From a virus, in IMG/VR virus record IMGVR_UViG_3300030328_005162, positions 1 through 46,707 of that record: a stretch of DNA of 46,707 nucleotides, one strand, 5' to 3'. Both the position numbers and the translations under genes were made by a program. Each line of letters starts with the position of its first letter. The stretch's first letter is position 1. The notes under the pieces are model-generated. The model saw only the letters and a list, made by a program, of their open reading frames with translations. It was not told the origin of the DNA and did not search any database. Positions 1 to 46,707 of this stretch are shown here, piece by piece.

Positions 1-3000
1 GAAGGTACGGGTGATTTTAGCTTCATGCCAAATCAATCAACCAATGCTGTAGTATTTAGGTATGACGGGAATGTTGGTATCAATACTTCAAGTCCTAGTG
101 CAAAATTACATATCCAAAGTGACGGATCGCATGACGAAGGGGCAGAGATAGTATTAAAGCATGCTAATAACAATACCACTGATATCGTTTCTACGTTATC
201 ATTTCAAAATAGCATTGGTCAGGTAGCAATGATTCAAGGCGGAACTACAGGCGCTAATAATACTGGTTATATTTCATTTTTTACAGACAACGCCGGTACA
301 TCTTCAGAGAAAGTACGTATTATTGGTGACGGCAAAGTTGGTATAGGAACAGCTACTCCGGGGTCAAATACTCCTCTTCATATATATACAAATTCAGCTA
401 GTGATCAAACTATACTGCTCGATAATGACAGCTCTGGTCAGACAGGTATAACATTACGAACTGATCGCAGTAGTGATGGTAACGCTCATCATTTTTTGTA
501 TTTTGAAGCGCCTGATAGCGATGGTAATAACACTCGTTTTGCTAAAATTAGATCATTTGTAGTGGATAATACAAGTGGGACTGAAGATGGCGCGTTAAGA
601 TTTAGCGTCATGGCTGGTGGGAATGATACAGAGTCGATGACTATTTCGGCAAGGAGCGGTGTATCAGATATTGGTTTTGTAGGTATAGGTACAAACGCTC
701 CCGCTTTCCCGCTGCAGGTTTATGGTGACAATCAAACAAATGGATCTGCAAAAAGAATAGTTGCTTTCTTAGATACAACTAGCGCAGCAGCAGGTACGGG
801 AGCAGGCATAGCTTTAGGTGGCTATATAAATGGAACCAGTTCAGCCATAAATGACTTTGGCGTAATACAGGGAATTAAAGAAAACGGTACTGCAGACAAC
901 TATGCAAGTGCTCTTACTTTCCATACGCGAGCTAATGGAGCTAACACTGCTGAGCAAATGCGGATTACTTCTGCGGGAAGACTTGGTATAGGAACCGCAA
1001 CGCCGAATAACGTTCTTTCAGTGTTTGAGGGCAGTAGCGCAGTAGCTATGGGTGAGTATTCCAGCGGCGCAGTAATATGGTTAGATGGCGCTAATGGAGA
1101 TTTTTCTGGAGGAGACTATTTTAATATAAGAGCTAACAACTCTGCGCAACTTACTTTTGGTTATGCAGGAGGGGAGCAGCTTTATCTTACTTCTAATGGT
1201 AAGCTTGGAGTGGGTACACCCAGTGGAAGTGCCAGATTTAATGTTAAATCCACTGGCTCAACAGTAAATCAAATAACGGTCACTCATTCTGGAAATACGG
1301 TTGAAATTGCTCAGTTAGGACAAAGCGCTAACGGGAGTTCAGCCGGAGCTTTACTCCTAAAAAACAACGGCGGAACGGATAAAATATATTTGGATGCGGC
1401 AGGGAGCTCTTATTTCAGGGGTGGCAGTATAACGGTTGGAGTTGATGATACTGGTCATGATGTTCGCTTATATGGAGCAACATCTAGCAGGTATTGGGAA
1501 TGGGATGAGTCAGACGACTTAGTGAGACAAAGAGATGGGGTTAAAACCACTTTTGGTAATGGGACTGATTTAATGATTTGGCATGACGGTTCAAATTCAT
1601 ATGTCCAACAGGGATCAAATGCGGGTAATTTAAATTTTACAAATTCTGGTGGCTCAAAGTTCTCGGTCATTATGAAACATGCTGGTGCAGTGGAGCTTTA
1701 TTACAATGGCACTAAAACGTTTGAGACTGTTAGTAATGGAGTAATAATTAATATATCTGCTGGTTATTTATTCGGCGGGGATGGTGAAATATTAGCAGGG
1801 CAGGATACGGGCGGTTATTATTATGCAACGGGAGCAGGTCAAAATGTAAGCAAGCCAGTTTTCATTGGAGACAATGCAACTTACATTAAGATGAAGGTAG
1901 GCGACACAGAGAGGTTTAGGGTTACTACTTCAGGTGTGACTGTTACTGGCGACGCTATTTTTGGTTCTAATACAACAAAATTAAAAACATACAGCGACTC
2001 AACCTACTCTGGTATATACAACGGAAGCTCTTTAGGTAGTGACGAGGCCATATACTTCGGAGCAGGAGTCACTTACTTTTACAATGACGGAGCAACCTCT
2101 CTAGTTATTGCTGCTAATAAACGTGTTCAGTTGCAAGCAACAGACTATCAGATGCAGTACCAAAGCGGCTCGCATATTTGGTTTACAAGGCTCACCTCAG
2201 GCGGAACATTTGCAATCCATAAAAATGGCGTCGGCGATTATTTTCAGATAGGAACCAGCGGAGTTGCGGTTTTCCCTAGCGCGTCTGTTGGGATAAAGGA
2301 TACTAACCCTCAAACCACTTTAGCAGTAAACGGGGAGGCGAGTTTCGGCGATGGAAGTCGATTAAGTTTAATTGGATTAAGTATAGCTTCGAGCTCCGCG
2401 AGCCCGAATATTAAAATTAGAACAAAAATTCCTTTCGCTTTAGGCTCCGCAGATTTCACAGTTAATCTTAAAGGCTTCATTTATGGTAACGCAGAGACAG
2501 CCAACCTAACTATTTGTTGGCACTACTACAATAGCACTTTTTATAACGCTTCGTGCAGTTCCGCAGGGGGATGGGCGCCTACTGTCCAATTATCTGCGGA
2601 AGATTGGGATTCATCAGGAACTAAGAAGGTTTGTATTTGCCTTAGTACTCCGGGTTATTGGGTTAAAATGTACGTGGAGAGCATGTTTAGTCATAGTTAT
2701 AATGACGCTTATGCTGATGGATGGACTTGGGTTGACGGGACTGCTTCAGGGACAGGAAACGATTTAGCAACGGCAAGTTATAAAGCTGATTTCGGCCGCG
2801 GTTTTAAAATGGAGAATACTGGCGTTGTATCAGTTGGCAACAACTTTACAATTCCTCAAGGAAACATATTATATTTAGATGGCGGTTCTAATACCTATAT
2901 TTACTCTGACACGGCAGATTCTATTTCTTATGCCACCAACAGTGGTATTCGCCTAATAACTAATAACTCAGGACTCACTATACCTTCAAACAACAATTTA

Positions 3001-4782
3001 AGTTTAGGTAACGGCGCGAATAACACAGGGCTATTCAGATTTTATAACAATAACTCTACCGCTCATTATATTGACTGGAAATCTACGGGGGCTAGGGCAT
3101 ATCAATTTTTAGGATCATCTTCAAGTGGTGATTATTCAACTACATTTAAAAATGCAGGGTCAGGGGGGCATGATTTATATATTGGTGGACAATTAAATGT
3201 TTCAGATGATGCGTTAAGTACAACTAGGTTTTGGGTTAGTACATCTGGAGTAGTCCAATGGGGTTCTGGAGCTGCTCACGGAACATTAACATGGGATACA
3301 GATAAAGCTGTTATCGGCGGTATTGGTACAAATAATTTATCATTAGTCGCAGAGGGAACAGAGGTTGTTAACTCCACCAGTAGCACTTGGGACTTCAAAA
3401 AAGAAGCAAGGTTTCCGAATAATACAGGATTATATTGGTTGCATGCAGATGGTTCTGCAACAGCGGGAATTAAACTGGATACTTCGGACCACTTGGACTT
3501 TAGAACTGGCGGCTCTAATGGTCGGATGATCCTTGATGATAACGGGAACTTAGGTATTGGTTATAATCCTACTGGAGCTCGTCTAGAAGTTCAGAAGGGC
3601 TCCGGAAATATTTTTAAATGCCGCGGAGATTCCAACAATACCCGATTTGAAGTAGGCGCGAGTGGCGCTTGCACTATTGAAGCCAACACTGGTAATTACC
3701 CTTTAAAAATTACTAACGCTGATTCGGGTGAGACAGGGCTACACGTTTCAGGCTGTTCGGCAATGATAGGCAGAACAAACGTAGCCACCAGCTACAATGC
3801 AAACGATTACGATTTGTTCCTAGGAAATGGAAATAATGATGGAACCACATTATTATTGTATAATTATGCCGGGAACTACCATTCTGCTTTAGTTAGATAC
3901 CACAATAACACATTAAAGTTAGGCCTTAATAACAGTAACAGTGCAGATAGTATATTCGGGACAACTGCTATTAGCGTTACAAATACGGGCGTTGGGATAG
4001 GGGTGGCTGCTCCCACTTCGCTTCTTCACGTAACGGGTGATCAAGGTAATGGTACATTTTTAGCTTACATATACAACAGTGGAACTCAATCAGAAGATAA
4101 TGGACTTAATGTTCAAGTAGCATCTTCGGGAAGTTCAGCTCAGGCTCTTAGAGTTAACACTGGAGGAGATTCTAACGCTTTTATAGTCGCTGGAGATGGT
4201 CAAGTTGGAGTCGGATTTTCGCCAAGCAGTTTTGGTCAAAAATTTAATGTTAATGGAAACACGTATCTAAGCGGATCAGTTGGGATAGGGGATTCTACCC
4301 CCTCTTACAAGTTGGATGTTGCAGGAACTGGTAGATTTACTAATGACGTTACTATATCAGGAAATGTTGGAATTAACGGTTTTAGCCCTAGTAGCAGTTA
4401 TGGCCTCCAAGTTGGCGGTAATGCTCAAGTTTCTGGCTCTTTCTACGCAAGTAGTAAATCTTTCTTGATCGATCACCCAACTAAAGAAAATAAAAAATTA
4501 GAACATGGCTGTTTGGAAGGTCCTGAATTTGGAGTCTATCACCGAGGCAGAGCTCAATCTAATACTATTACTTTGCCAGATTACTGGACGGGCCTTGTGA
4601 GAGAAGACTCAATCACAGTACAGCTAACACCAAAAGGCTCATTTCAACATTTATATGTGGTTAGTCAGTCGTTAACTGAGATAGTAATCGGCGCTGCTGA
4701 CGGCGAAACAATTGACTGTTTCTACACAATTTATGGGGAAAGAGCCGATATAGATAGGCTCGAAGTTGAAAAAGAAGTGTAA
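1..4782 (+). CDS. Large tail fibre protein, 5' end outside the window
   Basis: Probable receptor-binding or side tail fibre on the virion. The frame is open from base 1 (eight codons precede the first ATG at 25), so the true start lies upstream and at least 1593 residues are present. The protein is built from irregular repeats of the form VGIGTxxPxxxLHV, for example near bases 76, 340, 685, 985, 1207, 2287, 3553, 3991, 4207, 4285 and 4375. Such repeats are typical of trimeric beta-structured fibre shafts. Gly, Ser, Thr and Asn are very abundant. The last ~110 residues (from about base 4450, SKSFLIDHP then LEHGCLEGPEFGVYHRG) form a distinct C-terminal domain that I associate with fibre tips of marine phages; it lacks the usual SDxRLKxNI start of a peptidase S74 chaperone. 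The next gene starts 11 nt after the stop. Fibre class is well supported; the receptor is unknown. Confidence 0.88.
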   Translation, partial: EGTGDFSFMPNQSTNAVVFRYDGNVGINTSSPSAKLHIQSDGSHDEGAEIVLKHANNNTTDIVSTLSFQNSIGQVAMIQGGTTGANNTGYISFFTDNAGTSSEKVRIIGDGKVGIGTATPGSNTPLHIYTNSASDQTILLDNDSSGQTGITLRTDRSSDGNAHHFLYFEAPDSDGNNTRFAKIRSFVVDNTSGTEDGALRFSVMAGGNDTESMTISARSGVSDIGFVGIGTNAPAFPLQVYGDNQTNGSAKRIVAFLDTTSAAAGTGAGIALGGYINGTSSAINDFGVIQGIKENGTADNYASALTFHTRANGANTAEQMRITSAGRLGIGTATPNNVLSVFEGSSAVAMGEYSSGAVIWLDGANGDFSGGDYFNIRANNSAQLTFGYAGGEQLYLTSNGKLGVGTPSGSARFNVKSTGSTVNQITVTHSGNTVEIAQLGQSANGSSAGALLLKNNGGTDKIYLDAAGSSYFRGGSITVGVDDTGHDVRLYGATSSRYWEWDESDDLVRQRDGVKTTFGNGTDLMIWHDGSNSYVQQGSNAGNLNFTNSGGSKFSVIMKHAGAVELYYNGTKTFETVSNGVIINISAGYLFGGDGEILAGQDTGGYYYATGAGQNVSKPVFIGDNATYIKMKVGDTERFRVTTSGVTVTGDAIFGSNTTKLKTYSDSTYSGIYNGSSLGSDEAIYFGAGVTYFYNDGATSLVIAANKRVQLQATDYQMQYQSGSHIWFTRLTSGGTFAIHKNGVGDYFQIGTSGVAVFPSASVGIKDTNPQTTLAVNGEASFGDGSRLSLIGLSIASSSASPNIKIRTKIPFALGSADFTVNLKGFIYGNAETANLTICWHYYNSTFYNASCSSAGGWAPTVQLSAEDWDSSGTKKVCICLSTPGYWVKMYVESMFSHSYNDAYADGWTWVDGTASGTGNDLATASYKADFGRGFKMENTGVVSVGNNFTIPQGNILYLDGGSNTYIYSDTADSISYATNSGIRLITNNSGLTIPSNNNLSLGNGANNTGLFRFYNNNSTAHYIDWKSTGARAYQFLGSSSSGDYSTTFKNAGSGGHDLYIGGQLNVSDDALSTTRFWVSTSGVVQWGSGAAHGTLTWDTDKAVIGGIGTNNLSLVAEGTEVVNSTSSTWDFKKEARFPNNTGLYWLHADGSATAGIKLDTSDHLDFRTGGSNGRMILDDNGNLGIGYNPTGARLEVQKGSGNIFKCRGDSNNTRFEVGASGACTIEANTGNYPLKITNADSGETGLHVSGCSAMIGRTNVATSYNANDYDLFLGNGNNDGTTLLLYNYAGNYHSALVRYHNNTLKLGLNNSNSADSIFGTTAISVTNTGVGIGVAAPTSLLHVTGDQGNGTFLAYIYNSGTQSEDNGLNVQVASSGSSAQALRVNTGGDSNAFIVAGDGQVGVGFSPSSFGQKFNVNGNTYLSGSVGIGDSTPSYKLDVAGTGRFTNDVTISGNVGINGFSPSSSYGLQVGGNAQVSGSFYASSKSFLIDHPTKENKKLEHGCLEGPEFGVYHRGRAQSNTITLPDYWTGLVREDSITVQLTPKGSFQHLYVVSQSLTEIVIGAADGETIDCFYTIYGERADIDRLEVEKEV

Positions 4783-4788
4783 TTTTAG
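4777..4788 (+). promoter_or_regulatory. Possible GTGTAAT-type phage promoter
   Basis: GTGTAATTTTAG lies 17 nt before the ATG at 4794. It matches the motif found before other genes here, but its first six bases are also the last Val codon and stop of the fibre gene, so chance is a real alternative. Confidence 0.3.
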
Positions 4789-4793
4789 AAAAG

Positions 4794-5411
4794 ATGAAAA
4801 TTGTCGATATAGCAGATGAACTTTACAGGGAGCTCGGAGAACCTTCGAGTATATCAATTCCCGCCATTTCTTTTTGGATTAGGAGTAATGTCGGCGAATT
4901 AAATAACAGGATTAATACTACTTTTAAAATAGTAGACTATGGCTCAGATGCTTACGAGTTTTCAGGGAGCTTTATAGCGCCCGAAAACGAGCCTCAAGTT
5001 TATAACGAGGCTACAGGCGCTCTTGGTCTTTCAATAAGCGGGAATCAAGGTGAGTCTTCCACCCCCGCGATAGTTTCAATTCAAGCAGAAGAAGCGGCCG
5101 TTCTTAAAAAAATGTACATTGTTCATTATTATGATCAACAAATAAGGAGCACGGTAGGGGCAGCTTCCACTGATCCAGTGGTAGAGGTAGCTTCAGACGG
5201 TTCTCGCGTTCGTAAAATAAATAAAAATGAATTGAGTAAGACTTATTTAGCATTGAAAAAGGAAGAGTATCAAGAGTTAACTGATATGATAAACGCTTAC
5301 AAATTAAGGAAAGCCTCTCCTGTTCAAGTTGCTGGTGACGATACTGTAAGGGGGTATTACTACTCTAATAACGAAGGGTTCCCTTATAATAGAATTATTT
5401 ATCCTGTATAA
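4794..5411 (+). CDS. Virion protein, possible neck/head-completion protein
   Basis: A 205-residue protein of no family I recognise with certainty. The N-terminus (VDIADELYRELGEPSSIS, then ISFWIRSNVGELNNRI) is a predicted helical segment of the kind seen in head-tail connector and neck proteins of tailed phages. The middle is mixed, and the C-terminal half contains a charged helix around residues 140-165. Its place between a fibre gene and a run of small structural genes that leads into the tail tube genes supports a connector or neck role. The stop is 2 nt before the next ATG, so the genes are co-transcribed. A function as head-completion protein is inferred from position only. Confidence 0.5.
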   Translation: MKIVDIADELYRELGEPSSISIPAISFWIRSNVGELNNRINTTFKIVDYGSDAYEFSGSFIAPENEPQVYNEATGALGLSISGNQGESSTPAIVSIQAEEAAVLKKMYIVHYYDQQIRSTVGAASTDPVVEVASDGSRVRKINKNELSKTYLALKKEEYQELTDMINAYKLRKASPVQVAGDDTVRGYYYSNNEGFPYNRIIYPV

Positions 5412-5413
5412 TT

Positions 5414-5851
5414 ATGGCATCTTTAATACCAGCGTCAGAGGCAACTGTTTTTAAAACAGCTTTAGCTGATCATTTTGATACGTTTAAGGCGACTATTACA
5501 GTAAACAAAGAGCCTGCTAGAACTGTTACTTTGGCGGCCGATCAAAATATTTACGCAGGATATGGAGCGCCGAAAACTCAAGTCACCTATACTCCCGTCA
5601 ATCAGTCATTTAGCGCTATTATAAACTATAAAGAAAATCAACCTTTGGAATATCAAGACGAGCTTAAAGTCATGATAGAAAAAGGTGATGTTAGGATTAA
5701 AGTAGAATTAGATTGTAAAAATTATATCGATAAAGGAAAAACTGAGTCTATTGAAATAAATGGAAGCCTTTTTAATGTCGTAAGCTCAGACGGCGCAAGA
5801 TTTTTTATTGGTCAAACCTACTATGTGTATTATTTGGAGGCTACAACTTAA
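5414..5851 (+). CDS. Small virion protein, possible head-closure or connector
   Basis: A 145-residue protein with no signal peptide or membrane segment. The second half alternates hydrophobic and polar residues (for example DVRIKVELDCKNYI and GQTYYVYYLEA), suggesting a small beta-rich fold like that of head-closure (stopper) proteins. It starts 3 nt after the preceding stop, and its own TAA overlaps the ATG of the next gene by one base (TAATG), so translation is probably coupled. I do not recognise a specific family; the role is inferred from position, size and predicted fold. Confidence 0.45.
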   Translation: MASLIPASEATVFKTALADHFDTFKATITVNKEPARTVTLAADQNIYAGYGAPKTQVTYTPVNQSFSAIINYKENQPLEYQDELKVMIEKGDVRIKVELDCKNYIDKGKTESIEINGSLFNVVSSDGARFFIGQTYYVYYLEATT

Positions 5852-6483
5852 TGTCTAGAAGATCAAAAAGAAGTCAAATAGACATAAATAAAATCCTTAA
5901 AACTCTTTCAGTTACAGTACCCAAAGGATTAGAAAAATTAGCGAATAGACAAGCTAAAAAGAAAGCCGATCAAATAAAAAAAGAAGTTTTAAAGGAATTT
6001 GACAAACACGAAGTAACTCAAGAAATAAAAAAAGGTCCCAGTGGCAAATCGAGTAGCTTATTGGGAGGAAGAGGTAACTTTTTTGGCTTTTTAGGGTTTG
6101 AAAAAAACTCCCAACCCGTAACGATGTTAAGAGAAGTTTTGGATGCCTCTTTTTATGTTACTAGTAAAAAAGGGAGAGTGGTAAGGGTAAACAAAAATAC
6201 TTTTAGGATTGAATTTGATGTAAGGGTTCCAAATCAACTGGAAATTTATGGGGCAACTCCTCTGCCTTGGACTACTAAAAGTTGGGTTCAAGGGGTAGAG
6301 AAAGGGATAACTAACTATGGTAAAACAGTTTTTCAACCCCGAAAAGGGTCTGGATTTTTGTACGATAAACATAGTCGTTCAGGGGTTGCCCTACAGACAA
6401 GTAGGCAAATTAATTTTATTAAATTCTCTCCTACTCCATATATAATGGAAATATTAGACAAAGCTCGAAATAAACTAAAATGA
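5851..6483 (+). CDS. Basic virion protein, possible tail-completion (HK97 gp10-like)
   Basis: A 210-residue, strongly basic protein. Residues 1-60 are Lys/Arg-rich and helical (QAKKKADQIKKEVLKEF). A beta-rich part follows (FRIEFDVRVPNQLEIYG), and the C-terminal segment is SPTPYIMEILDKARNKL. A basic N-terminal helix, a beta core and a terminal helix resemble HK97 gp10-like tail-completion proteins, and this is the expected place for one (between connector and tube genes). Both ends overlap neighbouring genes, TAATG at the start and ATGA at the end. Family assignment is tentative. Confidence 0.4.
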   Translation: MSRRSKRSQIDINKILKTLSVTVPKGLEKLANRQAKKKADQIKKEVLKEFDKHEVTQEIKKGPSGKSSSLLGGRGNFFGFLGFEKNSQPVTMLREVLDASFYVTSKKGRVVRVNKNTFRIEFDVRVPNQLEIYGATPLPWTTKSWVQGVEKGITNYGKTVFQPRKGSGFLYDKHSRSGVALQTSRQINFIKFSPTPYIMEILDKARNKLK

Positions 6484-7343
6484 AGGCTCAATTTGACAAC
6501 CAAGTAATGTCCAGCTTCTTGTTATGGTTTGACCATACATTATTAGATAAAGGTGACGCTTACCAAAATACAACTGGGCAATTCTATAGCGTGTCTGACG
6601 ATTATTTTGGTTACGATACTTACGCTAGTTCATATTCTCAATTTGTATCTGACGCATCTATAACTGGCGCTACAATTCCAACAGGGCTTTATGCAGGTAA
6701 TACTTTAGTTAACGTTGGAGAAGGAGGAAGCGATGGACTTTACGCTATAGACTATGGAAATGGTAGATCATATTGGTCTGGGGCTCAGTCTAGTAATGTT
6801 ACTGGCAGTTTCGCCATAAAAGATTTTAATGTATATCTTACTAGTAGGACGGAAGATGAAATTCTGTTTCAGAGCCAATACACAAACAGAAATAAAATAT
6901 CTTCAGTAGTTCCGACTGGGCTTGAGCCAGATACTTTAACTTATCCAGTAGTTTATATAAAAAATGATGGAAGTAATAATGAACCTTTTGCTTTCGGCGG
7001 CCAAGATAACACAATTATAAACGTGAGAGCGATAGTCATAGCTGATAGTCAATTCGACATAGATGCTATAGGGTCATTATTTCGGGATAGAAGATTTGAG
7101 CAAATAGGGATTCTGGAGCCTTCTGAGATGCCATTTAATCAATTTGGTTATTACAGAAGTTCTCAGTATGATTATACTGGGATAGTAAACGGAAAAGGAA
7201 GTGACCAGCAGTTATACGTAGAGGATGTAAATATTTCGCGTTTTGATAGGGTTTTAGAAAACGAAGTTAGAAAATTTAATCCCAATGTTTACTCTACCTT
7301 AATTGATTTTGAGGTTAGTAAGATCAGAACTCCCCGACAATAG
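6480..7343 (+). CDS. Virion protein upstream of tail tube genes, possible tail terminator
   Basis: A 287-residue protein rich in Tyr, Ser and Gly without signal peptide or membrane segments. The middle (INVRAIVIADSQFDIDAIGSLFRDRRF) looks like a beta strand followed by a helix, and the C-terminus ends in VYSTLIDFEVSKI. It overlaps the previous gene by ATGA and is the last gene before a 62-bp gap that precedes the tube genes. Its position is that of a tail terminator or completion protein in siphoviruses, but the length is greater than usual and I cannot name a family. Confidence 0.4.
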   Translation: MKAQFDNQVMSSFLLWFDHTLLDKGDAYQNTTGQFYSVSDDYFGYDTYASSYSQFVSDASITGATIPTGLYAGNTLVNVGEGGSDGLYAIDYGNGRSYWSGAQSSNVTGSFAIKDFNVYLTSRTEDEILFQSQYTNRNKISSVVPTGLEPDTLTYPVVYIKNDGSNNEPFAFGGQDNTIINVRAIVIADSQFDIDAIGSLFRDRRFEQIGILEPSEMPFNQFGYYRSSQYDYTGIVNGKGSDQQLYVEDVNISRFDRVLENEVRKFNPNVYSTLIDFEVSKIRTPRQ

Positions 7344-7372
7344 GAAAATAATTTCACTTTTAGGCATATTAA

Positions 7373-7389
7373 CTGTAAATTAAAATAAG
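7373..7389 (+). promoter_or_regulatory. Variant GTGTAAT-type motif before first tube gene
   Basis: CTGTAAATTAAAATAAG sits in the 62-bp gap before the first tube gene, 33 nt upstream of its ATG. It departs from the consensus at the first base and is weaker than the other copies. A highly expressed tube gene would be expected to have its own promoter. Confidence 0.25.
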
Positions 7390-7405
7390 AAATAGGAATT
7401 TTACA

Positions 7406-8746
7406 ATGGCAACTAGAAATCGAGTAATTTATCAAAGTGAGGCTGTTTACGTAAGTCAAAGTGGTTATAATGGGGACTTAACAACTACAAGTGGCTATGC
7501 ACCATCTACAAAAGGATTCCCAACAGTAGTTGACGCAAATGCACGAGATTCTGTAATGGATCTTCATCGAGTGCAAAGTGCAAATTATAGCTTCAGTATA
7601 TCTCGTCAAGACGTGAATCAGTTTGGAGAACTCGCTTCAATTGATCGCATCATTACTGAGACTCCTACTGTCAGCTTGGATACTTCTTACATCTTGGCTA
7701 ATTTGGACAATGAGCATAAATTAGGATTTGAGGTTACTCCTAGTGGTGTGGCAGCTGCGAATATGGTTTCGTGTATTTCAGGAATTATTAATAGTGATTC
7801 GAATGCCCACCAAAAAGATTACTTTATATTAACAACCAAAGAAGGTTCTGATGCTATCGCTAATACAAATACTGGGAAATACGAAAGTATTATTGGTATT
7901 GGTAATGGATTTCTTAGTTCTTATAGCTCCGAAGCTGCGGTAGGTGGTCTACCTACAGCTAGCATTTCTGTTGAAGCTATGAATATGAACTTTAATACCA
8001 TAGCGACAGGGGATCAAATAAGTACCCTTGAGCCTGCCGTCACGGGAGGGAAAGGATTTAGGTTTAACGGTACTAGTGATGTTCTTTCAGGTATATCAGG
8101 AATTAACCCTGCGATTAATCCTACAGATGGCACTTCAGTCAACAAAAACGTAGTTCTTCCTATTCCTACGACAAGCGCTTCAGGAGCAGGGGCTGGTTTA
8201 ATCTCAGCTCTTCGTCCGGGAGACATTACTTTAAGTTTAATTGCTGGAGGCGGTGCTTTAAACGATGCTTTAATGAATACTTCTGCGACTACCGATGATT
8301 TACTTGTTGGAGCAGATATTAAAGACGCTCACATTCAAAGCTTTACTTTGAGTTTCGATATGAGCCGTACTCCTATCCAAAAACTAGGAACCCGTTTCGC
8401 TTTTGCTCGACCCGTTGACTTTCCTATAACAGCAAGCTTAAGTATTGATGCTATTCTGGCAGATTTAACCACGGGAACAGTAAGCGATATAATTGATTGC
8501 GACTCAAGTTATGACGCTATAATTAAAATGAAGGATCCACGTTTATGTGGGGCTGGTGCTGACCGTCAAGTAGCGGTAGCGTACCTCGCTCGTGACCTTA
8601 AGATTGATAGTGAATCTTTTACTTCATCTATTGGTGATAATAAGAGCGTAACTCTTGACTTTAGTTGTCAGATTGGTGGTCCGGAACAGACAAATGTCGG
8701 AGTGTTTATGAGCGGCTTTTATAACAGGCAAGGACTAGCTAACTAA
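7406..8746 (+). CDS. Tail tube-like structural protein, paralogue 1
   Basis: A 446-residue protein, probably the major tail tube subunit or one of two. The N-terminus (RNRVIYQSEAVYVSQ) and the core (NYSFSISRQDVNQFGELA, then IDRIITETPTVSL) are nearly the same in the next gene. The chain appears to contain two tube-like halves: the first carries GFLSSYS and LPTASISVEAMNMNF, the second QSFTLSFDMSRTPIQKLG and a terminal SESFTSSIGDNKSVTLDFS. The same two-half pattern is visible in the three proteins at 29992-32653. It sits just upstream of the terminator, chaperone-position genes and tape measure gene, as tube genes do in siphoviruses. Tube identity is inferred from position, copy number and beta-rich pattern. 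Confidence 0.65.
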   Translation: MATRNRVIYQSEAVYVSQSGYNGDLTTTSGYAPSTKGFPTVVDANARDSVMDLHRVQSANYSFSISRQDVNQFGELASIDRIITETPTVSLDTSYILANLDNEHKLGFEVTPSGVAAANMVSCISGIINSDSNAHQKDYFILTTKEGSDAIANTNTGKYESIIGIGNGFLSSYSSEAAVGGLPTASISVEAMNMNFNTIATGDQISTLEPAVTGGKGFRFNGTSDVLSGISGINPAINPTDGTSVNKNVVLPIPTTSASGAGAGLISALRPGDITLSLIAGGGALNDALMNTSATTDDLLVGADIKDAHIQSFTLSFDMSRTPIQKLGTRFAFARPVDFPITASLSIDAILADLTTGTVSDIIDCDSSYDAIIKMKDPRLCGAGADRQVAVAYLARDLKIDSESFTSSIGDNKSVTLDFSCQIGGPEQTNVGVFMSGFYNRQGLAN

Positions 8747-8760
8747 AATATTAAAATATC

Positions 8761-10482
8761 ATGGCAAGAAATAGGGTAATTTACCAAAGTCAGGCGGTTT
8801 ATGTTTCTCAAGATATAAATCCTACAGGAATAGCGACAGGGTCTCGTACCGCTGATGGGGGTCGCTCAAATGATCATGCAGACCTTAATCGGATCCAAAG
8901 TTGTAATTATTCCTTTAGTATTGGCCGCCAAGACGTTAACCAATTTGGTGAACTTGCCGCTATTGACCGTATAATAACGGAAACGCCTACTGTTTCTCTC
9001 GAGGGATCTTATTTAGTCGCTAATTTAGGCAATGAAAAAAAGTTAGGGTTTGATATATTCGCTGGCCCTAAAGATCCTGTTTCCACTACCCCTGTTTCAT
9101 GTATATCGGGAATGATTGATACGGAGACTAACCAAGGAGTTAAAAATTATTACATCTTAACTACTAAGGAAGGATCTGACGCAATAGATAACACCAAGAG
9201 TGGTAATTACGAAAGTTTAATTGGTATAGGTAACGCTAGTCTTACTTCTTACAGCACTGAAGGTGCCGTAGGGGGGTTGCCTACTGCTTCGTTTTCTATA
9301 GAAGGTCAAAATCTTAATGCAGTAAATTTACCTTATACAGGGATGTACGCAGGTTATACGGGGATAAAGACGCCCGGAAGTACAAAATCTGCAGTGTTTT
9401 CCCCAGAGAATTATATTAATGGTTATGGGTTCGAATTAGCTACAGCTAACAATAGAATTATAGTTCAGCCAACCGGCGATGCTCAAACTTTAACTGCAGG
9501 GAATGTTACAATTCCAATAACAACAGGAAGTCGAGCTAGTTATCAAACTACAAATCCTGCGCCGACAGCCCAAGCAGGAGCACAAAATACTATTCCAGCG
9601 GGTAAGGTTCTGACTTACGCTAATGGAGGTGGTACCGCCAACTTTACATTAACTAAACCTTTAGAGAAAGGGGCTCAAGAGATGGTTGGGACTCTAAGTG
9701 CTAATTTAGCTATTCCTGCAGGGAGGCTTGGCCCCGCTTTAACGGGCAGTTTCTCTGATGTGGTTGTGGGCATCACAGGCTCTAATCCTTCTATTGATAC
9801 CACTGATGGAGGCCAAATAGAATGGAATGCTTGGAGCGGTGCAGGGAGTGCTGGTGTAGCTGGAACTTTTCTCGCTAAAAAAGATGGAGATACTTCCTTA
9901 AATCCAGCACCAATTAAATTGCCGGTATCGACAACTAATTTAAATCCTAATGATGTTAATGTTACTGGAGCTATTTCAACCTTACGTCCCGGTGATATTA
10001 CAATCTCTCTCAAAAAGAGCAGCGGGGCAGAGGAAGATCTCCCCGGAACTAAGGTTTCAAATGCCCATATTCAAAGCTATAACATTAGTTTTGATTTAGC
10101 TAGAACGCCTATACAAAAATTAGGGAATAGATTTGCTTTTGCTCGTCCTATCGACTTCCCTATTAGTGCAAGCTTCAGTTTTGACGCTATTCTCGCTGAT
10201 TTGACTACTGGTACTATAAACGACTTGATAGATTGTGATGAAGATTACGAAGCTACAGTCTTCTTAAAGAACGTACCTGACTGCACTAAGCCTAAGGTAA
10301 AAGAAACTGTGATGACTTATACAATGAAAAAGCTTAAGTTGGAATCACAGTCGTTCTCAAGTTCCATAGGAGACAACAAAACTGTTACTCTTGATTTTAG
10401 CTGCCAGATAGGCGCTCCTGAACAATCTGACGTAGGGGTGTTTATGAGTGGTTACTCTACTGAGTTATCTGATCATAATTAA
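8761..10482 (+). CDS. Tail tube-like structural protein, paralogue 2 with insertion
   Basis: A 573-residue paralogue of the preceding protein, sharing RNRVIYQS-AVYVSQ, RQDVNQFGELA-IDRIITETPTVSL, TTKEGSDAI, LRPGDIT-SL, ARTPIQKLGNRFAFARP and SIGDNKTVTLDFSCQIG. It is longer mainly because of an Ala/Gly/Thr-rich insertion between about residues 190 and 400, which could be an Ig-like decoration exposed on the tail surface. It starts 14 nt after paralogue 1 and is followed directly by a strong terminator, so the two form one transcription unit. The two may co-assemble in one tube, or one may be the major tube and the other a minor or tip protein. Confidence 0.65.
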   Translation: MARNRVIYQSQAVYVSQDINPTGIATGSRTADGGRSNDHADLNRIQSCNYSFSIGRQDVNQFGELAAIDRIITETPTVSLEGSYLVANLGNEKKLGFDIFAGPKDPVSTTPVSCISGMIDTETNQGVKNYYILTTKEGSDAIDNTKSGNYESLIGIGNASLTSYSTEGAVGGLPTASFSIEGQNLNAVNLPYTGMYAGYTGIKTPGSTKSAVFSPENYINGYGFELATANNRIIVQPTGDAQTLTAGNVTIPITTGSRASYQTTNPAPTAQAGAQNTIPAGKVLTYANGGGTANFTLTKPLEKGAQEMVGTLSANLAIPAGRLGPALTGSFSDVVVGITGSNPSIDTTDGGQIEWNAWSGAGSAGVAGTFLAKKDGDTSLNPAPIKLPVSTTNLNPNDVNVTGAISTLRPGDITISLKKSSGAEEDLPGTKVSNAHIQSYNISFDLARTPIQKLGNRFAFARPIDFPISASFSFDAILADLTTGTINDLIDCDEDYEATVFLKNVPDCTKPKVKETVMTYTMKKLKLESQSFSSSIGDNKTVTLDFSCQIGAPEQSDVGVFMSGYSTELSDHN

Positions 10483-10501
10483 TATACAAGATATATTTTT
10501 T

Positions 10502-10530
10502 AAAAATCCCTCGAAAGAGGGATTTTTTTT
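10502..10530 (+). terminator. Rho-independent terminator after tube genes
   Basis: An 11-bp stem (AAAAATCCCTC paired with GAGGGATTTTT) closes a GAAA tetraloop and runs into eight Ts. It lies 20 nt after the stop of the second tube gene, separating abundant tube transcripts from the downstream genes. Confidence 0.92.
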
Positions 10531-10537
10531 GTTAAAA

Positions 10538-10553
10538 TAGTGTAATTTATAGT
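10538..10553 (+). promoter_or_regulatory. GTGTAAT-type phage promoter
   Basis: TAGTGTAATTTATAG follows 8 nt after the terminator and begins 33 nt (from GTGT) before the ATG at 10573. The leader holds AAGG-type sequence (AAGGTAGAAGG) that can serve as ribosome binding site. Confidence 0.55.
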
Positions 10554-10572
10554 AAGATATAAGGTAGAAGGC

Positions 10573-10827
10573 ATGCCTAAGGAAGAAGGAAAAGATAGGG
10601 ATATTATCAATAATTTTTTCGCATTTCAAACGCGGAGAAAGATAACTAATTTATACAAGCAATTCTTCTTTATTCTTGAAGACCTATCTGCTGATGGCAT
10701 CAAAATTCCCGAAGAAACTCACCAAAGAATCCGCAAAAGAATTCTCGATTTAGGAAATGACACTATTCGAGAGTTAGAGGAATATTTTGAAAAATTCATC
10801 GAATATAACAATAATAAACCAAAATGA
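10573..10827 (+). CDS. Small helical protein before tail chaperone-position genes
   Basis: An 84-residue, charged, almost entirely helical protein with an aromatic-rich stretch (LYKQFFFILEDLSADGIKIP) and a C-terminal helix (DTIRELEEYFEKFIEY). I recognise no family. It is the first gene after the terminator-promoter pair, has a good AAGG leader sequence, and its TGA overlaps the next ATG (ATGA). By position it belongs to a three-gene unit between the tube and tape measure genes, so it may help tail assembly. No membrane segment or signal peptide is evident. Confidence 0.55.
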   Translation: MPKEEGKDRDIINNFFAFQTRRKITNLYKQFFFILEDLSADGIKIPEETHQRIRKRILDLGNDTIRELEEYFEKFIEYNNNKPK

Positions 10828-11627
10828 AACGTATATACGAGTTCACTGTAAATAAAGAAGAAGAGGTAAGCGAAGATACTGTTGAGACAAAAAAAGACGG
10901 AACAGAAGTTACAACTTCTAAGAAAGTTCAAAAAGAAGTTCCTCACAAATTTTTCTTACGCCGCCCAACTCGTGCAATGACTGATGAAGCTGAGTTATAC
11001 TATGGCGTAAAATTAGCAGAAGGGATTAAAGCGGGACTTTTAACTCGCGCTTTACTCGAAAAACGTTTTGAAAACGACGGCGGAACCCGCAGCGATCAAG
11101 AAAATCATGAATACAAAAAAATAGTAGACAGGCTGCAAAAGTTTCATGAAGAACAGTCTAAAATTTTAAAGGTTGACGAAAAGAAAAGGACACCAACTCA
11201 GAAAAAAAAGCTAAAAGAGCTTGAAGGAGAAATCCAACCTGCTCGTAGAGAGCTGCGGGATCTTCAATTGATGGAAGATTCTCTATATGAGGAGACAGCA
11301 GAAAGCCGAGCAAGGAATAAAGTCATTTTATGGTGGATGCTCCACTTGGCTTATGGAGAAAACGATGGAGTAGAAAATCCTTTCTTTGGAAATGGAGATT
11401 TGGATGACCGATTCGAAAAATACGATGAAATCGAAGAGGGAGATGATGTTTTTCCTATTGTCGTCGCTCGTAAATTTGCTTACTACGTAAGTTTTTGGTT
11501 CGTTGGTAGGCCTAATAGCCAACAAGAATTCCAAAGCATGATAGATATGGCTCTTAAACTGGATGAAGAGGAGCAAGAAGCGTTAGAAAAAGCTCGAGAG
11601 GAAAAAGTAGAAGCGAAAAAAAAGTAA
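10824..11627 (+). CDS. Probable tail assembly chaperone 1
   Basis: A 267-residue acidic and basic, mostly helical protein. The first 40 residues are a beta-rich head (KRIYEFTVNKEEEV), followed by the conserved-looking FFLRRPTRAMTDEAELYYG segment, an LLTRALLEKRFENDGG motif, a long coiled coil (residues 90-155) and a Trp-rich part (VILWWMLHLAYG, YYVSFWFVGRPNS). Proteins of this type sit between tube and tape measure genes in large marine phages, where lambda has G/GT. There is no sign of a slippery frameshift; the gene starts by ATGA overlap and ends 3 nt before the next GTG start. The chaperone role is inferred from position. Confidence 0.5.
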   Translation: MKRIYEFTVNKEEEVSEDTVETKKDGTEVTTSKKVQKEVPHKFFLRRPTRAMTDEAELYYGVKLAEGIKAGLLTRALLEKRFENDGGTRSDQENHEYKKIVDRLQKFHEEQSKILKVDEKKRTPTQKKKLKELEGEIQPARRELRDLQLMEDSLYEETAESRARNKVILWWMLHLAYGENDGVENPFFGNGDLDDRFEKYDEIEEGDDVFPIVVARKFAYYVSFWFVGRPNSQQEFQSMIDMALKLDEEEQEALEKAREEKVEAKKK

Positions 11628-11630
11628 AGT

Positions 11631-12626
11631 GTGGATGAAAATAACTTAAAAGTAATTTTTTCAGAAGTTTTACGAGGATATACCTTAGTAAACTCTGAAA
11701 AATTCGGTAAAGTTAGGATTAAACACTTCACAAACTATGATTCGGCCGAATTAGACATAAAAAACAAGTATTTTTATGACAAAGCCCTAAAAGAAGGCCT
11801 TCCTACCCGTCAGGAAAGAATAGATTTCTTGTTAAAAGAAAATATATGGACTGACGAGAAGAATAAAAACATTATAGAACTTCGAAGTCTTCTTGCAGGA
11901 CTGCAAAAATCAAAAAGTAAAGTCTTCCTTAAGGCTCATATAGACGATATCAACAAGCAAATTGAAGAAAATCAAGTTAAACTCACTGCGGCCGAGGTTG
12001 AGAAGGAGGAAATGATTGGATTTTGCGCAGAAGTGTATTCTGCCCGCCGAGTTAACGAACATTACATGTATAATGCGTTATTATCTGAATCTGGCGATAG
12101 ATTATTCACTAATGACGAGTTTGAAGAGTTGGATTCAGCTAAAGTTATGAGTTTGATTGAGACGTATAATAAAAGTACTAAGCAATTTAATTCAAACGTT
12201 CTAAAAAAGGTATCTCTTGCTCCATTTTTTACTAATTTATTTTATTTGTGCGAAAATAATGCCCATGTATTTTTTGGGAAGCCTTTAGTGAACCTAACTT
12301 TCTATCAGATAGAGTTATTTGGGTATGCAAGGTACTATAAGTCAATGATGGAGAATTCAGAGGCTAAAGTTCCTGATGAAATAAAAGAAAATCCAGATAA
12401 ACTAATAGATTGGTTTGATTCGACTAAAAGCGCTAGGGACACTCTCGATAAGTCCAAAAATGAAGGGTTGGAAGGCTCTGCCACAACATTAGTGGGCGCT
12501 ACAAAAGGTGACTTAAAGAGATTAGGTCTAGATAACCCTAACGAAACTATTAATCTAGCTAAAAAAGCCGCTGAAAAGGGCGGTTCCCTTACTATGGAAG
12601 ATATGATGAAACTTCATGGTGTATAG
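11631..12626 (+). CDS. Probable tail assembly chaperone 2 (GTG start)
   Basis: A 331-residue, mainly helical protein. The start is GTG at 11631, because no ATG in this frame lies close to the preceding stop; the nearby ATG at 11635 is out of frame and closes at once. A charged helical region (residues 60-130) is followed by an aromatic segment (APFFTNLFYLCENNAHVFFG, then LTFYQIELFGYARYY). The C-terminus ends GGSLTMEDMMKLHGV. Its position immediately before the tape measure gene suggests a chaperone that coats the tape measure protein during assembly, as GT does in lambda. I see no sequence signature that proves this. Confidence 0.5.
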   Translation: MDENNLKVIFSEVLRGYTLVNSEKFGKVRIKHFTNYDSAELDIKNKYFYDKALKEGLPTRQERIDFLLKENIWTDEKNKNIIELRSLLAGLQKSKSKVFLKAHIDDINKQIEENQVKLTAAEVEKEEMIGFCAEVYSARRVNEHYMYNALLSESGDRLFTNDEFEELDSAKVMSLIETYNKSTKQFNSNVLKKVSLAPFFTNLFYLCENNAHVFFGKPLVNLTFYQIELFGYARYYKSMMENSEAKVPDEIKENPDKLIDWFDSTKSARDTLDKSKNEGLEGSATTLVGATKGDLKRLGLDNPNETINLAKKAAEKGGSLTMEDMMKLHGV

Positions 12627-12634
12627 TCAAAAAA

Positions 12635-12650
12635 TAGTGTAATAATACAC
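12635..12650 (+). promoter_or_regulatory. GTGTAAT-type promoter before tape measure gene
   Basis: TAGTGTAATAATACAC starts (GTGT at 12637) 21 nt before the tape measure ATG, followed by AGGAAC as ribosome binding site. GTGT and ACAC at the ends make this copy an inverted repeat. Confidence 0.55.
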
Positions 12651-12657
12651 TAGGAAC

Positions 12658-15600
12658 ATGGCTAGGGACAAGATAATAGTAGATTTAGATCTGGATTCAA
12701 GAAGAGCTCAAAGGCAAGTAGCTGCACTTCAGAAGAAAATTGACGCTTTATCCAAGAGCATGGGGGGAGCCATGGGTGGTATAGGGCGTGGAGGTGGAGG
12801 GACAGATAAAGTAAGAGCCTTAGGCACCGGACTATCCAAAGCCACAGTCCGAGCTGATGAATTTACTAAGTCTTTAGAGGCTTCTAATGCGCGTGTTATA
12901 GCTTTCGGCGCATCTGCGGGATTAATAATGCAAGTTGACCGTGCTTTAAAGGCAATGGTGCAATCCGCAGTAAAAGTTGAGAAAGCAATGATGGACGTAA
13001 ACGTCGTCATGAACGCTTCCGTTAAAACCCTTGATCAGTTTGGTAAGGGTATGTTTAGGGTGGCGAGAGAAACTGCCCAAAGTTTTGATGTAGTCGCGGA
13101 AGCTGCTACAGAATTAGCCCGTCAAGGTTTAGGTATGGAGCAGACACTCCAAAGAACTAAAGACGCTCTAATACTTACCCGCCTGACAGGAATGAACGCG
13201 GCTGATTCGGTTAAATCTCTTACGGCTGCCGTAAACTCCTTTAATAAAGAGGGCGCTACTTCTGCAAAGATAGTAAATACGATGGCTAAGGTTGATGCTG
13301 CCTATGCAGTTAGTTCAGAAGACTTGGCTAAAGCTATTGGGCGAGTGGGAGCTTCTGCTCAGTCTGCAGGGGTTAATATGAATGAGTTGATGGCTATAAC
13401 AACAGCCGTACAACAGAGAACTGCTCGTGGTGGAGCTGTCATAGGTAACGCCTTCAAGACTATTTTCACACGTATACAACGTTCAGACGTTCAGAAAAAA
13501 TTACGTGATTTTGGTATAGCCTCTACAGATATGCAGGGCCGTATGCTTAACGGTATGAAGGTCTTGGATAACATGGCGAAAGGTTTCGATAACCTAACTA
13601 AAGCGCAACAAGCTTCATTGGCAGAAAATGTAGCAGGTGTTTTCCAAGTTAACATATTAAAAGCCGCTCTATCTGATTTATCTCAAGAAACATCAAATTA
13701 TCGTGGGTCGTTAAGAGCTGCTAATAGCGCGACTGACGAAGCTTACAAGAGAAATGAGCAATTAAACCAGACTTTAGATGCGCTTGCAAATAGGACAATG
13801 GCGAATCTAACAAAAGCTGGAGCCGCGATGGGTGGGGGGATGTTCGAACCAGCTATTAGGAAGGTTTTAAATACCGTAAACACATCAATTGAAGCCTTCG
13901 GCGAAGGAGGCACGATGGAAGGCGCTGGGGAAAGTATTGGAAAAGGCCTTATGGCGGGGATAGGTAACTTTATATCTGGCCCCGGACTAGTAATGGTGCT
14001 TGCTGGAGTTACTAAGTTGGCATTGAATTTAGGAAAGTTTGCAACTACCGCCATGAAAGATTTCATGGGTTTAAATCGGGCAGCTCAACAAAGAGCAGGC
14101 CTTGAGGAAATGGTTATTGAGAAGCTAAAATCAGAGCCTCAATATATACAGCAAATTATAAGCAAAGAAAAAACTCTTGTACAAGTCCAGCGGGAAATGC
14201 TGATGGTAATGGAAGCGCAAACTTTAGAGCGAACCCAGCAGCAAATTATTGCTAGGCAGGTAGCAGTGGGAATGTATGGCAAAGGAGCAAGGGTTACACC
14301 TGCGGGTGATCCAGCTTTCATTGGTCCTGTTAGGCCCGGAAAGGCTGGGGGGTTTATCCCCAACTTTGCAAGTGCTGGTGCAGAAAGAGCGGCGGCAGCG
14401 GCGGGAGGATACACTGCTGGAGCTATTAGAACCATGCGCCAACCCGGTATAGGTTCTGTCATGTATAATTCGGCCGAAACCGTAAAGCAATTTCCGGGCA
14501 TGTCTCAGTCTGCGATTATGCCTCCAAAAAATAGTCCAGCTGGTGCTGGTTACAAATCAGCATTTAGCGCGGCTCACGGGTTTAATCCTTACGCGGCAGG
14601 TGGGTTTGTCCCAAACTTTGTTAAGCCTTTGAATGCTTCTGGAATAGGGGTCGCGTTAGGGTTCCAAGGAAGCGCTGCTGCACCTGACAATTACATTCAA
14701 CCGGTTAAAGATCTTACGGCACTTAAGCATATAATAAAACCCAAATTCCAAACCGAGCAGATAAAACTCATGGGTGTTGACTCTAGGGCTATTTATCAAC
14801 CAAACGAAAGAGACCCTGATGCTGAAGCGATGTTTACAGGGGTTCTCGAAGAAGCAACAAGGACAGCTATAAGTTCAACCGCAGGTAGCATAGTCCGGCA
14901 GCTAGATGTTGACGGTAAGCCTTTGGGTCAAGATGATTTAAGTAGAGTTCAGACCGATGCGTTTAGTCGCCCTTTGAATCTTCCTGAATCGTTTGAGGGT
15001 CAATTGTTTGAAGAGGGTTTGAGGATTGCCATCCGAGGCTCTAAAGTGGATGACAAGAATGCAAGTTTTGATTTTGAAGCTAACCAAAAACCAAGCAAAT
15101 TGATGCAATCTCTGTTTGACGTACCTAAAGATAGGATAGACGCAAAAAGACAACAGAGCGCTGCTGATAACATTGTTAACAAATTTTTAAATGACGGATT
15201 ATCGACAGCAGGCAGGGCTCCGTTTTTAGGGAAAACCCCTAAAGAAGCTTTTGCCAAACTTAACCAAGGGATTAGGAAAGGGAAAATAGCGCCACTTGAA
15301 GGTTTTCTTAATAAAGCAATGGGTGTAAAAGAGACTCGTAAAGCCTTTCCTAAACAAATGGGCGCGATGGGTTTTGTTCCTAATTTTTCTCCTGTTACTT
15401 CCGCTATAGGAAGAGAAATGGCGGCCGGAGTTCCGGCTTCTGCCATTAGAGTTGGTTCTAGTCCGGCTTTACGTTCCGCTGGCAATCCGGGGGGAGTAGG
15501 GGTTTATAATACTATTGATGAACCCGGTGGATTAGGTCAGGGAATAAGTCGGGCTCGAAGGTCGGGTATGAACCCTAGGTCTCATGGCGCTGCCGGGGGT

Positions 15601-18600
15601 TTTGTACCTAATTTTAATCTAGATGCTTTTTACGGGGATAATCCTGCTGAAGACATGAAGGATGCAGGTAAGGATCAGTTAGAAGCCGCAGATAAGCAGG
15701 AAAGAGCTGCTAATCGCTTAATGATGGCTTCCATGATGTTTAGCATGATAGGGCCGGGAGCTGCAGCTGGACTCGGAGCTAGCGAAAAAACTCAAGCAGG
15801 AATCGGCGCTGCATCCAATATAATAGCAATGGCTGGCATGGGAGCCTCTATGACAGCAGCCACTGGTCCCGGAATGCTACTTGGAGCAGCGGGGGGCGCG
15901 GCAATAGGTGCATTGACGTCTATGGGGGACCTGAAAACAGCTTTAGGTTTTAGGGACGCAGAAATTGCTGCTGAAGAAATGAAAAGAGTAAGCACTGAAT
16001 TACGAGAAGCTTTTGGAGCCTTGAGAGGAGCAATGGGAGTTTTAGATAATTTTGATGCAGCTTCTCCGACTCAGAGAATAGAAGCGTTAAGGAAAATCGT
16101 TGAGGCTGTAGAATCCATAGAGCAGGGAGGAAAAGGGAAAAGTGAAAGTGCTACAGTTACGGAATTAAGAAAAAATGTTAGGTCAAGTTTGAACATAGGT
16201 GAGATTCTTAGCTCAGGCGGAAAAGCGGGGATGCCTGCCGGAGGCATGAAGGCGTTACAAGACCAATTGGTCGCGTATGAAGCTCAAGTTTTAGCTGCCG
16301 AGAGCGGGGGCAATCTTTCAACTTTAATTGGTAATCTTGGCGGTGGGGGTCTGGAGTACGGAGGCGCAAGAATGCAGTCAGCTTTTACAAAGCTTCCCGG
16401 ATCTATGAGGGGCACTTATTCAGGTCAGGTTCAAAGCGCGATGATTGCATTGGGTGAAGAAACTATAGAAGATCCTAATCAACCCGGAAGATCAAAAACG
16501 CTTAGAAGTGGGGTTGATGTGATGAAATCTATAAGGGGAAAGATACTCCAAGCCAACGACCTTAGAGAGAGAGTTTTACCCGGGGGGAACCTTACACAAC
16601 AAAGGAGACAGGCTCGTGACTTAACCGTTGCCGCAGCTGGAGAGCTTCAAGAGCTTTTATCGAGGAGCGGCAATGATACGTTAGCTAGGGAATTAGGAGG
16701 AGTCATTAGTGCGGTGGATAAGGAAAGAGGGGGGATTGGAGAAAATAGAGATGGGCTTGGTTTCAGGTCGCAGGGCTTAGTTAGTTACATGCAAGCGATG
16801 CAGTCGGATCCAGCTATGCAGGCGTTTATAAATCCAGAACGGATGGCTAAGCAAAAAGCAACTGAAACGGACACGCAAAGAGCAACGCGAGAGGAGCTGG
16901 AAAGATTGAGTAAAGCCGCATTAACCCCGCTCATTAAAAGTGGTGCTGCCATGGGACGCAGAGCTGGTTATGACATGTCATTTAATGTGGAGCGGAACAG
17001 GAGAAATTTGGGGGTAAGGGCTGCAGGAAGGAGCAATCGAATATCTCAAAATGCGGCAGGAGGTTTGTTTGGGGTAGAGTTAATTCAAGCTAATAAGGCA
17101 ATCGCTGAAGAAGGATTAACGGATAATTACTTAACTGCTTTAGACACCGCAGATACCACTAGGACTGGAACGATCAATAAATCGAGAAGTGAGGCGTTCG
17201 CCGCTTACAATGCCGCTCTACAAAAGAGGAAAATGGGCACAGACGAGAGAAACGCTGCCGCACTGCAAATGTATGCCCTTGATGGGGCGAGTATGGAAGA
17301 ATTAGAGAGACAAAGGGAGAAGATAATAACTTCACCTAAACCTAGTGGGGCAGATTCTGATCTCTTAGCTTATTTAAATAAAGTAATTAAAGATGAAACT
17401 CTCGCTAACGAAACGCGCGACGAAAGCATAAGAAAAGCGAATGATGAGCTAGACAGTAACAGTCAAAAATTAAATGAAAATACAGAGTCCCAAATAAAAA
17501 TCTTAGAAGCTAGCAAAAAGTTTTATAGCGGAAAATATTTTGATAATTTAAGAACAGAAAGAAGCATCCTTTCAGGTCGTATAACCATGGAGCAGCAGTT
17601 AGTTAACGAGGGTAAATTAAATATTGAAGTATTAGAAGAGAGTAAATTAAAATTTGAAGAGCTTAACCAAAAAATTGATGGGACTGGAAACAAGTTGGGA
17701 GTTTTGGAGGTAGCGTTTGATAGGATTTTAACAACGGGATTAACTGACAAACAACGAAGAGATGCTGTTGTAAACGCTCAATCCGCCTTAAACAATCAAG
17801 TAGGGGGACGGATGTCAAGTGGAGCTGGAGCGGCTGGAATAATAAGCAACGCTCAAAAAGCTTTTAACGCTGGGCAGATAGGAGCTGATGAGTTGAGGGC
17901 GATCAAAGCTAACGCTAGAACAAATGCTCCGGGAGCAGCAGGAAATCCAATGGAAGCTTTCCGTGATCAATTCATGTATGGTGGACGCGATCATATGTTA
18001 GAGTTTGAAAGTGGAGTAGTTAGTGTTGCTAACACAATGAAGTCATCTTTTTCAAGCGCTTTTCAGTCTATAGCAAGCGGTGCTTCCTCTGGTAAAGAAG
18101 CTATTGTGTCTTTCGCCGATAGTATATTAAATTCTATTTCAAATGTATCTGCGAATATGGCTACTAATATGCTGTTCTCAAAAATGTTCTCAGGAGGAGG
18201 ACAGGTGTCACGTTTCGCTAGTGGAGGCCTTGTTACTGGCGGGTCAGGAGTAAGGGATGATGTTCCTGCGATGATGAGTGGCGGGGAATATGTAATAAGA
18301 AAATCTGCTGTTAATAAAATAGGAGTAGGTACTTTAAATGCAATTAATGGATATGCCAGCGGAGGAAGCACAGGAGGCCAGCAAGGAGGAGATTTCTCCA
18401 TGATGGACGCTGCTAAGCTTTACGGAATATCCGCCGCTGCTAGCGTAGCTTCTGGCGCTATAAACCAACCTGCTAAAGCAGACAAGATAGCTCAACAAAA
18501 TTATGGATTAGGAAGAAGCGAACACGGATTTTTAGGAGGCGCAGATCCTGATGCTGGTGGAGTCGATGCTATAAGAGGTGGCGGCCGAAGCGCGAGTGTG

Positions 18601-19437
18601 TCATTAAATAAAGCTTTTGTTTATTATAGGAGAGATCCTGTAACCGGACAGCTAGTAAGTGAGAGGGCTAGGCCTACAGAGGGAAGGTTTGAAACCAGCA
18701 GCTTAATATCCACTATGGGGCTTCTTAGGGAAGATGATCCTCAAACAGCTAGGATGTTTAGTAAAGAGGAGAAGATGGCTGGATATCAAGACTATCTTGC
18801 TACAGAGAAGGCAAGAAGGTCAGATGTAATTAAAGCTCACAACAAACAAAAACGCGGAAGATTAATGAGCGCTTATGTTAATGCGGCGATGCTTGTAGGC
18901 GGTCAGGCCTTGATGGGTGGAGCAGGTGACTTGCAAGGCTCCGTTTACTCTAGAGCGCAGGATGCCAAGGCTGCTAATTTCGAATTTGGTCGTTTAGATG
19001 GTAGACCTATGGGCGATGCAAGAGGCGGAGCTATTCCTAGTTTTGCGGGAGGAGGTAGAGTATCTCCTGCTATGTTAATGGGCGGCGAATATGTTATGAG
19101 CCCAGACTCTGTAAGAACTTACGGAGCAAACTTTATGAGTGAGCTTAATCGGGGTAATGTTCCCGGTTATGCTAATGGCGGTTTAGTTGGCGGTGGAGGT
19201 GCAGCTGGTACTGGTACAAGCACTAACAACGTTAAGATAAATATTAATATTGATAAAAGCGGTAACGCGGAAGTTGGTTCATCTTTAGAAGCTTCTCAAG
19301 GAGATAATGCAGATGATCGTGATATAAATAACGAAGTTGAAAACAACAGAAAGATGGCTGAGATGCTTCAAGGAGTTGTTCTTAAGACTATTGTCGACCA
19401 ACAGAGGCCCGGAGGATTATTGCAAGATTCAAATTAA
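12658..19437 (+). CDS. Tail tape measure protein
   Basis: A 2259-residue protein that sets tail length and is thought to pass into the host with the DNA. Residues ~1-60 start with a basic helix and a Gly-rich stretch. Residues ~80-380 are the phage tail tape measure domain (EKAMMDVNVVMNASVKTLDQ, ATELARQGLGMEQTL, GNAFKTIFTRIQRSDVQ). Hydrophobic Gly/Ala segments lie near 430-465 and 1030-1100 and could be membrane-active. A GF(V/I)PNF motif recurs at about residues 564, 648, 905 and 981. Long coiled coil occupies ~1580-1700. The C-terminal third has the SGGEYVIRKSAVNKIG type motif common in tape measures (near 1876 and 2142). At ~0.15 nm per residue the length predicts a tail of roughly 340 nm. 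The 3' end overlaps the convergent gene by 4 bp. Confidence 0.96.
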   Translation: MARDKIIVDLDLDSRRAQRQVAALQKKIDALSKSMGGAMGGIGRGGGGTDKVRALGTGLSKATVRADEFTKSLEASNARVIAFGASAGLIMQVDRALKAMVQSAVKVEKAMMDVNVVMNASVKTLDQFGKGMFRVARETAQSFDVVAEAATELARQGLGMEQTLQRTKDALILTRLTGMNAADSVKSLTAAVNSFNKEGATSAKIVNTMAKVDAAYAVSSEDLAKAIGRVGASAQSAGVNMNELMAITTAVQQRTARGGAVIGNAFKTIFTRIQRSDVQKKLRDFGIASTDMQGRMLNGMKVLDNMAKGFDNLTKAQQASLAENVAGVFQVNILKAALSDLSQETSNYRGSLRAANSATDEAYKRNEQLNQTLDALANRTMANLTKAGAAMGGGMFEPAIRKVLNTVNTSIEAFGEGGTMEGAGESIGKGLMAGIGNFISGPGLVMVLAGVTKLALNLGKFATTAMKDFMGLNRAAQQRAGLEEMVIEKLKSEPQYIQQIISKEKTLVQVQREMLMVMEAQTLERTQQQIIARQVAVGMYGKGARVTPAGDPAFIGPVRPGKAGGFIPNFASAGAERAAAAAGGYTAGAIRTMRQPGIGSVMYNSAETVKQFPGMSQSAIMPPKNSPAGAGYKSAFSAAHGFNPYAAGGFVPNFVKPLNASGIGVALGFQGSAAAPDNYIQPVKDLTALKHIIKPKFQTEQIKLMGVDSRAIYQPNERDPDAEAMFTGVLEEATRTAISSTAGSIVRQLDVDGKPLGQDDLSRVQTDAFSRPLNLPESFEGQLFEEGLRIAIRGSKVDDKNASFDFEANQKPSKLMQSLFDVPKDRIDAKRQQSAADNIVNKFLNDGLSTAGRAPFLGKTPKEAFAKLNQGIRKGKIAPLEGFLNKAMGVKETRKAFPKQMGAMGFVPNFSPVTSAIGREMAAGVPASAIRVGSSPALRSAGNPGGVGVYNTIDEPGGLGQGISRARRSGMNPRSHGAAGGFVPNFNLDAFYGDNPAEDMKDAGKDQLEAADKQERAANRLMMASMMFSMIGPGAAAGLGASEKTQAGIGAASNIIAMAGMGASMTAATGPGMLLGAAGGAAIGALTSMGDLKTALGFRDAEIAAEEMKRVSTELREAFGALRGAMGVLDNFDAASPTQRIEALRKIVEAVESIEQGGKGKSESATVTELRKNVRSSLNIGEILSSGGKAGMPAGGMKALQDQLVAYEAQVLAAESGGNLSTLIGNLGGGGLEYGGARMQSAFTKLPGSMRGTYSGQVQSAMIALGEETIEDPNQPGRSKTLRSGVDVMKSIRGKILQANDLRERVLPGGNLTQQRRQARDLTVAAAGELQELLSRSGNDTLARELGGVISAVDKERGGIGENRDGLGFRSQGLVSYMQAMQSDPAMQAFINPERMAKQKATETDTQRATREELERLSKAALTPLIKSGAAMGRRAGYDMSFNVERNRRNLGVRAAGRSNRISQNAAGGLFGVELIQANKAIAEEGLTDNYLTALDTADTTRTGTINKSRSEAFAAYNAALQKRKMGTDERNAAALQMYALDGASMEELERQREKIITSPKPSGADSDLLAYLNKVIKDETLANETRDESIRKANDELDSNSQKLNENTESQIKILEASKKFYSGKYFDNLRTERSILSGRITMEQQLVNEGKLNIEVLEESKLKFEELNQKIDGTGNKLGVLEVAFDRILTTGLTDKQRRDAVVNAQSALNNQVGGRMSSGAGAAGIISNAQKAFNAGQIGADELRAIKANARTNAPGAAGNPMEAFRDQFMYGGRDHMLEFESGVVSVANTMKSSFSSAFQSIASGASSGKEAIVSFADSILNSISNVSANMATNMLFSKMFSGGGQVSRFASGGLVTGGSGVRDDVPAMMSGGEYVIRKSAVNKIGVGTLNAINGYASGGSTGGQQGGDFSMMDAAKLYGISAAASVASGAINQPAKADKIAQQNYGLGRSEHGFLGGADPDAGGVDAIRGGGRSASVSLNKAFVYYRRDPVTGQLVSERARPTEGRFETSSLISTMGLLREDDPQTARMFSKEEKMAGYQDYLATEKARRSDVIKAHNKQKRGRLMSAYVNAAMLVGGQALMGGAGDLQGSVYSRAQDAKAANFEFGRLDGRPMGDARGGAIPSFAGGGRVSPAMLMGGEYVMSPDSVRTYGANFMSELNRGNVPGYANGGLVGGGGAAGTGTSTNNVKININIDKSGNAEVGSSLEASQGDNADDRDINNEVENNRKMAEMLQGVVLKTIVDQQRPGGLLQDSN
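14341..15615 (+). repeat. Degenerate protein-level repeats (GFxPNF units) inside tape measure gene
   Basis: Four copies of a GF(I/V)PNF motif are encoded near 14347, 14602, 15370 and 15600, with a weaker GGAIPSF near 19027. The segments following copies 1 and 3 (~80-90 residues) are related: both run through an AAGxxAxAIR-like motif, a short VYN or MYN motif and a Gly/Arg-rich stretch, and end at the next AAGGFVPNF. The units look like old duplications rather than exact DNA repeats. Confidence 0.65.
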
Positions 19438-20303
19438 GGCCGACGTTCTAAATCCCTTATTCGCTGCTCCATACTAGAAATCTTTTCTTCTAGCATTTCT
19501 ATAGCTTTATTATAAACGCTATGAAAAGAAGGGTTATTCGGCGCCATTAATGGAAGCTGGTGGGAAGGAGAGAAGTCTCTTGTGATAGAGCATACTTCAT
19601 TGTAGGCATCATCATAAATATAATCCCTATCAAGATAGATGGCTTGTTTATCAATAATAATTTCACCTTCTTGTATCCCTGTGGGTAGCTCGTAAGAAAG
19701 GCGTAGGGTGGAGTCTACGCTTGATGATTCAATGTGAACCACGCTCCTTTCAATACTTGAAGCGCTTTCTGACAATTCAAAATCTAAGGAAACTTCGATA
19801 GGCTTTTCCGCTTCGTTTAAGGCGATAACAGGATTTTCAGGAGGGTCAATATAAGAGCCGGGATAAGAAATCTTAACGTTAGTTATTTCTCCTTCGTCGT
19901 TAACAGAGGTCACCATCAATTGGCATCTCTTACCAGTAATATCTTTAGGGGAGTTCGAAGGTCTTCCCCCTTGGCAGTAGAGGATATCTCCTTCTTTGAA
20001 CTTTGAGTCACCTTTTTTAAGGGTTACTTTTGATGGGACGTATTCTTCAAAAAAAATCTTAACTGAATCGCCGATTAAGATTCTGTTTTGGTAATTGCCT
20101 TTTATTTTTATGGTGTCGGCGGAGCTAGCTGCGAAAGCTCTTTTAATTGTAATTCCTTCTGAATTTTCAATCTTAAAAAGGGTATCGTTGCTGCCAATTT
20201 TAATGAAGGCGTTATGAGGGGTAGCTACAGTTTTGTTGTTGGCAACAATATATAACTTTCTAGAATTTTTAGGTATAGTACCTTCAAATACTTCAGCTTT
20301 CAT
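19434..20303 (-). CDS. Virion protein downstream of J, C-terminal coiled coil
   Basis: A 289-residue protein, last gene of the inverted tail-tip operon. ATG at 20303 is preferred to the in-frame TTG one codon upstream; it lies 7 nt after the J stop. The first two thirds are beta-rich with Gly turns and a PGSYIDPPENPVIAL segment like that of tail fibre decorations. The last ~30 residues (KAIEMLEEKISSMEQRIRDLE) form a clear coiled coil that could trimerise it. It probably attaches to the tail tip or fibres, but I recognise no family. Its 3' end overlaps the convergent tape measure gene by 4 bp, with no terminator between them. Confidence 0.6.
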   Translation of the reverse strand: MKAEVFEGTIPKNSRKLYIVANNKTVATPHNAFIKIGSNDTLFKIENSEGITIKRAFAASSADTIKIKGNYQNRILIGDSVKIFFEEYVPSKVTLKKGDSKFKEGDILYCQGGRPSNSPKDITGKRCQLMVTSVNDEGEITNVKISYPGSYIDPPENPVIALNEAEKPIEVSLDFELSESASSIERSVVHIESSSVDSTLRLSYELPTGIQEGEIIIDKQAIYLDRDYIYDDAYNEVCSITRDFSPSHQLPLMAPNNPSFHSVYNKAIEMLEEKISSMEQRIRDLERRP

Positions 20304-20310
20304 CAATAGA

Positions 20311-23300
20311 TTATACTTGATCGTTAAGTGAGTTTTCTAAAATTCCACCGTATATTTTCAGAGTATTCATAATGTTATTTAGGTACCTCCCTTGTACGCC
20401 ATAATCGCCTTTATTAGCGAAAGCTGGACTAAAGTCTGGGAGCCAAGCTTTTCCATGGTCTATCTGGACTGCAATCAAGTTTGGTGTTCTTCTCCTGACT
20501 GAAATAGCCTTTCCTATCCCTTCCCCACGAGTCCAATTGTAAGAATTTATCTGCTGTTGGTCTTGGCCCGGAGCATAAATCGGCAAATATGGGGTGGGGA
20601 AAGACGTATCCAGCCAACCAAGCTGTTTACTGAATGCTCCGTCCTGCCCGTCGTATATAGGACCCTCGTAATCATAATACCCCGGGGAAGAGGATTCAAG
20701 AGACCAAGGGGTGGGGCCTATCCAAGAACTAGGATGATCTTGGACTAATAGATTAACGTCGGTTAAGTAATCTGATCGAGATAGGGGCTCAAAAAATTCA
20801 ATAGTTAACATGGACTGGCAGGTTACGTTATCCAAGGAGTCTTTATATCGCGGTCCGTGAGCTGGGGCTCTTGTTGGTCCCATTTGTGACCCTCCTAAGA
20901 CCTCCGATCCTTTCATCATGGAATAGTGAATGTCTACACGTTTTATATTTCTTCCGCATTTTATAGTAGGCTTCTTGAATCTAAATGTAGTAGGCTTTAA
21001 ATTAGAGGGGCAACTCTCTGGTATAGCTTCTTCCGGTATAAATTGACCTCGGCCGCCGTTTATTGTTTCTCCTGTCTCTGACACAGAGTCTAAAGCAAAA
21101 AATTCATCTATTTCAATATCGAACCATGCTTTATAAGCTAGATCTCTATCACGCGTGGTTATTATACTTTTTTCTAAAACAAAAAATGAAGTAGGAGAAA
21201 AAGAATTTTCATCTAAAAAGCTAACATTCCCATTCATACTTTTGTCTGTAATGATTGGAATCGAAGAAAATTTAATCTCGGGATCTGTGAAAATATTTGG
21301 AGTATTATATGTTGCTGCCGTTCCGTCATGTTTAAAATAGTTGACCGTAGTAGTTTTAGGGGTATTGTCTTCGTTAAAATTAGCTAGATAAGAAAGCTGA
21401 TCAAATACTCCCATGCATACTTGAGAGTTTTCTACGCCTTTTATTTTTGACTTTTGAAACTTGATAGCTAGGTCAGTGACTGTTTGGCCTTCTTCCAGCA
21501 ATACATATTCTCTAAACACTCCTGACATTAATTCCGCTTCGGTTTGTGCTTTTTCTTCATCTGTACTGCCCATTACAATTGCGTTTACAGTTTTTTCTGT
21601 ATTTCCGTCTTTGTATTTAGCAAGTCCAAAATTTCTAGCATTAGCTGAATCTGGTATAACTGCCGGATCAATTGAGAATTGTTTAGCTAAAAGGGTAGCT
21701 TGTAAATCCGGGTCATCGACAGTTCCTACGTTTTCTAAATCTTCGCTTCCGGTAGTATAATAGAAAACTAATCCACGTGCATTGTTGAAAATTGTTTCTA
21801 TCTCCTCTTCGGTTTTGATAACCTCGTTAGTAGCTTGATCCTCTGAAACATCTAGGTTTAATTTCATATACCCATTAGGCTCAGTATCTAATTGGGCTAA
21901 ATAAGGATAATCCAGCTGAAAAGCTCGTGTTGGAGAGACGTATTCGTTAGGTTTATTTGAGGTGTTAGGGAAAACAATTGCGGGAATTGATTCAATATCT
22001 ACCCCTACTATGTCATAACCTTCAAGCGTAACATTTTGAGATTTTTTAAAGTTTTCCGCTGGTGAATTATTATTTTCATCTACGTATATAGTATTATACC
22101 ACACGCGATTTTGGTCATTATTTAACCCAACACTAGTCTTTCCTTCTGAGTCATGAGCTTCGACTACTACATCAAATTTTCTTATCGGTAAAGATAACCC
22201 TTTTTGAACAAGAAAACCTGTTTCATCTACTTTATAATAGGTTTTGCCGCCTTCTCCTTGAGGGCTAATTTCTGACACATTAGACTGACTGAGAGAGTCT
22301 GTTATCGTAGTGTAAAGATTTGGGTTATTATAAAGTGTGCTAAAAGAAAAATTAGGACTGTTGAAGTTAGTTGAGCCTACTCCAGTAAACTCAAAGTAAA
22401 TATTCGGATTAGGAATGTTAATTGACTCTGGACTCCCCGGCTGAGGGAGAGCAGGTTCTCTAATTGTGATCCGGTAACTTAAATCTTGGTTAGCTACATA
22501 TACTCCGGGTTGATCAAATTGAGTATTAATTCCTGCTTGCCATGTAAAGACTGGATTGTTTGCTGGTATATCGTAATTTAAATCACCAAACTTTTTCCCC
22601 GGTGTTCCATCAGTGCCAGAAGGAATTGTAGAGGTGGTAAGGGAATGTATATTAACAGAATCCACTAAAGATTGAGCGCCAAGAATTTCCCTTTTATCTA
22701 AATAGTCTACTCGCCCTTTTTCAGATAAGACTCCATAAGGAGAAATTGCAAACACACTAACATAATAGTTAGCTTTTTCAGTTATAAAAAAGTCAATGTC
22801 TATTTGAGTAGTCTCTTCTGCATTTCGCTTAGAGGGATCAGAGCCCGGCACTATCGTCTGTCGATAAGGTTTATGATAAAGGTCATAACCAGTGGCACCC
22901 ATTGTTCCTGCTTCTGGTTCTGCTGGAGGGTTCCCGGGTACATTAGGAGTTATAACATAACCAAAATCCTGCCCATTTGAAGTCTGTACTCCGGCAGAGT
23001 TAATGTCAGGAGGAGTCAATGTATAGTTTTGGCCGGTTTTTATAGATATGAGATAATCTATTCCACTGTTAGAAGCGGTAGTTGGATCTCCTACGTATCC
23101 TACGGTTTCAAACTGAACCCTTAATAGTTCATATTCTTCTATAATACTATTATCTCGAGTCGGGTCTCTTCTGGAGACTTTAATCTGGCCCGGGGTTTGA
23201 GGGTTCTTATCTAAGAAAGGATTATCAAAAGCTATCTTGCTTTCTACATTATCATATTTCCCACTAAAGTACTGCAGTGCGGAAACTTCGTAGGTTTGAT

Positions 23301-25911
23301 CTGGGTTTTCTTTTACATTAATTATTCTATAGTTAGAAAAGTTTCCATTAGGAAATTCTTCATCATCTTCATAGAAGGGTTCAACACTCCATACTAAATT
23401 CTCACCGTTGTTATAGCCTCCGTTATACTCAACTGAGGTGTTTGAGTTAGAGTCAATGTTCACTCCTGAATTTGTATACCCTGTTATAGTGTAATTATCG
23501 AAATCAAATCTATTTCCAGTGGGAGATGTAAAGTCGCTATTGTTTGTGTTGCTAAAAGGGCTTCCTGTTGCAAAAAATATCTGAGTGCATACCCCTGATC
23601 CTCCTATTTGTAAGTCAGAAGCGTATTGTCCAGTTCGAGTCCTTGTACATTCGCCGCTGAAATAAAGAGTTTGAAGAGAGCTTCTTCTTATCTCTTTTAT
23701 TCCACTACTGTTTAGATCCGAAGTTTCTGCATCATAATGATAGGTAGGAGTTAACAAAGAAAAAGTATAAGCTTTGTTAGCATCAAAATTTAAAGCTGAA
23801 TCAATTATAACACTATCATAAGCAGCGCTAAATCTTTGACGAGTAACGTCAGTCATATTAGAGCTTTGTCCGTCAGCGGCTGGAGTGTTAGCATAAGCTA
23901 AACCGCTTACGATATTAGTTCTGCCGCTATATTTTAAAGAGCTAACGTTATTATCAAATAATTGGACTATATCCCCGGGCCTGAGGTGAGATCCTTCGGT
24001 GCCCATTTTGAAACTAACAGTATCCGTTTCATCTTTCTCACTTGCTAATATCCATAAACCGAACCTTCGTGCTTGTCCTCGGCTGGTGCAGCCAATTGCA
24101 GTCGTTTCAACTTGTCTTATTCCATATTTTTTTATGCCTTCTTCGTCAGATACATACTCTATGGCTGGTTGAAAGAAATTTCTTTTATCTATATACCTTA
24201 CGATAGCTACAGTATGGCGCGCTTTTTTAGCAGAAGAGGAGTAGCTAAAATCTCCATCAACAACATTAGAATTATTAAGTTGATATATAGGTTTCTTAAA
24301 AGAGTCTTGAACTGTAAATATTAAACCATTAGCGAAATAAGCAAGCCCTCTAAAAGCTGAAGCAAGGTCGTTGATCAATTTATAAGCTTCCTGCCTGCTG
24401 ACTATCAAGTGGTTTAAGGAAAACCTCGGCTCTAATCCTCCATATCCATCTGCGACTAGTTCATCACAGTATTGAGATATTTCATAGAGAGCCCATTTAT
24501 CTATCTCGCTTGCGTTTACATACTCACCTAACCCATACCTTTCGTTAGTAAGTAGGTCATAAAAACACCAAGCAGGATTATCACTCCAGTATTTTTCTAT
24601 ATGGAAATTACCATCCCAAAAATTATCAGGATCAGTTCCGTAGTTGTTAGATGCGCCTCCATCAGTTGTGCCTGCGTCACTTTTCCCATAGGTTCGTTTC
24701 ATGGGGTCATAATTGTTAGGCAGTTTAATTTTTTGTAATTGCGTATCGTAAGCTCGAGCAGGGACTCTTTGAAAGTTTTCTGCGTCGAATTTAGAGTAGA
24801 CCATAGCGCTATAAGGATACCTTAACTTAGTTCCATATATTTCTACAATAGAGTCAACAAAGCTTACAGCTCTAAAAAAAGATGTAAGGGGCTCGGGGGT
24901 AGTTCTTACAATTCTAATTCTCCACCCATCGAAACCTACTTCATCTTTATAACTCCCTACTTCTGTCTCTAAGTCTATTTTAGTGGCTCTAACATAACCT
25001 TGGTCAATCTTACCGGTGACTACTTCTCTCACAGGGCCATACCATTTTGTTGTACGGTCTTCTATAGTGGTGGAACTGTTAGTCCCTGCTTGTTTAGTTG
25101 CGTCAGTTCCAAGATTAAACCTTTCATCAAATACTGGCTGATAATAAATATAATATGTAATAGAGCGCGCTTTGGTATCTCCATAACCCACAGCAGCGCT
25201 TCCACCGGGATTTAATTCATTATTACTGCGAAATGTTTTAGGCCCTTTTCTTATATTTTCTTGCAGGGTGTTAATTTTAATATTAACAATTAAAGAGCTG
25301 CATTCTTTATTGAAGACGGTATAAGTTTTTGCGTTCTTATCAATTCTAGTGCCGCTTTTTAAGGAGGCTGCTGTGTCAACTGTAGGGGCGAGAGCTCCTC
25401 CTTCAATATCAGGGCCATACAGTCTTTCTCCTATATTCCTATGGACACTTAAGTCTAAAATTTCAGCAGAAGCAGCTCCTCCCATTTCTGTGTTTAAAGA
25501 GGGGATAGTTCCTTGAGCTTCGCCTTTAGCGAACTCTACATTAATTTCATTGAAATTATAATATCCATCTTTGTCGACTACAGGTATTTGGTTCCAATAA
25601 ATAGATCTCAAAAAACCTAACTCTGTACTATTGGTATTATTTAAGCCTGTTGCTGAATAAAGATTTTCAGGGTCGAATGTGCCAAAGGGCAGTTCTTCGT
25701 CTGGGGTAGTAACTTTTTGGAAGCCTGTCTCTCCCATTTTGCCATAGTATCTATAAGTCCCGCTTACTATCCCTTTAATTGGACCCTCGCATAAAAGATC
25801 AGCTACCTCTATGCTTGAATCAGTGACGACTGGAGATGAAGTATCGCCGTCTTTTACAACTGCTGAGATATCGACTACCGCCGGTCTTGCTTGTTTTTGT
25901 TTTTCTCCCAT
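20311..25911 (-). CDS. J: Tail tip central fibre / host specificity protein (lambda gpJ-like)
   Basis: An 1866-residue J-type protein: the central hub and fibre at the tail tip that contacts the host receptor. The N-terminus has the gpJ signature of a Ser-rich lead followed by IEVADLLCEGPIKGIVSG (residues ~34-51). The hub part contains WRIRIVRTTPEP (~329), a YSAMVYSKFDA stretch and NPAWCFYDLLTNERYGLG (~445), all typical for J, and LRPGDIVQLFDN (~640). Beta-rich fibronectin-like segments occupy ~900-1500. The C-terminal 350 residues (ITTRDRDLAYKAWFDIEI onward) are likely the variable host-contacting part. Lambda gpJ is ~1130 residues, so this one is much longer. It begins 3 nt after gene I and is co-transcribed with M, L, K and I. 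Confidence 0.9.
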   Translation of the reverse strand: MGEKQKQARPAVVDISAVVKDGDTSSPVVTDSSIEVADLLCEGPIKGIVSGTYRYYGKMGETGFQKVTTPDEELPFGTFDPENLYSATGLNNTNSTELGFLRSIYWNQIPVVDKDGYYNFNEINVEFAKGEAQGTIPSLNTEMGGAASAEILDLSVHRNIGERLYGPDIEGGALAPTVDTAASLKSGTRIDKNAKTYTVFNKECSSLIVNIKINTLQENIRKGPKTFRSNNELNPGGSAAVGYGDTKARSITYYIYYQPVFDERFNLGTDATKQAGTNSSTTIEDRTTKWYGPVREVVTGKIDQGYVRATKIDLETEVGSYKDEVGFDGWRIRIVRTTPEPLTSFFRAVSFVDSIVEIYGTKLRYPYSAMVYSKFDAENFQRVPARAYDTQLQKIKLPNNYDPMKRTYGKSDAGTTDGGASNNYGTDPDNFWDGNFHIEKYWSDNPAWCFYDLLTNERYGLGEYVNASEIDKWALYEISQYCDELVADGYGGLEPRFSLNHLIVSRQEAYKLINDLASAFRGLAYFANGLIFTVQDSFKKPIYQLNNSNVVDGDFSYSSSAKKARHTVAIVRYIDKRNFFQPAIEYVSDEEGIKKYGIRQVETTAIGCTSRGQARRFGLWILASEKDETDTVSFKMGTEGSHLRPGDIVQLFDNNVSSLKYSGRTNIVSGLAYANTPAADGQSSNMTDVTRQRFSAAYDSVIIDSALNFDANKAYTFSLLTPTYHYDAETSDLNSSGIKEIRRSSLQTLYFSGECTRTRTGQYASDLQIGGSGVCTQIFFATGSPFSNTNNSDFTSPTGNRFDFDNYTITGYTNSGVNIDSNSNTSVEYNGGYNNGENLVWSVEPFYEDDEEFPNGNFSNYRIINVKENPDQTYEVSALQYFSGKYDNVESKIAFDNPFLDKNPQTPGQIKVSRRDPTRDNSIIEEYELLRVQFETVGYVGDPTTASNSGIDYLISIKTGQNYTLTPPDINSAGVQTSNGQDFGYVITPNVPGNPPAEPEAGTMGATGYDLYHKPYRQTIVPGSDPSKRNAEETTQIDIDFFITEKANYYVSVFAISPYGVLSEKGRVDYLDKREILGAQSLVDSVNIHSLTTSTIPSGTDGTPGKKFGDLNYDIPANNPVFTWQAGINTQFDQPGVYVANQDLSYRITIREPALPQPGSPESINIPNPNIYFEFTGVGSTNFNSPNFSFSTLYNNPNLYTTITDSLSQSNVSEISPQGEGGKTYYKVDETGFLVQKGLSLPIRKFDVVVEAHDSEGKTSVGLNNDQNRVWYNTIYVDENNNSPAENFKKSQNVTLEGYDIVGVDIESIPAIVFPNTSNKPNEYVSPTRAFQLDYPYLAQLDTEPNGYMKLNLDVSEDQATNEVIKTEEEIETIFNNARGLVFYYTTGSEDLENVGTVDDPDLQATLLAKQFSIDPAVIPDSANARNFGLAKYKDGNTEKTVNAIVMGSTDEEKAQTEAELMSGVFREYVLLEEGQTVTDLAIKFQKSKIKGVENSQVCMGVFDQLSYLANFNEDNTPKTTTVNYFKHDGTAATYNTPNIFTDPEIKFSSIPIITDKSMNGNVSFLDENSFSPTSFFVLEKSIITTRDRDLAYKAWFDIEIDEFFALDSVSETGETINGGRGQFIPEEAIPESCPSNLKPTTFRFKKPTIKCGRNIKRVDIHYSMMKGSEVLGGSQMGPTRAPAHGPRYKDSLDNVTCQSMLTIEFFEPLSRSDYLTDVNLLVQDHPSSWIGPTPWSLESSSPGYYDYEGPIYDGQDGAFSKQLGWLDTSFPTPYLPIYAPGQDQQQINSYNWTRGEGIGKAISVRRRTPNLIAVQIDHGKAWLPDFSPAFANKGDYGVQGRYLNNIMNTLKIYGGILENSLNDQV

Positions 25912-25914
25912 GGC

Positions 25915-26670
25915 TTATCCGTTTTGTCCCCAATCAGGTTCTGTTGTTCTCTTATGCAATTTATCGCCCGCATTAGGGACGAAGTATTTAAGTGATCCAT
26001 CGCCTTGCATTCCCCAAGTATTATTGAGAGTTACTTCAGCATCAGTATCAAAGTTATCTAGAGAGGTTTGAACAACATGACTGCCTATAAGAAGCCTGCC
26101 ATAACCCACAAAGATAGGGCCGCCTTCTCTTACTGTATTTTGAGGGCCACTAAATATGTAACTTGGCCTGCCTCCTCCTTCTATCTCTCTAAAATCATCA
26201 AACTCGGGCTCAGGAGTAAGTAGGTTTGCTATGCCGGCTACAACTAGTCCAATACCTCCCATAATTAATGGCGCAGCGAACATGCCGACTGGTGCAAAAA
26301 TCCCTGTCGCTATGAGAGCTATTCCCACGATAATGGCAAGTATGGATTTACCGTCTTCATCAGCTCCTTCCAGAACCGGTACTATATCTATAGTTTTAAG
26401 TTTTTTAAATTTCATCATCAACTCAGAAGACCTTAGGCCTTCTTCTGAGTTGGGGTCTTTACTTTTATCAAAAAGAAAATCTTTTTTATTTATGAGAACT
26501 CTGTATTTTATATTGCTTTTATCATTTTCTACGAGCTGTTGGTAAAGTTTTTTGGTGTTAGCTTGAATTCCTCTGATAGCGTCTCCTACGCTACTAATAG
26601 CAAGGTTCCATTGTTTCCTTCCCATTTGTTCGGCTAGTACTCCGTGAAGATTTATTTCTGTCATGTTCAT
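25915..26670 (-). CDS. I: Tail assembly protein (lambda gpI-like)
   Basis: A 251-residue homologue of lambda tail assembly protein I, required for tail-tip assembly. The N-terminus (INLHGVLAEQMGRKQWNLAI, then GDAIRGIQANTKKL) is the ubiquitin-like part of the family. Two hydrophobic helices lie at ~110-126 and ~130-151 (ILAIIVGIALIATGIF and PLIMGGIGLVVAGIANLL). The family's conserved YIFSGPQNTVREGGPIFVGYGR motif is at ~171-192. Family hydrophobic segments are normally Gly/Ala-rich, as here. The ATG overlaps the TGA of gene K (ATGA), and the order K-I-J matches lambda. Whether the hydrophobic helices enter a membrane is unknown. Confidence 0.88.
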   Translation of the reverse strand: MNMTEINLHGVLAEQMGRKQWNLAISSVGDAIRGIQANTKKLYQQLVENDKSNIKYRVLINKKDFLFDKSKDPNSEEGLRSSELMMKFKKLKTIDIVPVLEGADEDGKSILAIIVGIALIATGIFAPVGMFAAPLIMGGIGLVVAGIANLLTPEPEFDDFREIEGGGRPSYIFSGPQNTVREGGPIFVGYGRLLIGSHVVQTSLDNFDTDAEVTLNNTWGMQGDGSLKYFVPNAGDKLHKRTTEPDWGQNG

Positions 26671-27410
26671 ATCTTTTTTATCCTATAAACGTAAAGAAGC
26701 CTGTTAAAAAACTTTTCATTAACTTGTTCTGAAGTTGCGAATTTGTTTCTCGGGTGATGTAACATTAAATCGTTTCCAAGAAATACACCTAAATGCATAG
26801 GTTTTCCTTTTAAACCAAGTACGATAATATCATTTTTCTTAAGGTCTGATTTACTTCCGATTTTTACTTTAAAAAACTTTCTTTCATCGTAATCGAGGGA
26901 AACTTTCTCTATGAGATCTATAGATTTTTGTAGATCTTTTTTTTCCGAACCTTTTTTATAAGCTCCTATTACTTCTTCTGGGAGTTCGATAGAGAGGTTT
27001 TCTTTCATGTAGTTTCTAACTAACGTAAAGCAGTCGTTCTTACCCACTTGGAAAGGAATGTTTAAATAAGAAATCTTATTTTCTTTGTAATTATAGTGAT
27101 GGAAGCTATTTGATTTTATATTATACATCACATAATTAAGACGATGGTTAATACTGTTCTCTTTATCTAAGTAAGAAAACATGTCATTGTTTTTGTGGGA
27201 ATGATAAGTAGCTACAATGTTTCCCCTGTAAGAGCATTTTAAATAATCGATGGGATTTATCGAAAAGTTAACTAACGGATTTTGTGCGTCATTTTTACAT
27301 TTAAAAGAATTCATTTTAACGCCATCGTCAAAGATTAATCCACAGCATTCCTCTGGAGCTTTTTCAAGCGCGTGAGACTTAATACTATTTTTTATATCTT
27401 CTGTAAGCAT
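26667..27410 (-). CDS. K: Tail tip peptidase, JAMM plus NlpC/P60 (lambda gpK-like)
   Basis: A 247-residue two-domain protein. The N-terminal JAB/JAMM metallopeptidase domain shows E20/E21 in APEECCGLI and the zinc motif H70-S-H72 with S79 and D82. The C-terminal NlpC/P60 domain has the catalytic cysteine C127 in GKNDCFTLVRNY, H206 in MHLGVFLG, and H218/H219 as possible third residue. In lambda-like phages this protein is needed for tail-tip assembly and may cut peptidoglycan or process tail proteins. The JAMM spacing from the second His to Ser is one residue shorter than the usual seven. It starts 1 nt after gene L and overlaps gene I by ATGA. Confidence 0.92.
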   Translation of the reverse strand: MLTEDIKNSIKSHALEKAPEECCGLIFDDGVKMNSFKCKNDAQNPLVNFSINPIDYLKCSYRGNIVATYHSHKNNDMFSYLDKENSINHRLNYVMYNIKSNSFHHYNYKENKISYLNIPFQVGKNDCFTLVRNYMKENLSIELPEEVIGAYKKGSEKKDLQKSIDLIEKVSLDYDERKFFKVKIGSKSDLKKNDIIVLGLKGKPMHLGVFLGNDLMLHHPRNKFATSEQVNEKFFNRLLYVYRIKKI

Positions 27411-27411
27411 T

Positions 27412-29352
27412 TTAAGTTAGTGTTTGTTGAACTCTTTTAGCGGCTGGAAATCCTCCGTAAGGAAGACCGCCTTTACCTGCTGAGACGGCGCCCCCTATAA
27501 CGCATTGGCAGGATTGATCTTTGAAGGCTGCGCCTTCAGTACCCCATCTCATACGGCATGCTTTCAAGCTTTTAGAGCATTGGTCTGCTATCCAGTAATC
27601 ACTATTCGGAGGAGGGGTAGCTTTTGGGGTATCAACTTTGGCTACGTAATAATATTTTATATCGTTCTTTTCTTGATAAACATATTGTCCTTTATTGTAC
27701 TCTTGATCACTCATCCATCTTCCCCGGTCTGCAAATTTAGACTGCAGGTCTGGGATAATATCTACTATTCTTTCATCATTATCTGTAGCAACAGGAGGAG
27801 CCTCTGTAGGAAGGAGCTTGTATTTTAAGTTTGGATCAGTAAGCCCAGCTTTGCGTATAATAGGAATTTCATCACTCATTCTACTTAACTCTACATCAGT
27901 TAAATTAAAATTAGAATCAGCAGAATTAAAAATTTGTATTTTTGCGTTGTTACTGGCCGTGCTTGCGGAATTATTAATTTCAAAATCTACACTGTAAGTT
28001 CCATTACCTAAGTCAGTAGGGGTCGCACGATTAGACCAGCCAACCTTTTTAAGTCCTACTGAGTTAATGACTTGAAAGTTGGGTATTTGCCCACTAGTAA
28101 GAATTAGTTTAAAACTTAAACGAAAAATTTGAGTAGATTTAACTGTGAAAGCTGGGGATTCTGCTATACTAACATAAATGTTAGAATAAGACGCTGCTCT
28201 TGCTGCAGTAAGATTGGCATTATTAGTATTAGAAGTAAAAGTCCCGTAAGAATAATTTATACTAGCTGTTTCGTTATTGGATACTGTTCCTGTGAGGGTC
28301 CCAAAGAATAAACTAGAAGAAGCAGGATAAATATCTTTATTCTTAGTAGCGAGAACATTATCAGAAAGATCTAATGAGCCTCCTCCTGAGAAGGTAAAAA
28401 TTTCCCCTTTCTTAAAAAGTTGATCGCTTTCGGGATCTATTGCAATGCCTGAACCTCCTGAAGAGTAAGCTCCGTCGGCAGTGATTTGAAACCGAGCGGT
28501 AACATTACTCCAGTTCCCAGCTCCCGCTCCAGACCAAATTGTCTCGATAACTTTCATTACTTCTTTTGACTTACCCGAATTGTTTTCTTCGTCATAGTAA
28601 TGTTGATACCAGCATCCCGGGCCTCGGTACTGAAACATACATCTATCTGCAAAAATAACTCTCTTAGGAAGAGTCAATCCTTCTAAATCTAAGCTGGAAG
28701 CCAACTGATACTTAAGCATCGCTTTGTTTTCAGATACCTTACGTTCGATAAAGTATATATCTCTAGGGAGTTCTGCGTAAGGATCAGGCTCAAAGCCTTG
28801 AGGTATTTCTCCAAGGTTTTCACTTGCCATGTTAGTAAGGAAGCTAGTGTTAACATTGCCGGAAGAATCAACTTTCAAAAAATTATCTACATCAAGAAAT
28901 TTAGCGAAGGTTCTAATTCTAGTGACTTTAGCCCCAATGACATCTCCAAATTTTCGTATCTGGTATCGCAGTAAACCCATTAGGTTAATCCCTTCTTCTG
29001 ACTGTGTTGATATAGTGAACTCAGGAGTCGGTAAAGTCCCTCGACTTGATACTTCGAACCCTTCTGCTTGAATCGGCGCGGGGTAGTAAGTGTTACCCTG
29101 CCACTTTAGATAAGAATTAAATATGTTTATATTATTATGAAATCTTAATATATTGTCTTGTTCACTGTCAGGCAGTCCATAAGCGCTAGCTTCAACCCCT
29201 AGATTAGTAATATCGTTGGCTTCCATTATCTCTGTGAGATCTATCTCAAAAAAAGTAACGATAGACGAGGGTTCAAGGTTGTTAATCTCCGAGCTTAAGG
29301 CTTTTATAGAAGACTGAGTTCTAGATTTAGATGGAGAGTTATAATCAGGCAT
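27412..29352 (-). CDS. L: Minor tail protein with iron-sulfur cysteines (lambda gpL-like), large insertion
   Basis: A 646-residue L-type minor tail protein, against ~232 residues for lambda gpL. Residues ~25-250 align with the family: LEPSSIVTFFEIDL, LKWQGNTYYPAPIQAEGFEV, AKVTRIRTFAKFLD and DPYAELPRDIYFIERK. Lambda gpL binds a [4Fe-4S] cluster through two cysteine pairs with x8 and x6 spacing; the same spacings occur here as C238/C247 and C592/C599. The pairs are separated by ~344 residues rather than ~22. The insert holds a beta-rich part (~270-490) and a CBM5/12-like segment (~543-590; W546, Y-rich strands, W587). C615 and C617 are extra cysteines near the C-terminus. The gene sits between M and K, 2 nt and 1 nt away. 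Confidence 0.9.
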   Translation of the reverse strand: MPDYNSPSKSRTQSSIKALSSEINNLEPSSIVTFFEIDLTEIMEANDITNLGVEASAYGLPDSEQDNILRFHNNINIFNSYLKWQGNTYYPAPIQAEGFEVSSRGTLPTPEFTISTQSEEGINLMGLLRYQIRKFGDVIGAKVTRIRTFAKFLDVDNFLKVDSSGNVNTSFLTNMASENLGEIPQGFEPDPYAELPRDIYFIERKVSENKAMLKYQLASSLDLEGLTLPKRVIFADRCMFQYRGPGCWYQHYYDEENNSGKSKEVMKVIETIWSGAGAGNWSNVTARFQITADGAYSSGGSGIAIDPESDQLFKKGEIFTFSGGGSLDLSDNVLATKNKDIYPASSSLFFGTLTGTVSNNETASINYSYGTFTSNTNNANLTAARAASYSNIYVSIAESPAFTVKSTQIFRLSFKLILTSGQIPNFQVINSVGLKKVGWSNRATPTDLGNGTYSVDFEINNSASTASNNAKIQIFNSADSNFNLTDVELSRMSDEIPIIRKAGLTDPNLKYKLLPTEAPPVATDNDERIVDIIPDLQSKFADRGRWMSDQEYNKGQYVYQEKNDIKYYYVAKVDTPKATPPPNSDYWIADQCSKSLKACRMRWGTEGAAFKDQSCQCVIGGAVSAGKGGLPYGGFPAAKRVQQTLT

Positions 29353-29354
29353 TT

Positions 29355-29927
29355 TTAATTACTTTTCTGAATAAAAGAAGCTGTAATAGAATAATTATTA
29401 TGAAAGGCAAAATTACTCTGGAAATTAGAGCATACAAAGCGTTTCTTATATCCGGAACCGGGTATATCGGTATAAGGAGCGGGTAAAGACTTTAAACAAA
29501 AGCTCTCCGCACCTTTACGGGCTCTTAGGAAGTGGATTATTGCAGTAGCTTCAGCTTCGCTCCTCAAATCAAATTTAGCGTTTATGCGGATTAAATTATT
29601 GAAAATCCCGTCAGGTATTCTCTGTTCGTAGCTATTTCCAAAATTCACCGTAACGGTTTTGGGATTATGGTTTACGGCAACATTGTATGAGGGAGTCCAT
29701 GAAAAATAAGGTATATCGACGTTGTTTACATTTACATAACCTTGCCAGTATTGGTTATTGTAAGTTGGCGGGGTTTTGTTAGTGTTATCTTTTAAAGCAT
29801 AATAATACTTAATCTTTTTAGGGACTCCGCTTGACCCTATATTGCTCCTCACTAATACAATATCGTTTTTAGAGTACGCTGTTGTAGCGCTCCAGTCCTT
29901 TACTGTGTATATGCTTTTTAATGCCAT
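29355..29927 (-). CDS. M: Minor tail protein (lambda gpM-like) with N-terminal carbohydrate-binding-like module
   Basis: A 190-residue tail-tip protein. Residues ~70-190 match the phage minor tail protein M family: FSWTPSY, VTVNFGNSYEQRIPDGIF, AIIHFLRARKGAESF, KKRFVCSNF and a closing SITASFIQ. The N-terminal ~65 residues (DWSATTAYSKNDIVLV, then KYYYALKDN and QYWQG) have the W, Y-strand, W pattern of a CBM5/12-like chitin/cellulose-binding fold, which lambda gpM lacks. It is the first gene of the minus-strand tail-tip operon, with a GTGTAAT-type promoter 33 nt before its ATG. M assignment is firm; glycan binding by the extra module is a prediction. Confidence 0.82.
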   Translation of the reverse strand: MALKSIYTVKDWSATTAYSKNDIVLVRSNIGSSGVPKKIKYYYALKDNTNKTPPTYNNQYWQGYVNVNNVDIPYFSWTPSYNVAVNHNPKTVTVNFGNSYEQRIPDGIFNNLIRINAKFDLRSEAEATAIIHFLRARKGAESFCLKSLPAPYTDIPGSGYKKRFVCSNFQSNFAFHNNYSITASFIQKSN

Positions 29928-29940
29928 TTTACCCTTAAGC

Positions 29941-29962
29941 CTTTATTTATTATATTACACAC
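29941..29962 (-). promoter_or_regulatory. GTGTAAT-type promoter for M-L-K-I-J operon
   Basis: On the minus strand GTGTAATATAATAAATAAAG begins at 29960, 33 nt before the M start codon. AAGGG in the leader could be the ribosome binding site. It lies back to back with the plus-strand copy at 29971. Confidence 0.55.
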
Positions 29963-29968
29963 AAAAAA

Positions 29969-29984
29969 GAGTGTAAAATAAAGA
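29969..29984 (+). promoter_or_regulatory. GTGTAA-type promoter for the block from 29992
   Basis: GAGTGTAAAATAAAGA; GTGT at 29971 is 21 nt before the ATG at 29992, with ATAAGG as ribosome binding site. Only 10 nt separate it from the divergent copy. Confidence 0.55.
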
Positions 29985-29991
29985 TAAGGTA

Positions 29992-30822
29992 ATGTTAGGA
30001 AGAATTAGGAGAGATGCGGAAAAGATCACTATCAATGGTAGTGGGATTCAGGGAGTGCAATCAATATCTGCACAATACGAGTCTGTCGCGCGCCCATTGA
30101 GTAATTTGGGAATAACTGAGATACAGTACGCTCCTCAAGGCGCTCAAACTGCTAATTTACAAGTAAATACCTTATTTACTCATACTTTATCCCCTTCTGC
30201 ACCCACTACATCGATGAATGTGATGCAAAACTTTACGGGGGATAATGCTTTTAGTGGTGTCGTAGACTACGGATCGCAGAAATTTATCTTCACTGAAGGG
30301 TATATGGAGACATTTTCTTGCTCTTGTGGGATAGGTGAAATACCTCAAATCAATACATCTTCTATTATTTATGGGGATTTTGGGACGGGAGATTTGACTG
30401 ATTTACCTACTGACAACTATCCGGGCTCGTTAAACATACCCAGCTACAGTTCAATGGAAGTGAATTTGGATGAATTTAACACTAACAGGATGACTTCATT
30501 TAGCGTAGATATAGCCACTCCCAGAATTCCTATTTACGCTTTAGATAATGACAAGCCCACTAATGTCATAGCGGGGACACCGGTAGAAATTAACGTAAAC
30601 TTTTCTTTAGACGTGGACGACTATGAGATAAAAAATATGAGATTTGTTCCTGATCAAACAGTTTTTGAAAATACTACATTAATTTTGAAAAAAAATAACA
30701 CAAATATAGAATTATTAAGGTACTCTTTTGATAACATGCTTCTGACTTCAGAATCCTTTCAAGGTAGTACAGATTCTAACGCGGTGGTAAATTTTAACTT
30801 GAGATCTTTCATATTGAGGTGA
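29992..30822 (+). CDS. Tail tube-like structural protein, paralogue 3
   Basis: A 276-residue protein with two similar halves. The first has QSISAQYESVARPLSNLG, then GYMETFSCSCGIGEIP. The second has TSFSVDIATPRIPIYALD, then MLLTSESFQGSTDSNAVVNF, which mirrors the C-terminus of the tube-like protein at 7406 (SESFTSSIGDNKSVTLDF). I read it as a distant, compact member of the same tube-like family. It is the first gene downstream of the divergent promoter region and begins a set of three such proteins ending at a multi-domain TIG protein. A role as minor tube, tip or fibre-attachment ring is inferred. Confidence 0.5.
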   Translation: MLGRIRRDAEKITINGSGIQGVQSISAQYESVARPLSNLGITEIQYAPQGAQTANLQVNTLFTHTLSPSAPTTSMNVMQNFTGDNAFSGVVDYGSQKFIFTEGYMETFSCSCGIGEIPQINTSSIIYGDFGTGDLTDLPTDNYPGSLNIPSYSSMEVNLDEFNTNRMTSFSVDIATPRIPIYALDNDKPTNVIAGTPVEINVNFSLDVDDYEIKNMRFVPDQTVFENTTLILKKNNTNIELLRYSFDNMLLTSESFQGSTDSNAVVNFNLRSFILR

Positions 30823-30825
30823 AAT

Positions 30826-30840
30826 ATGTGTAATAATTTA
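30826..30840 (+). promoter_or_regulatory. GTGTAAT-type promoter
   Basis: ATGTGTAATAATTTA; GTGT at 30828 is 25 nt before the ATG at 30853, with AAAAGG just before the start codon. It lies in the 30-bp gap between two plus-strand genes. Confidence 0.5.
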
Positions 30841-30852
30841 AAATAAAAGGTT

Positions 30853-31734
30853 ATGGCAACGGTATTTTACGATAAGGCAGCGGTAGAATTAACTTTTGGT
30901 AGCATTACTCAAAAGTTATTGGCGACAGATTGCTCATTGAGCTTTTCAAATTCAATGCAGCCACTTTATTCCATAGGTACTAAAGGCGCTCTAGGTCAGT
31001 TTCCTGCCGCCGCTAGACAAGGTGATCTCAGTTTCAATTTTTTAACTACTATTACTGGAGCCGCGGGAGGTGGCAAAGTAGGGAATACGGAAGGGGCTGG
31101 AAATATAATTAACTATCTGGCCAGCGGGATAAAAAATTCAACTAACTCTCATGCCAGCGGCGTACAAATAAAATTTGCTGGGGTTTCTGGTAGTGGTTTT
31201 CTTAATTCCTATGGATTTAACGTAGGAAGTAATACTGTATCAACTTCTAGCGCCGGATTTACTTTTTTCGGAAGCGGGGATCAACAGGCTCCTGTTTCAG
31301 GTTTTCTTAATGATTTTGCCGGAAATACTACTCAAACCGGAATATTGGCAACTGGAATAGCCCATGGCAGGTATACAAACTTAGATACATTCCGGACTAC
31401 TATAGACGCTAACTCAGACCAAGGTACTGTGTTCTCTGCAGATTATTCTATATCTTTTAACCACGTTCCCGTCTATAAAGTAGGGCAAGAATTTCCAACC
31501 ACAACATTTTATACTACTGCGCAGGAGTCTTTAGGGATTACGGAAGACGTATTCAACTCTGGTCTAGCGTTTGATCAAGCTGGGCAAAACTTAACTATGC
31601 AGGTTAAAGGCTTGAATACCGCCGCTCAGGTTATGGAGGTGGGGCTGTCTGGGGCTACTCAGGTATCTACCGCTATGTCTGCTGGCATGGATGACATAGT
31701 AAGAACGCAAAAGAATTTAACCTCAGTTTATTAA
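30853..31734 (+). CDS. Tail tube-like structural protein, paralogue 4
   Basis: A 293-residue beta-rich protein without signal peptide. It repeats the two-half plan of its neighbours: CSLSFSNSMQPLYSIGTKG then GFLNSYGFNVGSN in the first half, and DYSISFNHVPVYKVGQEFP in the second. The LYSIG and VYKVG positions correspond to PLSNLG and PIYALD in the gene before. The C-terminus is a helix-prone segment (TAMSAGMDDIVRTQ) not seen in the others. It has its own promoter-like motif and AAAAGG leader, and stops 1 nt before the next gene's GTG. Tail structural role is likely; the tube-like fold is inferred from motif pattern. Confidence 0.5.
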   Translation: MATVFYDKAAVELTFGSITQKLLATDCSLSFSNSMQPLYSIGTKGALGQFPAAARQGDLSFNFLTTITGAAGGGKVGNTEGAGNIINYLASGIKNSTNSHASGVQIKFAGVSGSGFLNSYGFNVGSNTVSTSSAGFTFFGSGDQQAPVSGFLNDFAGNTTQTGILATGIAHGRYTNLDTFRTTIDANSDQGTVFSADYSISFNHVPVYKVGQEFPTTTFYTTAQESLGITEDVFNSGLAFDQAGQNLTMQVKGLNTAAQVMEVGLSGATQVSTAMSAGMDDIVRTQKNLTSVY

Positions 31735-31735
31735 T

Positions 31736-32653
31736 GTGCTTTATACCGCAGACAACGCTAAACTTAAAATCAATAATGAAGAAATTCTAGCTTCTAACGC
31801 TGCGATTTCTTTAGGCGCTAATTTATCCCCAAATTACTTAATGACCCAGCGGCACACCCAGTCGCAAGTAGCTGGTAATGGAATTGGAGGCACATTAACA
31901 TTTTCCTATTATTTAACAGGTAAAGATTACTTTAAGACTTTCATAACAGGACAGGGAGAAAGACCTGACCGAGGAGCCTCGGAGCTAACCACTCAAAAAA
32001 TGTCCGGTAACTTTGGCGGCTTGAATTTTGAAAGTGGATTCTTAACTTCATATTCAGTAAACTTCAATCAAAATAGTCCGGCAATAGCTAATGCTACCGT
32101 CAATTTTTTTGACTCTGTACGTGGGGAATTTGTAGCCACTAACGCACAAGCTCCTGAAGGTACTGAGGTTCTTAATATATCAAAGGCTGTAATTGAAAGT
32201 GATTTCGCAGCTGGGGTTGCTGAAGACGGTACAAGTGCGCCTTTTCAGGTAGATAACTTTATAGCGGGTACCTACAACTATAACTCTGAAGTTAAGCCGG
32301 TTTACTTAATGGATCAAACAATACCTAGTGACGTAAGCTTTGGGACTAAGGTTGTAAACATGAATTTTGAAATAGATAACCCTACTGGTTATTTACCTAT
32401 TAGCGGATCAGATGCCAAGATATCCGTTAACCTTAAAAACACGGCGGCTCAAACCGTAGAGAATTTTACATGCTCAGGAGTTATTAATACTCGAAACCTA
32501 TCTTCGGCCGCTGGTGATTATATAAAGCAGACAATAAATGTCACTCAAAACAATTTATCCGCAGGAGACACCTTTATTGCCGCTATAATAGATAACCTTG
32601 GATCAACCGGTTGTGTAGGTATAGGAACCACAGGATCGGAGGGAAATATATAA
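31736..32653 (+). CDS. Tail tube-like structural protein, paralogue 5 (GTG start)
   Basis: A 305-residue protein. The GTG at 31736 is chosen as start because it follows the preceding TAA by one base; the overlapping ATG at 31734 is in another frame. The pattern again has two halves: AAISLGANLSPNYLMTQRHT then GFLTSYSVNFNQNSP in the first, and NSEVKPVYLMDQTIPSDVSF in the second. GFLTSYS matches GFLSSYS in the tube-like protein at 7406. The stop is immediately followed by the ATG of the TIG-repeat gene, so the two are co-translated. It may form the ring that anchors the TIG protein. Confidence 0.5.
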   Translation: MLYTADNAKLKINNEEILASNAAISLGANLSPNYLMTQRHTQSQVAGNGIGGTLTFSYYLTGKDYFKTFITGQGERPDRGASELTTQKMSGNFGGLNFESGFLTSYSVNFNQNSPAIANATVNFFDSVRGEFVATNAQAPEGTEVLNISKAVIESDFAAGVAEDGTSAPFQVDNFIAGTYNYNSEVKPVYLMDQTIPSDVSFGTKVVNMNFEIDNPTGYLPISGSDAKISVNLKNTAAQTVENFTCSGVINTRNLSSAAGDYIKQTINVTQNNLSAGDTFIAAIIDNLGSTGCVGIGTTGSEGNI

Positions 32654-35600
32654 ATGCCAACTTTTAGACCTAAGAAAATATTTAGTTTGAGCGGTTCCAA
32701 TATGGACTTTGTTCAGAACGTTTTCTTTGGCGACGTCCAAGTGGATACATTTAATTATTTAGATACCACTGGTATTTCAGGCGTTGTTCCCGCAGCTGCT
32801 TATTCAAGTGAAATTTTTGTAGAAACTGATTCATCTACTCTGTCATTAGGCAACGTTAACGTAGTGTTAGATTCGGCTAGCCAAGTATCAGTTGGAGAAT
32901 TGGAAACCTATTCAGCTAAAGCAGGAGACTTAATACAAGTCACAGGGGAAAACTTTTACCAAATAACTGATGTAAGATTTGGTCATGCAGATCATTTGAC
33001 AGGTCAATTCTTTGTAACAAGTCCAAACGAATTAAATGTTATAGTGCCTTCTGGGGCAGAATGGAAAGGGATATCAGTATCTTCTTCCCTGCGTACTGGG
33101 CTAAATGGTAGCACTTCTGAATCAAGTGGAATTTCGCCAAATGAATTTGTAATTATCCCAGAGATAACAGGATTAAGCACAGGCCAACAAACCACAGGGC
33201 AAAATGTTGACGTTTTAGGTAGAAATTTTAACGCAGTAACCGGGGTTAATTTTAATAATGTAACGGGTTCTGTCTCGCTTGTTACCTCTGAGATTGTTAG
33301 GGCGGAAGTCCCGAGCGGAGATGTTTGGGGAGGGGTAAATTTGTTACTGAGGAGTGGTTTGTCTCATAGCGGGGACGCTAATTTGATATTCAAGTCTTTG
33401 GCTAAGATAACTGGTATAGGTCCAAATCCAGCCTCGGGTCCTTGGAGCTCTCAAGCTATTCCCGGAGTCCCAGAGATAACAGGATCGGCAACTGCTTTTG
33501 TTGAAACTGGAGATGTTGCTGCTATTTCAGGTTTTAACTTTATACCTGAGATACTTTATGATGCAAAAAACTTCGATAGGAGCGCTAGTGGTTATCTTGT
33601 CGGTTTCGGTACTGAAGGTTCCACTGGGTTATTTAATATAGTAGGGACTACAAATAGTGCTATGACAGGAAAAATTCCTACGACATGCCCTACCGGAACC
33701 AGCAATGTTTTTCTTTATTCTAATCATTACCCAGAAGCTTTTCCTTCAAATACAGATTTTTTATTAAAATACAGCACTCCTGTTATTACTTCTATAAATC
33801 CATCTTCTGGATTGGCGGGAGACGTTATAACGGTAAAAGGAGATAACTTTTATGACATACTTGGTGCAGATATAACTGGAGGGGCAGTAGGCGCTGGAAC
33901 TGAATATACAAGTGCTTTTATAGTAGAGAACAAACAAGGTGACTCTGTTACTCTTACTGTAGGAAGCGGTATTCAAACTATAACTACTCAACAAGGTTAC
34001 GACGTTGTTATTTCAGGTAGGTACGGAGAGGACACTTCCTATCATACTGATGGTGATGGATTTGTGGGGTTTGGAATGCCTACGGTTACGGCTATAAATC
34101 CCACTACAAATATCTCGCCGAACCAAACAGGAACAATAACAGGGACTAATCTTTACTCAGGAGATTTAAGGCTTTCTTTAGTAAAAGATTCAGTAACTAA
34201 TGTAGTTACTGATCTAGCTATTAGCGGTTTTAAGTCTAACAATACAGAGGTTAGATTTTCTTATCCCAATAGTTTTGAGACGGGGGCTTATAGGTTGAGA
34301 TTGCACAATGTTAGGGGTAGTACTATAAGTAACTTAGGAGGGGTTTTAGATGTTTATGAGTATCCGGTTATTAGCGGCTTCTCTCCAACTACCGGAGTTG
34401 TGGATGAAACTACTATAACTATATCTGGCGCTTTCGAAGCTATTACTGGATTAAAAATAGGAGATACTTTAATAACAGGAAGTGACGTTACGCCTTTTGC
34501 TAATAGTGACTATATAACAGGGATACAATTTACACCTAATGAAAATGTAGCAAGCGCAAGGATAGAGGTTTTAACTAGCGGAGGGAATGAAACTACGCCT
34601 GACCTTTTGAATATAGTTCCGGGTTCACCTTCTATTAGTGGGTTTTGGATAGGGACAAAAGATAATAAGCCGTCTTACGTAAGTGCGACGGGAGATATCA
34701 ACTATGATCAAGTATTTGGGCGAACAAATTCCATAAACATCTCAGGGAAACGATTGAATTTAGTTACAGGAATAGAATTTTCAGGAAGAGTAAATAAGTT
34801 TGTAGAAGATAATTTTTTAAGTAGGGGATATGAAAATATTAGTTTACCAATCCCTCAGAATATAAATAGTAGGAGTGGTTTATTTAACGCCGTTGATTTC
34901 TTAGGAAGAACTGGGGATTTCCCAAGCGGTATAAATATAGTAGATGTTAGTGGCTTTAATAGTTATTTAGTTCCCGGTGAAGAAATGCTTTTAAGTGGAA
35001 AAAATGTTAAAGATTTAGATATTCTTTTCCCTTATGTTACAGGGGGGACGGAGTCGATAAGTTCTATTTATGTCAATACAGTGGATAATGTAGAGGTTAT
35101 TAAGGCTAACGTTCCTACTGGATTGATAGATTCTTTACTTACCCTTTCAGGTAGGGAAAATAGTGGTATTGTAATTGACCAAAGCGGGTTCTGTCCACTA
35201 TCTTGCATAGAAGGAATATCAGGATACAATGGCACTAATATTTCTACGGGAGCGCCTCTGGTAATTACTGGGTCTAATTTCATTTGGAGTTTTCCTGATC
35301 TAGGGGACGGAACAGGGATATCAAATATTTCAGGAGCGTACGCTTTGATAACAGGAACGGGTTACAATTTAAGAAATTTTCCAGATGAGAAGACAGGTGT
35401 TATGAGTATGCCGGTAAATTTAACTGGGTATGATAGTGGGATATACGCAGGGTATAGTTCAGAACTGTTAAGCAGAGGGTATTTTGTAACTCCTCAGGAT
35501 TTTATAGGAACAGGGAATTTGGTTTTATCTACTCCGGTTTTTGGTTCAAATTATGCTCAATATATAAAAGCTTTCTCCATAGTGGATCAACAGCCTTATA

Positions 35601-36229
35601 TACAATCTTACCCCTATTATGCTTCTTCTCTCGTGGATACTATTAACTATGCCCATTCTAAAACTGATTATCCGGGAGACATTGTTATAACCGGGACTTA
35701 CGTTGATGTTACAGGTTTTGGTCCGAGCGGTGGTATAACGGGAACTGAAATATCCTTAAGCGGCCAAGGGTTCAGTAATGTGAGGGACGTGTTTTTTGTC
35801 ACGGAAGGTGACAGGGATTACAATTCAAGGTCTATGCTGCAAAGTACTGGATATACAGAGACCTCTCCAGTAATTTTTTCCGGCAATTATTCCACTCAAA
35901 ATCCCGCTAAAAAAGTCACTTACACTTCTGATACGGTCATGAAGGTCCAAGTGCCCGACATAGCGGTAGATCAAAGAGCGGCGGTGTCTATTCTTTTGAT
36001 AGGGGGTACGGAAGCTTTAGTCAGAGGTTTTGAATTGTTTGTAGACAACCAAGCTTTTGTTGAGAAGGTTATTACAAACGATGAGGCTTCACCTGAAATA
36101 TCATCAGGTCAAGTTGGGGAATATACAGTAGAAGAAACTATACAAGGCGCTGTATGGTACATAACCTATAAGAAATATCCGGACGGTACGAAGTCAATAA
36201 TCAACTCTTTCCCTAAAGCGGGGGCTTAA
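32654..36229 (+). CDS. Multi-domain IPT/TIG (Ig-like) virion protein
   Basis: A 1191-residue protein made of about ten IPT/TIG-like beta-sandwich repeats. Each shows a variant of the start ITxINPSSGxxGDxITVxGxNF followed by a VxF strand and a VPSG-type turn. Clear copies begin near residues 88, 170, 375 (ITSINPSSGLAGDVITVKG), 478, 572, 658, 762, 855 and 1015. TIG domains occur in phage fibres and cell-surface adhesins, so this is probably a rod-like fibre or tail decoration that contacts the host surface. The last ~60 residues (VWYITYKKYPDGTKSII) form a small separate end piece. No signal peptide is present. It follows the preceding gene with no gap and overlaps the convergent gene by 4 bp. 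Confidence 0.85.
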   Translation: MPTFRPKKIFSLSGSNMDFVQNVFFGDVQVDTFNYLDTTGISGVVPAAAYSSEIFVETDSSTLSLGNVNVVLDSASQVSVGELETYSAKAGDLIQVTGENFYQITDVRFGHADHLTGQFFVTSPNELNVIVPSGAEWKGISVSSSLRTGLNGSTSESSGISPNEFVIIPEITGLSTGQQTTGQNVDVLGRNFNAVTGVNFNNVTGSVSLVTSEIVRAEVPSGDVWGGVNLLLRSGLSHSGDANLIFKSLAKITGIGPNPASGPWSSQAIPGVPEITGSATAFVETGDVAAISGFNFIPEILYDAKNFDRSASGYLVGFGTEGSTGLFNIVGTTNSAMTGKIPTTCPTGTSNVFLYSNHYPEAFPSNTDFLLKYSTPVITSINPSSGLAGDVITVKGDNFYDILGADITGGAVGAGTEYTSAFIVENKQGDSVTLTVGSGIQTITTQQGYDVVISGRYGEDTSYHTDGDGFVGFGMPTVTAINPTTNISPNQTGTITGTNLYSGDLRLSLVKDSVTNVVTDLAISGFKSNNTEVRFSYPNSFETGAYRLRLHNVRGSTISNLGGVLDVYEYPVISGFSPTTGVVDETTITISGAFEAITGLKIGDTLITGSDVTPFANSDYITGIQFTPNENVASARIEVLTSGGNETTPDLLNIVPGSPSISGFWIGTKDNKPSYVSATGDINYDQVFGRTNSINISGKRLNLVTGIEFSGRVNKFVEDNFLSRGYENISLPIPQNINSRSGLFNAVDFLGRTGDFPSGINIVDVSGFNSYLVPGEEMLLSGKNVKDLDILFPYVTGGTESISSIYVNTVDNVEVIKANVPTGLIDSLLTLSGRENSGIVIDQSGFCPLSCIEGISGYNGTNISTGAPLVITGSNFIWSFPDLGDGTGISNISGAYALITGTGYNLRNFPDEKTGVMSMPVNLTGYDSGIYAGYSSELLSRGYFVTPQDFIGTGNLVLSTPVFGSNYAQYIKAFSIVDQQPYIQSYPYYASSLVDTINYAHSKTDYPGDIVITGTYVDVTGFGPSGGITGTEISLSGQGFSNVRDVFFVTEGDRDYNSRSMLQSTGYTETSPVIFSGNYSTQNPAKKVTYTSDTVMKVQVPDIAVDQRAAVSILLIGGTEALVRGFELFVDNQAFVEKVITNDEASPEISSGQVGEYTVEETIQGAVWYITYKKYPDGTKSIINSFPKAGA

Positions 36230-36438
36230 AGATCAGCTTCTTCTATTTCGATAAAATAAAGAAGGCGATAAAGTTTTTCTCTTCCTGCATCTTCATTAAC
36301 CAAGTCCATAGGGCTTTGCATATTGAGGTCTGGGTGAGGTTTATTTAGCCATTCAGCGACATAGTTATGATCCATAACGGCACAACACTCATTAACAAAG
36401 TTTACAAACTCTATCAACCCTTCCTTAGGAATGTTCAT
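36226..36438 (-). CDS. Antitoxin-like protein, MbcA/ParS/Xre-C (DUF2384) toxin-binding domain
   Basis: A 70-residue protein. The segment VAEWLNKPHPDLNMQSPMDL followed by an acidic G-x-x-K-L-x-x-L-L-x-x-IE helix matches the C-terminal toxin-binding domain of Xre/MbcA/ParS antitoxins (pattern WLxxPxPxLxGxxPxDL...G...V..LLxxIE). In complete antitoxins this domain neutralises RES-type NAD-degrading toxins. Here the N-terminal DNA-binding helix-turn-helix is absent and no RES toxin gene is adjacent, so it is an orphan. It could neutralise a host toxin during infection. Its ATG overlaps the TGA of the GspC/PilP-like gene (ATGA), so it is co-translated with that operon. Family call from pattern only. 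Confidence 0.6.
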   Translation of the reverse strand: MNIPKEGLIEFVNFVNECCAVMDHNYVAEWLNKPHPDLNMQSPMDLVNEDAGREKLYRLLYFIEIEEADL

Positions 36439-37112
36439 CTATCTCGACGACGTTCATCGTATTGACGACGTCTTTCGTTGGTATCAATTTTTCTATCCAA
36501 GTTATTTTGACCGCTCTGAAGTCCCTCTAGTCTTTTAAGGATGTATTCCCTCTTTTCTTTGTCATCTATCCTATCTATGTACTCTAGCCCTTTCTGAATT
36601 ATCTTTGGGTCTATTTTAGGTCGGCGCGAAGGGACTTTTACGACAGAGGGTTTAGGGGTAGGAGGCGTAATATTTTTATTTTTATCTTTATCGTCTTTAG
36701 AGTTCTTTTTTATCACAGTGGGCTTAGCGTTTAGTTTAGGCAATGTAATTGTAGATGGCAGCTTGTGGGTATCGAATGAAAGAAGTTCTGTCACCCCGTT
36801 GTTATCTACTTCTACTAACCCTCTCTCTACACTCAGCAGCGTTACTCCGCTATCTGTTCTCCTTTTAGAGGACAGAGTCAAGAACCTCTTTGGGACATCT
36901 TTGGAAAACATATAAACATTAGTGACTCCTCTGCTGACTATGATGCCCGTCAGATTAAGTTTGATAGGCGGTTGCTCTAGTAGTTTTGGAAGCTCAACTT
37001 TTGCTGGCGCTTCATTAACTAAAGTAAAAGCGTTTCGCTTAACGATGGTGTCATAGGGATTTTCTTGAGCGGATAGAGAGCTCGCAAAGAGTAGTGGGAG
37101 TAGTTTTTTCAT
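36435..37112 (-). CDS. Secreted GspC/PilP-like periplasmic protein
   Basis: A 225-residue protein starting at 37112 (MKKLLPLLF). This start overlaps the TGA of the pseudopilin gene (ATGA) and yields a clean signal peptide with probable cleavage after SLSA; a start 13 codons upstream would spoil both. The mature N-terminus NPYDTIVKRNAF and the following LNLTGIIVS then VTLLSVERGLVEVDNNG resemble the RNxF plus beta-domain plan of GspC and PilP, the periplasmic connectors of type II secretion and type IV pili. Similar proteins are common in Verrucomicrobiota as I recall. Then comes a Lys/Pro-rich linker (~145-175) and a charged helical tail ending in Arg repeats. Family assignment is tentative; secretion and operon coupling are clear. 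Confidence 0.55.
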   Translation of the reverse strand: MKKLLPLLFASSLSAQENPYDTIVKRNAFTLVNEAPAKVELPKLLEQPPIKLNLTGIIVSRGVTNVYMFSKDVPKRFLTLSSKRRTDSGVTLLSVERGLVEVDNNGVTELLSFDTHKLPSTITLPKLNAKPTVIKKNSKDDKDKNKNITPPTPKPSVVKVPSRRPKIDPKIIQKGLEYIDRIDDKEKREYILKRLEGLQSGQNNLDRKIDTNERRRQYDERRRDR

Positions 37113-37384
37113 TCTGCGTAATAGTAAGGAATTCCAGCTGTTGTGTGGCAATTATAACACTGGTTATAGGTTTCTATCAGAAGCTTAATATCGGAGTCCG
37201 ATATGGTTGGTAAGTCATATTCTGGCATTTCGTGAAAGGTTTCTATTTGTTTCCTATATACTTTACACGCAGCAATTCTAGCTTGGCGCTGTGCATTTGC
37301 ATAAGTTTGCAAGGATAGGGAAATAAGTAGCATAATTACAGTGATGGCTAGTAAAAGCTCCAATACTGTAAACCCTTTTTTCAT
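37109..37384 (-). CDS. Type IV pilin-like pseudopilin with C-terminal CXXCH
   Basis: A 91-residue protein with a textbook prepilin leader: MKKG|FTVLELLLA, with cleavage after G4, F5 as residue +1 and the conserved E9 at +5. A hydrophobic helix to about residue 27 and an amphipathic stretch (ANAQRQARIAACKVY) follow. The host prepilin peptidase could process it and the protein could enter a type IV pilus or type II secretion pseudopilus. The globular part is very short (~45 residues). Near the end is C76-Y-N-C79-H80, the form of a c-type heme site, though it may be a simple disulfide or metal pair. The ATG directly follows the previous stop, and the stop overlaps the GspC/PilP-like gene. Pilins are rare in phage genomes. 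Confidence 0.85.
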   Translation of the reverse strand: MKKGFTVLELLLAITVIMLLISLSLQTYANAQRQARIAACKVYRKQIETFHEMPEYDLPTISDSDIKLLIETYNQCYNCHTTAGIPYYYAE

Positions 37385-38020
37385 TCATAAATGCTTCCAA
37401 AGGCTTAACTTTTCTTCTTTTAATTTTGTTTTTTTAACTACTTGCGGTAAGGTTTTTTGATAAGCCCATTGTGACAATTTAAACAAAAAATTAGAAATTT
37501 TATTGTAAAATCTATATCTTAAAGTTCTCTCAAAGAGTCTTCTTTGAGCTGTAATTTTTTCCCATTTTTTATCTCGCGCCTCTGCTTCTTCAACAGTTTC
37601 CTGTATTTCAAATTTAACTAATTCTTTTTTGTCTATAACTCCATTCGCAAAAACAAATTTAAACTCAGCCCACCAGACATTTTCATCTTCATCATAAAAT
37701 GATGTATAGAAATTTACGCCCCCGTTATGACCTACCTTATTCCAGCGGCCTTTTTCGTAAGGATATTTTTTGGGAGTATCTTCAGTTCTTTGTTCTGTGC
37801 TTGGGGGTTCGCAATTCCATAAAGACTTGTCATTTATAAAAAGGTTCTGTTTATAAACTTTATATTGATCGAGCGCATTTTCCAAACACTTAGTTTGAAA
37901 CTGAATACCCCTGACCGACCCGCCATAGCGGCTAGAGCCCTTCAAGAGTTTCTCTTGGTCTTTTGTGAGTAAGCCTTTTAAATAAGACTTCGGTACAATT
38001 ATATCATCAAACATTCCCAT
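37385..38020 (-). CDS. Hypothetical protein (MGMFDD-type N-terminus)
   Basis: A 211-residue protein of unknown function. The start at 38020 (MGMFDDIIVP) is chosen because MGMFDxxxVP is a recurrent beginning of phage and prophage proteins of unknown role. The start 11 codons upstream would overlap the pyrophosphatase by 47 bp instead of 14 bp. The middle has an aromatic beta-rich part (NGGVNFYTSFYDEDENVWWA) and the C-terminus is Lys-rich and helical (LFKLSQWAYQKTLPQVVKKT). No signal peptide. Its TGA is directly followed by the pseudopilin ATG, so it shares that operon. Confidence 0.6.
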   Translation of the reverse strand: MGMFDDIIVPKSYLKGLLTKDQEKLLKGSSRYGGSVRGIQFQTKCLENALDQYKVYKQNLFINDKSLWNCEPPSTEQRTEDTPKKYPYEKGRWNKVGHNGGVNFYTSFYDEDENVWWAEFKFVFANGVIDKKELVKFEIQETVEEAEARDKKWEKITAQRRLFERTLRYRFYNKISNFLFKLSQWAYQKTLPQVVKKTKLKEEKLSLWKHL

Positions 38021-38552
38021 TTTTTTGTCTTTCTTGCCATCTGTTATGAGCATCTAAAACTACTGTCGTCGCTTTTCTTCCGTTCTTCCATTCACCTACT
38101 TTAACCGTGCTGGCTCTGTCTATTTTGTAAATGCGGAAAAATTGTTTAAATATTTTAAGGTGTTCTGGCTCTATCGAGCTTAATCTCGGGTATCTACTCT
38201 TTGGAGACCAATGAGGCACTGCTATCACTTTATAATCTATCTCATCGTTATCTACAAAATCTAACACTCCTAATACCCTGCACCTTACTAAGCTTCCGCG
38301 GTCAATTGGATCATGATTAAAAATCAAAACATCCAAAGGGTCGTTATCAAGAGCAAAAGTTTGAGTAATAAACCCGTAGTTGATAGGGTATTGTAGAGAC
38401 GAGACCAAGCACCGCTCTAATTCAAAAATATTGTACTCTTCATTGTACTCATATTTAGTGTTTGTCCCTTTCGGAATTTCAACAATACAACTTACGTGCT
38501 CAAACCCGTCTTTTGTAATTGGTATATCGTTTACTAGATTAACTTGACTCAT
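38007..38552 (-). CDS. ppa: Inorganic pyrophosphatase, family I
   Basis: A 181-residue soluble pyrophosphatase that hydrolyses PPi released during DNA and RNA synthesis, pulling replication forward. Hallmarks are IPKGTNTKYEYN (K28, K33, E35), R47, PINYGF (Y59), the signature DNDPLDV (D69, D71, D74), DNDEIDYK (D101, D106, K108) and FRIYK (Y142, K143). All residues expected for four-metal binding and catalysis appear present, so the enzyme should be active. Its length is normal for a bacterial family I enzyme. It heads the operon carrying the pseudopilin and overlaps the next gene by 14 bp. Nucleotide-pool support fits with nrdA, nrdB and dut further along the same strand. Confidence 0.97.
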   Translation of the reverse strand: MSQVNLVNDIPITKDGFEHVSCIVEIPKGTNTKYEYNEEYNIFELERCLVSSLQYPINYGFITQTFALDNDPLDVLIFNHDPIDRGSLVRCRVLGVLDFVDNDEIDYKVIAVPHWSPKSRYPRLSSIEPEHLKIFKQFFRIYKIDRASTVKVGEWKNGRKATTVVLDAHNRWQERQKNGNV

Positions 38553-38568
38553 TAGTGTAATATATTAT
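38553..38568 (+). promoter_or_regulatory. GTGTAAT-type promoter, 14 nt before start codon
   Basis: TAGTGTAATATATTAT; GTGT at 38555 is exactly 14 nt before the A of the ATG at 38569 and there is no purine-rich ribosome binding site between them. The AT-rich core is nearly self-complementary and also lies just before the divergent pyrophosphatase gene. Confidence 0.5.
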
Positions 38569-38889
38569 ATGAACTTAATAGTTCTAGCGCCGTTGTCTGA
38601 ACCTCCGACAGAATCTCTGCCTTTCAGATACGTGTTATCCTGTGCTTCGATAGATTGTAAAATGGATATTCTTCTTGAGTGTGAACCCGGGACTGAAGAT
38701 TTATATTGGAAGTTTTTAAACCAAAGGGGCATGTTTGATTTTGTTTCTGATATAGTGGGTCCTTTGCAGGAAAGAGGGTTAAGGCTCGACACGAAAGTTC
38801 GAAATCAAAGAGCTACTGTTATAACTAACTACATTAGAATGGAGAACCAATTAGATATAATAGAGCGTATAAAAGACCGCCTTATCTAA
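38569..38889 (+). CDS. Hypothetical protein, isolated plus-strand gene
   Basis: A 106-residue protein of unknown function, alone on the plus strand among minus-strand genes. The first part (NLIVLAPL, then LPFRYVLSCASIDCKMDILL) contains three cysteines in all; the C-terminus is a charged helix (ENQLDIIERIKDRLI). The start is supported by the motif GTGTAATATATTATATG, in which the last three bases are the start codon, and by the gene filling the gap between neighbours with a 4-bp overlap at its 3' end. An antisense frame in the same place has no such support. Confidence 0.6.
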   Translation: MNLIVLAPLSEPPTESLPFRYVLSCASIDCKMDILLECEPGTEDLYWKFLNQRGMFDFVSDIVGPLQERGLRLDTKVRNQRATVITNYIRMENQLDIIERIKDRLI

Positions 38890-39122
38890 ACAGATTCAAC
38901 TTCACCCATATTATCGTGCTTTAAAACCTTAGCTTCCAAGACTTTGACTCTTTCACTAGCTTCAACTGCTTTGGAAGCCGCATCTTGAGCCATTTGGTCA
39001 ATCTCCTGAGCTTCGTGCCTAGCTTCTTCTGATGCTTTTCGGGCATCCTCTGCTGCATCTTGGGTAGCGGCAGCACAACGTCGAGCCGAATCCAACATTA
39101 ATCTTAAATAACCACTTGCCAT
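38886..39122 (-). CDS. Small Ala/Glu-rich coiled-coil protein
   Basis: A 78-residue protein that is almost entirely one helix, with Ala-rich heptad-like repeats (AAEDARKASEEARHEAQEID). No membrane segment or known family. Such proteins in phages can be structural or bind a partner by coiled coil. The leader reads TTAATATAATAAAGATATG, an AT-rich promoter-like run with no clear ribosome binding site. It lies 12 nt downstream of the DUF2589-like pair on the same strand, so it may belong to that unit. Confidence 0.6.
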   Translation of the reverse strand: MASGYLRLMLDSARRCAAATQDAAEDARKASEEARHEAQEIDQMAQDAASKAVEASERVKVLEAKVLKHDNMGEVESV

Positions 39123-39134
39123 ATCTTTATTATA

Positions 39135-39611
39135 TTAAGTAGGGATAGTTTTTACAATTTTATCGTTTATCCTTGCAAGGCCTTCAGGGGTATCGCCGTT
39201 TTTTATAGTAAGTTTGACCTTTGCTAAAGTATTTTTAGGGTCTTTGCGGCCGATCATCGCTATCATTCGGCGTTTTTTATGGTTATCCTCATTTTCAAAC
39301 TGACCCAAATCTACATCAAACTCCATCTCTAAACTATCTATTTTAAGATGGTTGTGTCCAGCTAGGGTCATTAGAGGTATTTCTACCTCTTGATCGCCTT
39401 CAGTTGTAGGGAGAACAACTTTTTTTGTAATCGGGCGACCATATTCATCAAAATACGTGCCTATAACCCGTTTTAGATGCTCAGTTTCTACGTATCTTTG
39501 AGCATAAACTACAGAGTTATAGAGACACTGGATCAGGTGATCGAACGTTTTTAACGCAGGAGCACCTTTAAATGATCCAGATTTTGAATAAGGTAATTTG
39601 TCGTCAGCCAT
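39135..39611 (-). CDS. DUF2589-like protein 2
   Basis: A 158-residue protein related to the one upstream. Shared points are IPLMTLAGHNHLKIDSLEME, which parallels VPLLSVIQTPNLGVKKATVD, and the ending TPEGLARINDKIV, which parallels APEGLMKVLDILG. Both show the DUF2589 plan: an N-terminal amphipathic helix, a membrane-free beta-sandwich and a closing short helix after a D-x-x-PEGL motif. This copy is shorter and further from the family. Its ATG overlaps the stop of the upstream copy by one base (TAATG), so the two are probably made together and may form a complex. Function is unknown. Confidence 0.6.
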   Translation of the reverse strand: MADDKLPYSKSGSFKGAPALKTFDHLIQCLYNSVVYAQRYVETEHLKRVIGTYFDEYGRPITKKVVLPTTEGDQEVEIPLMTLAGHNHLKIDSLEMEFDVDLGQFENEDNHKKRRMIAMIGRKDPKNTLAKVKLTIKNGDTPEGLARINDKIVKTIPT

Positions 39612-40225
39612 TAATTACTACCACCACCGCCAGATGAAGAGCCTCCTCCACCAGCAGGGACAGGTTGAATAGCCGCTCCGAGAATGTCAAGAACTTTCAT
39701 AAGCCCTTCAGGAGCTCCGTCGTCCCGGGCTTCTACATGAACGGTATATTTTGCAGAATTGTCGGTTTTACGAATATTTTCACTTTTGGTAGATACGGAA
39801 GCTTTTAAATCTACTTTTACTGGAGACCACCAATTGTCGTATTTGACACTAAGATCAGTTTGGGTATTTACAGAGCTAGTGTCTTGAGTGCTGGACTTAA
39901 CCTCCATGTCAAAGTCAACAGTAGCTTTTTTGACTCCTAAATTGGGAGTTTGAATAACTGAGAGAAGGGGAACTCTGAGTTTTCTGTTTTCAATCTTTGT
40001 AGTGAGTGCTCCGTTGGCGTCCTTTGATTCCACGGGAGCATCGTAATCAAACTCTACTGTTCGTGCTTTAAGATTTCCGTTGCCGTCTTTTTCCAGCCCG
40101 ATGTCTTTGATAAACTGCTCAGTTGTGTGAGCTAATTGCCCTTGAGCTTTTGCCGCTCCAAGTAACGGTTCCGCGATGAGTGTCCCAATTGGGAGGCCTT
40201 TGAATTGATCTGCTATACTAGCCAT
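39611..40225 (-). CDS. DUF2589-like protein 1 with Gly/Ser tail
   Basis: A 204-residue protein matching my memory of the DUF2589 family: LPIGTLIAEPLLGAAKAQGQ (N-terminal helix), TTEQFIKDIGL, VPLLSVIQTPNLGV, a Ser/Thr-rich strand region, and YTVHVEARDDGAPEGLMKVL near the end. The family is of unknown function. The last ~14 residues (GGGGSSSGGGGSN) form a natural flexible linker with nothing attached. Its start codon is exactly 14 nt after a GTGTAA motif on the minus strand, with no ribosome binding site. It overlaps its paralogue by one base. Confidence 0.72.
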   Translation of the reverse strand: MASIADQFKGLPIGTLIAEPLLGAAKAQGQLAHTTEQFIKDIGLEKDGNGNLKARTVEFDYDAPVESKDANGALTTKIENRKLRVPLLSVIQTPNLGVKKATVDFDMEVKSSTQDTSSVNTQTDLSVKYDNWWSPVKVDLKASVSTKSENIRKTDNSAKYTVHVEARDDGAPEGLMKVLDILGAAIQPVPAGGGGSSSGGGGSN

Positions 40226-40241
40226 ATATATTGTTACACAA
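40226..40241 (-). promoter_or_regulatory. GTGTAA-type promoter, 14 nt before start codon
   Basis: On the minus strand GTGTAACAATATATATG starts at 40239; its last three bases are the start codon of the DUF2589-like gene. No ribosome binding site can fit between a start of transcription and the ATG. Confidence 0.5.
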
Positions 40242-40243
40242 TA

Positions 40244-40441
40244 TTATTGGCCAGATTTGAATTTTTGAAAAATTTCTTTTAAGTCTCTTAAAAAATGCCT
40301 AGCCATCTCTACTCTTACCGCATCGGTATCTTCCATGATCACGGTTTCCTTGAGTAAAGTCTCATACTTTTCTTTAGCTTTTATAATAGCAGCGTAAGTT
40401 TCTCGCGGCTTATTCCTCTCAAATTCAGATACATTAGGCAT
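40244..40441 (-). CDS. Small charged hypothetical protein
   Basis: A 65-residue, helical, highly charged protein (for example KAKEKYETLLKE and VEMARHFLRDLKEIFQKF). I recognise no family and see no membrane segment. It overlaps the upstream small gene by 8 bp, so the two are co-translated, and it lies downstream of nrdB on the same strand. Small accessory proteins of this kind are common in phage early regions; their roles are mostly unknown. Confidence 0.55.
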   Translation of the reverse strand: MPNVSEFERNKPRETYAAIIKAKEKYETLLKETVIMEDTDAVRVEMARHFLRDLKEIFQKFKSGQ

Positions 40442-40628
40442 TTTCTTTATCCTTTCTAAGCATTATCTCTTTCACTCTATTAACTCGGTTTATTATTTTG
40501 TCAAGTTCGACTAATTCGCCATTAAGCTTTTCTCCGTTATTTTCGTTTAAGTGCTGGGATAATGCGATTATTTCGCAAGAGATTTGGCCCAACATGAAAG
40601 ACTCGGTGGAGAATTTAAATCGTGACAT
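40434..40628 (-). CDS. Small hypothetical protein downstream of nrdB
   Basis: A 64-residue, mostly helical protein (SCEIIALSQHLNE, then LDKIINRVNRVKEIML) with no recognised family. It starts 21 nt after the nrdB stop. A TGTAACAG variant of the promoter motif lies just upstream (about 40641-40649) but departs from consensus at two positions. The 3' end overlaps the next gene by 8 bp. Confidence 0.55.
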   Translation of the reverse strand: MSRFKFSTESFMLGQISCEIIALSQHLNENNGEKLNGELVELDKIINRVNRVKEIMLRKDKENA

Positions 40629-40649
40629 CGTTGTTCATAAACTGTTACA

Positions 40650-41666
40650 TTAAAAGTCATCCTCAAGGGAACCAGATTGTTGATATTCCCTTACGCGACG
40701 CTCAAAAAAGTTACCCATCGCTTGAACATCAACCACTTCCCCTAACCAAGGGAAGGGATTTTTATCACTAGGGAAACGATATTCAAGTCCGATACCTTCT
40801 AATCTGCGGTTACCAATATAGTGCATATAATCTACAAACATGTCGGCATTTAAACCTAAAATACCTCGCGGCAACACGTCTTTGGCGTAAGTTATTTCAA
40901 GCTCTACAGCTTTCTTGATCCACTCAGTGATTTCTTCTTGGAAGGCTTTTGACCAGAGTTTTGGATTTTGTTCAATGATCTGATTTATAGCGTAAGTGCC
41001 GAATTGAATATGAGAACTCTCGTCGCGCAGAGTGTATTTGATTTGATCAGCAATACCTTGCATTTTGTTTTGCCGCCCTAAAGCTAAAAGCATGGCAAAC
41101 CCGCTAAAGAAAAATATCCCTTCGCATACAATCCAGTAAGTAATAAAATTTCTTAAAATTTCTTTTTTACCTTCTTGAGTATGAGGGTTGAAGTCTGGCC
41201 TGCTCAAGTCAGTCGTTATTTCCATTAAGAAGTCGTCCTTGGCTTTAATAGAAGGTATGTTTATGTAAGCTTGAAATACTTCATCTATTTTAAGATCCAA
41301 AGAATCGCAAACATAAACAATAGTAAGATTATGAAGGCTCTCCTCAAACGCTTGTCGTAAAATATACTGGCGACACTCAGCATCAGTAATGTAGCGAAAG
41401 CCACTGAGAAGAAGATTATTACCAACAAGAGATTCGCTGCCAGCAAAAAACCCAAGCGAACGTTTAACCAAAAGTTTTTCATCGTCTGTTATTTCTCCAT
41501 TTTTCCATTGTTTAATATCTTCCGCCATAGAGATCTCAGTTGGCATCCAATTGTTTGCACAACCTTTTATAAATAGATCCCATGCAGTTTTATGTTTATG
41601 AGGTAAAATACAGTTTACCCCCGCTATATCTTTTCCTAGTATTTGTCCTGTTTTTGAATCACTCAT
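40650..41666 (-). CDS. nrdB: Ribonucleotide reductase beta subunit, class Ic-like
   Basis: A 338-residue R2 subunit that supplies the oxidising equivalent to NrdA for making dNDPs. Metal ligands are E78 (in FFAGSESLVGNN), E109 and H112 (AFEESLH), E182 (IVCEG), and E216 and H219 (RDESSH). The first ligand is Glu, not the Asp of tyrosyl-radical enzymes, and the site four residues after H112, where the radical Tyr (or Phe in Chlamydia) sits, is I116. Both features and the SESLVGNN wording fit class Ic enzymes with a Mn/Fe cofactor. The C-terminus SLEDDF is the usual NrdA-docking tail. The start overlaps the glycosyltransferase gene by 8 bp. Fe-S chemistry and a Y-radical are not expected. Confidence 0.97.
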   Translation of the reverse strand: MSDSKTGQILGKDIAGVNCILPHKHKTAWDLFIKGCANNWMPTEISMAEDIKQWKNGEITDDEKLLVKRSLGFFAGSESLVGNNLLLSGFRYITDAECRQYILRQAFEESLHNLTIVYVCDSLDLKIDEVFQAYINIPSIKAKDDFLMEITTDLSRPDFNPHTQEGKKEILRNFITYWIVCEGIFFFSGFAMLLALGRQNKMQGIADQIKYTLRDESSHIQFGTYAINQIIEQNPKLWSKAFQEEITEWIKKAVELEITYAKDVLPRGILGLNADMFVDYMHYIGNRRLEGIGLEYRFPSDKNPFPWLGEVVDVQAMGNFFERRVREYQQSGSLEDDF

Positions 41667-42426
41667 TTGGCGTATAATAATTTGATTGTAGTTTTAAATT
41701 TCCCATGTAGGTATTGAATCCTCGATGGCCTAAACTGATATCGGTTACAACGCTTATTTCTCCACCTATAGATTTCCAAAGTTTGCAAAAGCCATAATCT
41801 TCGCTTTCATACTTTTTAGTTTTTGGATTGACTTCACAGCGAAAAATGTCATAAAAATTATCTCCAGCATCCACATAGCCATCAATATCGTTTGTATATT
41901 TTATATCAGGTCTAGCTGCGATTATCTTTTCTATACATTCGCGCTTTATAAGCATGAATCCAGTAGCGGCATATTTGGCCTGCACTATATTTTCTTCTTT
42001 CGCTTTCTTAAGTTCTTCGTAATCTATCTCTGTAGAAAAGTCAGTAGCTAGGTGTCTCCAGTATTCAGGCATCTTACCAGTAGAAGCCATTAGTTCTATT
42101 TTTTGTCCATTAAAATATTTTTTTGGATATACTCCAACCGCTACATCTTTATCAGCCTCGATAAGTTTCATTACGTCGAAGGCTGAAAATTGAGTATCGG
42201 TATCAATAAATAACAAATGGGTATAATCTTTATTAAGCATGAAAGCTACAGAGGCGTTTCGCGCCCTACTGATTAAACTTTCAAACCATATAGAACGTAG
42301 CCCTATCTTAATATCTTTTTGTCTACATACAGACATGAGGTCGATGGTGCTCATCATATAATCAGAATGAACCATTCCGGTATATCCAATTACAGGATAA
42401 AATATATTAACTTTACTGTAATCCAT
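41659..42426 (-). CDS. GT-A type glycosyltransferase between nrdA and nrdB
   Basis: A 255-residue glycosyltransferase of the GT2-like (GT-A) class. It carries SRARNASVAFML (residues ~53-64), the DxD metal and nucleotide-sugar motif in FIDTDTQF (D75, D77), VGVYPKK (~97), an E-D-Y-x-F-C segment, and LGHRG near the end. This layout occurs in phage-encoded transferases that glycosylate DNA, proteins or host surface sugars; the acceptor here is unknown. It is wedged between the two reductase subunits, overlapping nrdA by one base (TAATG) and nrdB by 8 bp, so all three proteins are made from one message. No membrane segment is evident. Confidence 0.85.
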   Translation of the reverse strand: MDYSKVNIFYPVIGYTGMVHSDYMMSTIDLMSVCRQKDIKIGLRSIWFESLISRARNASVAFMLNKDYTHLLFIDTDTQFSAFDVMKLIEADKDVAVGVYPKKYFNGQKIELMASTGKMPEYWRHLATDFSTEIDYEELKKAKEENIVQAKYAATGFMLIKRECIEKIIAARPDIKYTNDIDGYVDAGDNFYDIFRCEVNPKTKKYESEDYGFCKLWKSIGGEISVVTDISLGHRGFNTYMGNLKLQSNYYTPNE

Positions 42427-44840
42427 TACTGACAGGCTTCACATGATTCAGGGTTTGCGATGGAACAGGCTATTTGTTCCTCCTTGGTATATTCTTTTTT
42501 TGTGGATTTCTCAACTTTGGAGGCTCCGCGGTTACGTAGATAGTAAGTAGTTTTTAAACCAGCTTCCCAAGCCGCCATATAAATATCATTTAAATATTTT
42601 AGGCTGGTGCCTTTGTTGTAAAGGTTAAATGAGATGCCTTGGTCAATCCATTTTTGCCTAGCTGCGTTACATTCAATTAATTTAAACATATCGCGATCAA
42701 AAGCAGTTTTATATTTTTCTTGATATTTTTTAGGAATGTCGAGAAGCATAACGTCGCCATCAACTTCTTTGACGGCTTCTGCTAATTGAGGACTCCATAA
42801 ACCTTCCTTTTTCATATCGTTTACAAACTGCTCATTAACAACGTAAAAGTTTCCACTCTTACATTCGTATACGAACATTACCGAGAAGTTCGGTTCGATG
42901 CTCTGCTCCACGCCGTTAATATAGCCAATAGTGGCAGTAGGAGCAATTGCCATAGTGTTACTATTTCTGATTCCATATTTTAAAATGTGTTCTCTTACTT
43001 TTTTCCAATCAAGTTTTCCCCGCACGGGTGACTTAGAAGATTTTTTTCTAAAATCTAACAAGTTGTTATAAGTATCGATTGGCAGTTTACCTTTTTCCCA
43101 CAACGAACCTGAGTAAGTTTTATAACTACCCCTTTCTTTAGCAAGTTCACTGGAAGAAAGAATCGCGTTGTAAGAAAAGAACTCTGTTAATTCATCTACA
43201 AACTTTACAGCTTTATCTGAATCATACTGGATATCCAAGATTTGCAAAACGTCATGAGTCGCCATCATTCCCAGCCCAATCGGACGATGTTGCATATTGG
43301 CATTCTCTGCTTCTTTAGTAGGATAGAAATTCAAATCAATGACATTATCCAAAAGCCGAATTGCAGTTTTAATTGTAGAGGCTAAAAGCTCTTTATTTAA
43401 TCCTCCATCTTTGAGGTGGTTTTTTAAGTTGACGCTTCCTAGGTTACAAACAGCAGTTTCTCCAATCTCTATTTTTTCTCCATCTTTATATTGAGATGGT
43501 TTTGTATGTAAGAGGATCTCGGTGCAAAGGTTGCTGGAATGAACCGTTCCTTGGTGCTGATTGCTATACCTGATATTAGATGGGTCTTTAAAAGTCACCC
43601 AAGGATGGGATGTCTCAAATAAAACTTTCAGCATTTTCTTCCAAAGCTCTTTAGCTTTTATTTTGCGGAAATTTTTCAAGTCTCCTTCCTCTGCTTTTTG
43701 ACAGTAATAATCGTAAGACTCCTTAAAGTCTTCCCCATAAGCCTCGTGCAATTCTCTACAATCGGAAGGGCAAAACATATACCAGTCAGCATCTTGCTTG
43801 ACTTTTTCCATAAAAAGATCAGGAACCCATGAAGCAGTATTCATGTCGTGACATCTGAGTCTTTCGTCCCCAGTGTTCCTCCGAAGATTAAGAAAATCCT
43901 CAAAGTCTAAATGCCAAGGTTCTAAATAAGCGCAGCCAGCGCCGGGTCTTTTGCCACCTTGGTTTACCGCGACAAGTGTGTCGTTGAGGATTTTGAGCCA
44001 TGGCACAAGACCTCCAGAAATCCCGTTTGTGCCTTTGATATAAGCCCCAGAAGCACGAAAATTAGTAACGTCAAAGCCAAGACCTCCGGCGTACTTACTT
44101 TTTCTGGCTTCTTGCCAGACCCCTTCGAATATTCCGTCGATGCTGTCATCAAATGTATTTAGGTAACACGAACTTAATTGAGAGTGAGTAGTTCCGCTAT
44201 TAAATAATGTAGGAGTGGATGGAGTGTAAAGCAGATTGCTAAACAGGTTGTAAAATTCAATTGCTCGTTCTTCTTTATTGTCTTCATTTAAAGCTAGGCC
44301 CATCGCGATCCTCATCCAGAACGCTTGGGGCGATTCGATTATCTTATTATTTATCCGAATAAAATATCTATCTATTAAAATTTGTAGTCCTAGATATTTA
44401 AATTTTTCGTCTCTGGATGGGTCGATGGCTTCTGATAGCTTTTTTAAATCATACTCTAAGAGCTTCTCATTTAAAATTTCATTCTTTACGAGTTTTTTTA
44501 CGCCTTGGACAAAAGATTTTTTATATTGTAAATCAAAAGTATCTGAATCTACACTTTCTCTAAAGACTTCCTTGTAAAGAGCATTGACAGCTAAAGCGGC
44601 GGCAACATTACTGTAATTTGGCTCTTTTTCTATTTTGGCCCGAGCTGACAAAATTAAGGCTTCATCAATTTCTTTTGTAGTGATCTTATCGTAAAGCTGT
44701 AATTGAGCATCAAGTATCACCTCGCTAGCAGATACATTATTGCCATCAATACCTGCGCAAGCTCGATAAACGCATTTGTTTATCTTTTCTACGTCAAATT
44801 CTTCTAATTTTCCGTTCCTTTTTTTTACTTTTATTTCCAT
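42426..44840 (-). CDS. nrdA: Ribonucleotide reductase alpha subunit, class I
   Basis: An 804-residue catalytic subunit that reduces ribonucleoside diphosphates to deoxy forms. Residues 1-~92 form one ATP-cone for allosteric control. Catalytic residues are clear: C225 (SSCYLNTF), N437, C439 and E441 (NLCTEI), C465 (AVCNLGSVNL), the Tyr pair Y766/Y767 (KTTYYLRNRG), and the C-terminal redox cysteines C800 and C803 in SCEACQ. The length and order are those of a complete, functional class I enzyme; no intein or intron is seen. It partners with the class Ic-like NrdB encoded two genes downstream. A short hairpin plus T-run lies 10 bp before the ATG and may regulate entry into the gene. Confidence 0.98.
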   Translation of the reverse strand: MEIKVKKRNGKLEEFDVEKINKCVYRACAGIDGNNVSASEVILDAQLQLYDKITTKEIDEALILSARAKIEKEPNYSNVAAALAVNALYKEVFRESVDSDTFDLQYKKSFVQGVKKLVKNEILNEKLLEYDLKKLSEAIDPSRDEKFKYLGLQILIDRYFIRINNKIIESPQAFWMRIAMGLALNEDNKEERAIEFYNLFSNLLYTPSTPTLFNSGTTHSQLSSCYLNTFDDSIDGIFEGVWQEARKSKYAGGLGFDVTNFRASGAYIKGTNGISGGLVPWLKILNDTLVAVNQGGKRPGAGCAYLEPWHLDFEDFLNLRRNTGDERLRCHDMNTASWVPDLFMEKVKQDADWYMFCPSDCRELHEAYGEDFKESYDYYCQKAEEGDLKNFRKIKAKELWKKMLKVLFETSHPWVTFKDPSNIRYSNQHQGTVHSSNLCTEILLHTKPSQYKDGEKIEIGETAVCNLGSVNLKNHLKDGGLNKELLASTIKTAIRLLDNVIDLNFYPTKEAENANMQHRPIGLGMMATHDVLQILDIQYDSDKAVKFVDELTEFFSYNAILSSSELAKERGSYKTYSGSLWEKGKLPIDTYNNLLDFRKKSSKSPVRGKLDWKKVREHILKYGIRNSNTMAIAPTATIGYINGVEQSIEPNFSVMFVYECKSGNFYVVNEQFVNDMKKEGLWSPQLAEAVKEVDGDVMLLDIPKKYQEKYKTAFDRDMFKLIECNAARQKWIDQGISFNLYNKGTSLKYLNDIYMAAWEAGLKTTYYLRNRGASKVEKSTKKEYTKEEQIACSIANPESCEACQ

Positions 44841-44849
44841 GTTGGTAGA

Positions 44850-44876
44850 AAAAAATACACCTCTAATTAGGTGTGT
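44850..44876 (-). terminator. Weak terminator or attenuator before nrdA
   Basis: On the minus strand a 6-bp stem (ACACCT, AATTAG loop, AGGTGT) is followed by A and seven Ts, ending 10 nt before the nrdA ATG. The stem is short and AT-moderate, so termination may be partial. Confidence 0.5.
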
Positions 44877-44878
44877 GA

Positions 44879-44895
44879 GTCACTTTAGTTGTGAC
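44879..44895 (-). other. Hairpin upstream of the nrdA terminator-like element
   Basis: GTCAC and GTGAC arms with a 7-nt loop, 4 nt from the terminator-like hairpin. The two tandem hairpins form most of the 71-bp gap before nrdA; no alternative pairing was computed. Confidence 0.35.
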
Positions 44896-44911
44896 GGGGT
44901 GCGTGGTCAAG

Positions 44912-45079
44912 TTATTTTTCCACTATTTCTAGTTTCTCTTTTGTTTTTTTTTGAAGGTTGGATAAATATTTTTTAGCCTCTTTTAATCCTTCTTCAGTAT
45001 AAGGGAACGCTCCATAAGACCATTTTTTTTGAGAAGACTCTATCAAATAATACCTTTTATTTTTTTTGTTTTTTGGCAT
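44912..45079 (-). CDS. 55-residue hypothetical protein
   Basis: A short gene overlapping the end of the upstream coiled-coil gene by 23 bp. It starts MPKNKKNKRYYLIESSQKKW and carries YGAFPYTEEGLKEAKKYL before a charged end. The pattern (basic start, an S-x-x-x-x-W-x-Y-G-x-F-P-Y turn, then a helix) is one I have seen in short accessory proteins of phages, without known function. Reading frame, codon use and the tight junction support a real gene. It is the last gene before the hairpins that precede nrdA. Confidence 0.65.
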   Translation of the reverse strand: MPKNKKNKRYYLIESSQKKWSYGAFPYTEEGLKEAKKYLSNLQKKTKEKLEIVEK

Positions 45080-45386
45080 GCTTGTCCAGAGTAGTTATTA
45101 TTTTTTCTTCAAGTTCTAAAATTGAATCTTCCAATTGATCCAGCTGACTGTTTTCAAAATTAATTCGGCTCATTAATCGCGAAGCGTCCTTCATTAATGC
45201 TTTATATTTTACCTCACAAATTTCGTCGCTTTCGAAAACGCTTTCGGTCTCAAACTCGTCCATTTTTTTGAAAACCATGTCCGCTTTCTTTTCCCAAAAC
45301 TCTATACTTTTACAGCACAGCTCAATGGAATCTATGAGACTTTCTTTTTCTTTTAGTAATTTAGAGAGAGCTTTATCTATTTTCAT
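45057..45386 (-). CDS. Coiled-coil hypothetical protein
   Basis: A 109-residue, helical, highly charged protein (LLKEKESLIDSIELCC, then ENSQLDQLEDSILELEEKII) with two adjacent cysteines near residue 25. No family recognised. The heptad-like pattern suggests an oligomeric coiled coil. It overlaps the genes on both sides (14 bp at the start, 23 bp at the end), so it belongs to a run of small co-translated accessory genes upstream of nrdA. Confidence 0.6.
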   Translation of the reverse strand: MKIDKALSKLLKEKESLIDSIELCCKSIEFWEKKADMVFKKMDEFETESVFESDEICEVKYKALMKDASRLMSRINFENSQLDQLEDSILELEEKIITTLDKHAKKQKK

Positions 45387-45564
45387 TTTTTAAAATATCT
45401 CTTACTATTTTTAATTTATTGGTCATAAAACTCTCCCCCGGATTTTTTAACGGATCTTTAGCTTTCGCTTGGGCGTCTTGCCATATCGATGCCTCAACTA
45501 ATTGATCTAAAAGTCCCGTAATTTGGTCATGCTTCTTTTGTGTTAATATGACGTCGTTGGTCAT
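45373..45564 (-). CDS. Small hypothetical protein
   Basis: A 63-residue protein of unknown function (ILTQKKHDQITGLLDQLVEA at the start, then KNPGESFMTNKLKIVRDILK). No membrane segment or known motif. It starts 11 nt after the preceding gene and overlaps the next by 14 bp. Its role can only be guessed as accessory to the early region. Confidence 0.55.
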   Translation of the reverse strand: MTNDVILTQKKHDQITGLLDQLVEASIWQDAQAKAKDPLKNPGESFMTNKLKIVRDILKNENR

Positions 45565-45575
45565 TTAAAAAAATA

Positions 45576-45770
45576 CTATTTAAAAAGTAAAAATTTGTCA
45601 AATTCAATTTCGTTCCAAGTCGCTGATGCTGAAGACTTTCGGTGCTGGGAGTGGCACACGGCCATGCGTTGTTTAGGATCTTTATATTCTGAGTTCATTA
45701 CTGGACTAGCCATGCAAGAATTAATAAAGTCTTCTTTTTGCTGGCCTTTTTTCGGCGTTGGAAGCGGCAT
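45576..45770 (-). CDS. Small protein with PxPKKGQxKxDFI...CM motif
   Basis: A 64-residue protein. The PTPKKGQQKEDFINSCM...KDPKQRMAVCHSQ pattern (two cysteines in CM and AVCHSQ context) is a recurring short domain in phages, often found as the C-terminal part of larger structural or protease genes or alone, with no proven function. Its start codon is the end of GTGTAATTATTAATATG, directly after the T-run of the Hsp20 terminator. That supports this start over any other. An antisense frame covers the same bases and is judged a shadow. Confidence 0.65.
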   Translation of the reverse strand: MPLPTPKKGQQKEDFINSCMASPVMNSEYKDPKQRMAVCHSQHRKSSASATWNEIEFDKFLLFK

Positions 45771-45784
45771 ATTAATAATTACAC
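45771..45784 (-). promoter_or_regulatory. GTGTAAT-type promoter, 14 nt before start codon
   Basis: GTGTAATTATTAATATG on the minus strand, starting at 45784 immediately after a terminator T-run and ending in the ATG of the downstream gene. No room exists for a ribosome binding site. Confidence 0.5.
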
Positions 45785-45809
45785 AAAAAAACCGGGCCGA
45801 AGCCCGGTT
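45785..45809 (-). terminator. Rho-independent terminator after hsp20-like gene
   Basis: On the minus strand, 8-bp GC-rich stem (AACCGGGC with GCCCGGTT), TTCG tetraloop and a run of seven Ts. It ends the transcript that includes the Hsp20 gene. Confidence 0.92.
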
Positions 45810-45821
45810 CTTTAAACCCTT

Positions 45822-46178
45822 TTATTTAATTTTTATTTCTTTAGGTTTATGTCTGTTTTTCTTTTTGAATATTAGCCTAAATATCCCATTTTTTAAGGAT
45901 GCATCAGCCGTAGCTGGGTCGGCTTTATCGGGGATATAGTAAGTTTGTCCAAACTTTACCTCTTTCCCTCTTCGTGTGGTTTTACCTTGTAGGTTGAGGT
46001 GCCCAGCAGCTTCAATGTTGACTTTAACATCTTCTTTCGCGAAACCGGGCATTTCTACCTCAAATACATAATCCCCGTTTTCCTCCACGAAAACAGGGTC
46101 TAAACTATTTTGAATTTCGTTAAATAATGGCGTTGCTATATCAAGCAAGCCCCTTCCAAATGTGTCATGTAAATACAT
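45822..46178 (-). CDS. Small heat-shock protein Hsp20 (alpha-crystallin)
   Basis: A 118-residue Hsp20-type holdase that keeps unfolding proteins soluble. The alpha-crystallin domain covers residues ~30-105: DYVFEVEMPGFAKEDVKVNI, the turn region, QTYYIPDKADP, then ASLKNGIFRLIF (the usual A-x-x-x-x-G-V-L motif with I-F in place of V-L). The C-terminal EIKIK tail resembles the I-x-I docking motif. Hsp20 genes are known in large marine phages, where they may protect virion assembly. Start at 46178; no clear ribosome binding site. A terminator follows 13 nt after the stop. Confidence 0.92.
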   Translation of the reverse strand: MYLHDTFGRGLLDIATPLFNEIQNSLDPVFVEENGDYVFEVEMPGFAKEDVKVNIEAAGHLNLQGKTTRRGKEVKFGQTYYIPDKADPATADASLKNGIFRLIFKKKNRHKPKEIKIK

Positions 46179-46208
46179 GCCATAGAATTAGCAGAGGGCG
46201 TGCCAAGA

Positions 46209-46265
46209 TGTCTCAGTGTGTTTTTTCTTAGGAAAAAGGCTTTTTTCTTTAATAAACGTGAGACA
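46209..46265. repeat. Inverted repeat in gap before hsp20-like gene
   Basis: TGTCTCA at 46209 and TGAGACA at 46259, with a 43-nt loop that itself holds an A/T-rich hairpin (GGAAAAAGGCTTTTTTC). It fills most of the 93-bp gap upstream of the Hsp20 gene and might act as a weak terminator or processing site. Confidence 0.35.
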
Positions 46266-46271
46266 CTAGGG

Positions 46272-46493
46272 TCAAATAGTTTCGTATGAGAGTGAGCGGA
46301 TGTCGTACATTGACACTATCTCAGTTTGTAGAGGGTTTTCGAATTTAGATATTTCAAAATATTCTTCATCGACAACCTTTTCAACTTTACCCCTCCATGT
46401 TGAGCCTTCCTTGCAGACAACCTGCACTTCTGCACCAACCATTTTTGAGTTGAATGAGATAATTTCCGCTTGGGAAGTGTTACTGCGTTGCAT
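46272..46493 (-). CDS. Small beta-barrel (Sm/SH3-like) hypothetical protein
   Basis: A 73-residue protein using the ATG at 46493, 7 nt after the dUTPase stop; a longer start at 46550 would overlap dUTPase by 50 bp and is disfavoured. The core (GAEVQVVCKEGSTWRGKVEK, then EYFEISKF, VSMYDIRSL) alternates beta strands with a turn in the way of Sm-like or SH3-like barrels, reminiscent of Hfq-type wording (G-x-x-V-x-V...G-x-x-W-x-G-x-V). RNA or protein binding is possible. Family not established. Confidence 0.5.
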   Translation of the reverse strand: MQRSNTSQAEIISFNSKMVGAEVQVVCKEGSTWRGKVEKVVDEEYFEISKFENPLQTEIVSMYDIRSLSYETI

Positions 46494-46500
46494 ATCTAAG

Positions 46501-46707
46501 TTACTCTCCAGAACTACCAAAACCTTTTTCTCCTCTTTTTGATTCTTCAAGAGAGGCTACTGGTCTCCATGTGGCTTCATGACATTTCTCAATAATTAAT
46601 TGAGCTATTCTGTCACCCGGCTTGATATCGATTTTATTTACTGATCCAAACATTGCTTCAAAAGCGTTAGGTTTTAGATTATACCCTTCAAAACTAAAAT
46701 TTATCAA
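46501..46707 (-). CDS. dut: dUTPase, partial (5' end outside the window)
   Basis: The C-terminal 68 residues of a trimeric dUTP pyrophosphatase, which removes dUTP and supplies dUMP for dTMP synthesis. Visible are motif IV (KPGDRIAQLIIEK) and motif V (RGEKGFGSSG), the P-loop-like tail that closes over dUTP. The sequence before motif IV (FSFEGYNLKPNAFEA) belongs to a longer middle part than in short bacterial enzymes. The frame is open to the end of the window, so the true start is beyond base 46707. It fits with the reductase and pyrophosphatase genes on the same strand. Confidence 0.92.
   Translation of the reverse strand: MINFSFEGYNLKPNAFEAMFGSVNKIDIKPGDRIAQLIIEKCHEATWRPVASLEESKRGEKGFGSSGE

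Follow-up and report, generated by a model that had tools for sequence, protein, structure and literature searches.

Small prepilin-like gene and its neighbours

The window, which denotes the whole stretch of DNA analysed here, is a 46.7-kb virus record that carries a large tape-measure-like ORF (2259 aa) and encodes a J-like tail protein, a ribonucleotide reductase, an inorganic pyrophosphatase and DUF2589 proteins. It and the phage records compared with it are all fragments from uncultivated marine phages. The ORF at 37109..37384 on the minus strand starts with ATG and encodes a small prepilin-like protein of 91 aa with a CxxCH motif (MKKGFTVLELLLAITVIMLLISLSLQTYANAQRQARIAACKVYRKQIETFHEMPEYDLPTISDSDIKLLIETYNQCYNCHTTAGIPYYYAE), as recognized from the ORF itself, profile matches, alignment and selection. 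Its N-terminus carries the prepilin signal MKKGFTVLE (37358..37384, minus strand), with predicted cleavage after G4 and Glu at position +5 (E9). In an alignment of 24 family members (see below) E9 is invariant, T6 is nearly so, and Phe or Tyr follows the cleavage site. The earlier note had described the motif (G4/F5, E9 at +5) and the hydrophobic helix as intact, and this was confirmed by the sequence and by an AlphaFold2 model with a helix at residues 7-52. Neither the invariant C40/CxxCH pattern nor the HR-like partner gene, both described below, figured in that note.

The window protein on its own stayed below the cut-offs of prepilin profiles: the match to N_methyl (PF07963) in Pfam reached E 0.0014 and 18.6 bits (cut-off 21.2), and the matches to ComGE (5e-5), GspH (1.2e-4) and GspG (4e-4) in NCBIfam were all far under their cut-offs. 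Its relatives scored well above, two of them exceeding the N_methyl cut-off with 27.6 and 34.5 bits, and a profile of the small-pilin family matched solved pilins, including geopilin (2.5e-7) and a PilA (5e-7). At the level of sequence, we regard the assignment of the N-terminus to the prepilin/pseudopilin family as settled. The proposal in the earlier note of a phage-encoded prepilin-type protein is borne out by these profiles and by the phage gene context in relatives.

Pseudopilins and a phage 'pilin' family in PHROGs are already known. Like the minor pseudopilins of type II secretion systems (T2SS) and type IV pili (GspH, ComGE, PulG-like), the small pilin has a peptidase signal, a hydrophobic N-terminal helix and Glu at +5; unlike them, it is only 91 aa long, has one predicted CxxCH helix as its tail instead of a beta-roll, and is encoded in a phage outside any pilus operon. 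A single long helix makes up most of geopilin (PilA-N of Geobacter) and of other short pilins, and geopilin was the best PDB sequence match, limited to the helix of the small pilin (residues 2-55) with the CxxCH tail unaligned. PHROG 3433, a phage-encoded prepilin-like 'pilin' of the moron/AMG class, gave a weak match to residues 2-41 (E 0.014), with no shared tail or context shown.

Directly upstream, in the same gene run, lies an ORF whose position is kept in relatives (37385..38053, minus strand); it gave a Pfam match at chance level only and no PHROG match. PHROGs searches of the small pilin's neighbours returned nothing useful for most of them. Downstream, the start of a 225-aa partner gene (36435..37112, minus strand) overlaps the small-pilin stop by ATGA, and its own stop is overlapped by the start of a 70-aa ORF (36226..36438, minus strand). 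The product of this last ORF resembles the toxin-binding domain of Xre/MbcA/ParS antitoxins (PF09722, E 3.9e-5, slightly under the Pfam cut-off; NCBIfam 1.3e-5); it is a stand-alone protein with no HTH. Its position shortly after the partner gene is kept in nearly all relatives. Cargo varies on both sides of the partner gene in five contigs (L003, L006, L007, L012, L015) and includes DegT-like aminotransferase, glycine hydroxymethyltransferase-like, ThyX-like and 2OG-oxygenase-like genes, all named by eye. Further away, a tandem pair of DUF2589 proteins (39135-40225, minus strand) shows 90-100% identity across the window's phage group, and DUF2589 proteins are also present in a 200-kb contractile-tailed record (G412). 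A repeat-rich 1191-aa protein adjoining the tail genes (32654-36229, plus strand) shows 33-36% identity, diverging much faster than its neighbours, and is possibly a host-contact protein.

Distribution, selection and predicted fold of the small pilin

A scan of IMG/VR yielded 14 close relatives of the small pilin (68-92% identity) on contigs of up to 170 kb, with nearly always the same gene order. Divergent members were gathered outward via the neighbouring gene and then via a 326-aa pilin, bringing the small CxxCH pilin to 29 distinct contigs besides the window (31 labels, two of which are repeats). Pseudopilins had been called rare in phages, which is wrong for uncultivated phages given these 29 other contigs and the prepilin-like genes of another type, described at the end, that unrelated viral contigs carry. 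Among isolated phages, the small pilin gave no convincing match (best E about 3), and neither the partner protein nor the full-length pilin matched.

The alignment of 24 sequences revealed eight invariant residues, E9, L11, L25, C40, Q46, C76, C79 and H80, which are kept even where identity to the window pilin drops to about 26-27%. C40 (37265..37267, minus strand) lies in the long helix and the CxxCH motif (C76-Y-N-C79-H80; 37145..37159, minus strand) near the C-terminus, and the loop from C40 to C76 varies in length. Most of the divergent members were collected without the CxxCH motif, although one later scan did use it; as these members were found via neighbouring genes or the 326-aa pilin, the invariance of CxxCH is not only an effect of the search. 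In a codon comparison of 44 pairs, the median dN/dS of the small pilin was 0.12 (range 0.02-0.22); the gene is under strong purifying selection. Conservation and this ratio exclude a chance ORF.

In the AlphaFold2 model of the small pilin (pLDDT 78, pTM 0.48), the helix at 7-52, with pLDDT up to 96, is followed by a turn and a helix at 63-83 that carries CxxCH. No strands of the pilin alpha/beta-roll appeared in this model, only the short second helix in their place. The earlier note's figure of about 45 residues for a remaining globular domain was therefore about right in length, but what they form is predicted to be a second helix and not a pilin beta-roll. Foldseek and VIA searches with the model returned generic helical hairpins only. 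An antiparallel hairpin would place residue 40 near residues 75-76, an estimate from the helix limits and not a measured distance, which is compatible with a disulfide from C40 to either C76 or C79, or with a joint C40/C76/C79/H80 site. Most simply, the C40/CxxCH group would fix the short tail to the helix by a disulfide; alternatively, it could form a metal or heme site.

C40 and CxxCH differ in their occurrence in bacteria. Of 37 host pilin-like ORFs examined (for the host, see below), every one had a Cys at the C40 position and none had CxxCH. In the genome scan, no occurrence of the small pilin in bacteria could be confirmed. Searching 388 genomes from the phylum and 293 from the order with a profile of the tail alone gave no match, while this profile retrieved the expected phage copies as a positive control, including that of L120 (E 8e-26), which had not been used in building the profile. 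As far as these collections reach, the C40/CxxCH tail is found only in phages. Because the tail-only profile matches phage copies and no bacterial genome searched, the window gene is not a mis-assembled host fragment; host origin or misassembly is likewise ruled out by the phage genes that surround the pilin in relatives. The earlier note had named occurrence in bacterial contigs alone as one finding that would count against it, and the gene was instead found among phage genes, with no copy of its tail in the bacterial genomes searched.

HR-like partner, related phages and probable host

The partner protein begins with a stretch resembling a signal peptide and contains a conserved YxxIxxRNAF motif; its beta-domain is six-stranded, and its helical tail is charged. 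The ORF, a structural model and fold matches suggest that the beta-domain resembles the HR domain of GspC and PilP. This domain comprises residues 49-114 (36771..36968, minus strand), with strands predicted at 53-111 at pLDDT of about 80-91; the pTM of the model was 0.36. Foldseek against the PDB ranked the GspC HR domain (3oss) first (probability 0.99) and the PulC HR domain (6hcg) second (0.95), both with weak E-values near 0.07. In VIA-align, GspC, PulC, PilP, LspC and GspB filled most of the first eleven rows, and the best match, again GspC (3oss), had Z 6.4 over 62 residues; since Z under 8 can by itself be common, this evidence is moderate. The enrichment of one functional class among the matches thus gives moderate support to an HR-like domain. 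The T2SSC profile left the window partner unmatched and gave E 0.035, under the cut-off, for a relative (L121), and a PDB sequence profile search with the partner produced nothing convincing.

In common with GspC/PulC/LspC and PilP, the partner has the six-stranded beta-domain and predicted export; it differs from them in the added charged helical tail, and no transmembrane anchor, lipobox Cys, PDZ domain or second hydrophobic helix was seen in it. Its median dN/dS was 0.13, and the partner gene is under purifying selection as is the small pilin. HR domains of T2SS and type IV pili bind the N0 domain of secretins, and 3oss is a GspC-GspD complex. With a GspC/PilP-like neighbour gene, action on a host secretin machine becomes more specific and likelier than it would be from the pilin alone.

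Related phages carry larger sets. The 326-aa pseudopilin lies directly upstream in two related contigs (L040, L041), and another (L118) has two pseudopilins of about 325 aa followed by two small CxxCH pilins. Calling the small pilin truncated is hence an incomplete description: it is short, but its family is a separate one, marked by a conserved tail not shared with others, and it stands beside full-length pseudopilins in sister phages. The structural genes of the window recur in a 170-kb record (G002), which has a single prepilin-like gene. The 200-kb record G412, in which a contractile tail sheath was read by eye, has a different gene set with two full-length pseudopilins and an HR-like gene, indicating that at least two phage lineages carry the set. 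Seven contigs (L027, L028, L030, L035, L037, L043, L044) contain the HR-like gene with no small pilin detected, which means that joint action of the two is not a necessity. Within the collections searched and the open-access literature, a phage-restricted family of CxxCH minor pseudopilins paired with an HR-like connector is new; no paper on phage-encoded pseudopilins was found in that literature, subscription papers lying outside the search.

When 84,980 species were scanned with the full-length pilin, 13 loci were returned; 12 of these lay in marine Verrucomicrobiota MAGs (41-45% identity), where two such full-length pilins also occur in tandem. HR-like relatives were present in 10 of 11 of those Verrucomicrobiota genomes (E down to 3e-22), adjoining other genes and with no recognizable T2SS operon. 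Judging from these accessory genes only, the host is probably a member of Verrucomicrobiota. Among bacterial proteins, PulG-like pseudopilins of this phylum (N_methyl, weak DUF1559 similarity) are those most closely related to the full-length phage pilins, and they share with the small pilin the N-terminal ~60 residues, C40 and the following Gln; unlike it, those examined are mostly 240-400 aa long and lack CxxCH. The small-pilin profile had 23-70 matches per Verrucomicrobiota MAG, mostly covering its N-terminal ~60 residues, and 67 PulG-like homologues have been counted in one Verrucomicrobiota isolate genome (PMC13274419). The same study found few genes to be over-expressed on alginate, one of which encodes a pseudopilin (PMC13274419); these counts and the over-expression suggest that the pseudopilin machine of Verrucomicrobiota may matter for polysaccharide use.

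Neither a secretin nor a prepilin peptidase was found in the phage records checked, whereas the candidate-host MAGs had secretins in 11 of 11 and a prepilin peptidase in nine of 11, in agreement with the earlier suggestion of processing by the host peptidase, which the small pilin would need. The cytochrome c assembly protein (PF01578) was likewise present in all 11. In three Verrucomicrobiota MAGs (G016:C16, G017:C15, G010:C63), secretin domains lie within open frames of ~4,100-4,300 codons.

Possible roles in the host pseudopilus or secretin machine

We lean towards a reading in which the small pilin is a host-derived minor pseudopilin adapted by the phage, which together with the soluble HR connector alters the pseudopilus/secretin machine of the host. 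Its gene would derive from the large pseudopilin families of the probable Verrucomicrobiota host. The host prepilin peptidase would cleave the product, and the mature small pilin may be inserted at the tip or at the base of a pseudopilus or a type IV pilus of the host, while the soluble HR-like protein may bind the N0 domain of the host secretin and displace the host connector. The output of the machine during infection could thereby change in its capping subunit, in its secreted or bound cargo, or in whether it works at all.

The same parts could instead act as a dominant-negative jam, a short subunit and a free HR domain poisoning the pseudopilus and secretin, with superinfection exclusion through a blocked receptor pilus or a stop of secretion as the outcome; we think this less likely but plausible, and the strongest of the alternatives. 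Besides jamming and superinfection exclusion, the earlier note had proposed that the subunit could aid the exit of progeny, a role that may also be considered. It is consistent with the near absence of a globular domain in the small pilin and with a partner that has a signal peptide, lacks an anchor or lipobox, and could compete for the secretin. Superinfection-exclusion proteins of phages that block type IV pili are known, among them Gp05 and Aqs1, which act on PilB (PMC11436027). A jam would not obviously need an invariant CxxCH, however, and the one or two full-length pseudopilins of sister phages, sometimes with two small ones, are more than it requires. As sister phages bring full-length pseudopilins, customizing of the machine is favoured over plain jamming.

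A redox role is more doubtful. Here heme c would be bound covalently to CxxCH, making a single-heme pilin with C40 perhaps as the distal ligand. C40, C76, C79 and H80 are among the few invariant residues, and most of the 24 sequences were gathered without the motif; CxxCH, which serves for heme attachment in c-type cytochromes, is present in every sequence, and pilin topology would place it on the exported side. The likely hosts have the assembly protein PF01578 throughout, and in Myxococcus a noncanonical cytochrome c takes part in forming type IVa pili (PMC8833165). On the other hand, the Pfam matches up to E<=1 included no cytochrome c family, a CxxC with His could equally be a disulfide or metal site, and the conservation of C40 in host pilins without CxxCH makes a disulfide role simpler than heme. 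Reading MPEY and the following helix as a permuted cytochrome C-terminus was considered and given up, since divergent members do not keep Met53. Heme c on the small pilin is possible but unproven. The broader version, in which a phage pilin with heme c (or a Cys/His metal site) and its secretin-docking partner would make the Verrucomicrobiota pseudopilus a redox-active or retargeted fibre, seems to us a long shot of the same order. That the gene is a decaying remnant or passenger of a captured host pseudopilin gene is very improbable, for although host genomes hold dozens of paralogues that the family profile's N-terminal ~60 residues match at E about 1e-16, the strong purifying selection, the conserved novel tail and position, and the presence beside full-length pilins all argue against it.

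This small set of pseudopilins and HR connector, kept under selection and common to two phage tail types, points to the host machine as a real target of infection, and its members may serve as compact probes for the pseudopilin machine of Verrucomicrobiota. Phage interference with type IV pili has been reviewed as acting via the motor or expression and not via supplied subunits (PMC11436027). The present set would extend such effects from the blocking of motor proteins to the supply of replacement structural subunits.

Prepilin-like proteins of a different kind, many of them 36-100 aa long, were seen in unrelated viral contigs (L192, L194, L195, L196, L198, L209, L016, and also L199-L201 and L203). 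Their genes follow closely after an SPFH/Band_7 (HflC-like) gene; Band_7 was detected in 12 of the 14 such contigs tested, against none of 19 records of the window's group. In L194, L016 and L209, the Band_7 and prepilin-like genes have terminase or RecA genes nearby. One contig (L200:3712-4297) has a tandem pair of different mini-pilins after the Band_7 gene, and in another (L202:3422-4534) a LemA-like gene precedes a prepilin-like N-terminus that, by eye only, seems fused to a TPM-like domain.
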